From positions 1,364,001 to 1,428,000 of the forward strand of contig NZ_CP082205.1 in assembly GCF_019856455.1 (NCBI RefSeq): a stretch of DNA of 64,000 nucleotides. Reading direction: 5' to 3'. Positions within the stretch are counted from its first letter, which is position 1. Every line of letters starts with the position of its first letter. The DNA is from Streptococcus suis. Lineage in GTDB: Bacteria; Bacillota; Bacilli; Lactobacillales; Streptococcaceae. Of the stretch, positions 1 to 64,000 are shown one piece after another. A program made the translations under genes and the position numbers. The notes beneath the pieces were generated by a model that did no database searches, was not told the origin of the DNA, and was given only the letters and a program-made list of their open reading frames with translations.

Positions 1-723
1 TTCTTTTCCATAGTAACGAACCTCTTCCAGCATTGGAGAGGTTTTCTTGACGGCACAATAAGATTGATTAGCTAGTGCTATCAGCTTCTCAGCTAAATAC
101 GCCACACGCTTGTCCGAAATACGTTTTGAGGTGGACTGACGGATGCTCTCTGAGAGTTCGTCCTTGCTTAAATCAAGCACGAAGTCCTTGCAAGGAAACG
201 CAGTAACTAAGTTCCAGTATTGTTCCCCAGTTGGCTTTGATAAGACAGTCTCTATCTCTGGAAACGTGACTTGCAAGACCTTGTGCAGACGGTTTTTAGC
301 TCGAACGATGTCCTCAGTTAAGTTCTGATAGAAGCGACTTAAATCTCGCAGTTCTTGATAGACTTCTTCTTGGACATAAGTGGGTTTACGATTCAGCACA
401 AATTGAGATTGAGCCAGTTTTTCGGCGTCAATTTGATCTGTTTTCCGCACACGCAAGCTATCCAGTTGCTTCTTAGCTTCTAAGGGATTAAGCCGTGTAT
501 AAGCGTAGCCATGTTCATCCAGAAAAGCTTGGAGACGACGAGAATAGACATCTGTTGCTTCAAAGATGATTTCTGGCTTATGGACGGTTTTCAAATCGCC
601 AAGTAGCCGAGCAAAGCCTAAGGCGTCATTGGACATGGTATAGCCATGAACTTTCTCACCATTGACTAGAATGGCCACTTCTGAACTTGCCTTACTCACA
701 TCAATCCCAAAAACTGCACGCAT
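1..723 (-). CDS. IS110-family transposase, C-terminal part missing
   Basis: The reverse strand from the ATG at 723 is open for 241 codons to the window edge. The N-terminus reads MRAVFGIDVSK, which holds the first acidic residue (Asp8) of the RuvC-like DEDD domain. It is followed by an EATD segment and the RKTDQIDA block that normally carries the remaining acidic residues. IS110 transposases are about 330-420 aa, so roughly a third of the protein, including the C-terminal serine-bearing Tnp domain, lies outside the window. I see no frameshift in the visible part. Whether the full gene is intact cannot be judged. Confidence 0.85.
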   Translation of the reverse strand, partial: MRAVFGIDVSKASSEVAILVNGEKVHGYTMSNDALGFARLLGDLKTVHKPEIIFEATDVYSRRLQAFLDEHGYAYTRLNPLEAKKQLDSLRVRKTDQIDAEKLAQSQFVLNRKPTYVQEEVYQELRDLSRFYQNLTEDIVRAKNRLHKVLQVTFPEIETVLSKPTGEQYWNLVTAFPCKDFVLDLSKDELSESIRQSTSKRISDKRVAYLAEKLIALANQSYCAVKKTSPMLEEVRYYGKE

Positions 724-739
724 GATATTACCTCTTTGT

Positions 740-960
740 CTTGAATGATTCCTTGTTTTAGTGATGTCATTTTCAATACTCGACGTCTGGCGTCCCACAT
801 ACTTTGATAACATTCTTTCTAAAACAGGTGCCTTGCCAGTTTTTGATGCGACGTCTAGCGTCAAAAGAGTTCTCGACTTAACAAGACACCTCTACTTTAT
901 CAGAAAGAAAAAGTAGTGACTACTCTCTCTCGTCGGAGATTTCCTCACTACTAATCTTAG
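740..960 (-). ncRNA. Candidate bridge RNA region of the IS110 element
   Basis: This is the non-coding stretch upstream of the transposase start. It holds a 9-bp stem (841-849 with 858-866, one G-U) and an 8-bp stem (912-919 with 945-952). Two near-identical 13-mers, gacgtctggcgtc at 782-794 and gacgtctagcgtc at 850-862, lie 68 bp apart. In IS110-group elements the non-coding end upstream of the recombinase encodes the bridge RNA that pairs with target and donor. The position and structure fit that role, but transcript ends and guide loops are not resolved here. Confidence 0.45.
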
Positions 961-1021
961 TATGTTTTTGACCAGTCGAGTTCTTTCCCACTCCCAAGTC
1001 CACAAGTAAAAATTTTAAGTA

Positions 1022-1058
1022 TTATAAAAGGTGGCAGGTCAATTTCTACCTGCCGCCT
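1022..1058 (-). terminator. Rho-independent terminator of uvrB
   Basis: An 11-bp stem (1029-1039 with 1048-1058, one G-U) lies 45 bp past the uvrB stop. On the reverse strand it is followed by a short T-run. Confidence 0.7.
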
Positions 1059-1103
1059 CTTGTAATTTCATTCTACTTAAATCACTGAACCTAGTAACTC
1101 TTA

Positions 1104-3089
1104 CTACATATTCTTCAACTCAATGACCATATCACGAATCTGGGCTGCCAGTTCAAAGTCAAGCACTTCTGCTGCTTCCTGCATTTGACCTTCCAGTTTC
1201 TTGATTATAGCCTTACGTTCATCTTTATTAAGAGCATTGAAGTCCACCACTTCTTTCTTGTCCTGAGTGACAGCCTTAGTCACGCTTATCAGGTCACGGA
1301 TCTCTTTCTTAATGGTCTGTGGAATAATTCCATGCTCCTCATTATAAGCCATCTGGATTTGACGGCGGCGGGCTGTTTCGTCCATAGCCTTGCGCATGGA
1401 CTCGGTGACCTTGTCCGCATACATAATCACATGACCTTCAGAGTTACGAGCTGCCCGACCAATAGTCTGTATGAGCCCCCGTTCATTACGGAGGAAGCCT
1501 TCCTTGTCAGCATCTAGAATAGCCACCAGACTAACTTCTGGCACGTCAATCCCTTCACGCAAGAGGTTAATCCCTATCAAGACATCAAAGACACCCAAAC
1601 GCAAATCACGGATAATCTCCGTCCGCTCCAAGGTCTTGATGTCCGAATGCATATACTTGACCTTGACACCCATTTCTTTAAGATAGTCGGTCAAGTCCTC
1701 TGCCATTTTCTTGGTCAGGGTGGTAATAAAGGTCCGCTCGCCTTTTTCAACACGGGCATTGATTTCACCTAAAAGGTCGTCCATTTGGCCCATGGTTGGA
1801 CGGACTTCCACCTCTGGATCCAAAAGCCCTGTCGGCCGAATAATCTGCTCGACAACGGTCTCTGTCTGCTCCATTTCATAGTCACCCGGCGTCGCAGATA
1901 CATAGACAATCTGGTGGACATGGCTCTCAAATTCTTCCCTGCGCAGCGGACGATTATCCAGTGCACTCGGGAGGCGGAAACCATAGTTGACCAACATCTC
2001 CTTGCGTGAGCGGTCACCATTGTACATACCCTTAATCTGCCCCATGGTCATGTGGCTCTCGTCAATCATAATCAGGTAGTCTTCAGGGAAAAAGTCCAGC
2101 AGTGTGTACGGAGGCTCGCCCTCGCTTCGCCCGTCCATGTGTCGTGAATAGTTCTCAACTCCGTTGGTGTAACCCATTTCCCGAAGCATCTCGATGTCGT
2201 AGTCGGTTCGTTGTTTCAATCGCTGAGCTTCTAAGAGTTTTCCTTCTGCCTCAAAGACCTTGAGCTGCTCTTCCAGTTCCGCCTGAATCTTGGCAATAGC
2301 CGTTTCCATGTGGTCATCGTTGGTCACGAAGTGGGTGGCAGGGAAAATGGCCAAGTGATCCACATCGCCCAAAACCTTACCAGTCAGGCTTTCAATCTCA
2401 CGAATGCGGTCGATTTCATCCCCGAAAAACTCCACACGGAAGGCGTGTTCGTCACGGGAGGCTGGAAAGACTTCTACTACATCCCCACGCACACGGAACC
2501 GTCCCCGTTGGAAGTCAATGTCGTTGCGCTCAAACTGGATATCTACCAGAGAATTGAGCAACTGATCACGGGAAATCTCCTGACCTGGTCGCAGACTGAC
2601 CACGCTGTCAGAATATTCCTTGGGCGAACCCAAACCATAGATACAAGAAACCGAAGCTACAACAATAACATCGTTTCGCTCCAGCAGGGCTGAGGTTGCT
2701 GAGTGACGGAGTTTGTCAATCTCATCATTGACCGAGCTATCCTTCTCAATATAGGTATCGCTGGACGGGACATAGGCTTCGGGCTGGTAGTAATCGTAGT
2801 AGGACACGAAGTATTCTACCGCATTTTCTGGGAAGAACTCTTTGAACTCACTATAAAGCTGACCAGCCAAGGTCTTGTTGTGGGCGATAACCAGAGTGGG
2901 CTTATTGACACGGGCAATGACCTGACTCATGGTGTAGGTCTTACCAGTACCAGTCGCCCCCATGAGAATCTGGGCTTTTTCGCCCCCCTCGATATTATCA
3001 ACCAAGGTTTCAATGGCTTGGGGCTGGTCACCAGACGGTGCATATTTTGACACAAGTTTAAATTGGTTTTCAGTATTTCGATTAATCAT
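1104..3089 (-). CDS. uvrB: Excinuclease ABC subunit B
   Basis: UvrB is the damage-verification helicase-like subunit of nucleotide excision repair. It is loaded by UvrA and recruits UvrC. The 661-aa length is normal. Walker A GATGTGKT is at residues 44-51 and the Walker B-type DESH follows near residue 340. The beta-hairpin region [12 protein letters not shown] is present near residue 95. The C-terminal UVR domain, which binds UvrC, ends the protein. It is a single-gene unit with its own terminator and is transcribed divergently from glnPQ. Confidence 0.98.
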
Positions 3090-3189
3090 ACTTCTATTTT
3101 ATCATAAGTTCGACTAATGGAGAAACATTCTAAACCATTCACAACTATGTCCAAAATATTAAATTTTCTCACATTTTAATGACTTTGTA

Positions 3190-3206
3190 TGTCAGAAATT
3201 CTAACA
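3190..3206 (+). promoter_or_regulatory. GlnR box upstream of glnPQ
   Basis: The 17-mer TGTCAGAAATTCTAACA fits the GlnR/TnrA consensus TGTNA-N7-TNACA at every fixed position. It ends 17 bp upstream of the glnP -35 box. GlnR represses glutamine uptake and synthesis genes in streptococci when nitrogen is plentiful. Binding here is inferred. Confidence 0.75.
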
Positions 3207-3223
3207 TTATAAAAACCTCTATT

Positions 3224-3252
3224 TTGCATTAATTTTCAGAATATGATATACT
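3224..3252 (+). promoter_or_regulatory. glnPQ promoter
   Basis: TTGCAT (3224-3229), a 17-bp spacer and TATACT (3247-3252), with TG one base before the -10. Confidence 0.75.
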
Positions 3253-3286
3253 AGGACAGTTATTTTATAATAGAAGGAGTATGGAA

Positions 3287-5485
3287 ATGAAGAAAAAATT
3301 ACTCATATTATTGGCAAGCATTCTGCCAGTATTCTTTATTTTTACTGGCGTTAAAGCTGACGATACTATTGATATCGTATTTGACAATGCTTACGCCCCA
3401 TTCGAGTTTAAAGACTCAGATCAAATTTATAAAGGATTAGATGTTGACATCATCAACGAAGTAGCCAAGCGCTCAGGTTGGACCATGAATCAAAGCTTCC
3501 CAGGATTTGATGCAGCTGTCAACGCTGTACAGGCTGGATCTGCGGACGCCCTAATGGCAGGTACAACTATCACCGAAGCGCGTAAGAAAGTATTTACTTT
3601 CTCAGACCCTTATTTCGACACCAAAATCGTTATCGCTACCACAAAGGCAAATACCATCTCTTCATATAAGGACCTTAAAGGTAAGACTGTCGGTGTCAAA
3701 AACGGTACCGCAGCCCAAAACTTCCTAGAAGAAAACAAAGACAAGTACGGATACAACGTAAAAACTTTTGATACTGGCGATTTGATGTATAATAGCCTTT
3801 CTGCTGGTGCTGTTGATGCTGTAATGGACGACGAAGCGGTTATTCAATACGCCATCCAACAAGGTCAAGACCTAAGCATTGACATCGAAGGCGAAGCAAT
3901 CGGTTCATTTGGTTTCTCTGTAAAAAAAGGTAGCCAATATGAATATCTTGTTGAAGACTTTAACAAGGCTTTAGCTGAGATGAAGAAAGATGGCACCTAC
4001 GAAACAATCATGAACAAATGGTTAGGAGCTTCTACCACTTCTGCCGAAAGTACAGATTACTCATCTCGCTTAAGCTTAACAGGAAACGCATCAACTAAAG
4101 CAACACCTGTCAAATCAAGCTACACAATTGTGGCAGATTCTTCTTTTGCTCCATTTGAATACCAAGATGAATCAGGTAACTATGTCGGGATTGACATGGA
4201 ATTAATCAAGGCAATCGCTGAACAACAAGGATTTACTATTACCATTCAAAACCCTGGTTTCGATGCTGCACTAAATGCTGTTCAAGCTGGACAAGCTGAT
4301 GCAGTTATTGCCGGTATGTCTATCACAGATGCTCGTAAGGAAATATTTGACTTCTCAAACGCCTACTATACTTCAAACATCCTATTAGCTGTTAAAAATG
4401 GTAGTGACATCGCTTCTTACGAAGACTTAAAAGGGAAAACTGTTGGGGCTAAAAATGGTACTGCTTCATATAGTTTCTTAGAAGAAAACAAGTCAAAATA
4501 TGGTTACACCCTAAAAGCCTTCGACGAAGCTTCAAGTATGTATGACAGTTTAAACTCTGGTTCTATTGATGCTCTTATGGATGACGAAGCCGTTCTTCTA
4601 TATGCCATCCAACAAGGTCGCAACTTTGCAACACCAATTCCTGGCGAAAAATCAGGTGAGTACGGTTTTGCCGTCAAAAAAGGTGCCAACCCTGAATTAA
4701 TTGAAATGTTTAACAACGGCTTAGCTGCCCTAGTTGAATCAGGTAAGTATGATGAAATCCTTAATAAGTATTTCAACTCAACTGAAGAAGCAAGCACATC
4801 GACTTCAACTGTTGATGAGACAACGATTGTTGGTCTTTTGAAAAACAACTACGGTCAGTTGCTCTCAGGTCTTGGTATCACAATCGGACTTGCTCTTCTA
4901 TCATTTGCTATTGCAATTGTCATCGGTATTATCTTCGGTATGTTTGCTGTCAGCCCAGTTAAAGCACTCCGTGTTACTTCATCTGTTTTTGTAGATGTTG
5001 TTCGTGGTATTCCTCTCATGATTGTCGCTGCATTCATCTTCTGGGGTATTCCAAACTTAATCGAGTCGATTACTGGTCAACAATCTCCAATCAATGACTT
5101 TGTCGCTGGTACGATCGCCCTATCCCTCAACTCCGGTGCCTATATTGCTGAGATTGTTCGTGGCGGTATTCAGGCAGTTCCAGCTGGTCAGATGGAGGCG
5201 TCTCGCAGTTTGGGTATTTCCTACGGAACAACCATGCGTAAGATTATCCTACCTCAAGCTGGTAAAATTATGTTGCCTAACTTTATTAACCAGTTTGTTA
5301 TTACTCTGAAAGATACTACTATCATTTCTGCGATTGGTTTGGTCGAACTCTTCCAAGCAGGTAAAATCATTATTGCACGTAACTACCAATCCTTCCGTAT
5401 GTATGCGATTCTTGCTATCATTTACTTGGTAGTTATCACACTCTTGACTCGCTTAGCACGCAAACTCGAAAAAGGAGGCAAATAA
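3287..5485 (+). CDS. glnP: Glutamine/glutamate ABC transporter, two substrate-binding domains fused to permease
   Basis: This is a GlnP-type fusion. A signal sequence (residues 1-24, [11 protein letters not shown] start) is followed by two tandem family-3 substrate-binding domains at about 26-250 and 280-495. Both carry the FDAA(V/L)NAVQAG and DALMDDEAV motifs, which shows internal duplication. A His/Glu-type permease domain follows at about 510-730 with the EASRSLGIS coupling loop. The AGGAG at 3275-3279 is 7 nt from the ATG at 3287 but only 1 nt from the in-frame ATG at 3281, so 3287 is the better start. The stop overlaps the ATG of glnQ by one base. Two fused binding domains are typical of lactococcal and streptococcal GlnPQ. 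Confidence 0.93.
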
Positions 5486-6225
5486 TGGCTCAATTAAAAA
5501 TCAACGTCCATGACTTACACAAGTCTTACGGTAAAAACGAGGTCCTCAAAGGTATTACTGCTAAGTTCTATGAAGGCGATGTTGTTTGTATCATCGGTCC
5601 TTCTGGTTCAGGTAAATCGACCTTCCTTCGTACAATGAACTTACTTGAAACCATTACAAGTGGTCAAGTAACAGTCGATGGATATGATTTGACAGACCCT
5701 AAGACAGACGTCGATGCCTTCCGTGCCAATGTCGGCATGGTATTCCAACACTTCAATCTCTTCCCACATATGTCTGTACTTGACAATATCACATTTGCGC
5801 CAATCGAACACAAATTGATGGACAAGTCTGAAGCTGAAAAAGTCGGCATGGAATTATTGGAAAAAGTTGGATTGGCAGACAAACGCGACGCTATGCCAGA
5901 CAGCCTTTCAGGTGGTCAAAAGCAACGTGTTGCTATCGCTCGTGCGCTGGCAATGAATCCAGACATCATGCTCTTTGACGAACCAACTTCTGCCCTTGAC
6001 CCTGAAATGGTTGGCGATGTACTCAACGTTATGAAAGACTTGGCAGAACAAGGTATGACCATGTTGATCGTCACACACGAGATGGGCTTCGCCCGCAAGG
6101 TTGCTAACCGTGTTATCTTTACAGATGGTGGTCAATTCCTTGAAGATGGCACTCCTGAGCAAATCTTTGATAACCCACAACACCCACGTTTACAAGACTT
6201 CCTAGATAAGGTATTGAACGTGTAG
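5485..6225 (+). CDS. glnQ: Glutamine ABC transporter ATP-binding protein
   Basis: This 246-aa polar amino-acid-type ATPase energises GlnP. Visible motifs are Walker A GPSGSGKS, the Q-loop VFQH, signature [14 protein letters not shown], Walker [14 protein letters not shown] and the switch His in VTHEM. It is translationally coupled to glnP through a TAATG overlap and ends at a bidirectional terminator. Confidence 0.96.
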
Positions 6226-6231
6226 ATATGC

Positions 6232-6265
6232 AAAAAGCCTTTGACCCAAAGAGTCAAGGCTTTTT
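6232..6265. terminator. Bidirectional terminator between glnQ and the kinase gene
   Basis: aaaaagcc and ggcttttt arms with an inner GAC/GTC pairing form a hairpin with T-runs on both strands. The last codons of the convergent gene (stop at 6254-6256) lie inside the right arm. Confidence 0.8.
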
Positions 6266-6748
6266 GAGTTGCTTCAAATAATCATTTGCCTCTTTTCTGT
6301 AGGTAAATATAAAAATATTCTTGTCCTTATATATGGATAGCAGATTGAAAATATTGGGGCGGACCTGCGTTCGAAAATTCTTTACAAACTCTAATAATTC
6401 TTCATCGACAGTCATCGAAACCCACGGTATATCCACTCTCGGTTTGCCAACACGACTGTATAGACCTTCCACGCACACTGCTTCTGGGTAATCTAAAAAT
6501 AGTATCGTATCACAAGCCGCCATTCGAAGTTTATAAGTCCCCCTATAATTACCATCAATAATCCACTCTTCTTGCCTTAATACTTCCTCTTGACGAGCTT
6601 GAAAAACTTCTCTAGCAACTGTTGTCTTGTCCGGTAACCAGTTTAACTGATCCAAATGATAGAGGGGCAATCCTGTAATTTCTTTCAATTTCAGTGAAAA
6701 GGTCGATTTTCCAGCACCAGGGCAACCAATAATCATTACTTTCTTCAT
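6254..6748 (-). CDS. P-loop small-molecule kinase-like protein (topology-modulation/FlaR-like family)
   Basis: This 164-aa P-loop NTPase carries GCPGAGKS at residues 8-15. The YHLDQLNWLP and WIIDGNYR motifs are typical of the adenylate-kinase-like family often annotated as a DNA topology modulation protein. Substrate and physiological role are not known. Its ATG overlaps the stop of the upstream GNAT gene by 4 bp (ATGA), so the two are translated together. The 3' end lies in the glnQ terminator. Confidence 0.75.
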   Translation of the reverse strand: MKKVMIIGCPGAGKSTFSLKLKEITGLPLYHLDQLNWLPDKTTVAREVFQARQEEVLRQEEWIIDGNYRGTYKLRMAACDTILFLDYPEAVCVEGLYSRVGKPRVDIPWVSMTVDEELLEFVKNFRTQVRPNIFNLLSIYKDKNIFIFTYRKEANDYLKQLKKP

Positions 6749-7236
6749 ACTGTTAACCTATAGGACCAACCTTTCTCAGTCTTTTCAACAGCTTCAAAGC
6801 CACATTTCTCAAATAGTTTACGGGAGCCCGTATTCCAGTCATAAATTTCTTCGACAAGTATTTCCTCAAGACCCACTTCCCTTGCACGCTCGATCATTCG
6901 CTGTAATACCTTAGTCCCGATTCCCTTTTTCCAATACCGCTTATCTCCAATGGCAATGGCAAAATCATCTGCAAACAGCGTCACATCACCAATTGGGATA
7001 AACTGATCGTCTTCAAAAATTTCAATAAAGTAACATTCGCCATTTTTAGACAAATAATCATACATACGATTGAGCAAGTCAAGACTATAACGTTCTTTAT
7101 CGCCATCAACAAGCCAGACCAATTCCAAATCTTGGTGCCATTCAAAAGCAAAATCATGCTGACCATCATACCGACGTAAACGGACTTGTTTGTCTATTTC
7201 TAAAATATCTGCTTGCTTAATTCCAGTGATTGCCAT
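6745..7236 (-). CDS. GNAT-family N-acetyltransferase
   Basis: This 163-aa protein has the acetyl-CoA-binding segment KRYWKKGIGTKVLQRM and the C-terminal NTGSRKLFEKCGF motif. It resembles RimJ/AacA4-type GNAT enzymes that modify small molecules or proteins. The acceptor is unknown. A GAGAGGA ribosome site precedes the ATG. It is the first gene of a two-gene operon with the P-loop kinase. Confidence 0.8.
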   Translation of the reverse strand: MAITGIKQADILEIDKQVRLRRYDGQHDFAFEWHQDLELVWLVDGDKERYSLDLLNRMYDYLSKNGECYFIEIFEDDQFIPIGDVTLFADDFAIAIGDKRYWKKGIGTKVLQRMIERAREVGLEEILVEEIYDWNTGSRKLFEKCGFEAVEKTEKGWSYRLTV

Positions 7237-7315
7237 TTCGGATCCTCTCTCATTTACAATACGTTCATTTTAACATACATCTCTATCAATATCAATAAAT
7301 GTTATAGCACGTTAA

Positions 7316-7344
7316 TTGACAAGATTTTATCAAAATGCTATACT
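7316..7344 (+). promoter_or_regulatory. Promoter of the ABC-F leader
   Basis: TTGACA (7316-7321), a 17-bp spacer and TATACT (7339-7344), with TG before the -10: a near-consensus strong promoter. Transcription from it must pass the attenuator before reaching the ABC-F gene. Confidence 0.85.
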
Positions 7345-7370
7345 GAAATAAATAAAGCATGCGAGGTAAG

Positions 7371-7518
7371 GAGAAATGGACAATAACAAGTAAACTCAAT
7401 CTAAGTTCTATACTTATTTAGTAGTTTTCTTGCGTCCATTTTTCTGTTTCCTCTATTCCTTGAATAGGGTCTTTTTGAGCAGATTTCGACACACTACTAA
7501 ATAGGTAGTGTGTTTTTT
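7371..7518 (+). promoter_or_regulatory. Transcription attenuator of the ABC-F gene
   Basis: The leader contains four paired elements. Stem 1 pairs 7371-7381 with 7434-7444 (11 bp, one G-U) and covers the leader-peptide start. Terminator 1 pairs 7451-7458 with 7462-7469, followed by TCTTTTT. Terminator 2 pairs 7490-7497 with 7505-7512, followed by a T-run to 7518. The antiterminator pairs 7411-7424 with 7494-7507 (14 bp, one G-U) and destroys terminator 2. The 7411-7424 strand sits in the loop of stem 1, so stem 1 and the antiterminator compete. A ribosome stalled on the leader peptide would favour read-through. Confidence 0.75.
7376..7393 (+). CDS. Leader peptide MDNNK of the ABC-F attenuator
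   Basis: A five-codon ORF (MDNNK, stop TAA) follows GAGGT (7363-7367) and AAGGAG (7368-7373). Very short leader ORFs upstream of ABC-F resistance genes act as ribosome-stalling sensors. Its start lies inside the first arm of the leader hairpin, so a stalled ribosome would keep that hairpin open. Confidence 0.65.
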   Translation: MDNNK

Positions 7519-7535
7519 CTTGTAAAGGAGGCCTT

Positions 7536-9068
7536 ATGCTACTAGCCACTCAACACCTAACCCTCGACCATCAAAAAGATTTGAGAAATCTGGTTCATGA
7601 CCTAAACCTCATTGTCAACCCTAGCGATAAAATAGCTATCATCGGCGAAGAAGGAAATGGAAAATCCAGTCTATTACTCACCTTGATGGATTCAACTCTT
7701 GTCGCCGACTACCTACTCATATCAGGCAGCATTCACCGATATTTTCACTCGCCAGTCTACATTCCCCAAGGTCTTCCATTGGAAATGGCAGAGCTAACCT
7801 TGAACGACTACTTCTTCGGAGATATGGACAGTGACATTGATTACCGCCTACTCTACCTCTATGCTGAGCAGCTCCAGTTTAACAGCGAACGATTTGCCAG
7901 TCAACAATTGATTGGAAGCCTGTCAGGTGGCGAAAAATTAAAAATTCAGTTAATCAAATCTCTAGCAACTCCATCTGATATTATTTTTCTGGATGAGCCG
8001 TCCAATGACTTGGATTTAGATACCTTACTTTGGCTTGAAAACTACATCATTACTAGTCCTAAAACCATTCTATTTGTTTCCCACGATGAAGACTTTCTTA
8101 GCAGAACAGCTACAAAAATCATTCACCTAGAATCTGTTAAAAAGAAAACACTTGCACAGACTAAGGTTGAAGAACTAGATTACCAGGATTACGCATTGGG
8201 ACGCCATCAAGCTTATCAGAAGCAGGTCCAGCAAGCTCGGAACGACAAAAAAGAATTTGACAAAGCCATGAACAAGCACCTACGTCAAAAATCACAGGTT
8301 CGTCATACCTTGCTCAACACCCATGATGCCACACTAGGACGGCTCATAGCCAAGAAAATGAAGAATGTCTTATCACGTGAAAAACGCTATGAAAGAATGA
8401 AGGAAAATCTTACACAAGTTCCTTTTCATGAAGATGCCATTTCCCTCTTCTTCTCAGACATTTCACCACTACCAGCTAGAAAACAAGTGCTTCACTTAGA
8501 AAACTTCCAATTAAAGGTTGACGAACGACTACTCGTTCAAAACATCCACTTCAACTTAAATGGACAAGAGAAAATTGGCATCATTGGACAAAATGGAATT
8601 GGTAAATCCAGCTTTCTAAAGATCATCTATCAGAAACTCAGGCAACGAGCAGATATAAACTTGGGCTACATGCCCCAGCACTATACAGAAGTCCTTGATG
8701 AGCCTAACACTCCACTTGATTTTTTATTAGAAAATGGCAATCGTGAGCAGGAACAACTTATCTTGACCCATCTAGCCAGTCTGCAGTTTACGCGACAAGA
8801 AGTTCATCACAAGATCAGTGAACTTTCGGGGGGACAAAAAGCCAAGTTACTCTTGTTAAAAATGGTTCTTGAACAAGCCAATTTTCTCTTATTAGATGAA
8901 CCCAGTCGAAACTTCTCTCCCACTTCTCAGCCATATATTCGTCAATTATTTTCCGATTATCCAGGTGGTTTGGTATGCGTATCACACGACAGACGCTTTT
9001 TGAAAGAAGTTTGTCAAAGAATCTATCGACTAACTGAAAATGGACTGGAAGAACTAGAACAGATATAA
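7536..9068 (+). CDS. ABC-F ATPase, probable ribosome-protection (antibiotic resistance) protein
   Basis: Two nucleotide-binding domains lack any membrane segment. Domain 1 has GEEGNGKS (37-44), LSGGE (129-133) and DEPSNDLD (153-160). Domain 2 has GQNGIGKS (351-358), LSGGQ (430-434) and a divergent DEPSRNFSP (454-462) instead of DEPTNHLD. The basic interdomain linker (about 200-310) is the part that reaches into the ribosomal tunnel in resistance ABC-Fs. The protein is 510 aa, with AAAGGAGG 4 nt before the ATG. The attenuator upstream supports an antibiotic-inducible role (lincosamide/streptogramin/pleuromutilin type is a family-level guess). Which drug is recognised cannot be read from sequence. 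Confidence 0.85.
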   Translation: MLLATQHLTLDHQKDLRNLVHDLNLIVNPSDKIAIIGEEGNGKSSLLLTLMDSTLVADYLLISGSIHRYFHSPVYIPQGLPLEMAELTLNDYFFGDMDSDIDYRLLYLYAEQLQFNSERFASQQLIGSLSGGEKLKIQLIKSLATPSDIIFLDEPSNDLDLDTLLWLENYIITSPKTILFVSHDEDFLSRTATKIIHLESVKKKTLAQTKVEELDYQDYALGRHQAYQKQVQQARNDKKEFDKAMNKHLRQKSQVRHTLLNTHDATLGRLIAKKMKNVLSREKRYERMKENLTQVPFHEDAISLFFSDISPLPARKQVLHLENFQLKVDERLLVQNIHFNLNGQEKIGIIGQNGIGKSSFLKIIYQKLRQRADINLGYMPQHYTEVLDEPNTPLDFLLENGNREQEQLILTHLASLQFTRQEVHHKISELSGGQKAKLLLLKMVLEQANFLLLDEPSRNFSPTSQPYIRQLFSDYPGGLVCVSHDRRFLKEVCQRIYRLTENGLEELEQI

Positions 9069-9095
9069 AAAAGAAAAATGGCACACACGCCAAAT
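9068..9095 (-). terminator. Weak terminator after metY
   Basis: A short TGGC/GCCA stem at 9079-9092 is followed on the reverse strand by an almost unbroken T-run. It lies between the convergent ABC-F and metY genes. Confidence 0.4.
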
Positions 9096-9145
9096 TTCCT
9101 TTTATTTTTTCATAAAGAATGAAGCCATGCTATTCGGTTCACAAC

Positions 9146-10426
9146 CTATAATTTATCAAGAGCAAGTTGCAAATCTTCTAGCAAATCATTGATATTTTCA
9201 AGACCAACAGATAGGCGGATTTGATTTGGTGTGACACCAGCAGCAAGTAAATCTTCCGGAGCTAACTGAGCGTGCGTAGTTGTAGCTGGATGAACTACTA
9301 GTGATTTAGCATCGGCAACGTTTGCTAGATTAGAAAAGATTTCCAAACTATCAATAACCTTACGCGCCTCTTCCGCTCCGCCTTTTACTTGGAAAGAGAA
9401 AATAGATCCAACACCTTTAGGCAGGTACTTATCCGCCAAAGCCTTATAAGGACTATCTGGAAGTGATGGATAATTGACCGACTCTACCTGAGGATGACTA
9501 AGTAAAAAGTCAACAATTTTTTCAGCATTAGATACATGACGCTCTACACGGAGAGACAAGGTTTCTAACCCTTGCAAAAGCAAGAAGGCGTTGAATGGAG
9601 AAAGGGCGGCACCTGTATCGCGAAGTAATTGTACACGAACTGCTACAATAAATGCAGCTGCACCAATATCACGAGTATAACTAATGTTATGATAGCTTGG
9701 ATCTTCTTCAACAAATTGCGGAAACTTACCAGATGCCGCCCAATCAAACTTGCCGCTATCGACAATCACACCGCCAATGGTCGTACCATGCCCACCGATA
9801 AACTTGGTTGCTGAATGGACGGCAATATCAACACCATGAGAAAATACATTAATCAAATATGGAGTTGCGAAGGTATTATCTGAAACAAGCGGGATGTGGT
9901 GGTTGTGTGCAATTTCTGCTAATTTTTCAAGATTAGGAATATTGATAACAGGATTTCCCAAGGTTTCAATAAATACCAGTTTTGTATTATCTTTAATCGC
10001 AGCTTCTACCGCTTCAAAATCATCAATATCTACAAAGCTTGTTGTAATACCATAGCGAGGAAGGGTTTCTTTGAATAGGTTAAAAGTCCCACCATAGAGT
10101 GTCGTTGCCGCCACAATGTGATCACCAGCATGCGCTAATGCTAGAATAGTGTATGTGATGGCTGCCATTCCTGAAGAAGTGGCCAAGGCACCAATCCCAC
10201 CTTCTAAGGCTGCTACACGATTTTCAAAAGTAGAGACAGTCGGATTCGTGATACGAGTATAGATATTCCCCGGTTTACGTAAAGCGAATAAATCTTCTGC
10301 TTCTTGAGCATCTTCAAATACATAGGAAGTGGTTTGATAAATCGGTACTGCGCGTGATTTTGAAGCAGAATCAACTTCTTGTCCAGCATGGAGTTGAAGG
10401 GTTTCAAATGAAAATTCTCTAGTCAT
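9146..10426 (-). CDS. metY: O-acetylhomoserine/O-acetylserine sulfhydrylase
   Basis: This is a PLP-dependent Cys/Met-metabolism enzyme that makes homocysteine (or cysteine) from the O-acetyl amino acid and sulfide. The 426-aa length is normal for the MetY subfamily. The PLP lysine lies in SATKFIGGHGT. The GNIYTRITNPT and SSGMAAI motifs are present. It is monocistronic, with RBS aaaggagt. A perfect MET box about 80-95 bp upstream indicates methionine-responsive control. Confidence 0.93.
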   Translation of the reverse strand: MTREFSFETLQLHAGQEVDSASKSRAVPIYQTTSYVFEDAQEAEDLFALRKPGNIYTRITNPTVSTFENRVAALEGGIGALATSSGMAAITYTILALAHAGDHIVAATTLYGGTFNLFKETLPRYGITTSFVDIDDFEAVEAAIKDNTKLVFIETLGNPVINIPNLEKLAEIAHNHHIPLVSDNTFATPYLINVFSHGVDIAVHSATKFIGGHGTTIGGVIVDSGKFDWAASGKFPQFVEEDPSYHNISYTRDIGAAAFIVAVRVQLLRDTGAALSPFNAFLLLQGLETLSLRVERHVSNAEKIVDFLLSHPQVESVNYPSLPDSPYKALADKYLPKGVGSIFSFQVKGGAEEARKVIDSLEIFSNLANVADAKSLVVHPATTTHAQLAPEDLLAAGVTPNQIRLSVGLENINDLLEDLQLALDKL

Positions 10427-10504
10427 AAAGGTACTCCTTTGGTCTTTTTCTGTATTCTACCTCATTTTTACCATCTTGACTAATACTTAAACATTAGAGA
10501 TATG

Positions 10505-10521
10505 TATAGTTAACAACTATA
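10505..10521 (-). promoter_or_regulatory. MET box (MtaR/MetR operator) upstream of metY
   Basis: TATAGTT-AAC-AACTATA is a perfect 7+3+7 palindrome. It matches the MET-box motif (TATAGTT-N3-AACTATA) described by comparative genomics for methionine genes of Streptococcaceae, where the LysR-type regulator MtaR/MetR binds. Confidence 0.75.
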
Positions 10522-10587
10522 GCCACTAATCAGTTATCCTATAAGAAAAATTTTTCTATATTACATGAATACTAAACAAGCACTTAA

Positions 10588-10788
10588 ATGACTAAAATGT
10601 CAGTCAGTAAAAGCGGAGAAATATACTTCAAAAATCGTGACTTTTCTTCTCGACATGCAATTAATGGACAAGCTACTGGAGGAAAAATGGTGCAAGCTTT
10701 TCCCTTCTTTACGAAGCTGACAAATCCCATTTCTTTGTCGTTTTACGGTCATCATTTCGTAGTCAACGAAATCGATTCATCAAAGTAG
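10588..10788 (+). pseudogene. Decayed paralogue of the zinc-ribbon protein at 12333
   Basis: The reading frame has SRHAINGQATGG and FYGHHFVVNE where the intact relative has PRDAIIGQAIGG and FCGHNFAIKE. Between them the similarity continues in another frame as NGASFSLLYEADKSHF (relative: NGAMFALLYEADKTHY). There is thus one frameshift near 10685 and a second near 10740 that restores the frame. The CxxC cysteines are lost. No ribosome site precedes it. It is probably a dead copy. Confidence 0.65.
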
Positions 10789-10903
10789 GCCAATAGTTAA
10801 AGATTTTACTAAATTAATGCATTTAGGTCTAAAAAGACTTAATGACTAAATTTTAGAACAAGTTTTATTCCATTTTATCTGATGTTCGTTAGATATACTT
10901 CCA

Positions 10904-10953
10904 CGAAAAAGAGGAAGCCGGGCAAACCATAATGGATTACTTGCCCAGCTTCC
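10904..10953 (-). terminator. Terminator of the alcohol dehydrogenase gene
   Basis: A 13-bp stem (10913-10925 with 10941-10953, one mismatch or wobble) is followed on the reverse strand by ctcTTTTTC. Confidence 0.8.
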
Positions 10954-10975
10954 TTAACAGAAAACAGATATTATC

Positions 10976-12127
10976 CTAGAACAATTCTTTGTAATATGAG
11001 ATTGTCTCATCTAATGTTGGCATGAATGGATTTCCTGGTGCACAAGCATCAATCAAGGCATTCTTAGAAAGGTATTCAAAGTCAAAGTCTTCTTCTTTGA
11101 TGTCCAACTCTGTTAATTTCTTCGGAATACCGACTTTAGCTGACAATTCTTCGATTTGTGCAATGGCATAGTCAGCACATTCTTCGTCTGACTTGCCTGC
11201 GATATCAAGACCTAAAGCTTTTGCAACATCGCGGAAAGCTGCTGGTACACGTTTGGCATTTTCACGTTCTATGATTGGCAAAATCATTGCACAGCAGACG
11301 CCGTGTGGTAGATCGTAAACAGCTCCCAACTGGTGAGCCATCGAGTGCACATAACCTAAACCAGCATTGTTAAAACTCATACCGCCAAGGAAAATAGCAT
11401 GGACCATAGCCTCACGGGCTTCGATATCTTGTCCGTTTTCAACTGCTCGTGGTAGGTATTCTTTAATTAACTCAATGGCACCCATAGATAATTTTTTGGT
11501 TACACCGTATGCTCCAGGAGTTACCAAGGCTTCGATGGCATGAGTCAAGGCATCCATACCTGTTGCTGCAGTCAAAGCTGCAGGCTTGGACAACATAAGC
11601 TCAGGATCGTTGACTGACATAACAGCTAGACTGTTTTTATCCACCATAACCATTTTAACCTTGCGTTCTTCATCGGTGATAACGTAGTTAATGGTGATTT
11701 CGGCTGAAGTACCTGCAGTTGTATTGATTGCTACAACTGGCAGACCAAGTTTTTCTGACTTATGCAATCCTTCATAGTCTTGTGGTTTACCACCGTTTGT
11801 CGCCATGATAGAAATACAGCTTGCCGCATCCTGAGGAGAACCACCACCAACTGAGATGATGAAATCACAGTCATTTTCCTGCAAAACTGCTAGACCATCA
11901 AATACATTTTTACAAGTCGGATTAGGATCAACCTTACTAAAGACTACGTAGTCAATACCTACTTCATCAAGTGGCTTGGTAACTTTAGGTAAAATATTAC
12001 TTGTTCGGATAAAATCATCTGTTACAAGCAGAGCCTTTTTGTAGCCCAAATTCTTGACATAACTACCAATTTCGTTGACACAACCGCGACCAATCAAATT
12101 GACTGCTGGGACGTAAAATGTTGCCAT
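10976..12127 (-). CDS. Iron-containing alcohol dehydrogenase (FucO/1,3-propanediol dehydrogenase type)
   Basis: This is a group III Fe-type, NAD(P)H-dependent alcohol dehydrogenase of 383 aa. It has the nucleotide-binding GGGSPQDAAS, the TTAGTSAEIT motif and the metal ligands in GMDALTHAIEA, HSMAHQLGAVYDLPHG. The ATG at 12127 (MATFYVP) is 7 nt after AAGGAG, so it is preferred to the in-frame TTG at 12133. The natural substrate could be ethanol, lactaldehyde or propanediol. A Rex half-site next to the promoter suggests redox control, which fits fermentative NADH recycling. Confidence 0.9.
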   Translation of the reverse strand: MATFYVPAVNLIGRGCVNEIGSYVKNLGYKKALLVTDDFIRTSNILPKVTKPLDEVGIDYVVFSKVDPNPTCKNVFDGLAVLQENDCDFIISVGGGSPQDAASCISIMATNGGKPQDYEGLHKSEKLGLPVVAINTTAGTSAEITINYVITDEERKVKMVMVDKNSLAVMSVNDPELMLSKPAALTAATGMDALTHAIEALVTPGAYGVTKKLSMGAIELIKEYLPRAVENGQDIEAREAMVHAIFLGGMSFNNAGLGYVHSMAHQLGAVYDLPHGVCCAMILPIIERENAKRVPAAFRDVAKALGLDIAGKSDEECADYAIAQIEELSAKVGIPKKLTELDIKEEDFDFEYLSKNALIDACAPGNPFMPTLDETISYYKELF

Positions 12128-12161
12128 AGACAAGCTCCTTTATTTATTTTATTTTTATATT

Positions 12162-12202
12162 ATTATACTATAAATAGCAAGTTGTGTAAAGGTTTTGTGA
12201 AA
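12162..12202 (-). promoter_or_regulatory. adh promoter with Rex-like half-site
   Basis: On the reverse strand, TTTACA (12190-12185), a 17-bp spacer and TATAAT (12167-12162). TTTCACAA, one arm of the Rex operator (TTGTGAAA on the + strand at 12195-12202), lies 4 bp upstream of the -35. The other arm is degenerate. Confidence 0.6.
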
Positions 12203-12332
12203 TTTTTAACGTAAAAAATTTCATCCTGCCCAAGACAATGATTCACCATCTACCTTACTGCTACTCCGCAACAATTCGTTTACTTGATGAATGGTTTAAA
12301 ATTCAGTAAAATAATGTTTACGAGGAGGGAAA

Positions 12333-12653
12333 ATGATGAATTTACTCGAGTATATCGGCCCGATTCTCTTCATTACTGCAATCATTAGCTACAGTCTCTA
12401 CCGGAGGTTTAAAGATAGCAAAGCCACTATTAACGTACCAAAATGTCCAAAATGTAAGTCAGAAAAACTTCAAAAATACCCTCCCAAAAAACGCGAATAT
12501 TTTCCTCGAGATGCAATTATTGGTCAAGCAATTGGTGGAAGAAACGGCGCAATGTTTGCCCTTCTTTATGAAGCTGATAAAACTCATTACCATTGTCGAT
12601 TTTGTGGACATAATTTTGCAATAAAAGAAAATCGTTTAATTAGAGAATCCTAA
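12333..12653 (+). CDS. Small membrane-anchored zinc-ribbon protein of unknown function
   Basis: The 106-aa protein has one N-terminal membrane segment (residues about 5-23) and two CxxC pairs (CPKC and CRFC) that would form a zinc ribbon. No function is known to me. A promoter TTGATG (12284-12289)-N17-TAAAAT (12307-12312) and GAGGAGG precede it. ATGs at 12333 and 12336 are both possible, and the second has 7-nt spacing. A frame-shifted relative lies at 10588, on the other side of adh. Confidence 0.7.
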   Translation: MMNLLEYIGPILFITAIISYSLYRRFKDSKATINVPKCPKCKSEKLQKYPPKKREYFPRDAIIGQAIGGRNGAMFALLYEADKTHYHCRFCGHNFAIKENRLIRES

Positions 12654-13119
12654 AATTATCAATTTAAACCTTGAACATCATTTTACCTTCAAAAAGCAAA
12701 AACAACTGATAAAATATTCTAGCAGATTTCAATTTGGAATTGTCTATAGGTCTGACAAACTCCCCCCATCCAACTGCTACGAATCAATGTCTAGAAAACA
12801 CATTACCAAAGTTATTGTTATTCAGACCCTGGTCAAAAATCATAAAATAGAAAACAGCTTAGAATCAACGTTTCTGGAAATGTAATTCTAAGTTGTTTTT
12901 TGAACAAATTTGTATTTGGAGAGAATATTTGCACATCCACAGTATGATAATATCGTCTCAATCTTTAAAAGATATGAATACCAATCTCAGTAAAATGAAA
13001 TAAAAGGTTAACGAAGTATTCTAATAAAATAGTCCTTTATCAATTTAATGCAGTGGCACACAAAATAAAGATTAGTGATATCCTAGACTTATTGAATAAA
13101 AAGATATCGAAAATCAAAC
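12654..13119 (+). other. Intergenic stretch, AT-rich, with one terminator
   Basis: I see no coding potential. The only structured element is a 12-bp hairpin (12854-12865 with 12884-12895) followed by TTTTTT. It would end transcripts coming from the zinc-ribbon gene about 200 bp upstream. Confidence 0.6.
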
Positions 13120-13662
13120 TTAACTAGCATACCCATTATTTTCTTCAAAGTTCTCCATCATTTCCTTCTGCATAAGTATAATTTCGGAACGAAACACATT
13201 AGCCAAAGTGGATTGATTGATGATTTGACAATCGATTCGCACAGATGTCAAGACTCTCTCAACTAGACTTTCGACTTCTGAACTGTTACGAATCCCCATA
13301 TCCCATAGTTCTTGCAAGACTGATTTTTCATATCTTCTTTCATACTCAGACATCCCCTGCTTCGCCCAAAACAGTTGACCACTCTCATTCTCCAGCCAAT
13401 TCCAAACCAGAACAGGATTTTTTACTAAAGGTTTCTCAATTTGACAAGATTGACAAAGAACCATTTTATTAGACAAAGAATAGGACATCGGCCAGATTTT
13501 ATTGACAATTTGACAAGCAGATACAGCAAAAGAAGATTTACATCTCCAGCAACAACCACTCAAATTATCTTCGACGTCACAAATTCCCATGTCAACTAAA
13601 GTACTTGCCCAATATTCTTCAACCTCTTTGACTCCTGTTTTTTTAGCTACTAATCCAAACAT
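13120..13662 (-). CDS. Hypothetical Cys-rich protein, divergent from the HdiR-like repressor
   Basis: I do not recognise this 180-aa protein. It contains CCWRC near residue 37 and CQSC near residue 70, spaced like a zinc-binding knuckle. The C-terminal half is helical and charged, with no membrane segment or signal peptide. RBS aaaggag precedes the ATG. It is read away from the self-cleaving repressor at 13886, so it could be a target of that repressor or a remnant of the same mobile DNA. Both are inference. Confidence 0.6.
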   Translation of the reverse strand: MFGLVAKKTGVKEVEEYWASTLVDMGICDVEDNLSGCCWRCKSSFAVSACQIVNKIWPMSYSLSNKMVLCQSCQIEKPLVKNPVLVWNWLENESGQLFWAKQGMSEYERRYEKSVLQELWDMGIRNSSEVESLVERVLTSVRIDCQIINQSTLANVFRSEIILMQKEMMENFEENNGYAS

Positions 13663-13811
13663 TTTTATAATCTCCTTTAATAATCAATCAAATTTGAAAA
13701 GTCGATAGAATACCAAATTTAAAATAAGCTCTAGAAAATAGTCCAAATAAATTTATTTTTTTCATTCGACTTGATCTTTCTGCTTATATATTACCACCAA
13801 TTTTTTGCTTT

Positions 13812-13869
13812 GTCAAACACGTTAAACAAAATTGAAAAAAATATTTTTTAATGGTATAATTAGTTAAAC
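13812..13869 (+). promoter_or_regulatory. Promoter and putative operator of the HdiR-like repressor
   Basis: TTGAAA (13832-13837), a 17-bp spacer and TATAAT (13855-13860). The heptamer GTTAAAC occurs at 13821-13827 and 13863-13869, flanking the promoter, and GTCAAAC lies at 13812-13818. The repeats are candidates for autoregulatory operators. Confidence 0.55.
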
Positions 13870-13885
13870 AGATAAGGAGACAACC

Positions 13886-14686
13886 ATGATTTTAGGTGAT
13901 ATTTTAAAAGAATACCGAAGTAAGAATAAATTATCAATGGATAAATTCGCTGAATTATCTGGTTTAACAAAAGGTTATATTTCTATGTTGGAAAAGAACC
14001 AGCATCCCAAAACCAAAAAAGCTCTCCTGCCAACGATGGATACGCTAGAAAAAGTCGCTAAGGGCATGGCTATATCGGTTGGTGAGCTAATCGAGCAACT
14101 AGATTCCAATCAGGATATAGCTTTAACGATTACTCCTTCCCAATTTAATCTCTTTCAACAGCCTATTCATCCAGAGGTTCAAACCTTGGACAATGAATTA
14201 AAAGGTGATTTCCATGCACAATGGTTAGCTTTTGGTCAAGAACAGTTAGCAGCTATGCAAACTACCTCAGTTACTCCTTCTGCTTCTATTCTTCACTTGG
14301 ATGACTATCGGGAGCGAATCGAATTACCTGTTCCTGGTAAGGTTTCTGCCGGTACAGGTTACTGGCAGGATACAGATATGAACAATCTTGTATCATTCTA
14401 TAACGATGAGATTCCAGATAACCAATCTTATGATACAATCGCTCAGGTTGTGGGAGATTCTATGGCTCCGCATATCGAGGATGGAGACTATCTCTTCATT
14501 CGCCTAACTCCTCATATTCCTCTAAATACGATCGGAATTTTTTCAGTAAACGGAGAAAATTTTGTTAAGAAATTCAAAGGTGACTATTTGCAATCACTCA
14601 ATTCTGACTATGATGATATCTATTTTAGCCCAGAAGACGATATTCGACCTATTGGTCAAGTTGTAGATATTTATAGTCCAGATTGA
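13886..14686 (+). CDS. XRE-family self-cleaving repressor (HdiR/CI-LexA type)
   Basis: An N-terminal helix-turn-helix (residues about 5-60, LSMDKFAELSGLTKGYISMLEK) is followed by a linker and an S24 LexA-like domain. The cleavage site is Ala155-Gly156 (KVSAGTG). The nucleophile is Ser192 in GDSMAP and the general base Lys228 in NFVKKF. All parts needed for RecA-stimulated autocleavage are present. It resembles lactococcal HdiR, a heat- and DNA-damage-responsive regulator, and also phage CI repressors. No phage genes surround it. The RBS AAGGAG is 6 nt before the ATG. Confidence 0.85.
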   Translation: MILGDILKEYRSKNKLSMDKFAELSGLTKGYISMLEKNQHPKTKKALLPTMDTLEKVAKGMAISVGELIEQLDSNQDIALTITPSQFNLFQQPIHPEVQTLDNELKGDFHAQWLAFGQEQLAAMQTTSVTPSASILHLDDYRERIELPVPGKVSAGTGYWQDTDMNNLVSFYNDEIPDNQSYDTIAQVVGDSMAPHIEDGDYLFIRLTPHIPLNTIGIFSVNGENFVKKFKGDYLQSLNSDYDDIYFSPEDDIRPIGQVVDIYSPD

Positions 14687-14801
14687 TTTCTAAGCCTAGT
14701 TAATCACTAGTTATATTGGCTACATTCATCCATCTAGTTTTGGAAAGTCTGTTCGTATAGCTGGCGTTTTTTCCTACTGAAAACAAACTGAAAAGCACAG
14801 T

Positions 14802-14830
14802 AAAAGGAGGCTATGACAGCCTCCCTTTTA
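14802..14830 (+). terminator. Terminator downstream of the HdiR-like gene
   Basis: GGAGGCT/AGCCTCC stem (14806-14812 with 14818-14824), loop ATGAC, flanked by A- and T-runs. Confidence 0.65.
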
Positions 14831-15368
14831 TATGTCAAATTGGAAAAGTCCATTACCAGATAGTTATTTGACAACAAGTTAATGATTAAATAATTATTCT
14901 GCTACCCTTATGTCTTTGATTGTCCTCTTACTATTTGTCTAAAGTGTGGAGATTGCTTATTATGATGAAAATCGCTAGAGGTTTTTGTGATTTTCTCTAT
15001 AGGTTTTTGTGATTTTCTAAGGTTATGTTCAAAAGTTACAACATCTTGAACACATAGTAGTTACGACACGAATATTCTTAGCCTACTTTTGAGTGAACTG
15101 GGTAGCAAGGCTAATTGTAAGTTATGCTACGCATTTGACAATGGATATCACAAATAGATATAAAACAGGGATAACGGACTTTTCCCCTACTAGCATCCCT
15201 CTCTTTTTATTAGAGAAAGATGGCTAATAGTATATACACTTCTACGAACGCTAAAGAACTCCTTTCAACAATTCAGATGGCGTTCAACATCTTAACTAAC
15301 TATTTCCTTTTTTCAATTAGATTATACCACTATTATAAAACGCTTTCAAATAATTATGTGCTCCAAAG
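14831..15368. other. Non-coding stretch with a two-copy 18-bp repeat
   Basis: No convincing gene. The 18-mer aggtttttgtgattttct occurs at 14979-14996 and again at 15001-15018 (22-bp period). The rest shows no structure that I can support. mutY ends at the right border. Confidence 0.5.
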
Positions 15369-16529
15369 TCAACTTTTTTGCTTTTCTTTTTCCTTGATAA
15401 AGTTTTCCCACATTTTTTGTTGCGGCTTAGCAAATGGGTAGGTAGGAAAATCTTCTACAGAAACCCATTTCAATTCTTTTGATTCTGGAAGGTTAAGTGT
15501 TTCTGCCACACCTTCTACCATTTCTATCTGCCATTTGCGGTGACTAAAAATGTGCTGGACGATGCCAAATTCTTGCTCTTGCCAATCAACAGTCAGACCA
15601 TAAAGTTCCGTAAAGCTCTGCCGAATATCTGGCTGAACAATTTCTTCTGCAACTTCAAAAAGAGAGACTTGTTTGTCAACGATTGCTCCTTTTTCCAAAA
15701 GCGGAAAAGACCAGAAACCTGATAGAAGACCTGCTTCATTATTTTTTTCCAATAAAAATTGATTGTCTTTATTTCTGATGAGAAATCCCTGGTAGGCCAC
15801 GGGAATCGGCTTTTTCTTTGGTGCTTTGATTGGATACTTATCCATTGTACCGTTTAAGTAGGCTGCGCTAAAGGCTTTGACTGGGCTGTCCTGGGGACGT
15901 GGATTAACTGGCGATTCAATATCCGACCCTAGATCCATCAGGGCTTGGTTGAAATCGCCCGGTCGCTCTGGATCAATCAATAGCTCCATCATCGCTTGGA
16001 AAATCTTGCGATTGGCAGGAAGACCAATGTCATAATCAACCTCAAACAAGCGGCTGAGAACCCGCATCACATTGCCATCTACCGCTGGTTCTGGCAAATT
16101 AAAAGCAATACTGGAAATTGCTCCAGCAGTATAAGGACCAATGCCCTTTAGGCTTGAAATGGCTGCATGCGTGGTCGGAAATTGCCCATCAAAATCTTCT
16201 ACCATTTGCTGAGCCGCCTTTTGCATATTCCGCACGCGCGAATAATAGCCCAATCCTTCCCAGAGTTTGAGAATGACCTCCTCTGGTGCTTGTGCTAAAT
16301 CACTAATCGTAGGCAAGTGATGGAGAAAACGTTCATAATAAGGAATGACCGTGTCTACTCTTGTCTGTTGAAGCATGATTTCAGAAACCCATATAGCATA
16401 CGGATCCTTAGTCCGTCTCCAAGGCAAGTCACGTTTATTAGCATCATACCAATCTAAGAGTGCCTTGCGAAAAGCTTGAATCTTTTCCTCCGGCCACATT
16501 TCAATTCCATATTCTTTCAAATCTAACAT
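15369..16529 (-). CDS. mutY: A/G-specific adenine DNA glycosylase without Fe-S cluster ligands
   Basis: MutY removes adenine mispaired with 8-oxoguanine. Catalytic Glu50 (SEIMLQQT) and Asp151 (AVDGNVMR), the HhH motif LKGIGPYTAG and a C-terminal NUDIX-like domain (about 235-380) are present. The four Fe-S cysteines expected near 204-222 are replaced; the stretch reads SPVNPRPQDSPVKAF. The start at 16529 (MLDLKEY) is chosen because an extended -10 box ends 6 nt upstream. The longer ORF begins with implausible sequence and overlaps a terminator hairpin. An internal ATG (MWPEEK) is an alternative. Confidence 0.92.
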   Translation of the reverse strand: MLDLKEYGIEMWPEEKIQAFRKALLDWYDANKRDLPWRRTKDPYAIWVSEIMLQQTRVDTVIPYYERFLHHLPTISDLAQAPEEVILKLWEGLGYYSRVRNMQKAAQQMVEDFDGQFPTTHAAISSLKGIGPYTAGAISSIAFNLPEPAVDGNVMRVLSRLFEVDYDIGLPANRKIFQAMMELLIDPERPGDFNQALMDLGSDIESPVNPRPQDSPVKAFSAAYLNGTMDKYPIKAPKKKPIPVAYQGFLIRNKDNQFLLEKNNEAGLLSGFWSFPLLEKGAIVDKQVSLFEVAEEIVQPDIRQSFTELYGLTVDWQEQEFGIVQHIFSHRKWQIEMVEGVAETLNLPESKELKWVSVEDFPTYPFAKPQQKMWENFIKEKEKQKS

Positions 16530-16535
16530 ACATCT

Positions 16536-16578
16536 AGTATAACACAAAGTAAGGGAGCCAGCTTTTGCCAACTCCCTT
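16536..16578 (-). promoter_or_regulatory. Terminator hairpin followed by the mutY extended -10 promoter
   Basis: On the reverse strand, a 12-bp stem with three G-U pairs (16578-16567 with 16562-16551) is followed by actttg and then TGT-TATACT (-10 at 16541-16536). No clear -35 is present. The ATG of mutY comes 6 nt after the -10, predicting a leaderless mRNA. The hairpin would end the transcript of the thioesterase/ABC exporter operon. Confidence 0.6.
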
Positions 16579-16695
16579 ATATCGTTTATAATCAAAATCA
16601 AACTAGCTCCAAAGGTTTGGGGAAACTTTGGAGGTTGGAAGAATTTGTTTCTCTAAATCTAGCCAAGACTGTCTGCTTTTGATGTTCGAAGAGTT

Positions 16696-17088
16696 TTATT
16701 CTACTTTTCCAGTTACAAACATGGTAAAACTTGCTGAAGCAAGTAGCTGTTTATCTTGGTTTTCTATCTTCACTTCAACGACCTTTGTTCTACTTCCATC
16801 ATGTGTACAAGAGCCTATTACTGATAAGGTATCACCAAGTTTAGCTGCCTTCATATAATGGATATTGGACTGTAGGGTGACAGAATAAGAACCCCTTGCT
16901 ACCGTTGTCAGACCTGCAACTGAATCTGCCAATGTGAAAAGAAAGCCTCCATGTGCCATACCGTATGGATTGAGAGACTTTTCGGTCACCTTTGTAGTCA
17001 GTAGCACCTCTTTCTCATTGAGCATTGTAGCTTGATAGTCATCTAAAACCGTAATCGGTTGTAAGTTTAATTTATCTAACACTTTCAT
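16696..17088 (-). CDS. PaaI-type hotdog-fold thioesterase
   Basis: This 130-aa single hotdog domain has the signature NPYGMAHGGFLFTLADSVAG, whose Asn/His/Gly and Asp residues form the acyl-CoA thioesterase active site in PaaI-like enzymes. The substrate is unknown. Its start overlaps the end of the upstream ABC exporter gene by 17 bp, so it is the last gene of that operon. Confidence 0.85.
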   Translation of the reverse strand: MKVLDKLNLQPITVLDDYQATMLNEKEVLLTTKVTEKSLNPYGMAHGGFLFTLADSVAGLTTVARGSYSVTLQSNIHYMKAAKLGDTLSVIGSCTHDGSRTKVVEVKIENQDKQLLASASFTMFVTGKVE

Positions 17089-18814
17089 CCTCCTCTGTCT
17101 GCTGACTTGTTTGCATTTGATAATAAACGCCTTGTTCAGCCATCAACGCTTCATGATTCCCTTGTTCAACAATTTTTCCATCCACCATGACCAAAATCAA
17201 GTCAGCTGATTGAATGGTTGATAGGCGATGAGCAATAATAAAACTGGTCCGTCCTTCCATCAATTTGGCAAATGCTTCCTGTACTAAAATTTCTGTCCGT
17301 GTATCAATAGAGGAAGTCGCCTCATCTAAAATCAGGATTTTAGGTATCTTGACAAAGACACGCGCAATAGACAAAAGCTGACGTTGTCCCTGGGATAAGC
17401 CTTCTCCTCCATCTGCCAAAACCGTATCGTAGCCCTGCGGAAGCTGACGAATAAAGAAGTCTGCATTAGCTGCCTTAGCCGCCTCAATGACCAATTCCCG
17501 CGTGGCATTTGGATAGCCATAGGCAATATTATCATGAATGGTACCAGATTTGATCCATGTCTCCTGTAAAACCATCCCAATCTGTCTGCGGAGATCCTCA
17601 CGACTGTACTGGCTAATCGGAACCCCGTCTAGAACAATCTGACCAGCCGTCACATCATAGAAAAGCATAAGAAGGTTAATCATGGTTGATTTACCAGCAC
17701 CAGTAGGTCCAACAATGGCTACCTTTTGTCCAGCTTTGACATCAATGTCCAGATGTTCTATCAGAGAACGGTCAGGGCTATAGGAGAAAGACACATTGTC
17801 AAAGGAAATAGCTCCCTTCAACTCCTCTGAATCAATTTTCCGCTCAGCCTGATCGTCAATGCTATCTAGAGCCAAGATAGCAAACAGCCTGTCTGCACAA
17901 GCTAAGGCGCTCTGCAATTCCGATAGGACCGAGGAAATATCATTAAAAGGCTTGCTGTACTGACTAGCATAATTGAGAAAAGTTGTCAGAGAGCCCACTG
18001 TAAAATTTCCTGCCATAATTCTCAGCGCTCCAAGTCCTGCAAGTAAGGCATAAATAATAGCATTGATAAACCGCGTACTTGGATTGACCGTTGAAGAGGC
18101 AAAGATGGCCTGTTGGGAATAAGTCGCATACTGGTCATTCACAACTTGAAAACCTTGCGTAAATTGCTCTTGAGCATTGAAAGATTGAACCAGTGTCAAT
18201 TGACTGATGGACTCTTCCAAAAGCTGAGATTGCTTCCCACGTGCCTGAGTCTGTTGTCTATAATAACCATAGGATTTCTTAGCGATATAGCGTGCCACAA
18301 GCAGAGAAACTGGAGTCAATGCCACAACCAGCAACATCATGGTCAAGTCAAGCCTAGCCATAGTGAAAATGGTTAAGAAAATGGTCAAGATACCAATGAA
18401 AAATTGATTAAAAATCATCAAGAGACCATTTGTTAATTGCTCACTATCACTTGAAAAACGAGCCACCAAATCACCGACTGAATGACGATCCAGATAAGAT
18501 AGGGGCATCTGGTGCAGCTTGACATAAACCTGTTCACGCAAGTCGGCCACCATTCCATAAACCAAGCGATTGGTTACCAAAGGTAAGTACCATTGCATCA
18601 GCGTATTAAGCAAGATAACCATCACCATTTTGCCTAAGATACCGAGCAAGACCTGACCATTTGCTATCAATACTGCATCGACTGCCTGACCAATCAAGAT
18701 AGGCAGATAAACTGTCAGAAGGACTTGCACCAAAGTTCCCACCAACATCAAGGACATTCGAAGGGGCTGGTGTAAAACCAATCTGACCAGTTCCTTAAAA
18801 CTAGATTGTCTCAT
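17072..18814 (-). CDS. Heterodimeric ABC exporter subunit with the canonical Walker B Glu
   Basis: The 580-aa fusion has a six-helix membrane domain (about 1-320) and an ATPase domain (about 330-575). Motifs are GPTGAGKS, the LSQGQRQLLSIAR signature, ILDEATSSID with the catalytic Glu, and switch His in IIAHRL. It resembles LmrD/EfrB/BmrD-type multidrug exporters. Its start overlaps the partner gene's end by 14 bp, which points to a heterodimer. Substrates cannot be predicted. Confidence 0.88.
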   Translation of the reverse strand: MRQSSFKELVRLVLHQPLRMSLMLVGTLVQVLLTVYLPILIGQAVDAVLIANGQVLLGILGKMVMVILLNTLMQWYLPLVTNRLVYGMVADLREQVYVKLHQMPLSYLDRHSVGDLVARFSSDSEQLTNGLLMIFNQFFIGILTIFLTIFTMARLDLTMMLLVVALTPVSLLVARYIAKKSYGYYRQQTQARGKQSQLLEESISQLTLVQSFNAQEQFTQGFQVVNDQYATYSQQAIFASSTVNPSTRFINAIIYALLAGLGALRIMAGNFTVGSLTTFLNYASQYSKPFNDISSVLSELQSALACADRLFAILALDSIDDQAERKIDSEELKGAISFDNVSFSYSPDRSLIEHLDIDVKAGQKVAIVGPTGAGKSTMINLLMLFYDVTAGQIVLDGVPISQYSREDLRRQIGMVLQETWIKSGTIHDNIAYGYPNATRELVIEAAKAANADFFIRQLPQGYDTVLADGGEGLSQGQRQLLSIARVFVKIPKILILDEATSSIDTRTEILVQEAFAKLMEGRTSFIIAHRLSTIQSADLILVMVDGKIVEQGNHEALMAEQGVYYQMQTSQQTEEDESVR

Positions 18815-20540
18815 AGCTATCCTCCCCTCCTTGTTGTTGCGATTGGTGAATTTCTTGATAAATAGCAGAGCTTCTCAGTAAGTCCTCATGGCGACCAAGT
18901 CCAACTTGACGCCCTTGTTCCAAGACTAAAATCTGATCAGCTGTCCGTAAACTATTGGTTCTTTGTGACACCATGATTAAGTTTTGACCTGGTAATTCCT
19001 GGCGAATAGCCACTAATAACCGACTCTCCGTCAAATAATCCAGAGCAGAGGTCGCATCATCCAAGATTAAAATCGGTGCTTTCTGTAAAATAGCGCGTGC
19101 AATGGTCAAACGTTGACGCTGTCCACCAGAAAAATTCTTCCCAAAGGCTTCGACAGGGCTATCCAAACCACCTTTATCCTCTATGAAAGATTTAGCCTGT
19201 GCAATTTCTAATGCAGACCATAGGTCACTATCAGATATTTCTTCCAATCCTAAAGATAAATTAGAACGAATAGTTCCAGCAAAAAGCTGAGCCTGTTGCG
19301 GAACGACGGCAATTTGCTGCCGCCATTCTTTTAAATTCTTAGGACTTTTTCCATCAATGAAGAGAGAGAGCTGATTTGTTGGCACTGAATAGAGTGCCTG
19401 CAATAAATCTACTAGGGTGGACTTACCTGACCCAGTTCCCCCGATAATTCCCATAAACTGTCCCTTACGTAAGTCAAAAGCAATGGCAGATAGGGACTCC
19501 TCAGCAGATTTTGGATAAGAAAAGGAAAGATGACGCACAGAAAAGATAATCTCCTTATCCTCACTAACCACTATTGGCAAACTAGACTCTACTTCCTCAG
19601 ATGTTTGGTCAAAAACCTCTTGAATACGTTGCGCTGAGATATAGGTCTGGTTGAGAGTAGACACGACCATAATCATCTTGACCAATTCGACTAAAATTTG
19701 AAGAAGATAGTTGATAAGAGCGACCAACATCCCCTGTTCCAACAAATTGTGTGAAATGGCTATATTTCCCTGCCAGATGAGAATGAGCAAGGTGCCGTTG
19801 ACCACTAAAAATGTCAATGGCGATAAAAGACCAGACCAAAAACCAGCCTGCAACTGTTGCTTCTTATAAATCTGATTTATGCCTTGAAAAGCCTTAATTT
19901 CTCGCTCTCTTTGTCCAAATGCACGAATCACTCGCCAACCAGTCACTGTCTCACGTACCTGCCCCACCAAACCATCTAATTCTTTTCGCATCGATTGATA
20001 AATACGGCTGGTCATAACAGAAATGACTGTCACTATAAAAATCAATAAGATAATCATTCCTAGAAAATAGGCAGATAGACTTGGGCTAATATAGAATGCC
20101 ATGATGAGCGAACCAAATACGACAATTGGAGCACGTAAAAACAAACGAAGAAAAGTATTAATACCCGTTTGAATTTGTAAAGTGTCGCTGGTCAATCGTG
20201 TCAGCAAGCTGGGTGAGGAAAGAATATCTCGGCTAGACTTGGGAAGGGAAAGAACCTTCTGATACAAGGCATTTGTCAGCTCTTTAGTCACACCAACCGC
20301 TGCTTTAGCTGAATAATATTGCGCTATTAGTGAAACAATAATTCCAATACATGCTAGACCAACCAGTAAAAAAAGCATAGCAACCAGGTTTCCCTGGCTG
20401 CCATTTGGAATAATTGTATCAACGATATAGGCGATAATTAATGGTACCAAAAGCTCAAAACAAGCTTCCAATAGTTTAAAAACTGGACCTAATATGGATT
20501 CCTTAATATAGTCCTTAAAATATCGTGATAAAAATTTCAT
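18801..20540 (-). CDS. Heterodimeric ABC exporter subunit with degenerate catalytic site
   Basis: The 579-aa membrane-ATPase fusion is the partner of the next gene. Walker A is GGTGSGKS and the signature FSGGQRQRLTIAR is canonical. The Walker B end is ILDDATSALD, with Asp in place of the catalytic Glu, and the switch residue is Gln (VSQRTN) instead of His. This is the pattern of the degenerate site in LmrC/BmrC/TM287-type subunits. It starts one base after the pta stop, so pta read-through probably feeds it. Confidence 0.88.
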   Translation of the reverse strand: MKFLSRYFKDYIKESILGPVFKLLEACFELLVPLIIAYIVDTIIPNGSQGNLVAMLFLLVGLACIGIIVSLIAQYYSAKAAVGVTKELTNALYQKVLSLPKSSRDILSSPSLLTRLTSDTLQIQTGINTFLRLFLRAPIVVFGSLIMAFYISPSLSAYFLGMIILLIFIVTVISVMTSRIYQSMRKELDGLVGQVRETVTGWRVIRAFGQREREIKAFQGINQIYKKQQLQAGFWSGLLSPLTFLVVNGTLLILIWQGNIAISHNLLEQGMLVALINYLLQILVELVKMIMVVSTLNQTYISAQRIQEVFDQTSEEVESSLPIVVSEDKEIIFSVRHLSFSYPKSAEESLSAIAFDLRKGQFMGIIGGTGSGKSTLVDLLQALYSVPTNQLSLFIDGKSPKNLKEWRQQIAVVPQQAQLFAGTIRSNLSLGLEEISDSDLWSALEIAQAKSFIEDKGGLDSPVEAFGKNFSGGQRQRLTIARAILQKAPILILDDATSALDYLTESRLLVAIRQELPGQNLIMVSQRTNSLRTADQILVLEQGRQVGLGRHEDLLRSSAIYQEIHQSQQQGGEDSYETI

Positions 20541-20541
20541 A

Positions 20542-21516
20542 TTAACGGTGCTCCAAAGCCTGAACCGCAGTAATCAAGGTCAAGTTGTAAACATCATCAG
20601 GGTTACAACCACGAGACAAGTCGTTTACAGGCTGATTCAAACCTTGTAAAACAGGACCTACCGCTGCAAATCCACCCATACGTTCGGCGATTTTATAACC
20701 AATATTACCAGCTGAGATACCTGGGAAGATAAATACAGTCGCTTGACCAGCAACACTCGAACCTGGGGCTTTTAATTTACCTGTGGTAGGAACAAAGGCA
20801 GCATCAAATTGCAATTCACCGTCCAAATCCAACTCTGGACGCAATTTTTGAGCAATTTTTGTAGCTTCAACAACCTTATCTACTTTAGGACCAGCACCAG
20901 AGCCTTTTGTTGAATAGCTGAGCATTGCAACTTTTGGATCAATACCAAACATTTTAGCAGTACGTGCTGAGTTGATCGCGATTTCTGCCAGGGTTTGAGC
21001 ATCTGGATCAATGTTGATAGCACAGTCACCAAAAATATAACGCTCTTCACCTTTTACCATCAAGAAGGCACCTGATGTTTTCGATACACCTGGCTCTGTT
21101 TTAATGATTTGAAGAGCTGGACGAACTGTTGAAGCGGTTGAATGAATCGCACCAGATACCATGCCTTCTACTACGCCCATATATACCAACATAACACCAA
21201 AGTAGTTAACATCTTTCAACAACTCATGTGCCTGCTCTTCTGATACCTTACCTTTACGGCGCTCTACCAAAGCAGCTACCATCTCATCATATCTATCATA
21301 ATGAGCTGGGTCAATAATTTCAAAACCTTCTGTAATCCCTTCAATGTCAAGGTAAATCTTAATACGATCTGGGTTTCCAAGCAAGACGGGTACTACATCC
21401 GACTCATTTACCAAACGTTTTGTCGCCTGCAAGATACGTGGTTCTTCACCTTCTGGCAATACGATACGTACTTTTTTACCCTCTAGCTTTGTAGCTAATT
21501 GCTCAAAAATTTTCAT
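20542..21516 (-). CDS. pta: Phosphate acetyltransferase
   Basis: Pta interconverts acetyl-CoA and acetyl phosphate, which feeds AckA for ATP. The 324-aa short form lacks the N-terminal regulatory domain. SGAIHSTASTVRPALQ and the C-terminal PVNDLSRGC motif are typical. The ATG at 21516 is 7 nt after AAGGAG and is preferred to the in-frame TTG at 21522. It is the last of relQ-nadK-rlu-pta, a common streptococcal gene order. Confidence 0.95.
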   Translation of the reverse strand: MKIFEQLATKLEGKKVRIVLPEGEEPRILQATKRLVNESDVVPVLLGNPDRIKIYLDIEGITEGFEIIDPAHYDRYDEMVAALVERRKGKVSEEQAHELLKDVNYFGVMLVYMGVVEGMVSGAIHSTASTVRPALQIIKTEPGVSKTSGAFLMVKGEERYIFGDCAINIDPDAQTLAEIAINSARTAKMFGIDPKVAMLSYSTKGSGAGPKVDKVVEATKIAQKLRPELDLDGELQFDAAFVPTTGKLKAPGSSVAGQATVFIFPGISAGNIGYKIAERMGGFAAVGPVLQGLNQPVNDLSRGCNPDDVYNLTLITAVQALEHR

Positions 21517-21533
21517 GAACAAACTCCTTAAAT

Positions 21534-22427
21534 TTATTTACTTATTAACTGATTGATAACAGCCTGAAAATCCTCAGGAAGCGGTGCTTCCAAATCAATC
21601 CTTTCGGCTGAAAAAGGATTGTCGAAGGCCAAATTATGACAATGCAAGGCTTGACGTTCTATCCCACATTCCAAACTTCCACCATACATATCATCTCCTA
21701 ACAACGGAAATCCAATGTGAGAAAAATGAACACGAATCTGATGAGTCCGCCCAGTATGTAGTTGAATATCTACTAAATGAATATCTCCCCACGATTGCAC
21801 AACACGATAGGAAGTATGAGCATATTTTCCATTCTTTGTCACACAACGGGTAATGATGCTGTCTTCTGGACGACCGATAGGGGCAATAATATCCCCTGTC
21901 TCTTCTAGCTGCCCATTCCCCTTCACCAAAGCATAATAACGTTTATGAATAAGCTTGGCCTGTAACTGCTTATCGAGTCGTGCATGGGCATAGCCGTGCT
22001 TGGCAAACAGCATAACGCCTGATGTATCCCTATCCAGACGAGTCACAATATGAACCTGCTTATTCTCATAATTCTGCTCAATAAGATAACCTTTTACAAA
22101 ATTTGCGATTGTGGATGAATGCAAGGCAGAAGGAATGGAGGCGTAGCCAACTGGCTTATTTATCGCCAGAAAATGATCATCTTCATAGACAATATCCAGC
22201 GAAAAGGAAATCGGTTTCAAACTTCCCGTTAAATCCTCCTCAGCTGGTATGTCAATTGTAACCCTATCTCCAATATCAAGCAAGTAAGTTGCATTGCGTT
22301 CGATACCATTGACCCAAATATTGCCACCAGTGTACTTGATTTTTGCCAACAAGCCCTTTGAAACACCATGTTTTTTCAAAAACGTTTTAATTTTCGTATG
22401 CTGGTCAGCAATGAATTCAAACCGCAT
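21534..22427 (-). CDS. RluA-family 23S rRNA/tRNA pseudouridine synthase
   Basis: The 297-aa enzyme converts uridine to pseudouridine in RNA. The N-terminal S4-like region (about 1-75) precedes the catalytic domain. The catalytic Asp lies in VTRLDRDTSG and the family motif HTGRTHQIRVH follows. It is usually annotated as RluD or RluE-like; the target base is uncertain. Its ATG overlaps the nadK stop (ATG within the end of nadK), indicating coupling. Confidence 0.9.
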   Translation of the reverse strand: MRFEFIADQHTKIKTFLKKHGVSKGLLAKIKYTGGNIWVNGIERNATYLLDIGDRVTIDIPAEEDLTGSLKPISFSLDIVYEDDHFLAINKPVGYASIPSALHSSTIANFVKGYLIEQNYENKQVHIVTRLDRDTSGVMLFAKHGYAHARLDKQLQAKLIHKRYYALVKGNGQLEETGDIIAPIGRPEDSIITRCVTKNGKYAHTSYRVVQSWGDIHLVDIQLHTGRTHQIRVHFSHIGFPLLGDDMYGGSLECGIERQALHCHNLAFDNPFSAERIDLEAPLPEDFQAVINQLISK

Positions 22428-23254
22428 TACTCCACCTCTCCAATAAAGGCGTCCTTAACCCGATTCCAAAAACTAGTATGACTCGGTGTTGCAACAAAAT
22501 GAATCTTACTATTGTCTATCTGATACTCTATACTTTCAATACTATCATAGACAAAAGTCTTATTGTCTACCGCAATCGAGTAACGGTCACTATGCTTTGG
22601 TTCAATCACAATCTTGTCTTTTTTAGGGACAACAACGGATGAACCCAAGGTGCGGTAAACACGATTGTTCAAACTTGCCACTTCTGCAATCTGCAATGCC
22701 TCGATTGTTGGATGTAAAACAGCACCACCTAATGACTTGTTATAGGCTGTTGAGCCTGTCGGCGTTGAAACCGAAATTCCATCCCCTCTAAAGCGTTCGA
22801 AGGGCACATTGTTAATAATAATATCTGCGACCATGGTCTTAGAAAGACGTTTTACTGTCGCCTCATTTAAGGCACGCGCCTCGACAATGCGACCATCTGT
22901 CATCTTGACCTTAACATTTAAAATCGGATACGATACTCTAGCACCTGTATCAAGCTTAAGATTTTCAATCAGCTTGTCCACTTCAAAATCGCGATAATCT
23001 GTATAAAACCCCAAATGACCCGTGTGAATTCCTACAAAACGTACACGATCAATCAACTTTTCATATTTGTGAAAAGCAGATAAAAGCATCCCATCTCCAC
23101 CGATAGAAATGACAATATCTGGATTTTTAGGAGTCAAAATAAAATTTGCTTCTTTTAACTTTGTCCATAATTCTTTGGACACCGCTTCACTCTTAGGATT
23201 TCGACTAGCGAGCAGAGCGATTTTTTTTCTACCTGTATTCTTCATCTGTATCAT
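22427..23254 (-). CDS. nadK: NAD kinase
   Basis: NadK phosphorylates NAD to NADP. The [11 protein letters not shown] motif and the [15 protein letters not shown] segment that binds NAD are present. The longer ORF (from 23275) runs inside relQ. The ATG at 23254 (MIQMKNTG) or 23245 is more likely, both overlapping the 3' end of relQ, so translation is probably coupled. Length 275 aa is normal. Confidence 0.93.
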
Positions 23255-23900
23255 CACTGTTGCCCACACCGTCATTCAGTTTGCGATAGGCAGGATCAAA
23301 TAAGGCCTGCGCTTCTTGAATGTCGTTGCGGATTTTTCGCATCTCCTCATCTAATTCATAGGCAATTTTTGCTGTAACTTCCAAGCGTTTCTTGATTTCT
23401 TCTGGAAAATTCCCCTTATATTTATAATTCAGAGAATGTTCAATTGTAGCCCAGAAATTCATTGAAAGGGTTCGAATCTGGATTTCTGCCAGAACCGTCT
23501 CGTTGCCATTTATAGTATCCACAGGATACTCAATCACCACATGATATGAACGGTAACCAGAGGCTTTCATATTATTGATATAATCCCGTTCATGCACAAT
23601 TTGCATATCCTTGCGTTTCCGCAAAATAGCTAATACTTCTTCAATGTCGTCCACAAATTGAACCATAATCCGAAGACCGGCAATATCTTGCATATCTTGA
23701 GCAAGATTTTCCAATTTGATATGTCGCAGGGCCATTTTTTCTTTAATGGATTCAATCGGTTTTACCCGTCCTGTGACAAACTCAATTGGAGAATGCCGGT
23801 TAGCCTTGCGATACTGCTTGCGAATCCCCCGCAGTTTGATTTTCAATTCACCAACTGTCTGAATATAGGGGTCTAAAAATTCTTCCCAGTTAAAGTCCAT
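23229..23900 (-). CDS. relQ: Small alarmone synthetase RelQ
   Basis: This 223-aa single-domain (p)ppGpp synthetase has the RelA/SpoT synthase motifs [23 protein letters not shown] and [21 protein letters not shown]. It lacks the hydrolase, TGS and ACT domains of long Rel. It makes ppGpp from ATP and GDP/GTP under cell-wall and other stress. It is first in an operon with nadK, rlu and pta. A TGTTATAAT promoter lies near 23965 on the reverse strand. Confidence 0.95.
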
Positions 23901-23986
23901 ACGGCCCCTTTCTTGTCAAAACTTTTAAATTGTATTAGAATAACACAAAGACTAATCTATTATAACACATTGAAAGGGTTTACTGC

Positions 23987-24553
23987 ATGAAAAACCACCT
24001 TGAAATTGAGTATAAAACCTTACTGACTAAATCCGAATACAAACGCCTGCTTACTGACTTTTCAGATGTGAGCCCAATTCTTCAAACAAACCACTACATT
24101 GATACCTCAGACCTAGATATGAAGAATCACCGCTTTTCACTCCGTATTCGTACATTTGAGGACTCAGCAGAACTAACCTTAAAAATTCCACAAGAAGTCG
24201 GAAATCAAGAATATAACCAAGTTCTAGACATCCAAACTGCTCATGATTTACTGGAAAATTTTCAACTACCAGCAGGACAAATTTCTGACATTATTTCTGC
24301 AACCGAAATTCCACTTGATAAACTTGCTGTCTGGGGAAGCCTCACGACAAAACGCCATGAGAAACAGACATCTATAGGCCTTATGGCCCTCGATGAAAAT
24401 GATTATGTGGGACAAAAAGATTACGAATTAGAAGTCGAAGTGACCGATGCAGATGCAGGGAAAATTCTTTTTGATGAATTCCTTAAGAAGAAATCAATTC
24501 AATTCAAATATGCTAGTAGTAAGATTGCACGAACAGCTGCCCACATGAAATAA
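23987..24553 (+). CDS. CYTH-domain protein (triphosphate tunnel metalloenzyme)
   Basis: The 188-aa protein starts with the diagnostic EIEYK motif of CYTH proteins, and alternating charged strands (SLRIRTF, LTLKIP, YELEVEV) build the triphosphate tunnel. Family members hydrolyse inorganic triphosphate or thiamine triphosphate. It is divergent from relQ, a conserved neighbourhood in Firmicutes that hints at a link with nucleotide-triphosphate signalling. Confidence 0.88.
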   Translation: MKNHLEIEYKTLLTKSEYKRLLTDFSDVSPILQTNHYIDTSDLDMKNHRFSLRIRTFEDSAELTLKIPQEVGNQEYNQVLDIQTAHDLLENFQLPAGQISDIISATEIPLDKLAVWGSLTTKRHEKQTSIGLMALDENDYVGQKDYELEVEVTDADAGKILFDEFLKKKSIQFKYASSKIARTAAHMK

Positions 24554-24556
24554 CTA

Positions 24557-24588
24557 TAAAAAATCAGCCAAATAAGGTTGATTTTTTA
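24557..24588 (+). terminator. Terminator of the CYTH gene
   Basis: aaaaatcagcc paired with ggttgattttt (one G-U) and a T-run. Confidence 0.75.
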
Positions 24589-24649
24589 GTTTCACTACTG
24601 AAAATTTTTCATTTTTTTGATAGAATAGAGCTATCTATTGTAAAAAATA

Positions 24650-24669
24650 CTTTTATGTCATCATAAAAG
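24650..24669 (+). promoter_or_regulatory. Perfect hairpin in the prs 5' leader
   Basis: CTTTTATG-TCAT-CATAAAAG is an 8-bp perfect inverted repeat. It ends 10 nt before the prs ribosome site. It could be an operator or an RNA stem affecting translation. It has no T-run, so it is not a terminator. Confidence 0.4.
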
Positions 24670-24697
24670 CTCAGTGTGTAAAAGGAGTTACTTTAAA

Positions 24698-25675
24698 ATG
24701 GTACAACCACTAGGTGAACATAACATTAAATTATTCTCACTCAATAGCAACCGTGATATTGCTGAAAAAATTGCTGATTCTGCTGGAATTCCTCTTGGAA
24801 AGCTGTCTTCTCGTCAGTTTTCTGATGGTGAGATTCAAATTAACATTGAAGAATCTGTACGTGGCGTAGACGTCTACATTATCCAATCAACAAGCTATCC
24901 GGTCAATAATCACTTGTGGGAATTATTGATTATGATCGATGCTTGTAAACGTGCTAGTGCCAACACCATTACAGCGGTCATCCCTTATTTCGGCTATGCT
25001 CGTCAAGACCGTACCGCTTCTCCACGCGAACCAATTACAGCTAAATTAGTTGCAAATATGCTGGTTAAAGCTGGTGTCGACCGTGTATTGACTCTTGATT
25101 TACACGCTTCACAAATTCAAGGTTTCTTTGATATTCCAGTAGACAATCTCCTTACAGAACCACTTTTTGCAGCCTACTACATGGAAAAAGGACTCTGCGG
25201 AGAAGATGTCGTCATTGTGAGTCCTAAAAATTCTGGTATCAAACGCGCGCGTAATATCGCTGAATTTCTAAATGCACCAATTGCAATTATCGACTACGCT
25301 CAAGATGATTCTGAGCGTTCTGAAGGCTATATTATCGGTGATGTTGCTGGTAAAAAAGCTATTTTGGTGGACGATATTCTCAATACTGGTCGCACTTTCT
25401 CACAAGCTTCAAAAATTGTCCAAGAAGGTGGTGCTACTGAAATTTATGCAGTTGCCAGCCACGGTCTCTTTGCAGGAACTGCAGCCCAACTCTTAGATGA
25501 AGCACCAATCAAAGAAATATTAGTTACCGATTCTGTTGCAAGCAAAGAACAGCATCCTAAAAATATCGCCTTCCTAACAGCTAGTGACTTGATTGCAGAT
25601 GCCATCCACCGCATCCAAGAACATCAGCCACTCAGCCCACTTTTCAAATTTACTAGTCCTGAAAAAGAAAACTAG
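24698..25675 (+). CDS. prs: Ribose-phosphate pyrophosphokinase
   Basis: Makes PRPP from ribose 5-phosphate and ATP for nucleotide, His and Trp synthesis. The PRPP-binding motif [11 protein letters not shown], the ATP-site YARQDR and the HASQIQGFF flexible loop are present. The 325-aa protein resembles the second Prs paralogue of streptococci ([18 protein letters not shown] start). ATG 24698 follows AAAGGAG by 12 nt. The in-frame GTG at 24674 lies upstream of that ribosome site, so it is unlikely. Its stop overlaps the SD of the next gene. Confidence 0.92.
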
Positions 25676-25685
25676 GAGTAACTCT

Positions 25686-26801
25686 TTGATTTATTTAGAT
25701 AATGCAGCAACCACTGCCCTATCTCCTACTGCACTCCAACGGATGATGGAAGTGGCTCAAGAAAATTATGGAAACCCCTCCAGTATTCATCAAAGCGGTC
25801 GGAAAGCCAATCAACGTCTTAGACAAAGTCGTCAAGAGATTGCTCAGATTCTCTCCGCCTCTCCCGAACAAATTATTTTCACATCTGGAGGCTCCGAAGC
25901 TGATACTTTAGCTATTCAAGGCTATGCACTTGCGCATCAATCCAAAGGAAAACACCTGATTACTACGGCTATCGAACACCATGCTGTGCTCCATACCATG
26001 CAGTATCTAGAGGATCGGTTTGGGTTCGAGGTAACCTACATCCAACCAGTCGACCAAGTAATCACCGCTCAACAAATTCAGGATGCCCTTCGGCCAGATA
26101 CTATTTTAGTCAGCGTCATGTTTGCTAACAATGAGACCGGTCAGCTACTTCCCATCAAGGAAATTGGAGAGCTCCTAGCCGATCATCAGGCCGTCTTTCA
26201 TGTAGATGCTGTCCAAGCAATTGGAAAAATTACAATTTCTCCCTCTGACTACGGAATTGACTTGCTCGCGGCCTCTGCCCATAAATTCCATGGTCCAAAG
26301 GGGATGGGATTCCTATATAGTAAAGTTCATAAATTTGATTCCTTGATTCACGGCGGAAAGCAGGAACAGCAACATCGAGCAGGTACTGAGAATCTCCCTG
26401 CTATTGCTGCTATGGCGACTGCCCTAACAGAACAATATGAGTCCTTAGATACGCATCATAAGCATGTCAGTGAACTGCGACAACATATTATTGAGGGATT
26501 ATCTGGCTTAGACTATTATCTCAATCAGGCCGGACCTCATCTTCCTCATGTCCTTAATATCGGTTTTCCTGGTAAACTTAATGAACAACTCCTTATGCAA
26601 CTAGATTTGGCAGGTATTGCTGTTTCTAGCGGTTCTGCATGTACGGCAGGTGTTGTCCAAAATAGCCATGTTTTAGAAGCTATGTATGGAAAAGACTCCC
26701 ATCGTCTGAAAGAATCCATTCGTATCAGCCTATCTGAAATCAATACAAAAGAAGAGATAGATACTCTTATCATCGAACTAAAGAAAATACTTGGAGGTTA
26801 A
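25686..26801 (+). CDS. Cysteine desulfurase (IscS/NifS-like), TTG start
   Basis: This PLP enzyme removes sulfur from cysteine for thiolation or Fe-S assembly. The N-terminus IYLDNAATT is diagnostic. The PLP lysine lies in SAHKFHGPKG and the persulfide Cys in SSGSACTAGV. The start is TTG at 25686, which follows AGGAG (25674-25678) by 7 nt. ATG-initiated longer forms would lie within prs and add unrelated residues. Length is 371 aa. It is followed by a DUF1831 gene, as in other streptococci. Confidence 0.92.
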   Translation: MIYLDNAATTALSPTALQRMMEVAQENYGNPSSIHQSGRKANQRLRQSRQEIAQILSASPEQIIFTSGGSEADTLAIQGYALAHQSKGKHLITTAIEHHAVLHTMQYLEDRFGFEVTYIQPVDQVITAQQIQDALRPDTILVSVMFANNETGQLLPIKEIGELLADHQAVFHVDAVQAIGKITISPSDYGIDLLAASAHKFHGPKGMGFLYSKVHKFDSLIHGGKQEQQHRAGTENLPAIAAMATALTEQYESLDTHHKHVSELRQHIIEGLSGLDYYLNQAGPHLPHVLNIGFPGKLNEQLLMQLDLAGIAVSSGSACTAGVVQNSHVLEAMYGKDSHRLKESIRISLSEINTKEEIDTLIIELKKILGG

Positions 26802-26802
26802 A

Positions 26803-27147
26803 ATGGCATTCCAACAATCAGTTACCTTAAAAGATTGTAATTTTACTTATCACATTAGCCCTGCTATCAAAAAATATACACTCCGTGATAACACCTTTGA
26901 ACAAACCAAAGCAGGTCACTATCAGCTTACACGTCTTCTGGAAGAAATTCCAAATTCAAACCAAGGATTCCTCTTGAAAATTATTATCAATCAAGACCTA
27001 ACTGGTTTTAAAATTAACATTACCGACAAGTCTGGTCTTCATCTGGTAAACATTTTTAAGCCAGAAAGTAACAAGGTTATCCAAGAAAAATTCTATTTCC
27101 TCATGGATAGCTTGATTGACCGTGACATCTTTACAAAAGAGAGTTAG
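26803..27147 (+). CDS. DUF1831 family protein
   Basis: The 114-aa soluble protein (MAFQQSVTLKDCNFTYHISP) follows the cysteine desulfurase by one base. GGAGG ends 6 nt before the ATG. DUF1831 proteins co-occur with cysteine desulfurases in Lactobacillales. Their function is unknown, and the linkage suggests a role in sulfur transfer. Confidence 0.8.
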   Translation: MAFQQSVTLKDCNFTYHISPAIKKYTLRDNTFEQTKAGHYQLTRLLEEIPNSNQGFLLKIIINQDLTGFKINITDKSGLHLVNIFKPESNKVIQEKFYFLMDSLIDRDIFTKES

Positions 27148-27148
27148 T

Positions 27149-27352
27149 ATGATTGAAATTCACTATCTTGACGCTTACAAGCAAGAACGTATCCAAACAT
27201 TTGAGAATAAAGATGTAGCCATTCTGGCTTTTGCCGGTTGCTTAACCCTCCCAGACTATTATCCAGTTACCAGCATTACACAAGACGGACAAGCTCTGGA
27301 TTACAAAGGGACAATCGGAGATCTCTATCTCTATTTACAAACACTAGATTAG
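27149..27352 (+). CDS. DUF4649 family small protein
   Basis: The 67-aa protein (MIEIHYLDAYKQERIQTF) starts one base after the previous stop. It is conserved at this place in streptococci. No function is known. The short acidic alpha/beta sequence has no membrane segment or Cys motif. The desulfurase operon probably ends here, since a new promoter for rex follows. Confidence 0.75.
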   Translation: MIEIHYLDAYKQERIQTFENKDVAILAFAGCLTLPDYYPVTSITQDGQALDYKGTIGDLYLYLQTLD

Positions 27353-27389
27353 ACAGTTTCCTGTTTAATCTTTTTTTAAAATCAATCTG

Positions 27390-27418
27390 TTGATTTTTTC
27401 ACAAACTTGGACTAGAAT
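27390..27418 (+). promoter_or_regulatory. rex promoter with Rex-like half-site
   Basis: TTGATT (27390-27395), a 17-bp spacer and TAGAAT (27413-27418). TTTCACAA, one Rex operator arm, occupies 27397-27404 inside the spacer, consistent with autoregulation. The second arm is poor. Confidence 0.55.
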
Positions 27419-27486
27419 AGAATAAAGAACTGTTTAATATATAAATAATCGATAAAGCGTATTCTATCGAAATAAAGGAGTCTAAA

Positions 27487-28125
27487 GTGAAAAACGATAA
27501 AAAATCTGATATTCCACGCGCTACTGCCAAACGTCTATCCCTCTATTATCGCATTTTTAAACGTTTCTATGCAGGAAATATTGAAAAAGCTAGTTCAAAA
27601 GAAATTGCCGAAGCTATCGGAATCGATTCAGCTACCGTCCGCCGAGATTTTTCCTATTTTGGAGAGCTTGGTCGTCGTGGCTTTGGCTACAATGTCAAAG
27701 AGTTGATGGATTTCTTTGCGGATATTCTAAATGATACCTCCATCACCAATGTTATGCTTGTTGGAGTTGGGAATATGGGGCGGGCCTTACTACACTATCG
27801 CTTCCACGAACGAAATAAAATGAAAATAGTCATGGCTTTTGAAGCAGATGATAATCCAGCTGTTGGAACGACAGATGAAAATATCCCAATCCATGCAATC
27901 TCAGAAATCAAGGAACGTATCAGCGAAGCAAACTCTCAGACAGCCATTCTAACGGTACCCAGCGTCAAGGCACAAGAAGTGACCGATATTCTTGTTGAAG
28001 CTGGTGTTAAGGGAATTCTGAGCTTTTCACCAGTTAACTTGTCTGTCCCAAAAGATGTCGTTGTCCAGTATGTTGATTTGACTAGTGAATTACAGACACT
28101 ACTCTACTTTATGCGAAAAGGATAA
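27487..28125 (+). CDS. rex: Redox-sensing transcriptional repressor Rex, GTG start
   Basis: Rex represses fermentation genes and is released from DNA by NADH. An N-terminal winged helix (about 1-80, [26 protein letters not shown]) precedes a Rossmann NADH domain ([11 protein letters not shown]). The GTG start at 27487 follows AAAGGAG with good spacing. The protein is 212 aa. Targets probably include adh and ldh in this same window. Confidence 0.96.
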
Positions 28126-28128
28126 GCA

Positions 28129-28812
28129 ATGAAAAAACCAGTTATTGGTATTTCTGGAAATGAATATAAAACAGGGGATCATACAGAACCCCTGCTTTCT
28201 TATACCCAGACTTGCCTCGTACAAGCTATTGAAGATGCTGGTGGGCTCCCACTCATCCTTCCTGTTACAGAGCCAGATTTGGCAAAATATTATATTCATC
28301 TTATTGACAAACTCATCCTAACAGGAGGACAAAATGTCCAGCCAAGTTACTATCACGAAGAAAGGACTATTGACAGCGATAATTATCTACCAAAGCGTGA
28401 CGAGTTTGAATTGGCCCTCATAAGGGCTGCCCAAGAAAATCAGAAACCTATCTTCGGTATCTGCCGAGGTCTACAGCTCTACAATGTAGCTCAAGGTGGT
28501 AGCCTTCATCAATCAATTTCTGAACATTGGCAAGACATAGACGTCAGTCAAACGATTCAACTGACTCAAAATAGTCCACTTTACGACATATATGGGTCCG
28601 CTCCGAGTGTGAACTCATTTCACCGTCAGGCTATCAAAGACTTAGCGCCTGACTTAGAAATCATTGCACTATCAGATAATCAACAGATTATTGAAGCAGT
28701 TCATTCAGCCTACCCAACTAAATTTTTAGGGGTTCAATGGCATCCTGAACTACTCTACGGTAAACGTGAGATTGAAAAAGACCTCTTCCACTATATTGTC
28801 AATAAACTTTAA
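28129..28812 (+). CDS. Class I glutamine amidotransferase-like (C26) gamma-glutamyl hydrolase
   Basis: The 227-aa protein has the nucleophile elbow FGICRGLQ (Cys) and QWHPEL (His, Glu) of the PuuD/gamma-glutamyl-GABA hydrolase family. The in vivo substrate is unclear. It lies 3 bp after rex and is probably cotranscribed. Its 3' end overlaps the convergent radC by 4 bp. Confidence 0.85.
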
Positions 28813-29489
28813 AATAACTCACTTTCTTCTCTAAAAGAATAGTAATCCTTATTTCCAACAATTAAATGATCTAATAATACCAGTCCTAGCTTTTCGCAGG
28901 ACTCTTTTAAATTCTCCGTAAATAGCAAATCATTCCTACTAGGTTGTACTGAACCCGACGGGTGGTTGTGAACGATGATAATCGATGTTGCCATACATTT
29001 TACTGCGTAATGCAAAATTTCACGTGGTTCTGCAATACTACGATTAACACTCCCAATAAAAATCGTTTTTTGACTGATAATCTGGTTCTGTGTATTGAGA
29101 TAAAGTGCAACTAGATGCTCCTGCTTCTTATGCCCGATTTCATGAATCATCTTACGTCCCAACTTCTCACTTCCCAAAATTCTCTCATTTAAGAGTAGCT
29201 CTGATTGATTGATACGTTTTCCAAGTTCAATCATAGCCTTAATTTCAATCGCCTTGACGCGCCCAATTCCAGTCAAACTTTGCAATTCTTCAATTGATAG
29301 TTCTCTTAGAGCCGCTAAACTCTCCAAACGATTCAATAATTTATTGGAGAGAATAGAAACAGGTTCTTTTTTTGTCCCAGTTCTAATAAAAATTGCTAGT
29401 AGTTCCTGATTACTGAGACGCTCAGCTCCAACTTCTACTAAACGTTCTCTAGGTAAAATGGCCTCTTCTTTAAATTCAATTTGATACAT
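28809..29489 (-). CDS. radC: RadC family JAMM-type protein
   Basis: The 226-aa protein has an N-terminal helix-hairpin-helix region ([12 protein letters not shown]) and a C-terminal MPN/JAMM metalloprotease-like domain with HNHPSG and a downstream Asp. Despite its name, a direct repair role is not established. It belongs to the late competence regulon of pneumococcus. A perfect ComX box lies 20 bp upstream here. Confidence 0.92.
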
Positions 29490-29508
29490 AATTTCCTCCT
29501 CACCTATC

Positions 29509-29516
29509 TATTCGTA
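29509..29516 (-). promoter_or_regulatory. ComX (SigX) cin-box upstream of radC
   Basis: On the reverse strand the octamer TACGAATA matches the streptococcal com/cin box exactly. A T-rich tract lies just upstream. It starts 20 bp from the radC ATG, with GGAGG between them. Confidence 0.75.
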
Positions 29517-29602
29517 AAATCTTGCAAAAAAAGAAGCCATATAAAACCAAAGATTATCTCCTCAGTCTTATACCACTTCTTTATACTTAATATATAGATG
29601 TT

Positions 29603-30352
29603 TTATTGTCCATAATCATACTGATTATAACTCTTATTGAAGGAATCTAAAATGTCTTTTGCAGTTTCATTATATGGAGTTGTTGATTCAAGAACTCCTT
29701 TTACAATGATACGTTGCGTCGCATTATAGTCCGTACATGTTACCAACGTAACTTCTGTACGTCCTTCTACATCATCAATGACATAGACACTTTCAGGCGA
29801 AACAATTTCCACACTATCAATAACGTAGGTGTAAACATTGGTCTTGTCAGTAATATAGATTTTCATGCCGTTTTTAGCACGATCAAGCGGTGAAAAGAGA
29901 ACATCTGCCGCACCAGTTACACCAAAAATATGGTGGCTGGCCAACGCATAATTTCCTTTCCCCATCTCTTGGTTTTCCTTCATGGTACCAGCTCCATACA
30001 TGAGCGAAGTATTGAAGACCCCTTTAAAAATAGGAAGGTTGATACCGAGCTCGGGAACCGCAATTCCACCAATTACAGGTAAGCGTTGTGCATCCCACTG
30101 AGCTGCTAAAATAGCCTCTGTAGAAATAGACTGAACCTGATCGAAATCAAATGTTGTTTCAGCCTGTTTATTCTTTTCGATATCCTCTGTCGTAACATTG
30201 CTAATCTGGTATTTATTCGTATTCCAGCCGATAATAAAATTACGGATAGAGGTGTTGAATATCAACGCTAGGGAAATCAGTATCAATACAACTGTTAAAA
30301 GATTGCGCCAAAAAGAACCTTTACGCTTCTTCTTGTTTTCACGTTTTGACAT
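29603..30352 (-). CDS. srtA: Sortase A
   Basis: Membrane transpeptidase that cleaves LPXTG proteins and links them to peptidoglycan. A basic N-terminus and one membrane segment (about 17-40) are followed by the class A catalytic domain. Catalytic His is in ASHHIFG (140/141), Cys206 in TLVTCTD and Arg214 in ATQRIIV. The 249-aa length is normal. It lies 6 bp downstream of gyrA, the standard streptococcal location, and is probably cotranscribed with it. Confidence 0.96.
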   Translation of the reverse strand: MSKRENKKKRKGSFWRNLLTVVLILISLALIFNTSIRNFIIGWNTNKYQISNVTTEDIEKNKQAETTFDFDQVQSISTEAILAAQWDAQRLPVIGGIAVPELGINLPIFKGVFNTSLMYGAGTMKENQEMGKGNYALASHHIFGVTGAADVLFSPLDRAKNGMKIYITDKTNVYTYVIDSVEIVSPESVYVIDDVEGRTEVTLVTCTDYNATQRIIVKGVLESTTPYNETAKDILDSFNKSYNQYDYGQ

Positions 30353-30358
30353 GACTAT

Positions 30359-32803
30359 TTATTCCTTTTCTTCTTTAATTTCGGCAGCATCTACCAAGGC
30401 AAAGGTCATGATTTTCGCTTCATCATCCAAGCGCATCACTTTTACACCCATGGTTGAACGACCAGTTTGAGAGATATTGGCAACACTTGTACGAATAATC
30501 ACACCAGTATCGGTAATAACCATAATATCTTCATCACCAGATACCGTTGTCAAACCTGCCAGAGAACCATTCTTATCAGCAACTTTAAGAGTCTTGATAC
30601 CCTTACCACCACGACCTTTGGTTGGATACTCATTAGCTGGTGTACGTTTACCAAAACCTTTTTCCGTCAATACGAGTACTTCTTGGTCATCAGAAATCAT
30701 AGTAGCGCCAACTAACTGGTCTCCCTCGCGTAAATTGATACCACGAACACCTGTTGCTGTACGGCCCATATTACGAACATCTGTTTCAGTGAAACGTACA
30801 GAATAACCGAACTTAGTCCCCATAATAATGTCTGCTTGGCCATTTGTTAAGAAAACATTGATGAGTTCATCGTCTTCTTTCAAATTCAAAGCTTTCAGAC
30901 CGCTCTGGCGAATATTGGCAAATTCTGACACACTAGTCCGTTTTACAACACCTTGGCGGGTTGCAAAGAAGAGATAGCTATCTGCCTCCTGGTCCTTAGT
31001 TACATTGATAATGGTTTGAATTGCCTCGTTTTCTTCCAATTTAAGCAAATTGACCACTGGCAGTCCCTTGGCTGTCCGACCATATTCAGGAATTTCATAA
31101 CCTTTCAAGCGATAGACACGACCTTTATTGGTGAAGAAGAGCAGGCGGTCATGGGTGCTGGTCGAAACCAATTCACGCACAAAGTCGTCGTCCTTGACAC
31201 CTGTTCCCTGAACACCACGTCCACCACGCTTCTGAGCCTGAAACTCGTCTTGAGCCAAGCGTTTAATATAACCTTGGTTAGACAAGGTTATGAGAACATC
31301 AGCCTCTTCAATCAAGTCTTCATCTTCTAGCGACAAGACCTCACCCACCATAAGCTCTGTACGGCGTGGATCGTCATACTTCCGCTTGACTTCTTCTAAT
31401 TCTTCTCTGATAATCTGAACGACACGTTCTGGCTTGGCCAAAATATCTGCCAAGTCTGCAATCAAGGCTACCAAATCATCATACTCAGACTGAATCTTAT
31501 CGCGTTCCAAGCCTGTCAAACGACGAAGACGCATATCAAGAATGGCCTGACTCTGACGTTCAGAAAGGTCAAATTTCTCCATCAATTCAGCTTGAGCAAT
31601 AGCATCCGTTTCTGAATTACGGATAATACGAATGACTTCATCAATATGGTCAAGAGCAATCAGCAAGCCTTCTAAGATATGAGCACGCGCCTCAGCCTTT
31701 TCTTTATCAAATCGTGTACGACGAGTGACTACTTCTTTTTGGTGTTCAATATAAGACTCTAGAATCTGACGTACAGAAAGGATTTTCGGTACACCATTTT
31801 GGATGGCCAACATGTTGAAACTAAAGTTGGTTTGAAGCTGTGTTTGCTTGAATAGGTTATTCAAAATAACGTTAGCAGAAGCATCACGACGAACTTCGAT
31901 AACAAATCGTACACCCTCACGGTTGGATTCGTCTCGAACAGCAGTGATTCCTTCAATACGTTTTTCTTGGACTAATTTAACAATATGTTCTTGAACCTTG
32001 GACTTATTGACCATATATGGAAACTCTGTAACAACAATGCGTTCACGACCATTTCCATACTCTTCAATCTCTGTACGAGAACGGAGGACTATTGAACCTT
32101 TACCAGTTTCATAAGCACGGTGAATTCCAGATTTCCCCATAACCAAGGCACCTGTCGGAAAATCTGGTCCAGGCAAGACTTCCATAATCTCACGTGTTGT
32201 TACCTCGGGATTGTCCATAACCAGCTTAACTGCCTCGATAGTCTCACCCAAGTTGTGTGGAGGAATGTTGGTAGCCATACCAACGGCGATACCGGTCGTT
32301 CCGTTAACCAGAAGGTTAGGGAAACGAGCAGGTAAAACCTCTGGCTCACGTTCACTCGCGTCATAGTTATCCGCAAAATTTACCGTGTTCTTGTTAATAT
32401 CACGAAGCATTTCAAGCGCAATCTTGCTCATGCGTGCTTCTGTATAACGCTGAGCGGCTGCTCCGTCGCCATCCATGGAACCAAAGTTTCCGTGACCATC
32501 AACTAACATGTGACGATAAGACCACCACTGAGCCATACGTACCATGGCTTCATATATGGCACTATCCCCGTGCGGATGGTATTTACCCATAACATCCCCT
32601 GTGATACGGGCTGATTTTTTATGTGGTTTATCCGGTGTAATTCCTAATTCATTCATCCCATACAAAATACGGCGATGAACCGGCTTGAGACCATCACGTA
32701 CATCAGGCAGAGCACGTGAAACGATAACACTCATCGCATAGTCGATGAAGGATGATTTCATCTCATTGGTCAGATTAACCGTTACTAAGTTTTTATCTTG
32801 CAT
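30359..32803 (-). CDS. gyrA: DNA gyrase subunit A
   Basis: Breakage-reunion subunit of gyrase. Catalytic Tyr120 lies in [10 protein letters not shown]. The quinolone-resistance region [12 protein letters not shown] has Ser81 and Glu85, the susceptible residues. Six C-terminal beta-pinwheel blades follow ([13 protein letters not shown] type, with the GyrA-box-like QKRGGRG near residue 530). The 814-aa length is normal. Confidence 0.98.
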
Positions 32804-32835
32804 TATATGCCTCTTTCAACAGTCATTGTGCTTCT

Positions 32836-32844
32836 ATTATACCA
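32836..32844 (-). promoter_or_regulatory. gyrA extended -10 promoter
   Basis: TGG-TATAAT on the reverse strand, 33 bp upstream of the gyrA ATG. No strong -35 is visible. Confidence 0.55.
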
Positions 32845-32879
32845 TATTGGCGAATAAATTTCTTTGTTGGAAACTAGCA

Positions 32880-32937
32880 TGTAAACATTTTCAAAGGCGC
32901 TTTCACAAGTGACAAAAAGCTTAAAACATGCTAGAAT
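32880..32937 (+). promoter_or_regulatory. ldh promoter with cre-like and Rex-like sites
   Basis: GTGACA (32909-32914)-N17-TAGAAT (32932-32937). TGTAAACATTTTCA (32880-32893) matches the CcpA cre consensus at 13 of 14 positions. TTTCACAA (32901-32908), a Rex half-site, abuts the -35. Joint carbon and redox control is plausible. Confidence 0.55.
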
Positions 32938-32955
32938 GTATTATGGTTGGGATGA

Positions 32956-33975
<1,020 letters not shown>

Positions 33976-33988
33976 TTATATAAAATAG

Positions 33989-34020
33989 TAAAAAAGGTGA
34001 GCAATAGCTCGCCTTTTTTA
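33989..34020 (+). terminator. ldh terminator
   Basis: aaaaaaggtgagc-aata-gctcgcctttttt, a 13-bp perfect stem with a T-run. Confidence 0.9.
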
Positions 34021-34126
34021 CCTTCTAATATCATAACGTAACATAGCAATTCCATCTGTGACAGTTGACTCTATAACTCCTCTTCCTTTGAATAGGACAA
34101 TTATTCATTTCCTGTACAGCAAAGAA

Positions 34127-34205
34127 CATGATAAAAAGGTCCGCTGGCCCTTATTCGCTTTCGTATTTTCAAGCTCATGATAAAAAGGTCCACTGGACCT
34201 TTTTA
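34127..34205 (-). repeat. Duplicated terminator unit behind the nucleoside ABC operon
   Basis: The unit catgataaaaaggtcc plus ctgg occurs at 34127-34147 and 34176-34196 (49-bp period). The copy next to the gene is a complete terminator (34182-34191 with 34195-34204, then T-run on the reverse strand). The outer copy is degenerate and can no longer pair fully. This looks like a local duplication. Confidence 0.65.
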
Positions 34206-35156
34206 TTTAGATTTGATATAGTTGATACCGTCTGCTTTAGGAGCGACTGCTTTACCAAAGAAAGCAGACAGAGCAATAACAGTAATCAAATATGGTGCAA
34301 TTTGAAGATAAACCGTTGGAATATCTTTCAATCCTGGTAATTGTCCACCCACTACTGCCAAACTTTGCGAAAGACCGAAGAATAGACTAGCAAGCATAGC
34401 GCCAATTGGATTCCACTTACCGAAAATTACAGCTGCTAGAGCGATGAAACCTGAACCTACGATTGTTGTTGCAGAGAAGTTGATATTCACTGATTGAGCA
34501 CTTACAGCTCCACCAACACCACCAAGGAAACCAGCAATCAACACACCTGCATAACGCATAGCGTAGACATTGATTCCCAAAGTATCCGCTGCTTGCGGAT
34601 GTTCACCTACTGAACGAAGGCGCAAACCGAACTTAGTTTTATAAAGGATGAACCAAGCAAGAAATGCTGTTGCAATAGCTACATAACCCATCAAGCTTGT
34701 ATTTTTGAAGAAAATTTCACCAATGATTGGAATATCTGCCAAGATAGGGAATGAAAATTTACCAAATGATTCAGTAATACTATCAGTTTGACCCTTATTA
34801 TAGATAACCTTGACTAAGAGAACTCCCAATGCTGGAGCCAAAAGGTTCAACACCGTACCTGATACAACATGGTCTGCACGGAAATTAATCGTCGCCATCG
34901 CATGAATAGCGGCAAAGACAACACCAGCAAGACCTCCTACAATAACAGCTAATAATGGAGTAGCATTACCAAATATCCCTGCAAATTCGATATTGAAAAC
35001 AACACCAGCAAAGGCACCGATAACCATGATTCCTTCTAGACCAACGTTTACAATACCACCGCGTTCAGAGAAAACTCCTCCAAGACTGGTAAAGATTAAG
35101 GGTGCTGAATAAATCAACATTTGCGAAATGAGTAAGGCAAGAATTGAAACATTCAT
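34203..35156 (-). CDS. nupQ: Nucleoside ABC transporter permease (YufQ/NupQ type)
   Basis: The 317-aa polytopic protein of the branched-chain/ribose-type permease superfamily has about 8-9 helices and the coupling motif AADTLGINVYAMRYAGVLIAG. It pairs with the next permease. It starts one base after the nupP stop and is the last gene of the nucleoside uptake operon. The symbol is by analogy with lactococcal nup and Bacillus yuf genes. Confidence 0.88.
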   Translation of the reverse strand: MNVSILALLISQMLIYSAPLIFTSLGGVFSERGGIVNVGLEGIMVIGAFAGVVFNIEFAGIFGNATPLLAVIVGGLAGVVFAAIHAMATINFRADHVVSGTVLNLLAPALGVLLVKVIYNKGQTDSITESFGKFSFPILADIPIIGEIFFKNTSLMGYVAIATAFLAWFILYKTKFGLRLRSVGEHPQAADTLGINVYAMRYAGVLIAGFLGGVGGAVSAQSVNINFSATTIVGSGFIALAAVIFGKWNPIGAMLASLFFGLSQSLAVVGGQLPGLKDIPTVYLQIAPYLITVIALSAFFGKAVAPKADGINYIKSK

Positions 35157-35157
35157 C

Positions 35158-36219
35158 TTATTTCGCTCCTTTCGCTTTATTTCTAGATTTTAATAATTGT
35201 TCAAAAATAAATTTCACACCGATAAAGAAAATGATTGATGCCGTAACAACGTTGATCAATTCAGGTGGAATCTGTGCACGTACCATACCTGGGGCACCGA
35301 CAGAAAGAACACCGAATAGAAAGGCAGCCAATGGAATACCTAACGGTGAATTAGAAGCTAAAAGCGCTACTGACATACCATTGAAACCAATATCCAAGTT
35401 ACCGCTTTGGATATAAACGTTTTGGAAAGTACCCAAACCTTGGATAGCTCCCCCAAGACCCGCAAGAGCACCTGAAATAACCATAGATAGAATAATCGTA
35501 CGTTTCGCAGACATACCCGCATAATCCGATGCTGTTGGGTTAAGCCCCACTGAGCGAATCTCAAAACCAAGAGTCGTTTTGGTCAATAGGAACCAAATCA
35601 CAAAAACTGCAATAATGGCAAAGAAAATACCAATATTCATACGTGAGTTATCTGTCAATGCACGGAGCCACTCTGTTTGGTAAGAGGCATTTGCTGACAC
35701 GTTAACTGTCGAGTCTGTATTCTTCATCAAACTATCTGCAAATACATCACGAATGATATAGTTACATGAATAGAGTAAGATGTAGTTCATCATAATCGTA
35801 ACGATAACTTCACTTGTTCCCAAATAGGCACGTAGAATACCTGGAATAGCTCCAGCAATACCGCCTGCCAACATAGCAATCAAGACTGTTCCCAAAATCA
35901 AAACGGGACGTGGTAAGTCAGGATTTGCCAAGGCAAACCATCCAGCAAAAACCCAACCAACATAAGCCTGACCAGACAAACCAACGTTGAAGAAACCTGC
36001 ACGACTAGCTACTGCGAAACCGAGAGCAGTGAAAACAAGTGGTGCCATTGCACGGAAAATTTCACCAATTGATTTGATATTACCAAAAGCTGAATAGAAT
36101 AACTCTTCATACCCCCAAATTGGATCGTAGCCAAAAACAAGCATGACAATCGCTCCAAGTAGGATACCGCTGACCACAGCCATTAATGGAAGGGCCAAAT
36201 TCTTATATTTATTAAGCAT
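35158..36219 (-). CDS. nupP: Nucleoside ABC transporter permease (YufP/NupP type)
   Basis: The 353-aa polytopic permease is longer than its partner. The coupling loop SDYAGMSAKRTIILSMVISG is visible. The ATG at 36219 (MLNKYKNLALP), after GGGAG, is preferred to upstream in-frame starts inside the ATPase gene. It overlaps the ATPase stop by 8 bp, so translation is coupled. Confidence 0.88.
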   Translation of the reverse strand: MLNKYKNLALPLMAVVSGILLGAIVMLVFGYDPIWGYEELFYSAFGNIKSIGEIFRAMAPLVFTALGFAVASRAGFFNVGLSGQAYVGWVFAGWFALANPDLPRPVLILGTVLIAMLAGGIAGAIPGILRAYLGTSEVIVTIMMNYILLYSCNYIIRDVFADSLMKNTDSTVNVSANASYQTEWLRALTDNSRMNIGIFFAIIAVFVIWFLLTKTTLGFEIRSVGLNPTASDYAGMSAKRTIILSMVISGALAGLGGAIQGLGTFQNVYIQSGNLDIGFNGMSVALLASNSPLGIPLAAFLFGVLSVGAPGMVRAQIPPELINVVTASIIFFIGVKFIFEQLLKSRNKAKGAK

Positions 36220-37747
36220 GTTCTTCTCCCTTCTCAATATGTCCACCTGCCATCAAGACACCTAACTCTTGTTTATTGGTCTTAGCAGGTTCAACAATAC
36301 CATGGATGACACCATCATGGATAACAGCAATTCTATCTGATACATCCAAAATTTCATCCAATTCGAAGCTGACAACAAGAACAGCCTTACCCTTATCACG
36401 TTCTGCAATGAGACGTTTACGAATATACTCAATAGCACCAACGTCCAAACCGCGTGTTGGTTGGCTAACAATGAAAAGGTCTGGGTTGCGATCGATTTCA
36501 CGCGCGATAATAGCCTTTTGCTGGTTACCGCCTGAAAGAGCCTTGATTGGGACGAGTTCACTCGCCCCACGAACGTCAAATTCTTCCATTAACGCGCGTG
36601 CTTTTTCATTAATGATATTATAGTTCAAGATACCATTTTTTGAAATCGGTTCTTTATAGTAAGTTTGAAGCGCAAAGTTCTCAGCAACAGTCATCGGAAG
36701 AACGAGTCCATCGCGATGACGATCTTCGGGAACGTGGCTCACTTGCATTTCTGTAATTTTACGTGGAGTTTTACCAACTACTTCCTCACCTTTGATAGTG
36801 ATTGAGCCAGATTTTACCTTACGTAAACCAGTGATTGCCTGAATCAACTCACTTTGACCGTTTCCGTCGATACCGGCAATACCAACAACCTCACCTGCTC
36901 GAACATCAAGCGACAAGCCCTTAACTGCTGGAATACCACGGTTTTCATTGACAACCAAATCCTTAATTGACAAAATGACTTCTTTAGGACTCGCTTCAAC
37001 TTTCTCTGTTTTAAAGGAAACGGAACGTCCAACCATCCACTCAGCCAAATCTTGGTTTGTTGCTCCCTCAACGGCAACTGTTTCGATCGATTTACCTCGA
37101 CGAATAACTGTTACACTATCGGCAACTGCACGAATTTCATCCAATTTGTGCGTAATCAAAATAATAGATTTACCTTCTTCAACCAAGGCTTTCATAATTT
37201 TCAAGAGCTCTGCAATTTCCGCAGGGGTCAATACAGCTGTCGGCTCATCAAAAATTAAAAGGTCTGCTCCACGGTAAAGTGTTTTAAGGATTTCTACACG
37301 TTGCTGTGCACCCACAGAAATATCTGCAACCTTTGCAGTTGGATCAACTTCAAGACCATATTTAGCAGAAAGTTCTTTAATTTCTGCGATAGCTTTTTTA
37401 AGGTCAATCACGCCACCTTTGGTGGTTTCAGAACCAAGAATGATGTTCTCAGCAACTGTGAAAGCATCAACCAACATAAAATGTTGGTGCACCATACCAA
37501 TACCCAATTGGGCTGCTTTGGATGGAGAGTCAATCTTCACGGATTGACCGTTGATAACAATTTCACCGCTTGTAGGTTCCAACAAGCCAGCAAGCATGTT
37601 CATCAGAGTAGATTTACCCGCACCATTCTCACCAAGAAGGGCATGGATTTCACCACGTCTGACATTCAAATTGATGTGGTCATTTGCTACAAATTCACCA
37701 AATATCTTAGTGATATTGCGCATTTCAATGACATAATCCTTAGTCAT
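36212..37747 (-). CDS. nupO: Nucleoside ABC transporter ATP-binding protein (two ATPase domains)
   Basis: A 511-aa fused double ATPase of the sugar/nucleoside (RbsA-like) type. Domain 1 has GENGAGKS, ISVGAQQRVEILK and IFDEPTAVL. Domain 2 has GIDGNGQSE in place of Walker A, LSGGNQQKAIIARE and VSQPTRGLDVG, a usual degeneracy in this family. It energises NupP/NupQ for the lipoprotein-bound nucleoside. It lies 165 bp after the lipoprotein gene, behind stable hairpins. Confidence 0.92.
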   Translation of the reverse strand: MTKDYVIEMRNITKIFGEFVANDHINLNVRRGEIHALLGENGAGKSTLMNMLAGLLEPTSGEIVINGQSVKIDSPSKAAQLGIGMVHQHFMLVDAFTVAENIILGSETTKGGVIDLKKAIAEIKELSAKYGLEVDPTAKVADISVGAQQRVEILKTLYRGADLLIFDEPTAVLTPAEIAELLKIMKALVEEGKSIILITHKLDEIRAVADSVTVIRRGKSIETVAVEGATNQDLAEWMVGRSVSFKTEKVEASPKEVILSIKDLVVNENRGIPAVKGLSLDVRAGEVVGIAGIDGNGQSELIQAITGLRKVKSGSITIKGEEVVGKTPRKITEMQVSHVPEDRHRDGLVLPMTVAENFALQTYYKEPISKNGILNYNIINEKARALMEEFDVRGASELVPIKALSGGNQQKAIIAREIDRNPDLFIVSQPTRGLDVGAIEYIRKRLIAERDKGKAVLVVSFELDEILDVSDRIAVIHDGVIHGIVEPAKTNKQELGVLMAGGHIEKGEEHA

Positions 37748-37810
37748 AATCTATTATCCTTTCTGACTATAGCCTTCTGAAAATTCTTCATCAACTATAC
37801 CATTTTTGTC

Positions 37811-37886
37811 AGTAAAACCTACCATAGCTGATAGGCTTTACTGAGAAAAATCTCAGCCCGAAAACGGCGACCCCGTCGGGTCGCCG
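37811..37886 (-). promoter_or_regulatory. Hairpin cluster between the lipoprotein and ATPase genes
   Basis: There are three stems: CGGCGACCC with GGGTCGCCG (37865-37873 with 37878-37886, perfect), CTGAGA with TCTCAG (37841-37846 with 37851-37856), and agtaaaaccta with taggctttact (37811-37821 with 37832-37842, one G-U). The second and third overlap, so they may alternate. T-runs are weak, so partial termination or mRNA stabilisation of the upstream gene is more likely than full stop. Confidence 0.5.
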
Positions 37887-37912
37887 AATCGGAATTGTCG
37901 AAAAGAAATTCA

Positions 37913-38980
37913 TTAAGGTTTTTCAGGAACTTCTACTTTACCATCCAAGATAGCTTGCTTAGCATCTGCAACTGCTTTAGAAGCATCTTCTGAAAGGTTA
38001 GTTTCTGCCAATTCAACACCTTTATCTTTCAATGAGAATTGAAGTACTTGACCACCAGGGAATTCACCTGCAACAGCTTTAGTTGCAATATCTTTAACTG
38101 AAGTACCAACTTGTTTCAATGTTGAAGCCAATACAAAGTTAGAAGACTTACCATCTTTAGAAGTGTATTCACCTTCTGCTGATTGGTCACGGTCAACACC
38201 GATTACCCAAACTTTATCTGCTTCATTACGAGTTTCATTTTCTGCTTTAGCAGCAGCAAATACACCGTTACCAGTACCACCAGAAGCGTGGAAGATCACG
38301 TCTGCACCTGCAGCATATTGAGCAGCTGCAAGAGTTTGACCTTTAGCAGCATCACCAAATGAACCTGCATAGTCAATTGTAATCTTGATGTCTTTGTTTA
38401 CAGACTTAGCACCCGCAACGAAACCAGCTTCAAAGCGATCGATGATAACACCTTCCATACCACCGATGAAACCTACGTGGTTTGTCTTAGTTGACTTAGC
38501 TGCAGCAACACCAGCAAGATATGATGCTTCATGGTCTGCGAAACCTACGCTGACTACGTTGTCTTGATCTGGAACAACACTATCCACGATTATATAGTGT
38601 GTGTCAGGATTATTTGGCGCAACCTCAGCAATCGCACTCTCCAAGGCAAAACCAATACCGAACACAAGATTGTAACCACCAGCAACAGCTGAATCAAGGT
38701 TTGTGATATAATCTGATTCACTAGCTGATTGGAAGTAATCGTAGCCATTACCTTTAGAAAGACCAGCTGCATTACCCCATTCTTGAAGACCTTCCCATGC
38801 AGATTGGTTGAATGAACGGTCATCAACACCACCAATGTCAGTAACGATAGCAGCTTTCACAGATGTGTCCGCTGATGAAGATGCTTCTGAGCTACTGCTT
38901 TTTGAAGCACGGTTACCACATGCAGCCAAAGATACAGCCGCAACAGCTGCTAGACCAAGTCCAACAAGTTTCTTGTTCAT
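37913..38980 (-). CDS. BMP-family nucleoside-binding lipoprotein
   Basis: The 355-aa substrate-binding protein has the lipobox SLAACG (Cys at about 21) and a Ser-rich linker. The Bmp/PnrA/Med fold motifs VTDIGGVDDRSFNQSAWEGL and GFIGGMEG are present. Relatives bind purine or pyrimidine nucleosides. It heads the transport part of the operon and lies just downstream of cdd. It is the likely receptor for NupOPQ. Confidence 0.92.
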   Translation of the reverse strand: MNKKLVGLGLAAVAAVSLAACGNRASKSSSSEASSSADTSVKAAIVTDIGGVDDRSFNQSAWEGLQEWGNAAGLSKGNGYDYFQSASESDYITNLDSAVAGGYNLVFGIGFALESAIAEVAPNNPDTHYIIVDSVVPDQDNVVSVGFADHEASYLAGVAAAKSTKTNHVGFIGGMEGVIIDRFEAGFVAGAKSVNKDIKITIDYAGSFGDAAKGQTLAAAQYAAGADVIFHASGGTGNGVFAAAKAENETRNEADKVWVIGVDRDQSAEGEYTSKDGKSSNFVLASTLKQVGTSVKDIATKAVAGEFPGGQVLQFSLKDKGVELAETNLSEDASKAVADAKQAILDGKVEVPEKP

Positions 38981-39060
38981 TTCTGAACCCTCCTAAAAAT
39001 CTTTTTGCAACTACATTGTTGCAGAGTAATATTGCTACAGTCAAATGACTGTCATACAGA

Positions 39061-39450
39061 CTAAGTTAAGTCTGTAAAGGAATATGGAAGTAATTCCCCG
39101 ACTGTCATCTCGACTGTCGATTTATCTTTAGCGACCAAGGTCACTTTTAAATCCTTATCAAAAAATTCTGCCATAACTTGGCGACAAGCTCCACAAGGAG
39201 ATATTGGCTTTTCTGTTTCGCCATAAATAATGATTTCAGAAAAATCTTTCACACCTTCAGAAATGGCCTTGAAAATAGCTGTCCTTTCAGCGCAATTGGT
39301 CAAACCAAAGCTTGCATTTTCAATGTTTACACCCGTAAATATTTCCCCTGTCTTAGCTACAAGAACTGCACTAACTGGAAACTTTGAGTACGGTACGTAT
39401 GCTTTTTGACTGTTTTTTACAGCTAATTCAATTAAATCAATAGTCTCCAT
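39061..39450 (-). CDS. cdd: Cytidine deaminase
   Basis: The 129-aa zinc enzyme deaminates cytidine and deoxycytidine to uridine forms. [21 protein letters not shown] carries the catalytic Glu and first zinc Cys; [13 protein letters not shown] carries the other two Cys. The start METIDLIEL at 39450 overlaps the deoC end by 14 bp. The longer ORF start is inside deoC. Confidence 0.96.
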
Positions 39451-40099
39451 CCGCCTGTGCTCCATTCATGATTGCCACGCCTGATGACGCACCAATACGA
39501 GACGCTCCTGCTTCGATAAAGGCAATGGCATCTTCATACGAACGTGCACCACCTGAAGCCTTCACTCCCATGTCAGGTCCTACTGTTCTTCTCATTAAGG
39601 CAACATCCGCTACTGTGGCACCGCCTGTAGAAAATCCTGTAGATGTTTTAACATAGTCCGCACCAGCTTCTTGAGATAATTGACAAGCTTTCACTTTCTC
39701 ATCATCAGTAAGGAGGCATGCTTCGATGATAACTTTGACTAGTTTATCACCACTTGCTGCTACAACAGCTTTAATATCCTCCAAAACCAAATCGTAATTT
39801 CCAGTTTTCAGAGCACCGATATTGATAACCATGTCAATCTCATCTGCTCCTTTTGAAATTGCATCTTTTGTTTCGAAAGCTTTTACAGCAGGTGTGTTTG
39901 CTCCGAGAGGGAAACCAATAACCGTACAAACTTTTACATCACTATCTTTCAAGCTTTCAGCTGCTAAAGCAACCCAAGTTGGGTTAACACAGACACTTGC
40001 AAAATCATATTCTTTTGCTTCTGCCAAAATCTTTTCAACCTGCTCTTGTGTTGTCTCAGGTTTCAAGATTGTATGGTCAATATATTTATTCAATTTCAT
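39437..40099 (-). CDS. deoC: Deoxyribose-phosphate aldolase
   Basis: Splits deoxyribose 5-phosphate into glyceraldehyde 3-phosphate and acetaldehyde. The 220-aa TIM barrel has the Schiff-base lysine in VKTSTGF and a second Lys in GVKASGG. It is placed between pdp and cdd, which fits nucleoside catabolism. Confidence 0.96.
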
Positions 40100-40114
40100 A
40101 GTTTTCTCCGTATA

Positions 40115-41392
40115 TTAAGAAATAATCTCTATGATTTCTTTCGTTTTTACACTTTCTTTATCTATTTTAACATTTTTTTGGAAATTTGTAAGCATGTTTT
40201 CCGAAATATTTTCATTGGCATAAATCGTTGCGATTTGTTCACCCTTAGAAACAGCTTCCCCTACTTTCTTATGGAAGACAATACCTGTTTCATAATCTAA
40301 ATCGTCTGTCTTGACTGCGCGACCTGCACCAAGTTTCATTGCAAAGAGACCGAATTCCAACGCAGGAAGCCCTACAAGGTATCCATCCTCCTCCGCAAGA
40401 ACTGGAACTTGCTGTATAACCTGAACTGAACGATATAAATCTTCTAAGTCACCACCTTGAGCAAGGACCATTTCTTCAAATTTCTTCAAAGCTGCACCAT
40501 TGTCAATATGTTGGCGTACTTCTTCAATGCTTTTCTCAACATTTGCAAGCCCCAACATAATTTGGGCTAGTTCACAGATAAATTCGGTAACATCTTCTCG
40601 ACCTTTACCCTGTAAAATTTCAATAGCCTCTAAAATTTCCAAACGATTTCCAATCGAAGTTCCAACTGGTTGAGACATGTCAGTCAAAACTGCAACTGTC
40701 TTGCGCCCAACCGCCTTCCCAAGATCCACCATGGTTTGAGCTAGAACCCGTGCTTCTTCAACGGTCTTCATGAAGGCACCTTCTCCCACTGTTACATCTA
40801 GAAGAATCGCATCCGCACCTGCGGCAATTTTCTTAGACATTACCGAGCTGGCAATCAGTGGAATAATATCAACGGTTGCTGTCACATCTCTAAGGGCATA
40901 GAGCAATTTATCAGCTTTAACAAGATTGTCTGACTGTCCGATAACTGCAACACCAGTATCTTGAACTTGCTCGATGAAATCTTCTTGACTAACTTCAATC
41001 TGGTATCCTTTGATTGACTCTAACTTATCCAAGGTTCCGCCAGTATGACCAAGTCCACGACCGCTCATCTTTGCAACTGGAATATCAAAACTTGCTACCA
41101 ATGGTGCTAAGATGAGTGTGACCTTATCTCCGACACCACCTGTAGAATGCTTATCTACCTTGATGCCTGGAATTGCAGACAAATCAATCTGTTCACCCGT
41201 TGCAACCATAGACATTGTCAAATCAGAAATCTCACGTGTTGACATCCCTTTGAAATAAATCGCCATCGCCAAGGCTGACATTTGATAATCCGGTACTGTC
41301 CCAGCTACATATCCATCAATCAACCATTTGATTTCTTCAGACGATAGTTCTAAGCCATCACGCTTTTTTTGAATTAAATCCACTGCTCTCAT
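40115..41392 (-). CDS. pdp: Pyrimidine-nucleoside phosphorylase
   Basis: Phosphorolyses uridine and thymidine to the base and (deoxy)ribose 1-phosphate. The 425-aa protein has the DKHSTGGVGDKVTL phosphate loop and the SGRGLGHTGGTLDKLE motif. Its start overlaps the methyltransferase stop by 4 bp (ATGA). It supplies deoxyribose phosphate to deoC. Confidence 0.95.
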   Translation of the reverse strand: MRAVDLIQKKRDGLELSSEEIKWLIDGYVAGTVPDYQMSALAMAIYFKGMSTREISDLTMSMVATGEQIDLSAIPGIKVDKHSTGGVGDKVTLILAPLVASFDIPVAKMSGRGLGHTGGTLDKLESIKGYQIEVSQEDFIEQVQDTGVAVIGQSDNLVKADKLLYALRDVTATVDIIPLIASSVMSKKIAAGADAILLDVTVGEGAFMKTVEEARVLAQTMVDLGKAVGRKTVAVLTDMSQPVGTSIGNRLEILEAIEILQGKGREDVTEFICELAQIMLGLANVEKSIEEVRQHIDNGAALKKFEEMVLAQGGDLEDLYRSVQVIQQVPVLAEEDGYLVGLPALEFGLFAMKLGAGRAVKTDDLDYETGIVFHKKVGEAVSKGEQIATIYANENISENMLTNFQKNVKIDKESVKTKEIIEIIS

Positions 41393-41979
41393 TCTCTCAC
41401 ACTTTCAAGGATGTAGTAACCCTTGTCTTTCTTTATTATCTGGCAGTTGCCGAACACTTCTTCCATCTTAGCCTTGGCACTCGGTGCACCTTGTTTCTTT
41501 TGAATGACAATGGTCAAGGTTCCGTTTGCCTCTAAGCGTTGAAAAGCGCCAGCAATTACTTCATGTACAACCGATTTTCCGGCCCGAATAGGTGGATTTG
41601 AAACAATATGATTGAATGTTTCGTCCACGTTTTCGTAGATATTGGATTGATAAATTTTAGCGGTAACACCATTCCTCTCAGCATTTTTTGTAGCTAAATC
41701 CAAAGCTCTGCTATTAATATCAATCAGTGTTGTCTTGGTGCTGAACACCTTAGCAAGTGTCAAACCAATTGGTCCATAACCACAACCAACATCCAACACC
41801 GATGCCCCTTTTTCAAAATGAAGGGTTTTTAAAAGCACTTGACTACCATAATCAACCATCTTCTTGCTAAAAACACCTGCATCTGTCATGAAAGACATTG
41901 GGGTGTCTAGTAAGTTTACGTGGATTTCATGAATATCATGTGCTACTGTAGGATTTTTTTCGTAATACATATTGGACAT
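41389..41979 (-). CDS. Class I SAM-dependent methyltransferase (RsmC/RsmG-like domain)
   Basis: The 196-aa protein has the SAM motif LDVGCGYGPIGL and NPPIRAG, the NPP(Y/F/I) signature of N-methyltransferases acting on exocyclic amino groups. It resembles the C-terminal half of RsmC; the rRNA target is inference. It is first in the nucleoside operon. The ATG at 41979 lies 6 nt after the -10 box, and another ATG at 41970 is possible. Confidence 0.85.
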   Translation of the reverse strand: MSNMYYEKNPTVAHDIHEIHVNLLDTPMSFMTDAGVFSKKMVDYGSQVLLKTLHFEKGASVLDVGCGYGPIGLTLAKVFSTKTTLIDINSRALDLATKNAERNGVTAKIYQSNIYENVDETFNHIVSNPPIRAGKSVVHEVIAGAFQRLEANGTLTIVIQKKQGAPSAKAKMEEVFGNCQIIKKDKGYYILESVRE

Positions 41980-41985
41980 GTACTT

Positions 41986-42014
41986 ATTATAACATTTCCT
42001 AAAAACGTTTTCAA
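41986..42014 (-). promoter_or_regulatory. Nucleoside operon promoter with overlapping cre-like site
   Basis: On the reverse strand, TTGAAA (42014-42009), 17 bp, TATAAT (41991-41986) with TGT before it. TGAAAACGTTTTTA (42013-42000) matches the cre consensus at 13 of 14 positions and overlaps the -35, a position expected for CcpA repression. Confidence 0.65.
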
Positions 42015-42087
42015 GAGTTTTTCTTACATGAAAAATATGATAAAATGAAATCGATATTGAAACGCTTACCTATAGGAAGAATTATGT

Positions 42088-43008
42088 ATGAAAAACGAAT
42101 TTTTAAATTTTGAACAAATTGACCGAGCCACTTGGCAACAACTACACCGTAAGACTACCATTCCACTTAGTCAAAGTGAACTAAATTCTATTAAAAGTTT
42201 TAACGACCGCATTCAATTACATGAGGTTTCTGACATCTATCTTCCTTTGGTTAATCTTATCCATATCTATCGGAAAGCACGCAAAGACCTAAATTTTACG
42301 AAGAGTTTATTTCTACAAAAGACTATCAAGCCACAACCATTTATCATTGGCGTTTCCGGAAGTGTTGCTGTCGGCAAATCAACAACTAGTAGATTGCTGC
42401 AAATTCTTATTGCTCGGACATTTAAACACGCCAAGGTTGAATTAGTGACAACAGATGGTTTTCTCCATCCAAATGCGGTCTTAGAAGAACGGCAACTGTT
42501 AAATAAAAAAGGTTTTCCTGAATCCTATGACATGGAGAAATTGATTGATTTCCTTGATAAGATAAAAAACGGCTACGACTGCCAAATTCCTGTCTATTCA
42601 CATGAAATCTATGATATTGTCCCAAACAAAACTCAGGAAATTAAGTCTCCAGATTTCTTGATTGTTGAAGGAATCAATGTATTTCAAAATCCACAAAACC
42701 AGCGCCTCTATGTCAGTGACTATTTTGACCTATCTATATACGTTGACGCTGATGTGGAGCATATTGAAACCTGGTACTTGGAGCGATTCCAAAAATTATT
42801 GACATTGGCAAAAAATGACCCTAACAACTATTACCATCGTTTTACCCAGATGACGTACCCTGAGATTCTATCTATTGCCCAGAATACTTGGAAAAATATT
42901 AATCTAGCTAACTTAGAAAAATTCATTGAACCAACCAGAAACCGTGCTGATATTATTCTTCATAAGGCCGAAAACCATGAGATTGATAAAATTTATCTAA
43001 AAAAATAA
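42088..43008 (+). CDS. coaA: Type I pantothenate kinase
   Basis: First step of coenzyme A synthesis. The 306-aa protein has the P-loop [12 protein letters not shown] (about residues 91-102) and the [12 protein letters not shown] and [11 protein letters not shown] motifs of bacterial PanK-I. It is divergent from the nucleoside operon and followed by rpsT. Confidence 0.95.
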
Positions 43009-43015
43009 ATTTCAC

Positions 43016-43044
43016 TTGTCAAAAACACTCTTTTCAGATATAAT
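43016..43044 (+). promoter_or_regulatory. rpsT promoter
   Basis: TTGTCA (43016-43021), a 17-bp spacer and TATAAT (43039-43044), 5 bp after coaA's stop region and 38 bp before the rpsT start. Confidence 0.8.
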
Positions 43045-43081
43045 GGTATAGTTAGTACAAGAAAGGGTGGAGGTGAAACCA

Positions 43082-43315
43082 TTGGCAAACATTAAGTCAG
43101 CTATCAAACGCGCTGAATTGAACGTTAAACAAAACGAGAAAAACTCAGCACAAAAATCAGCTATGCGTACTGCAATCAAAGCATTTGAAGCTAACCCATC
43201 TGAAGAGCTTTTCCGTGCTGCTAGTTCAGCAATCGATAAAGCAGAAACTAAAGGTTTGATTCACAAAAACAAAGCAAGCCGCGATAAAGCACGTCTTGCA
43301 TCAAAACTTGCTTAA
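43082..43315 (+). CDS. rpsT: 30S ribosomal protein S20, TTG start
   Basis: The 77-aa S20 begins (M)[13 protein letters not shown] and is rich in Lys and Ala. The TTG at 43082 follows GGAGG (43069-43073) by 8 nt and gives the conserved N-terminus. The in-frame GTG at 43067 would include the ribosome site itself and adds five non-conserved residues. Escherichia coli rpsT also starts with UUG, where the weak codon matters for S20 autoregulation. The same logic may apply here. Confidence 0.93.
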
Positions 43316-43320
43316 TTAAA

Positions 43321-43347
43321 AAAGAAACCTTTGGGTTTCCTTTTTTT
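43321..43347 (+). terminator. rpsT terminator
   Basis: GAAACC-TTTG-GGTTTC stem (43324-43339) followed by CTTTTTTT. Confidence 0.8.
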
Positions 43348-43383
43348 ATTTTTCCCCTCGATGAATAACATCATTAACTCGTC

Positions 43384-43437
43384 AACCACAAAGCCCTCAC
43401 TAAGATTATAAACCTAGTGAGGGCTTTATGGTTGTTT
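43384..43437 (+). terminator. Long second hairpin downstream of rpsT
   Basis: A 19-bp stem with one mismatch (43384-43402 with 43415-43433), followed by gTTTT. It is more stable than the first terminator. It may also block transcription entering from the opposite direction. Confidence 0.7.
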
Positions 43438-43540
43438 TCATTATTCTGTGGGTGAGGGCGGAGCCATCATGGATGTCTTCCCCGCTCCCTATTTTTTATT
43501 ATTAGGGAAGAACACGCTCCTTGAGATTCAAACTAATTCG

Positions 43541-44770
43541 TTAGAACCAATCTGCCAGTTCAAATGTATAGGTTTGGTCATTATAATAGTACTGATACTC
43601 TCCTACATCGCCCAAGGCCTGAAAAATAGCATTATTTTCAGTAGAGGCCAATGTAATCATTTGTTGCATTGCTTCTGCTGTTCCGAATTGCAAGACTACT
43701 TTATCCGTACCTTGTAGTCGCTGGTCAGTGATGGACTGTAAAACTGCAGCTTCATCAAAGCTTGTGAAATAGACTCCCTTTTGCACATAGTAATTCAATG
43801 AATTATCTGTACACTTTGGATAGGTCAATGCTCTAGGTTCGTAATATTGTTCTTCTCCCCAATAGTCGAGTAGATCGGTATCAGCAATTCTACTTCTCTC
43901 TAATATTTCATCAGGGACACATAGATAATCGTATGAAATATCTGTATGCGCTTCTCCACTTATAGCTTGATCAAAAACTGGATCTCCCCAAGTCGTATCA
44001 ACACCATAGTATTGTCCATTTATCTTGACTAGATTCCAAGCATGCCCAAACTCACCGTTTTGCCCATTTTTTGCAATCCCTGTGACATAGATACAATCAA
44101 TGCCTGCTTTTTTACATAGGTATTGGAAAGTGCGACTATAGCCAGCACAAACGGATTTCTTATCTAATAGCACACTGGTAATTCCTTGGCTTCTCCACGT
44201 GACAGAGTTGGTTTGTAGGGCTTCAAGGTCATATTCCGTTTGCTTTATAATCACCTCGTAAAAATATTTAACCTTCTCATAGTCCGACCCTGTTGGTGCC
44301 TGAGTAAGTATCTTATTCACTTCCTCTTCTATTTTATTTCGTGTCGGAGATAAATCAGTCGGATACGCTGGCTCTTCTAAATCCAATATATCAACTCCGC
44401 CACTCATTGCCGCTTCATCTGTTAGCCAGTAAAATTCTGGATAATCATGAGCGACAGAAAAATAGACGCGCGAATATATTTCATCATTAACAGAATCAAT
44501 ATCGATCACTTGCATCCGCTTGCTGAGCCCATTAACAAATTGGAGATAGACACGACGTTCCTTATCAGTATCCAATTGTTGGTAGTAGAAATTTCCTTGA
44601 ACCTCTTCTTTTAATGCTGTTAATTCTGCTTCTAGTTGCTTTTTTTCTTTAGAAAACTCAATTTTAGCTGCTTCCAAACGTTCACTCAGCTCTTGTCCTC
44701 CTCCTGAACAAGCAGAAAGGACTGTCGCCGATAATAATATGGTTAAAACGCCACGAGAAACTTTCCTCAT
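43541..44770 (-). CDS. Lipoprotein with transglutaminase-like domain
   Basis: The 409-aa exported protein has a signal peptide with lipobox LSAC (Cys21) and a short coiled coil (about 27-57). The transglutaminase-like core has Cys208 (SVCAGYSRTF), His243 (FGHAWNL) and Asp258 (VDTTWGD). Such domains act as cysteine proteases or peptidoglycan-linked amidases or cross-linkers; which applies is unknown. The ATG at 44770 is chosen after GGAGG. It lies downstream of ciaH behind a terminator. Confidence 0.85.
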   Translation of the reverse strand: MRKVSRGVLTILLSATVLSACSGGGQELSERLEAAKIEFSKEKKQLEAELTALKEEVQGNFYYQQLDTDKERRVYLQFVNGLSKRMQVIDIDSVNDEIYSRVYFSVAHDYPEFYWLTDEAAMSGGVDILDLEEPAYPTDLSPTRNKIEEEVNKILTQAPTGSDYEKVKYFYEVIIKQTEYDLEALQTNSVTWRSQGITSVLLDKKSVCAGYSRTFQYLCKKAGIDCIYVTGIAKNGQNGEFGHAWNLVKINGQYYGVDTTWGDPVFDQAISGEAHTDISYDYLCVPDEILERSRIADTDLLDYWGEEQYYEPRALTYPKCTDNSLNYYVQKGVYFTSFDEAAVLQSITDQRLQGTDKVVLQFGTAEAMQQMITLASTENNAIFQALGDVGEYQYYYNDQTYTFELADWF

Positions 44771-44827
44771 ATTTACCTCCATTCTTGTTTAAGTATAACA
44801 TAATTAGGAGACTACTGACGAACTACA

Positions 44828-44861
44828 CAAAAAAATTAGACTAGAATTTTCCTAGCCTAAT
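44828..44861 (-). terminator. ciaRH terminator
   Basis: On the reverse strand, a 12-bp stem with two wobble pairs (44861-44850 with 44846-44835) followed by seven Ts. Confidence 0.8.
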
Positions 44862-44870
44862 AATATTGTT

Positions 44871-46250
44871 TTATTTAGGTAATCCTACCTCAAAAATAGT
44901 TCCTTTCGGTTGGTTATCTCTAACAGAGATTTTCCCACCTAGTGTCTTGATAATTTGTTGAGCCAGCGATAATCCTAGACCGAAACCACCTTTTTGACGC
45001 GTTCTGGCCTTATCAACTCGATAAAAGCGATCAAAGATTTTCTTCTTATCGGCATCGCTGATTCCCAAACCATTGTCGGCAACTGTGAAGTAGACAGATT
45101 TATCCTTGATATTAGCTGTAATTTGAATTCTGCCGTCATCGTCGGTATACTTCATGGCATTGTCAAATAAAATGGTAAGCAACTGTTTAATCAGGACCTT
45201 GTCTGTTCGAATCGGCTGATGAATCAAATTATTAACTGTTAGTGTTTTTCCATTTTCTTCAGCAATCATAAGGTAATTAGCAAAGATTTCATCAAAATAG
45301 TTGGGTTGAACATCAATCATATCGACTTTTAAGCCATCATCACGACGAGCCAAATTGAGTAGGTTCGTTGTCAATAATCGCATATTTCGAACTTCTTCCA
45401 AACTAGATCCGATGCTTTCACTACTCTCTAAAATCGTCGCTTCGGGATGGCGAAACAGGCTCTCCAAGCGATTTTGGAGAACAGCCAACGGCGTACGCAA
45501 CTCATGACTAGCATTTTCAACAAAGTCTTTTTGCTTTTGATAACTGATTAGAATTGGACGCATACTAAGATTCGATAGGTAAATACTGGCTAAGATAGAA
45601 ATGAGCCAAGCTGAAACCATAACAATAGCAACTGTCGATTCATAGGTCTCAATGGAGGATTTTATTTGGCTGACATTCACTAAAATTGTCGCATATTTTA
45701 TATCATAGGACGAATAATAACCTAGTTCATCTGTAGCCAGCTCAATCGTCACATAGCGATAATCTTCAGACATACCGAAGCTTGATTCAACCGTTGCTTC
45801 CTTAATTCCGCCCAATTTTTCCTTATCTAACGGTAGGTCGGCCAAACCAGTAAAAGTATCTGGATTGACCATTTCTCCACTTTTACTATAGAGTAAGACA
45901 TGAGTATTGATACCTAATTTCAGCTGTTCTACATCTCTAGTATTTTTTTGATTTTTAGGAACAGGCATGCTATCTGAGCTAGAGCTCGTCGTTTCTTCAC
46001 TAGTTGGGCTATCTTGAAGTATAAAGACAGAGTTAGGCTCATAGGTTCTTGCGATTGCAAAACCAACAGCCATCGCTGGCTCTTCCTTAATCCGTTTCAA
46101 GGTATTATCTGAATTTTGATACATAGTTGAACGCATTAATTGAAAAATGATAGCTGTCATCAAACCAAAAATCAGGGTAAATACTGCAAAATAACGGATA
46201 AAGAAGGAAAATTTATCCGTGTACATTAATTTTTTTAATCGCTTAGGCAT
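44871..46250 (-). CDS. ciaH: Sensor histidine kinase CiaH
   Basis: The 459-aa kinase has two membrane segments (about 16-40 and 202-225) around an extracytoplasmic domain with a Ser-rich loop. The phosphoacceptor His is in [19 protein letters not shown]1 and G2 boxes follow ([22 protein letters not shown]). It overlaps ciaR by 8 bp. The CiaRH system controls cell-envelope stress response, beta-lactam tolerance, competence and virulence in streptococci. Confidence 0.93.
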
Positions 46251-46914
46251 TTTTTAGAATGTATCCGACACTACGCAGGGTTTGAAGATTTTCCCCGAAG
46301 GTCGTTCCTTTCAACTTTTTCCTAATTTTAGAAACATATACTTCTACTACTGAAATAGTAGTGTCACTGTCAAATCCCCAAATACGGTCAAAAATTTGAG
46401 TTTTTGGCAAGATAACATTTTGATTTTGCAAGAAGTAGACTAGTAGATCGAATTCTTTTCCTAGCAATTCAACTTCTTCGCCATTTACAGTTGTAGAGTT
46501 TGTCGATAAGTCAACGGTCACGTCCCCATAAGTCAGTGTGTTTTCATTAAACTTACCCGCTCGTTTTAATAGAGCTTGAATTCGCATCTTCAATTCTTCT
46601 AAATAAAACGGTTTTGTCAAGTAGTCATCAGCGCCCAATTCAAAACCATGGCCTTTATCCTCTAGACTTTCCTTGGCTGTTGTAATCAGAACAGGTGTCG
46701 TAACACCTTTTTCACGTAACTCTTTCAAAACTTGGAAGCCATCTTTTTCAGGTAACATTAAATCTAATAAAATTAAGTCGTACACACCAGTTTCCGCTTC
46801 ATAGATTCCTTCTTCACCATCAAAAACCTGCATGACATCTGCAAAATCATCTAGGAAGTCAAAAACTGAATTGGATAGGCTTAAATCGTCTTCTACCAAC
46901 AAAATCTTAATCAT
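46243..46914 (-). CDS. ciaR: Response regulator CiaR
   Basis: The 223-aa OmpR/PhoB-type regulator has a receiver domain ([15 protein letters not shown]; phospho-Asp in [13 protein letters not shown]) and a winged-helix DNA-binding domain ending RSVGYILKN. The ATG at 46914 follows AAAGGTGA; the in-frame GTG at 46923 overlaps the ribosome site. Its leader is about 110 nt and contains a GTTCAAG/CTTGAAC stem (46945-46951 with 46966-46972). Confidence 0.95.
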
Positions 46915-47029
46915 ATTTTTCACCTTTTTCTACTATGTAAAATCGTTCAAGGAACTAAGGAAGAACTTGAACTTTGATTTTCTGTCACTTTTATCGAGTT
47001 CACTCTGTATGACCAACAAAGCTGGGTCA

Positions 47030-47038
47030 ATTATACCA
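47030..47038 (-). promoter_or_regulatory. ciaRH extended -10 promoter
   Basis: TGG-TATAAT on the reverse strand, between the Pro/Gly-repeat gene and ciaR. No clear -35 and no TTTAAG direct repeat is present at this promoter. Confidence 0.55.
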
Positions 47039-47055
47039 CTTTTTTCTTATTTTTC

Positions 47056-47634
47056 CTATTGGTTTGAAGTGCTTGAACTACCTGAAATTTGGTCCTTTAT
47101 TTCTTGATTTTTCTCTTTTAAGGCATTAACTTCGTCTGAAGAAGTATTTGATTGTGTTGCACCACTTGTAGCATCTGGAGGAGTTGTCCCTTGACCAGGG
47201 GGCATACCTTGACTATTTCCATTCTGTCCTGGAGGCATTCCCCGCATTTCACCAGTTTTACCCGGAGGCATATCACGCATCTCACCGTTTCGACCCGATG
47301 GCATTCCTTGGGTTGTTTCGCCTGTTGCATCTGGTGGAGTCATACCTTGACTATTCCCATTCTGTCCTGGAGGCAGGCCTTGAGTGTTTCCATTTTGACC
47401 AGGTGGCATGCCTTGGCTAGGACCTCCTTTACCTGGTGGAATACCTTGGGGAGCTCCTTGTCCATTCGTTGCTGCAGAATTATTTTGCGCCAGACTTGCC
47501 TGATTTTGTGTTGAAACTCCTGTTGAGCTTTTCGAAATGCTAATTCCCCCTGCAAAGCCCAAGGTAGCGGCTGAAATAGCAACCGCTGCCAAAACTGTTT
47601 TCGACTGTGACTTTAATTGATTGATTATTGACAT
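47056..47634 (-). CDS. Secreted or membrane-anchored Pro/Gly/Asn-rich repeat protein
   Basis: The 192-aa protein has a signal-anchor (about 12-34, LAAVAISAATLGFAGGI). About 100 residues of degenerate repeats follow, of the form GMPPGQNGNSQ (variants GLPPGQNGN, DMPPGKTGE, GMPSGRNGE). The C-terminus is a short charged helix (VNALKEKNQEIKDQI). It has no Cys. I do not recognise a characterised family. It lies immediately upstream of ciaRH in the same direction and has a CiaR-like promoter. It may be a cell-envelope stress protein, which is inference. Confidence 0.7.
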   Translation of the reverse strand: MSIINQLKSQSKTVLAAVAISAATLGFAGGISISKSSTGVSTQNQASLAQNNSAATNGQGAPQGIPPGKGGPSQGMPPGQNGNTQGLPPGQNGNSQGMTPPDATGETTQGMPSGRNGEMRDMPPGKTGEMRGMPPGQNGNSQGMPPGQGTTPPDATSGATQSNTSSDEVNALKEKNQEIKDQISGSSSTSNQ

Positions 47635-47696
47635 AAAATTCCTCTTTTCAATAAAATTTTATCATAGCGAGTCTTTACTCACCTGATGACACGAAC

Positions 47697-47729
47697 AGTA
47701 TAGAATGAGAAACTTAAACCAATCTAAAG
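47697..47729 (-). promoter_or_regulatory. CiaR-type promoter candidate
   Basis: On the reverse strand, CTTTAG-N5-TTTAAG (47729-47713), then 10 nt and TATACT (47702-47697). Pneumococcal CiaR promoters have TTTAAG-N5-TTTAAG about 10 nt before the -10. The proximal repeat is perfect and the distal one matches 4 of 6. Confidence 0.45.
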
Positions 47730-47754
47730 ATTCATTGCATTTTCCTTAAAGCAA

Positions 47755-47779
47755 ACTAAAAGAAGTCCTTTCGGACTTC
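47755..47779 (-). terminator. Terminator of the pst-phoU operon
   Basis: GAAGTCC-GAAA-GGACTTC on the reverse strand (47779-47762), followed by TTTTAG. Confidence 0.8.
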
Positions 47780-47783
47780 CATC

Positions 47784-48440
47784 TTACAATTCAGTGATGT
47801 CGCCTGTTCGTAGGTAAACAACCCACTCACAGATATTTTTAGCATAGTCACCAACACGTTCCAAGTAAGTCAACACTTGGAAATAGTCACGACCAGCAAC
47901 CAAGGATTCTGGATTCTTCTTGATTTCTTCTGTTGTTAATTCTTGGATGGCTGAGTAAAAGTCATTGACAATTTCGTCACGAGCTGCCACTTCATAAGCG
48001 ACCTCAACATCAGAGTTTGCTAGATATAGTTCGAGCGTTTCCTCAACAAGTTTGCGAACTTCTTTCCCCATTTTCTTGACTTCTTCCTCGACTACAGGAA
48101 TGCGAACTTCGCCCTTCATCCGAATAGCAGCTTTTGCAATAGACACAGCATGATCCCCCATACGCTCCAAGTCGCTGGTTGCTTTTAAAACAGTGATAAC
48201 ACTCCGTAAATCTGTAGAAACTGGTTGTTGAAGGGCGATGATTTCAAGTGATTTTTTCTCCAATTTTACTTCGAAAGCATTGATTTTCTTGTCTGCTTCA
48301 ATCACTTCTTTAGCCAACTCACGATCATGTGTTGTAAAGGCACGAACGGCATTGTTGATTTGTGCCAACACTTCGTTCCCCATGGCGTAAAATTGGTTAT
48401 GAAGTTTTCCTAATTCCTCTTCAAATTGAGCTCTTAACAT
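47784..48440 (-). CDS. phoU: Phosphate transport regulator PhoU
   Basis: The 218-aa all-helical protein has two PhoU repeats with metal-binding D/E-rich motifs (DLERMGDHAVSIAK and YLERVGDYAKNICEW). It links Pst transport to the phosphate two-component system. It is last in the pst operon. Confidence 0.95.
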   Translation of the reverse strand: MLRAQFEEELGKLHNQFYAMGNEVLAQINNAVRAFTTHDRELAKEVIEADKKINAFEVKLEKKSLEIIALQQPVSTDLRSVITVLKATSDLERMGDHAVSIAKAAIRMKGEVRIPVVEEEVKKMGKEVRKLVEETLELYLANSDVEVAYEVAARDEIVNDFYSAIQELTTEEIKKNPESLVAGRDYFQVLTYLERVGDYAKNICEWVVYLRTGDITEL

Positions 48441-48468
48441 GTGAACCTCTTTCTTTTTCTTATAGGCC

Positions 48469-49227
48469 TTAGCCGAACTTACCTGTAATGTAGTCTTCTG
48501 TTTCTTTATTGGCAGGATTCAAGAACATTTCTTTTGTCAGATTGTATTCTATCAAATCGCCATCAAGGAAGAAACCTGTTCGATCTGAAATACGTGATGC
48601 CTGTTGCATAGAACGTGTTACTAGCACCATTGTATACTTATCTTTCAGACCATAAAGTGTGTCCTCAATTTTACCAGCTGAGATTGGGTCAAGAGCTGAA
48701 GTTGGCTCATCCAACAAAATAATTTTTGGGCTTGTTGCCAATACACGGGCCACACATACACGTTGCTGCTGACCACCTGAAAGTCCAACTGCTGAGTCAT
48801 GCAAGCGATCTTTCACTTCATTCCAAATAGAAGCACCAATCAAAGAACGCTCAACTGCTTCGTCCAAGACCTGCTTGTCCTTGATACCGTTAATACGTAA
48901 ACCATAAACGACATTCTCGTAGATAGACATCGGGAATGGGTTTGGTTGTTGGAATACCATACCGATTTCCTTACGAAGATCAACAGTATCCGTACGAGGA
49001 CTGTATATGTTCTTTCCGTTGTAATCAATCGCACCTGTCAATGTTACCTCTGGGTTTAAATCTCCCATACGGTTAATAGAACGCAAGAGGGTTGACTTAC
49101 CAGAACCAGATGGTCCAATCAAAGCAGTAATTTCATTTGGATAGAAATCGATTGACACATTATTCAAGGCTTTTTTCTTGTTATAGTAAACAGACAAATC
49201 TTTTACTTGTAAAATAGGTGATGTCAT
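48469..49227 (-). CDS. pstB2: Phosphate ABC transporter ATPase PstB2 with altered switch residue
   Basis: The 252-aa ATPase has Walker A GPSGSGKS, signature [14 protein letters not shown] and DEPTSALDP. The H-loop reads VTRSMQQ, with Arg205 in place of the switch His of VTHNMQQ in the adjacent PstB1. The two ATPases probably form a heterodimer in which this subunit contributes a less active site; this is inference. Confidence 0.93.
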
Positions 49228-49238
49228 TTGTTCCCTTT

Positions 49239-50042
49239 CTATCCAAAATGTCCTGAAACGTAGTCACTAGTTGACTTGAGTTTTGCATTCTGGAAGACAT
49301 TTGCTGTCTTATCATATTCAATCAAGTCACCCAGATAGAAGAAAGCTGTGTAATCACTTGCACGAGCTGCTTGTTGCATATTGTGCGTAACAATGATAAT
49401 GGTGTAGTCCTTCTTCAATTCAAACATAGTTTCTTCTAACTGCATAGTCGCAATCGGGTCCAAGGCTGATGCAGGCTCATCCATAAGCAAGATTTGTGGT
49501 TTTACAGAGATAGCTCGTGCAATACACAAACGCTGTTGCTGTCCACCTGATAAGGTAAAGGCTGATTTGTGCAAGTCGTCTTTTACCTGATCCCAAAGGG
49601 CTGCTTGTTTCAGAGAAGTTTCAACAATCTCATCCAAAACCTGCTTATCTTTCACACCTGCACGTTCATGTGCGAATGTGATGTTGCGGTAAATCGATTT
49701 TGCAAATGGGTTGGGACGTTGGAATACCATTCCAATATGCTTACGAATTTCGTAAACGTTCATATCTGGTCTATTGATGTCGATTCCTTCATAAAGAATT
49801 TGACCGGTTACCTTAGCAATATCAATAGTATCATTCATACGATTAAGACTGCGAAGATAGGTTGATTTCCCACACCCTGATGGTCCAATCAAGGCTGTAA
49901 TTTTATTTTTTTCGAACTGCATATCAATGCCCTTGATCGCTTCATTCTTACCATAGTAAACATGAACATCTTTTGTCGAAAGGGCGATATTCTCCTCTGG
50001 AAAAGTAATGATATGGCGTTCATTCCAGTTGTAATCTGCCAT
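49239..50042 (-). CDS. pstB1: Phosphate ABC transporter ATPase PstB1
   Basis: The 267-aa ATPase has [31 protein letters not shown] and a normal H-loop (IVTHNMQQA). Paired pstB genes are a regular feature of streptococci and lactococci. It lies between pstA and pstB2. Confidence 0.95.
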
Positions 50043-50066
50043 TTTTTCTCCTTATAAGTCAGACTT

Positions 50067-50954
50067 CTAGGCTGCTGAAGTCATTTTCGCATGAAGTTTC
50101 TTACCGATATAACGGGCAGAAAGGTTGAAAATCAAGATGAAAACCAAGAGGATGGCTGCTGAACCAGCTGACACTTGAGTTGCATCTGGGATTGTCCCTT
50201 CGCTGTTGACCTTCCAAATATGAACCGCAAGGGTTTCTGATTGACGGAAGATAGAAATCGGACTCGTAACACTCAATGGATTCCAGTTTGACCAGTCAAG
50301 AGCTGGTGCTGACTGACCAGCCGTGTAGATAAGAGCTGCTGCCTCACCGAAGATACGACCAGATGCCAAGACGATGCCTGTTACAATCCCTGGAAGTGCT
50401 TCTGGAATAACAACATGGAGAACAGTTTCCCAACGTGATAGACCAAGAGACAATCCTGCTTCACGTTGTGTATGGTGAACGTGACGAAGGCTGTCCTCTA
50501 CGTTACGCGTCATCTGTGGTAAATTAAAGACTGTAAGAGCCAAGGCACCTGATAAGATAGAAAAACCGTACTCAAACTGAACAACGAAAATCAAGTAACC
50601 AAACAAACCAACGACAACGGACGGTAGGGATGACAAAATCTCAATACAGGTACGGATAAAGTTAGTCAATGGACCTTTTTTAGCATATTCAGCCAAATAA
50701 ATACCTGCACCGGTTGACAAGGGAACAGAAATTAAGAGCGTTACAACCAATAGGAAGAATGAGTTGTAGAGCTGAATTCCAATACCACCACCAGCTTTGT
50801 AAGACGAAGATTTACTTGTCAAAAAATCCCAGCTTACATGTGGCAGACCACGTAGCAAGATGTAAAGAATCAGTGACGTCAGGATAACGACAATCACACC
50901 AGCGATTGAGTAAAGAATACCAGTCGCCAATTTATCAAATTTTTTAGCGTGCAT
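50067..50954 (-). CDS. pstA: Phosphate ABC transporter permease PstA
   Basis: The 295-aa six-helix permease has the coupling loop REAGLSLGLSRWETVLHVVIPEALPG. It starts within the last codons of pstC (11-bp overlap). Together with PstC it forms the phosphate channel. Confidence 0.95.
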   Translation of the reverse strand: MHAKKFDKLATGILYSIAGVIVVILTSLILYILLRGLPHVSWDFLTSKSSSYKAGGGIGIQLYNSFFLLVVTLLISVPLSTGAGIYLAEYAKKGPLTNFIRTCIEILSSLPSVVVGLFGYLIFVVQFEYGFSILSGALALTVFNLPQMTRNVEDSLRHVHHTQREAGLSLGLSRWETVLHVVIPEALPGIVTGIVLASGRIFGEAAALIYTAGQSAPALDWSNWNPLSVTSPISIFRQSETLAVHIWKVNSEGTIPDATQVSAGSAAILLVFILIFNLSARYIGKKLHAKMTSAA

Positions 50955-51861
50955 AGTTTTTCTTACCCTCTCTTGTAATAAATTTCATAATCATGTTAAA
51001 GATAAGGCTCATCAAGAGCAAGACAAGGGCCAGTGACCAGAGAACGTTGTTTTGAACTGTTCCCATAACCGTATTACCGATACCCATGGTCAGTACAGAA
51101 GTCAAGGTCGCTGCGGGCGTTGTGAGAGAAGTTGGGATAACCGCTGAGTTACCAACTACCATCTGAATCGCCAAGGCTTCACCAAAGGCACGCGCCATAC
51201 CAAAGATAACGGCCGTAAAAATACCTGGCTTAGCAGCATTCAAGATAACACGCCAAATCGTCTGCCAACGAGTGGCTCCCATAGCCAAACTTGCTTCGCG
51301 GTAGTGACGAGGTACTGCACGTAAACTGTCAACCGTCATAAAGGTTACTGTTGGCAAAATCATGACAAAAAGTACAAATACACCCGACAAGATACCGAAA
51401 CCTGTTCCACCGAAGATTGAACGTACAAATGGCACAACTACTTGCAAACCAATGAAACCATATACAACCGATGGAATACCAACCAAAAGTTCGATAACAG
51501 GTTGTAAGATTTTTGCACCACGTTTTGGTGATATTTCTGTCATGAAGACCGCTGCACCGATTGCGATAGGGGTCGCAACAACAGCTGACAGAATCGTAAC
51601 AATGAAAGAACCTGAAATCATTGGCAGGGCACCAAATATTTTCGAGCTTGGTTCCCACTTGCTTCCAAATAAGAAATCAGTGATGCTCACACCGTCAACA
51701 AAGAAAGTCGATAATCCACGCTGTGCAACGAAAATCAAAATCATTGCAACAATAAAGACAATCAATGACAGACAAAGGAATGTAATTACCTTACCAAACT
51801 TCTCTAATCGAGAGTTTTTAGATGGAGACGATAACTCTTTTGCTAGTTGTTCGTTTTTCAT
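50944..51861 (-). CDS. pstC: Phosphate ABC transporter permease PstC
   Basis: The 305-aa six-helix permease has the coupling loop REASLAMGATRWQTIWRVILNAAKPG. It starts 2 bp after the pstS stop. Confidence 0.95.
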   Translation of the reverse strand: MKNEQLAKELSSPSKNSRLEKFGKVITFLCLSLIVFIVAMILIFVAQRGLSTFFVDGVSITDFLFGSKWEPSSKIFGALPMISGSFIVTILSAVVATPIAIGAAVFMTEISPKRGAKILQPVIELLVGIPSVVYGFIGLQVVVPFVRSIFGGTGFGILSGVFVLFVMILPTVTFMTVDSLRAVPRHYREASLAMGATRWQTIWRVILNAAKPGIFTAVIFGMARAFGEALAIQMVVGNSAVIPTSLTTPAATLTSVLTMGIGNTVMGTVQNNVLWSLALVLLLMSLIFNMIMKFITREGKKNYAR

Positions 51862-51863
51862 GC

Positions 51864-52733
51864 TTACTCCTTCTCAGACACCGTGCCATCAGCACTTTTC
51901 ACAACTTTCATATCGTTGATAGAAATGTATCCCATACTTTCAACGACACCATTTTGAACTTCATCTGACATCATGTAATCTAAAAATTCTTCTGTCAAAT
52001 CAGTCGCTTTGCCCATCGTATACATATGCTCATAGGACCAAATTGGCCAATCATTTGTTGCTACGTTTTCAGCAGTTGGTTCAAAACCGTTTAGCTTAAT
52101 TGTTTTAACGGAATCATCTAGATAAGCAAATGATAGGTAGGAAATTGCACCTGGTGTCTGAGCAACAATAGATTTTACCATACCGTTAGAATCTTGTTCT
52201 TGACTCTGAGCTGCGGTTTGTCCATCCATGATAACACTATCAAAGGTCGCACGTGAACCTGAACTAGCTGCACGGTTAATGATTGAAATTTCCAAATCCT
52301 TACCACCCAGTTCTTTCCCGTTGGTAATCTCACCAGTAAAAATTTTACGCAGATCTTCTGTGGTAATATTATCAACTGTGACTTTTTCATTGACAATCAC
52401 AGCAAGACCTACAACGGCAACTTGATGGTCTACCAATTTGCTGGCATCAATCCCTTCTTTTTCCTCAGCAAATACGTCAGAGTTACCAATCTGAACAGCT
52501 CCAGACTGAACTTGTGACAAGCCAGTACCTGATCCACCACCCTGAACGTTGACGGATTTACCGATATTGACACTACCAAATTCATCTGCTGCTGCCTCAA
52601 CAAGTGGTTGAAGCGCTGTCGAACCTACGGCTGTAATAGACTCTCCTCGATCGATCCAAGAAGAACAACCTGAAAGAGCCATACTACTCAAAAGAAACAA
52701 AGCTACAATTCCAAGCTTCTGCTTTTTTTTCAT
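51864..52733 (-). CDS. pstS: Phosphate-binding lipoprotein PstS
   Basis: The 289-aa phosphate receptor has signal and lipobox LSGC (Cys23). The phosphate-binding segments [21 protein letters not shown] and [10 protein letters not shown] are clear. It is the first gene of pstSCAB1B2-phoU, after AAAGGA. Confidence 0.96.
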
Positions 52734-52821
52734 TTCGTTTTTTCCTTTACATTTTTCAGTGGAATCTCCTAAAATTAACTCTGTGTTTTACATAGAATTT
52801 ACAAGATATTTCCACTCATCC

Positions 52822-52850
52822 ACTATATCATATAAAAAGACAAGTTGCAA
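52822..52850 (-). promoter_or_regulatory. pst operon promoter
   Basis: On the reverse strand, TTGCAA (52850-52845), 17 bp, TATAGT (52827-52822) with TG before the -10. The leader is about 80 nt. I could not identify a clear Pho box. Confidence 0.65.
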
Positions 52851-52870
52851 AAAAAATTTGCTGATTTATT

Positions 52871-54172
52871 TTAAAATCTCAGCCCTTTTGGAAAGCCATT
52901 TTTAAGCGTTCCAGATACAATTTTTGCGAAACCAAGACCGTTCCCCTGAACTGCTACCTGATACCAGCCATTAGCTAAATCCTTGGAAACAGCTATTGTA
53001 TGTCCAGCAGTATAGGACGAGAATTCTTCTGAGCTGATTTCCACTCGATTTTTAACCTCCGAACTATGGAGTGCTAGACCTAAAGCAAAACTTGGTTCAA
53101 ATCTTTTTTTCTTAAACGTCCCCAAGTGAAGACCATTTCGAGCAATCTTTACTTTTGACAAATCAGGAAGGCCGTGTGGCAGTAGATAGAGATTGTCCCC
53201 AAAAACCTGCAGTAAACCATCCAATTGAACCCTTAAATGCTTCTGTTCAAATTCTTTCCAGAGAGATTGCTGTTCTTTATTCAAATTGGATTTTCCTGGT
53301 TTTAATTTTTTCTGACTGGATTCTCCTAGAAATCTAAATTTGGCAACGAACTGACCTTCTCCTGCAAAATGGTGGGGATACATACGAGCAACTTCTGGAT
53401 AACCGACTCCTTCTACCATTCCATTGATTTTAGGAATGTCTATTAGTTCCAAATCATACTGTTCTAAGAGCCACGTCACTACTTCTTCATTTTCCTCTGG
53501 TGACCAAGTGCAAGTAGAATAAATCAATTGACCACCTGGAGCCAACATGTTCAAGGCCGATTCTAAAATTTCACGCTGTAAGCTGGCACATTGTGCTGGA
53601 TAATATTTGGACCAATATTGAATCGCATCGGGGTCTTTTCGAAACATCCCTTCACCTGAACAGGGAGCGTCTAGGACAATCATATCGAAATATCCTTGAA
53701 AGACCTTTTCCAAGCGGTCTGCTGATTCATTTGTTACAACAACATTCCTCGCTCCGAAACGCTCAATATTTTCAGCCAAGATTTTTGCTCGTTTGTTGGA
53801 AATTTCATTACTAACCAAGAGCCCCGTATTTTCTAAGTATGAAAGCAAGTGGGTAGACTTTCCTCCTGGCGCTGCTGCCAAGTCCAACACTTTCATCCCT
53901 TTTTCCGGAGCTGCAATCTGACCGACAACCTGTGCAGCTGGCTCTTGTGAATAAACCAAACCAGTCACGTGTTCAGGCGATTTACCTGAAACTTTACCAT
54001 AGTAAGACCAAGGCATATCTGGAATTAGTTGCTCAAAGTCCAACTGATTTTCCTTTAGCGGATTGACCCGAAAACCTGAAATAGCTGGCTCATCAAAGCT
54101 CTCAAAAAATGCTTGGGCTTCACTACCAAGCAAATGATTATATTTATCTATAAAATCCTGTGGTAATTGCAT
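52871..54172 (-). CDS. RsmF/NOL1-NOP2-Sun family rRNA cytosine-5 methyltransferase
   Basis: The 433-aa enzyme has SAM motif VLDLAAAPGGKSTHLL. The two functional cysteines are in DAPCSGEGMFRK and STCTWSPEENE. A C-terminal RNA-binding extension (about 300-433) is of the RsmF type. It probably methylates a 16S rRNA cytosine. It is coupled to the preceding gene by a 1-bp overlap. Confidence 0.9.
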   Translation of the reverse strand: MQLPQDFIDKYNHLLGSEAQAFFESFDEPAISGFRVNPLKENQLDFEQLIPDMPWSYYGKVSGKSPEHVTGLVYSQEPAAQVVGQIAAPEKGMKVLDLAAAPGGKSTHLLSYLENTGLLVSNEISNKRAKILAENIERFGARNVVVTNESADRLEKVFQGYFDMIVLDAPCSGEGMFRKDPDAIQYWSKYYPAQCASLQREILESALNMLAPGGQLIYSTCTWSPEENEEVVTWLLEQYDLELIDIPKINGMVEGVGYPEVARMYPHHFAGEGQFVAKFRFLGESSQKKLKPGKSNLNKEQQSLWKEFEQKHLRVQLDGLLQVFGDNLYLLPHGLPDLSKVKIARNGLHLGTFKKKRFEPSFALGLALHSSEVKNRVEISSEEFSSYTAGHTIAVSKDLANGWYQVAVQGNGLGFAKIVSGTLKNGFPKGLRF

Positions 54173-54930
54173 TAGAATATATACCCCTTCACTTCCTCAA
54201 GATGGGATTCTGATACTAGCATGACAAACTCTCGCTTATCATAGGCCAGATTCGGACCATCAAAACTTAACATAACTAAGCCTAAAGAGGAACCAATAAT
54301 ACTGGCTGCTGCGTAGTCCCATGGACACAGATAAGAAGCATAGGCAAATAATCTTCCTTCCAGAACGTGGGCGAAACCAATCCCAGCGCTTCCTACAGAT
54401 CTTGTACCTAAACTTTGATTTGCTAATTCTGCCACTCCATGTGCATTGCCTGCATACAACTTTGCATTGATTCCTATCAAACTCTGGCGAAGAGGGCGCA
54501 GCTCTGGTTTCTTTAAGCGTTCTTGATTGCAATAAACAGGGAATGAATCTCCTCCATGGAAAAGTTTGTCTCGCATGACATCATAAATGATACCGAACTT
54601 TCCTACTCCATTTTCAAAATAGGCAATCATAATGGCAAAATCAGTTTTCTGAGCAATAAAATTTGTGGTGCCATCAATTGGATCAATAACCCAAACATTT
54701 CCCTCATGAATAGAAGAAACGTCCCCACCTTCCTCACCTAAAATCCCATCACCCTGATAGCGAGATTGAATCTGTTGAGTCAGCATTTCTTGCACTTGTT
54801 TATCAAGGTGTGTTACCAAGTCTGTAAAGTCTCCCTTTTCTTCAATCTGAAGATCATCATGTAAATGCTGTCGGAGAAAATTTCCAGCTTCCAGGACAAT
54901 CGTTTGGGCAAAGTGATACTTAGTTTCCAA
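54172..54930 (-). CDS. Inositol-monophosphatase family phosphatase, TTG start
   Basis: The 252-aa Mg-dependent phosphatase has [18 protein letters not shown] and the C-terminal [11 protein letters not shown] motif. The substrate may be inositol phosphate, fructose bisphosphate or PAP. The TTG at 54930 (METKYHFAQ) follows AAAGGAG by 8 nt and overlaps the UPF0223 gene by 11 bp. The longer ORF is an extension inside that gene. Confidence 0.88.
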
Positions 54931-55198
54931 AACGAATAACTCCTTTCCCTTTATCTCGAGCAGCCTTAACAACTCGATAGGTTGAATAACCAGAAACTGC
55001 TTCAAAGTCACGATCAATTTGACGTTCCTGTCCCTTACTTTTAACAACATCTTTGAAGCTTTTATAACTAGCTAATATAGCTACCGCATCTGCTCCTTTT
55101 TCATAAGCTGCCTCCACCTGATTCAAAAAAGAAAGCACGGAGGAAATCTCCTCTGTGCTCCACAAAAAATCAAGTGGATATGAATAATTTTTGTTCAT
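54920..55198 (-). CDS. UPF0223 family protein
   Basis: The 92-aa helical protein ([25 protein letters not shown]) belongs to UPF0223 (YktA-like). Function is unknown. Its 3' end carries the ribosome site of the phosphatase gene. The two lie between spx and rsmF in a conserved streptococcal cluster. Confidence 0.85.
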
Positions 55199-55212
55199 AT
55201 CTTTTATCTTTC

Positions 55213-55614
55213 TTATCCTATTTCTGCTCTCAATGTAGCATTTTTTAGTTCTTGTTTGCGATACTTCCGCGGAAGAAATGCACGAATTTCATCTTCATTA
55301 AACCCTATCTGCATCCGCTTCTCATCCAAAATAATCGGACGCCGTAAGAGACTCGGATAGGTTTCGATTAACCCAATAAGCTGCTTCACAGAAAGCTCAT
55401 CAACATCAATATCTAGTTTCTGAAAAACTTTTGAACGGGTAGAAATCAAGTCATCTGTCCCATTTTCTGTCAATGCTAAAATGTTCTTCAATTCCTCAGC
55501 AGTTAGAGGTCTAGTCATAATATTGTGCTCAATAAAAGGGACTTCGTGACTTGTCAGCCAAGCACGAGCTTTACGACAACTGGTACAACTCGGTGACAAA
55601 AATAAAGTAATCAT
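55213..55614 (-). CDS. spx: Spx-family transcriptional regulator
   Basis: The 133-aa ArsC-like protein contains the redox switch C10-T-S-C13 and the RRPII motif. Spx binds the RNA polymerase alpha C-terminal domain and directs oxidative-stress genes. The start [13 protein letters not shown] at 55614 gives the conserved N-terminus. Upstream in-frame starts add eight unlikely residues. Streptococci carry two Spx paralogues; which one this is remains open. Confidence 0.92.
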
Positions 55615-55650
55615 GTCTTCCATCCCCTCTAAAAACATTTTTCTTCTTAT

Positions 55651-55679
55651 AGTATACTCTAACTTAAAAGAGTTTTCAA
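55651..55679 (-). promoter_or_regulatory. spx promoter
   Basis: On the reverse strand, TTGAAA (55679-55674), 17 bp, TATACT (55656-55651). Confidence 0.75.
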
Positions 55680-55687
55680 TAGTAAAT

Positions 55688-56425
55688 CTAATCTCTTCCC
55701 TGTAATTTTTCCAAAGATTCTATTTTTTTCTCTAAGCGTAGCAATATTTCGTTTTGTTCATCAATTTTTGCCATCAAGGTATCCAACTTCGTTTCACGCT
55801 CTGTTTCAGAGAAAAAACGAGTTATTGTAGAGGTAACCATACCAAAAGTACAAATACCAACCAACATCAAGAGGATGGCTATAATTTTAGAAATCGTATC
55901 TTGGGGGACAATATCTCCGTACCCTACAGTTGTCATCGTTACAATGGACCACCAAAGTGCATCAAAGAATGATTTCCCTTCAATCACTGATAGTAAGACA
56001 CTTGCAACTAGAACCGCTGAGATATTTAACATCAACACTTTGGATAAACTGTTGGTATGCAATAGCTTGTTGATTGTATCCCAGAATCGATTAGACAGGG
56101 CAAATATTCTCGTTACTTTGACTAATCTGAAGAGTCGTGCACGTCTTCCCAAGCGAAGAAAACTGAAGAACAAATCGAATGGAATAATAGCAATTAATTC
56201 TAACACATGCCCTTGTACATATTCAATTCTATCGTCTGAGTAATACAGCTGAATGAAATAATCGCAGACAAAAATAAACCATAAGAGCAAGTCTAGTACC
56301 CGATACCCACTAGAATTAGCAATATTAGCATCCATCAATTCAAGTACGATAAGAAATACATAGACTACAGCTATGTAGGTCATAGCCTTCTCATAAAAAG
56401 GATGACGAATCAATCGTTTAAGCAT
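55688..56425 (-). CDS. Voltage-gated-type potassium channel
   Basis: The 245-aa membrane protein has an S1-S4-like voltage-sensor region (Arg-rich LRLGRRARLFRLVKVTRIF near residue 95). The pore follows, with the selectivity filter TTVGYGD, then S6 and a C-terminal coiled coil (about 212-242). It resembles KvAP-type bacterial channels that assemble as tetramers. The start MLKRLIRHP at 56425 overlaps the ribF stop by 8 bp. Confidence 0.9.
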   Translation of the reverse strand: MLKRLIRHPFYEKAMTYIAVVYVFLIVLELMDANIANSSGYRVLDLLLWFIFVCDYFIQLYYSDDRIEYVQGHVLELIAIIPFDLFFSFLRLGRRARLFRLVKVTRIFALSNRFWDTINKLLHTNSLSKVLMLNISAVLVASVLLSVIEGKSFFDALWWSIVTMTTVGYGDIVPQDTISKIIAILLMLVGICTFGMVTSTITRFFSETERETKLDTLMAKIDEQNEILLRLEKKIESLEKLQGRD

Positions 56426-57341
56426 ATTTCTCCCATTGCAAGGCAAATTCCTCATCGGATTTCATCTGCTCCATCAAACCTTCAATCCCGTCAAATTTAA
56501 CCATATCTCGAATTTTTTCAAGCCAAAAAATAGTTATTTTTTCTCCGTAGATAAAGCGGTCAAACCCCAAAATATGGGCTTCTATCCGCATCTCCGTTCC
56601 ATCAAAGGTCACATTTTTCCCAACGCTTGTCATAGCTCGATAGCGTTTTCCATCTACTTCAACATCAGCGACATAGACTCCCTCAGATGGTAAATGGACA
56701 CGGTCAAAAGGTGCCAGATTTGCAGTTGGATAGCCAATGGTGCGTCCTCTGGCATCTCCATGAACAACAATTCCCTCCGTCATAAATGGATAACCTAAAA
56801 GTTGATTAGCTAGAGAGACATCCCCTGACTGGATAGCCTGACGAATGCGAGTTGAAGAAACTTTCTCTCCGCCCAGGCTCACTTCACTTACAATTTCTAC
56901 CTGACCACCAAATAGCTCTGTCAAATCTTTGACATCTGCTCTGCAATTTCCGAAATGATAATCGAAACCTGCCACTAAGACTTGTGCGTTCAACCCCTTG
57001 ATGTAGCGCTCCAAAAACTGCTGAGGAGTATTGCTTGCAAACTCACTGGTAAAATCTGTCAAAACCAGCTGGTCTACACCGTATTGCTCCAACAAGTGGT
57101 AACGCTGATCTTGACTGGTCAAATGCAGTAAAAGTTCTGGGCTAAAGCGAGAAAAAGCCAATCGAGGTGACTCTGGAAAGGTCAGAACAGTTACTGTCAA
57201 TCCTTTTTCATCTGCAACTTGTCTAGCACGGTCTAAGAGGGCCTTATGCCCCAAATGAATCCCATCAAAATAGCCTAATACCAAAACAGTTGGTTTTTCC
57301 TGATGGAGTTCTTGATAATTTTTTATCGTTCTAATCTTCAT
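56418..57341 (-). CDS. ribF: Bifunctional riboflavin kinase/FAD synthetase
   Basis: Makes FMN and FAD. The 307-aa protein has the FMN adenylyltransferase domain (GYFDGIHLGHKALL, SSTRIRQAI) and a C-terminal riboflavin kinase domain (GRTIGYPTANL). It lies between truB and the channel gene; truB-ribF linkage is common in Firmicutes. Confidence 0.96.
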   Translation of the reverse strand: MKIRTIKNYQELHQEKPTVLVLGYFDGIHLGHKALLDRARQVADEKGLTVTVLTFPESPRLAFSRFSPELLLHLTSQDQRYHLLEQYGVDQLVLTDFTSEFASNTPQQFLERYIKGLNAQVLVAGFDYHFGNCRADVKDLTELFGGQVEIVSEVSLGGEKVSSTRIRQAIQSGDVSLANQLLGYPFMTEGIVVHGDARGRTIGYPTANLAPFDRVHLPSEGVYVADVEVDGKRYRAMTSVGKNVTFDGTEMRIEAHILGFDRFIYGEKITIFWLEKIRDMVKFDGIEGLMEQMKSDEEFALQWEKYA

Positions 57342-57360
57342 ATTGTTTATTTTATCACAA

Positions 57361-58254
57361 CTAGGCTAAAACTTCTTCTAGAAAAACCTTGCGAGGCTTG
57401 TAAACTTGGTCACGTTTTTCCAGGATAGCCACCAGTTTCTCCCTATGAAAACCTGCCAACAATTCCGCCTGACTATCTAAGGTAATAAAACGACCATATC
57501 TAGCCTCAATCACTTGCTCAAACGTCAAATCAACAATGGGCAGGTCACCAATTCCCTGTTCAATGGGACGGAGGAAGGAAAAATCATCTTGGGCAACCTT
57601 CTCAGCAATTTCCTCGATTGTCAGGGCATCAGCCAGGCTCATACCAGCTGAACCTGTACGCTCCAGCTTAGACATGTGACTGGCATAGCCTAACTTAGCC
57701 CCTATGTCAACAGAAAGAGTACGGACATAGGTGCCCTTTCCACAACGAACTCGGAAGGTAAAACGTGCACAATCATCTGCTAGTTCAATCGGGCTAGTCC
57801 GTTCAAAACTGTAAATCTCAATTTGGCGTTGAGGGCGCTCAACTTCTTCGCCCGCCCGTGCGTATTCGTAGAGTTTGCGGCCGTTTACTTTGACAGCAGA
57901 GTACATAGGCGGAATCTGGGTAATAGTACCGACAAAACTAGCCATGGCCTCATCAACTGCCTGCTCTGCTATGTCCAAAACCGGTGTCTGCTCGACGAGG
58001 TCGCCCGACGCATCCTCGGTCGTGGTCGAATAGCCGAGGGTAATCTCTCCCTCGTAAATCTTGCCCTCTTCCTGCATGTACTCAATCATGCGCGTGGCCT
58101 TGCCGACTGCAATGGGCAGAACACCTGTCACATCTGGGTCCAAGGTCCCCCCGTGACCAATCTTCTTCTCCTGCAAAATCTTACGGAGCTTAAAAACAAC
58201 ATCGTGCGAGGTCATGCCTGCCTCTTTTTTTACGTTAATAATTCCTGAAATCAT
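57361..58254 (-). CDS. truB: tRNA pseudouridine-55 synthase
   Basis: Modifies U55 of the T-arm of tRNAs. The 297-aa protein has [16 protein letters not shown] with the catalytic Asp, and [16 protein letters not shown]. The start [13 protein letters not shown] at 58254 gives the conserved N-terminus. The ATG is 6 nt after an extended -10 box and no SD is present, so the mRNA is probably leaderless. Confidence 0.95.
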
Positions 58255-58260
58255 GTTCCC

Positions 58261-58295
58261 ATTATAACACAAAGGACCGCTCTTGTGGGCGGTCC
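58261..58295 (-). promoter_or_regulatory. Terminator hairpin and truB extended -10 promoter
   Basis: On the reverse strand, GGACCGC/GCGGTCC (58295-58289 with 58280-58274) is followed by tttg, TGT and TATAAT (58266-58261). The layout is the same as upstream of mutY. Confidence 0.65.
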
Positions 58296-58303
58296 GGTAT
58301 CAA

Positions 58304-58516
58304 TCAGTCATCATAGAAACGATAGCTACCGAATGTTGTACCTATCAAATTCTCAAGTTCCTTATGAATGCGTCGCATGGTTCCAGAAGGGGCGACTTCA
58401 TATGTAACAGCCTCATCAATTCCGGTCTCTTCCTCCTCATCATAGCCCCAAGAAAATAACAACGGAGCGTCATAGTATCCTTTGTCAGCAAATTTTATAG
58501 TCGACCATTCCAACAA
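58304..58516 (-). CDS. Small hypothetical acidic protein, TTG start
   Basis: The 70-aa acidic protein (KGYYDAPLLFSWGYDEEEETG) starts with TTG after AAAGGA at suitable spacing. I recognise no family. It follows the DUF438 remnant by 27 bp and ends next to a terminator hairpin. Confidence 0.5.
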   Translation of the reverse strand: MLEWSTIKFADKGYYDAPLLFSWGYDEEEETGIDEAVTYEVAPSGTMRRIHKELENLIGTTFGSYRFYDD

Positions 58517-58543
58517 CTTGATTTCCTTTCAAAAATGACTAAA

Positions 58544-58877
58544 CTAGAGTTCCCGATGAAAATCGCTATCAATCTCAAAAAATGGTTGAATATCCTGAAC
58601 ATACTCCAAAACGCCTTGAAATTCTCCTTGGTCATCACACACTGCCTTATAGACCACATAGACAAACTTGTCCATGCTCTCGGACTTGAACCACATGGTG
58701 ATCTGGTCTTTTTGCCCTGTGCGGAGCAGTTCAAAAATCTTCTTGACCTTGTCCACTATTTTGGGAGGATGGCAGAGCTCCACATGGCGTCCAATCTGGC
58801 TTGGCGTCCGTTTGAAAATCATGTCTTCGACAGGGTGGCTGTCATTATAATATTGGAAAATATCATCATGTTCATTG
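58544..58877 (-). pseudogene. C-terminal remnant of a DUF438/PAS-domain protein
   Basis: The frame reads NEHDDIFQYYNDSHPVEDM and then continues as IFKRTPSQIGRHVELCHPPK, a well-conserved PAS-like C-terminal part of DUF438 proteins. The first in-frame ATG is at 58822, leaving 92 aa. Full proteins are several hundred residues long, with hemerythrin-like and DUF438 domains first. The N-terminal part is replaced by the end of the helicase-nuclease gene. It was probably decapitated when the accessory block arrived. Confidence 0.7.
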
Positions 58878-59186
58878 CTATCTTCCTATTAATCCATCCA
58901 ATATTTCGATCAATTTTTCTTTTTCCTGACTCTCATTTGTTTTAAACCTGATTAGAGGGAGGTCGTATTTTTTCAAAATGTTATCCTTCATAATATCACG
59001 TTCAAACTGCTTAGAATTACCTTTGTGGAATGCATATCCATCTACTTCTACAGCTAGTACAGGGGCTTTGGTAAGTCTATTAATTATCAAAAAATCAAGG
59101 TGCGTATTTCCATGCCTTGCATACTTCGCTTCCACTTCTGTTAGTCGAGTAAAATCCTTCACAAGATTATGCAGTTTATAGACAAT
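58878..59186 (-). pseudogene. 3' part of the helicase-nuclease gene (DUF2726 domain), severed by the IS
   Basis: It codes for 102 residues of a DUF2726-type, PD-(D/E)XK-like domain. HLDFLIINRL holds the Asp and VLAVEVDGYAFHK the ExD motif. The frame is open upstream to 59246, but residues before 59186 are encoded by IS DNA. It rejoins the 809-codon 5' part in frame if 59187-60790 is removed. It has no own ribosome site and is probably not expressed. Confidence 0.8.
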
Positions 59187-59289
59187 ATGTAAAGACCCCC
59201 AGTTGAGAATTCGTGGATTTACCTGTACACTAGAATAAAAAAACAATCAACTTCTAACAGGAATTACCACACTCAATTGGAGGTCTTAT

Positions 59290-60411
59290 ATGTTTCATTT
59301 TACCACACTTTTCATCGGAATGGATGTTCACAAAGAAAGTTTTTCACTCTGCTATTATGATATGATGACCAATCAATTCAAACATAGCACTAAAGTTAGT
59401 CCAAATGTTAGCTATATTGTGAACTATGTGAATGAGCTTCGTCGTTTATATGGTCAAGATGCAGAAGTGTTATGTGGCTACGAAGCTGGATGCCTCGGAT
59501 TTACCCTATATCACCAGCTACAAGCTCACGGGATTCCCTGTATCGTGATGGCACCTACAACGGTAATGAAGGAAGGATCTAAGCGTGTTAAGACTGATAA
59601 GAAAGATGCGGCTCAGCTCGCAAAAGCTCTGGCCTTTCGTAGCTATCAGCCTGTTCATATTCCTACTGCTGAGGATGAACAAGTCAAAGAATATATCCGT
59701 ATGAGAACAGACCACAAAGTGGCTCTGAAGAAAATCAAACAACAAATTCTTGCCTTCTGTCTCCGACATGATTTTCGCTATACCGAGGGAAGCAGTAATT
59801 GGACACAGAAACATGTTCGCTGGCTCCGTTCCCTAAAACCTGAGGGACTTTACGCAGAGATTTTGACAGAATATCTATTGACCTATGAGAAATTAGTAGA
59901 TCAAATAGAACGGTATGATGCACGAATTGAGCAACTGGGTCAAAGCGACAGTTATCAAGAGAAGGTCTCACGGCTTTCTTGCTTTATTGGCATTAAAACA
60001 CTAACTGCTCTTTCCATTGTGACAGAAATCGGTGATTTTAATCGCTTTGCGACAGCTCAACATTTTGCTTCTTATCTTGGGCTAACTCCTAGCGAAAATT
60101 CTAGCGGCGACAAGGAGAGAAGAGGTGCTATCACCAAAGCTGGGAATAGCCATGTGAGACGACTTCTGATAGAAGCTGCACAATCATTGGCTAAGGGGAC
60201 GATTGGGTATAAATCCAAAGAATTGAAAAGGAGACAAAGTGGAAACCGAGTGGAGGTGATTGCTTATGCGGATAAGGCTAATGAACGCTTAAGAAGACGT
60301 TATCGCACACTTGTTCTAGGAAAAAATAAGAAACAAAATGTTGCTAAAACAGCTATTGCACGAGAATTGTCTGGTTTTATTTGGGGGATGATGACAGGAA
60401 GAATAGCTTGA
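59290..60411 (+). CDS. IS110/IS1111-type DEDD transposase
   Basis: The intact 373-aa recombinase has an N-terminal RuvC-like DEDD domain with Asp12 (GMDVHKE), Glu65 (YEAG) and Asp103/Asp106 (KTDKKDA). A coiled-coil linker follows (about 135-225). The C-terminal Tnp domain has the catalytic serine region YLGLTPSENSSG (262-273) and ITKAGNSHVRRLLIEAA. The ATG follows TTGGAGG. No frameshift is present, so the element may be active. Confidence 0.93.
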   Translation: MFHFTTLFIGMDVHKESFSLCYYDMMTNQFKHSTKVSPNVSYIVNYVNELRRLYGQDAEVLCGYEAGCLGFTLYHQLQAHGIPCIVMAPTTVMKEGSKRVKTDKKDAAQLAKALAFRSYQPVHIPTAEDEQVKEYIRMRTDHKVALKKIKQQILAFCLRHDFRYTEGSSNWTQKHVRWLRSLKPEGLYAEILTEYLLTYEKLVDQIERYDARIEQLGQSDSYQEKVSRLSCFIGIKTLTALSIVTEIGDFNRFATAQHFASYLGLTPSENSSGDKERRGAITKAGNSHVRRLLIEAAQSLAKGTIGYKSKELKRRQSGNRVEVIAYADKANERLRRRYRTLVLGKNKKQNVAKTAIARELSGFIWGMMTGRIA

Positions 60412-60770
60412 AGTTAGCGCTTGTTTTCATGTACACTTTTGACCATTAAGTTTTATCATCGCAGAGCGATGAGGAATCCCTATTTCTATCCAAAATCACT
60501 GGGTGAATTTGGACAGAAATAAGGATTGAAATCATGTTTGAATGGAAAGTATCTTGAAGGAGTTTAGGACTTCAAGGTTTGAGTCATCTACGAAACGACT
60601 AAGTGGCACAATTGTGATCCACGCTTATAGAGAGTAGGACTCGCGGCAGAACCATTGACCTGTAGGTAACCAATCCACGAATATCAGAGTGGCCAATGCC
60701 CGAAGCTAAGAACTAGGCTCTTTCTAGATACTTTTCATTTTTTAATCAGTTCGATTGTTTTTACTTGACA
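60412..60770 (+). ncRNA. Candidate seeker/bridge RNA region of the IS1111-type element
   Basis: The non-coding end downstream of the transposase is unusually structured. CATCGC-aga-GCGATG lies near 60457. A stem of about 17 bp pairs 60478-60494 with 60508-60524. A CCAC/GTGG stem lies near 60680. In IS1111-type elements this end encodes the target-selecting RNA. Guide segments matching the insertion site were not resolved by eye. Confidence 0.5.
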
Positions 60771-60784
60771 AAGGGCTTTACATA

Positions 60785-63217
60785 TCAGTCATGTATAACA
60801 TCTAAACTATTATATTTTTCATCGCTCATAAACACTTCCCTAATTCGATGATACATTAAATTCTCAGAATCATATCGCGATATCCGTTTTCGTTTTCTAA
60901 AATATTCCTCCTTTTCTTGCTCATACTGTTTGTATAAGTAATCGAAGATGGAATATATAGGGCTCTCTCTTACTTCAAAATTATTATATTGTATATATCC
61001 CAATAAATCACTAATATTTTTATCTAACGATTGCTCATTCCCAGTCATGACAAGAAATAATTTATTTTTAGCTCTTGATATCGCCACATTTAGTAAGTAC
61101 GGATCATCCGTAAAACGTGTTATGCTGTTATCAACCGTGGAGATGATTATCGTATCTTTTTCTTTTCCCTGAAACTTATGGACTGTATTGCTTTCCAAAT
61201 CATCAATTTGCTCTTGCAACTTCTCTTTCTGCTTTCGATAAGGCGTGACAACTCCTGTCCGCTCCCGATAGATTTCATAATTTGGAATAACATCTTTCAG
61301 AATTATATCAATCTCTCTCTGACTATAGTGATCTCGAGCGTGATTTCCCTTAGGTGTTCTAATAGCCTGAAGAACATCTTTTTCCCCATTATCACCTGTC
61401 ATAATCACTAAGTCACCATTATAAAACTTTTGATTGCAGAAATTGATAATTTTGGGATGACATCTATAATGCTCTCGTAATAGCGTTTCTGGAATATTCG
61501 GAATCACTTTTAGTACCGATTGAAGAAAACTGTTTGTGTATTCATAACCACTATGAACACCGTATTTATGGAAAAGCTGAGCACTACTTTCTTTGACATC
61601 TTTTGTGACAATATGCGGTAGCTGTTTACTATCTCCAACAACTACAACATTTTTAGCACAGGATAATGCTAGTGCCCCAGTTGTAATATCCACTTGTGAG
61701 GCTTCATCTATGATTAAATAATCATAGGTAATATTCTTTCCTAAACTTGTTGTTGATGAAAATGTTGTACTAAGAACAATAGGATATTCTAGAAGAACTC
61801 GTTTCGATTGTTCCCTTAAATCTTCCTTTGTAAACTGTACTCTATTTCTTTCATTCCCATACTTACTAACTAGAAAATCTTTGAAAATCTTTAATGAATC
61901 ACTGATCAAATTGTTTAAAACTTCCGTACCATTTAAGTGAACCAATTCTTCTTGAAGAGTTTCTAATTTAGTCCTTATTTCTGTTTGTTTATGCTGGTAA
62001 AATAGGTTCTGAAATTGTATTGTCAAATCAGACAATTCTTGTTTATAAAGTTCCCAGTTTTTAACACCATATAATAAAAAGTTTTTTATCTTAAAAATTA
62101 AACCAAACCTTTTATTCTTTTTATAGAATTCCTCAAATTCATTCCAAAGCTTAAATAACTTCTTAGAAGAATAAAGGTTTAATTCTATAGGCGATATATC
62201 TATGTGCTCAAAAAAATCTTTGAAATGGCGAAATTCCGTTTCTAATTCTGAAAGTTCTTGTCTCAGATTGGCCAGTTCTTCCTGAATTTCAAAAATACGA
62301 GGAAGCCTACGAATCTTTTCATTTAATTCCTTATCAAGGCTTTCCATTCCATTATCTTTTAATCTCCAAGAAGAAAAATCAGGGTACATACTATGCTGAT
62401 TGAGAATAAAATTATTTTTATTTTTTTCACTTCCAAGATAAGCCACGGGAAAGTCAAGACCATAGTTCTTTAGTTTTTCGTAAATATTATCAATGGCTGC
62501 ATTATTATTAGAAACAATTAGAACCGTCTTATTCCGTATCACTATATTAGCTATAATATTCAGAATCGTTTGTGTCTTACCAGTCCCAGGAGGTCCTTGA
62601 ATGACACTAAATTGATTTATTAAGGCATTTTTTGTTGCTTTATATTGACTATTATTACAACCAAAAGGGAAAATCAATTCCCCATGAAACGGCAAGTTAT
62701 TCTTCTTACTGGGACTTAGATAGCTCGCTAAAGCAACTGTTTTGTCTACGTAATCCAATTCCTCATACCTTTTTAACAAGAGCAATTGATCAGTCCCAGA
62801 GTTTCTCAGAGGATTCAGCTTAGATAGTTCCGTCAAATAACTAAAAACATGACGACTATTCGAATGTGTCAACTCATTTTGCCGTATTTCTAGGTCTCTC
62901 CCCATATATAATTTTCCAGTGCCATTTTTGTAGCGGATGATATAAGCCCGTGAGTGCGTTCCATTGAATTCAAACATTGACTCAATATTATTTAATAAAA
63001 CCCCATCTTGCCTTCTATAAACTCCTATCTCTGAAGGATTCAACTGTTTGGAAAACTTCAGCACCTCAACTCTCTGCACATTGTAGCGATAAGGTTGGAC
63101 ATTATTTTTAAAATAAATTTCAAAGTAGAGCTTCCCTTTGTAACGAATCGATTGAAGCGACTCGATATTTTCTGACTTGTCCTCTCCATCAATCAAAATT
63201 ATTTTTCTATCTTTCAC
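60785..63217 (-). pseudogene. 5' part of an SF1 helicase with C-terminal nuclease domain, truncated by the IS
   Basis: The 810-aa product is a superfamily 1 (Upf1/DNA2-like, AAA_11/AAA_12) helicase. It has Walker A GPPGTGKT at 208-215, a long coiled-coil insertion (about 290-430), Walker B LIIDEASQVD, VVGDSKQLPH, REHYRCHP and VHKFQGKEKDTIII. The last residue (Asp) and the stop are IS-derived. The ancestral protein would be 911 aa with a DUF2726 nuclease-like end. Such fusions occur in prokaryotic defence islands. The helicase part may still be made, without its nuclease domain. Confidence 0.85.
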
Positions 63218-63242
63218 TATATCTCCACTCTCACTTTCAATC

Positions 63243-64000
63243 TTAATATTCCTCCTCCCTCAACGCCTCAAACTTGGCTTTCATGGTTGGGTTATTGCGG
63301 GTTAGTTTTTTGACGGAGACATCGTCTAGCTTATTATTGGCTAGGCGAAGCTGGTTTTCGCTGGTAGTCAGGGCTGCCTTGACAGCCTCCATCCGCTTGA
63401 TTGCCTTGTCGATTTCATCAATAGCTTTTTGGAAATTGTTGCTGGCCGATTGATAGTTTTTGGCAAAAGCATTCTTGAAAATTTCCAAATCTTCTTCAAA
63501 ATGAGTAATATCAATATTCTGCTCCTTAACCAAGGCTAACTCCTGCTGATATTGCAGACTATTGAGCGCAGCATTTCGTAAAATTCCGATTAATTGGATA
63601 AAGAACTGTGGTCGAATAACATACATCTTCTCATATTCATGACTAACATCCACAATCCCTGTATTGTAATAGTCATTGTCCGCCTCTAGCATGCTGACTA
63701 ATACAGCATATTCGCACTTTTTCTCCCGACGGTCCTTATCCAACTCCTTAAAGAAATCAGCGTTTTTATGCTTGGTCTTGGTCGTATCTGCCTCGTTTTT
63801 CATTTCGAACATGATGGAAATAAATTCCAAGCCCGACTCGTCAAAATCACGGAAGATGAAATCTCCTTTTGAACCGGACGCTGATACTTCGTTGTCCTTC
63901 GCAAATTTGGCACGTGGAAAAGCATAGGAACGAACCTTGTTAAACTCCGCCTCAGCAAATTGCTCCAAGCTCTCTCCAATTGCCTTAGTAGACTGCTGGG
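63243..64000 (-). CDS. DUF2130 family protein, N-terminal part outside the window
   Basis: The frame is open to the right edge and reads QQSTKAIGESLEQFAEAEFNKVRS, so the internal TTG at 63968 is not the start. The core has GDFIFRD and IMFEMKNE, the D...ExK pattern of a PD-(D/E)XK-like nuclease fold, followed by a coiled coil (about 150-220). Known members have a long N-terminal coiled coil and about 400-430 aa. Role unknown. It lies 25 bp upstream of the helicase gene in the same direction and may form an operon with it. Confidence 0.8.
   Translation of the reverse strand, partial: QQSTKAIGESLEQFAEAEFNKVRSYAFPRAKFAKDNEVSASGSKGDFIFRDFDESGLEFISIMFEMKNEADTTKTKHKNADFFKELDKDRREKKCEYAVLVSMLEADNDYYNTGIVDVSHEYEKMYVIRPQFFIQLIGILRNAALNSLQYQQELALVKEQNIDITHFEEDLEIFKNAFAKNYQSASNNFQKAIDEIDKAIKRMEAVKAALTTSENQLRLANNKLDDVSVKKLTRNNPTMKAKFEALREEEY

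Follow-up and report, generated by a model that had tools for sequence, protein, structure and literature searches.

The window analysed here is a stretch of 64,000 nucleotides from Streptococcus suis (contig NZ_CP082205.1, positions 1,364,001 to 1,428,000 of the forward strand), and the positions given below count from its first letter. On its plus strand it carries the gene of a 510-residue ABC-F ATPase (7536-9068), which an NF000355 match and a structural model mark as ribosomal-protection-like, with the ribosome binding site AAAGGAGG at 7524-7531. The protein reaches none of the NCBIfam cutoffs of the curated resistance families Msr, Lsa, Vga, Sal, OptrA and CplR: its best score is that of NF000355 (291.6 bits, cutoff 380), and further scores are those of CplR (228.1, cutoff 780), Vga (196.8, cutoff 725) and Sal (191.6, cutoff 725). 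Nearest to its predicted model are VmlR2, VgaL and VmlR, the identity to VmlR being about 25% in the structural alignment. Upstream of the gene lies a promoter at 7316-7344 (TTGACA at 7316-7321, a 17-nt spacer, TATACT at 7339-7344), which with 11 of 12 consensus positions and a TG extension is as near to consensus as a preliminary description of the locus had claimed, and from which we infer a transcript start at about 7351. Each of the 11 loci from S. suis (L001-L011) retains its TTGACA. Promoter-like sites in 6900-9600 are as numerous as shuffled sequence predicts (7 found, 6.7 expected), so that the leader promoter stands out by its quality alone. On the minus strand, another such site (TTGATA, 17 nt, TAAAAT, at 7267-7295; 10 of 12 positions and a TG extension) precedes a divergent acetyltransferase-like gene at 6745-7236.

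The leader between promoter and gene contains, as described before, a short upstream open reading frame (uORF) of five codons, MDNNK; it runs from the ATG at 7376-7378 to the TAA at 7391-7393 and is led by a Shine-Dalgarno region (GAGGTAAGGAG, 7363-7373), whose GAGGTA is invariant in both alignments made (A1, 24 sequences; A2, 30 sequences). Folding places the start of the uORF within the 5' arm of a long hairpin, H1 (7370-7445), with an outer stem 7370-7381/7434-7445 followed by 7387-7390/7429-7432; the stem that holds the start codon has a probability of 0.60 in a transcript ending at 7440 and of 1.00 once 7450 has been made, which bears out the proposed hairpin over the uORF start. The segment 7372-7440 is more stable than expected (z -3.2; 1 of 200 shuffles as stable), and so is the leader as a whole (z -5.6; 0 of 200). 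Downstream, a sequence pattern identifies the intrinsic terminator T2 with its U-tract (7488-7519), whose hairpin at 7488-7514 has 11 pairs if those closing into the U-run are counted; the scan returned four terminator-like sites against 1.8 expected. Duplex search and nascent folding both link the two regions through an antiterminator, with its 5' strand at 7411-7425 and its 3' strand at 7493-7507, the latter overlapping the 5' arm and the loop of T2. The 14 base pairs claimed for 7411-7424/7494-7507 are found, one of them a G-U, and can be extended to 15 by 7425-7493; the duplex exceeds what 200 shuffles give (z -3.4, p 0.005). The 5' strand had been placed in the loop of H1, which is true of part of it, although another part belongs to the inner stem. 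By raw count, one candidate NusG pause motif of the pattern TTNTTT, an element of the vmlR leader discussed below, occurs between the uORF and T2 (TTATTT, 20 nt past the stop codon, within the antiterminator strand).

Nascent folding of the window leader makes these pairings mutually exclusive. Without a ribosome, H1 and T2 form with a probability of 1.00 and the antiterminator with 0.00. When the transcript is masked through 7403-7407, as a stand-in for a ribosome at the end of the uORF, the antiterminator rises to 0.98-0.99 and T2 falls to 0.01-0.02 at transcript ends 7514-7520, which agrees with the earlier claim that the antiterminator breaks T2. The exclusion is weaker with smaller masks (through 7390-7399), which yield 0.53-0.79 for the antiterminator and 0.21-0.47 for T2 at the same transcript ends. 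Once the transcript reaches 7535, T2 is favoured again (0.75-0.80 with large masks, 0.97-0.99 with small ones); the polymerase must therefore have passed by then, as in an attenuator.

Between the two antiterminator strands lies another hairpin followed by a U-tract, T1 (7451-7475), weak and terminator-like by pattern and folding, with eight pairs at 7451-7469 of which three are G-C (-6.0 kcal/mol). The preliminary description had counted it as the first of two successive terminators. Both hairpins exist, but T1 is not relieved: because it sits between the strands, the antiterminator is unable to break it, and its probability goes from 0.11-0.30 in ribosome-free transcripts to 0.84-0.97 with a ribosome on the uORF. 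An extra hairpin with a U-tract between the uORF and T2 is found in some lineages only. Folding and patchy occurrence thus speak against the idea that T1 is a second, conserved terminator which the switch relieves. As modelled, T1 probably forms the apical hairpin of the antiterminator and perhaps acts in pausing; were termination at T1 efficient, the switch would fail. The minimum-energy fold also pairs a candidate anti-Shine-Dalgarno strand (7464-7476) with 7525-7537, a weak candidate in that 47 of 500 shuffles match the duplex energy. The ABC-F ribosome binding site itself is paired with a probability of 0.99, against a shuffle mean of 0.80 (5 of 200 shuffles as high). For topological reasons, the pairing of 7464-7476 with 7525-7537 could not coexist with the antiterminator.

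An ortholog of the ABC-F gene (E<=1e-80) is found in 250 of 284 Streptococcus genomes. Ninety leaders were compared, that of the window plus those of 89 among the 250 genomes (mainly the closest ones, with near-duplicates skipped), and 88 of them have the motif-led short uORF. The commonest peptides are MNN (42), MKN (15), MDNNK (12), MYKKSIA (5) and MDSNK (4), followed by MDNKK (3), MDK and MRN (2 each), and MYNNK, MDNNE and MDTDK (1 each). The motif is missing from L048 and from L076, a fragment of 339 nt at the edge of its contig. In L048, which shares 79% protein identity, the leader seems to have had its 5' half swapped for unrelated sequence, while the antiterminator (TTTGGTGG), T1 and T2 (CTACCAAA) are retained with both strands changed. 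No close plasmid copy turned up in the plasmid collection searched, where 2481 records match, all below 60% identity.

The 88 motif-bearing leaders fall into 24 sequence clusters, each represented below by one member. A long-range hairpin over the uORF is predicted in all 24, with the start codon paired at a probability of at least 0.5 in 20, and T2 is present in 24 by a looser rule and in 22 by a stricter one (not in L089 and L094). The strand that pairs best with the T2 arm and loop is located downstream of the uORF, as a rule in the 3' part of H1. Taken singly, the antiterminator duplex is significant (p<=0.05) in 12 of the 24, and the Fisher combined p is 1e-13, for clusters that are related rather than independent. 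The pairing is kept while both strands change, as in UUUAGUAG/CUACUAAA, ACCAGUAGG/CCUACUGGU, UUGGUUGG/CUACCCAAUC and GAUAGA/UCUAUC. Exchanging strands between representatives is a less telling test: of the 24 own antiterminator duplexes, only two outdo every one of their 23 swaps and four (L054, L055, L077 and L089) are weaker than the average swap, in part because the same strand type recurs in many lineages. For the arms of H1, the corresponding figures are four and three of 24. RNAalifold, run on 30 H1 segments aligned with MAFFT, returned zero consensus pairs, the arms being out of register, and for this reason structure was judged sequence by sequence. L054 and L055 have leaders of 359-365 nt with an MNN uORF, a greatly enlarged H1 and a non-significant pairing test; in L055 an antiterminator-like strand lies more than 100 nt past the uORF stop.

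Beyond the close relatives, an order-wide sample gave an ortholog (E<=1e-100) in 93 of 395 genomes and 14 of 80 genera. Thirty-four leaders were read (33 new ones and L076; L173 was left out), 27 from other families and 7 streptococcal. Automatic uORF finding chose wrong ORFs in many rows of these distant relatives, and 14 of the 34 were picked by eye for the pairing test: 11 of the families f2 and f4, where uORFs such as MYTI, MIII, MLTI, MYLI and MNII occur, and three divergent streptococci. The uORFs TTG-ATC-AAT-TAA and GTG-ATC-AAG-TAA belong to two divergent streptococci. The antiterminator duplex reaches p<=0.045 in 13 of these 14 hand-picked leaders (z down to -7.4), including 10 of the 11 from other families; the test was negative in L152 (p 0.59). 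No such leader was seen by eye in L150, L163, L164 and L170. In two Globicatella leaders (L014, L015) the uORF, MMIQ, makes up one side of a long hairpin with a U-run immediately behind it; such a layout would be a version with a single terminator, blocked by the ribosome itself.

The masked folding was extended to these leaders. Under the ribosome mask, T2 drops below 0.3 in 13 of the 24 Streptococcus representatives and in 8 of the 14 further leaders, and stays above 0.3 in the other 11 and 6, where kinetic control would therefore be needed. At the moment when the loop of T2 has just been made and with the ribosome present, the T2 arm is paired upstream at a probability of at least 0.5 in 37 of 38 leaders (the exception is L152); in 7 of the 38 this pairing is non-discriminating, because it is also seen without a ribosome.

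A known system to which this arrangement can be compared is the vmlR leader of Bacillus subtilis, where a Met-Ile-Asn uORF lies inside an anti-antiterminator hairpin, accompanied by an antiterminator with a pause hairpin (SL-2) at its apex, a terminator and a hairpin that hides the ribosome binding site (Takada et al. 2022, PMC9226507). Lincomycin and retapamulin induce vmlR and are expected to do so by stalling ribosomes at initiation. The mechanism is proven in detail for vmlR, as had been assumed for it. The window leader shares with it the SD-led tiny uORF within an anti-antiterminator hairpin, the antiterminator and the intrinsic terminator before an ABC-F gene (T2 being recognised here by its sequence pattern alone), and T1 resembles SL-2 in its position at the antiterminator apex (PMC9226507). 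Unlike the vmlR uORF, that of the S. suis group has five codons, and the helix hiding the ribosome binding site, an element of vmlR, has the weak candidate counterpart mentioned above. We thus consider it very probable that the window leader senses ribosomes and attenuates transcription in the way the vmlR leader does, a likeness of mechanism from which descent from a common ancestor does not follow. The earlier interpretation seems mostly right: anatomy, masked folding and the two-sided sequence changes agree with the ribosome-sensing switch as previously proposed, except for T1 as a terminator relieved by it.

In the scheme that we infer for stalling, drug class, termination and induction from the computed elements, their exclusive pairing and their conservation, the five codons would be translated in the absence of drug and the ribosomes would leave, so that H1 could close over the uORF and hide the antiterminator strand; T2 would then form and transcription would stop before the ABC-F gene. 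A drug freezing the ribosome at initiation or on the first codons would hold H1 open, the freed strand would capture the loop and 5' arm of T2 while the 3' arm is still to be transcribed, and, with T2 blocked, the RNA polymerase would read into the ABC-F gene. By analogy, the drugs would be of the lincosamide, pleuromutilin and streptogramin A class. Other ABC-F leaders are said to work along similar lines: in the term-seq work of Dar et al. in 2016, ribosome stalling on the uORF of the lmo0919/VgaL leader reportedly relieves termination before the ABC-F gene, and an oral microbiome was reportedly treated too, which might include oral streptococcal leaders. Streptococci also have msr(D), a mobile gene of another ABC-F family. 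In its leader, stalling on a uORF counters termination before the ABC-F gene through a macrolide-specific elongation arrest, which the passage on msr(D) in PMC9226507 calls analogous, and probably not homologous, to vmlR.

That last example raises the question of what the ribosome would respond to. An arrest specific for the nascent peptide, as in macrolide leaders, with stalling only on the MDNNK chain, would fit the fact that MDNNK is the commonest uORF of S. suis (7 of 11 named loci). However, the other four loci differ (MDNKK in two, MYNNK and MDNNE in one each), the peptide changes freely across the genus, and in vmlR the variants MDN and MDK, in the experiments given for that leader, were at least as active as MIN and MRK was less so (PMC9226507), to be compared with the MIN-, MIK-, MDK-, MRN- and MNN-type uORFs of the streptococcal leaders, of which MDK, MRN and MNN, like MDNNK, suit the vmlR series; we regard peptide-specific arrest as quite improbable. 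An attenuation in which the leader peptide acts as a sensor of tRNA charging with Asn, Lys or Asp meets even less favour, and seems to us extremely improbable: Asn codons are frequent (MNN, MKN, MRN, MDNNK), but MDK, MYKKSIA, MYTI, MIII and MYLI share no residue beyond Met, and the controlled gene encodes an ABC-F ATPase and no biosynthetic enzyme. Given that the uORF peptides vary so much (MNN, MKN, MRN, MDK, MDNNK), it is the position of the ribosome, rather than the peptide, that is probably sensed, as far as these sequences can tell.

Part of this leader already has a name in the pneumococcus. The Rfam family RF02436 (SpF43_sRNA), whose sequence includes AUGAACAACUAA, matches 4 of 10 other loci scanned, namely L101 (210-308), L103 (204-302) and L105 (279-377) at 114 bits and L081 (204-302) at 74, with a threshold of 70 that the remaining six do not reach; its 99-nt model spans the uORF and H1 of pneumococcal-type leaders with the same nested stems. 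The window leader (7300-7560) has no RF02436 match even at E<=5, only weak ones to bglG and three microRNA models, and the whole window has no Rfam match at gathering thresholds. F43 itself is a 99-nt, Northern-confirmed RNA of S. pneumoniae TIGR4 (1216148-1216246, plus strand), located between SP1281 and SP1282, and a strain deleted for it, handled as an sRNA mutant, was one of 15 assayed in mice (PMC3395615). SP_1282 is named an ABC transporter, ATP-binding protein (PMC4243769), and from this name, the Rfam match and the orientation, SP1282 appears to be the pneumococcal ortholog. The F43 entries of PMC3395615 list an sRNA and name neither the uORF, nor the antiterminator, nor a control of SP1282; F43, SP_1282 and ABC-F go unmentioned in the main text of Warrier 2018, as do F43 and ABC-F in Slager 2018. 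What is already known is therefore the vmlR-type mechanism and a pneumococcal form catalogued, albeit as a small RNA; the earlier statement that this leader was not described is only partly right, given that the window leader is unmatched by RF02436, but the mechanism is proven in vmlR and the pneumococcal uORF and H1 are RF02436.

Could the element act in trans on targets of its own, the ABC-F gene downstream being incidental? Rfam and the Mann 2012 catalogue, with its positive Northern (PMC3395615), treat it as an sRNA. Nevertheless, the 21-nt start region is single-copy in its own genome (allowing up to 3 mismatches), the element holds an SD-led ORF, and one of its strands pairs with the terminator in front of the gene that follows; a trans-acting role seems very improbable to us, judging from leaders that were all reached via the ABC-F gene. 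The Rfam label of SpF43 (Gene; sRNA) is probably wrong, and the element really the uORF/H1 part of an ABC-F leader, which gives this sRNA a testable identity; deleting F43 would remove the cis switch as well.

A subtler alternative concerns H1, which could itself be the main terminator, a ribosome on its 5' arm blocking termination directly and T2 serving as a second gate. At the end of the H1 3' arm, 20 of the 24 representatives have at least five T in the best 8-base window, where the composition of those same leaders predicts 11.1; in L103, the RF02436 match, at 99 nt exactly as long as F43, ends just past the U-run of H1 and 54 nt before T2, a sequence hint that the short RNA ends at H1; and the Globicatella uORF, judged by eye, is an arm of a U-followed hairpin. 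Against it, U's abound all along the window leader (0.78 of its positions pass the same T-window test), its U's at this site pair with the purines preceding the ATG, the end of F43 could result from trimming of a T2-ended RNA, and a conserved antiterminator requires T2 to matter. We find this alternative rather doubtful as the main account. Equally tentative, and short of an even chance, is a broader synthesis that would join three propositions: that an ancestral, order-wide switch accompanies one Lactobacillales ABC-F ortholog, that H1 is both terminator and anti-antiterminator, and that F43/SpF43 is the normal, aborted product of a drug sensor. Under such a reading, the peptide, the start codon (ATG, TTG, GTG) and the pairing sequences would have changed over time.

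Returning to the preferred vmlR-type attenuator, an intrinsic inducible response to ribosome-targeting drugs may be widespread among streptococci, commensals and pathogens alike, since 250 of 284 genomes have the ABC-F gene and 88 of 90 leaders the uORF motif, and it may be missed by tests done without induction. As for the pneumococcal locus, one of the differences listed between an encapsulated and a nonencapsulated variant of one isolate, the replacement of A by G at 61 bp before SP_1282 (PMC4243769), may fall inside the ABC-F leader.
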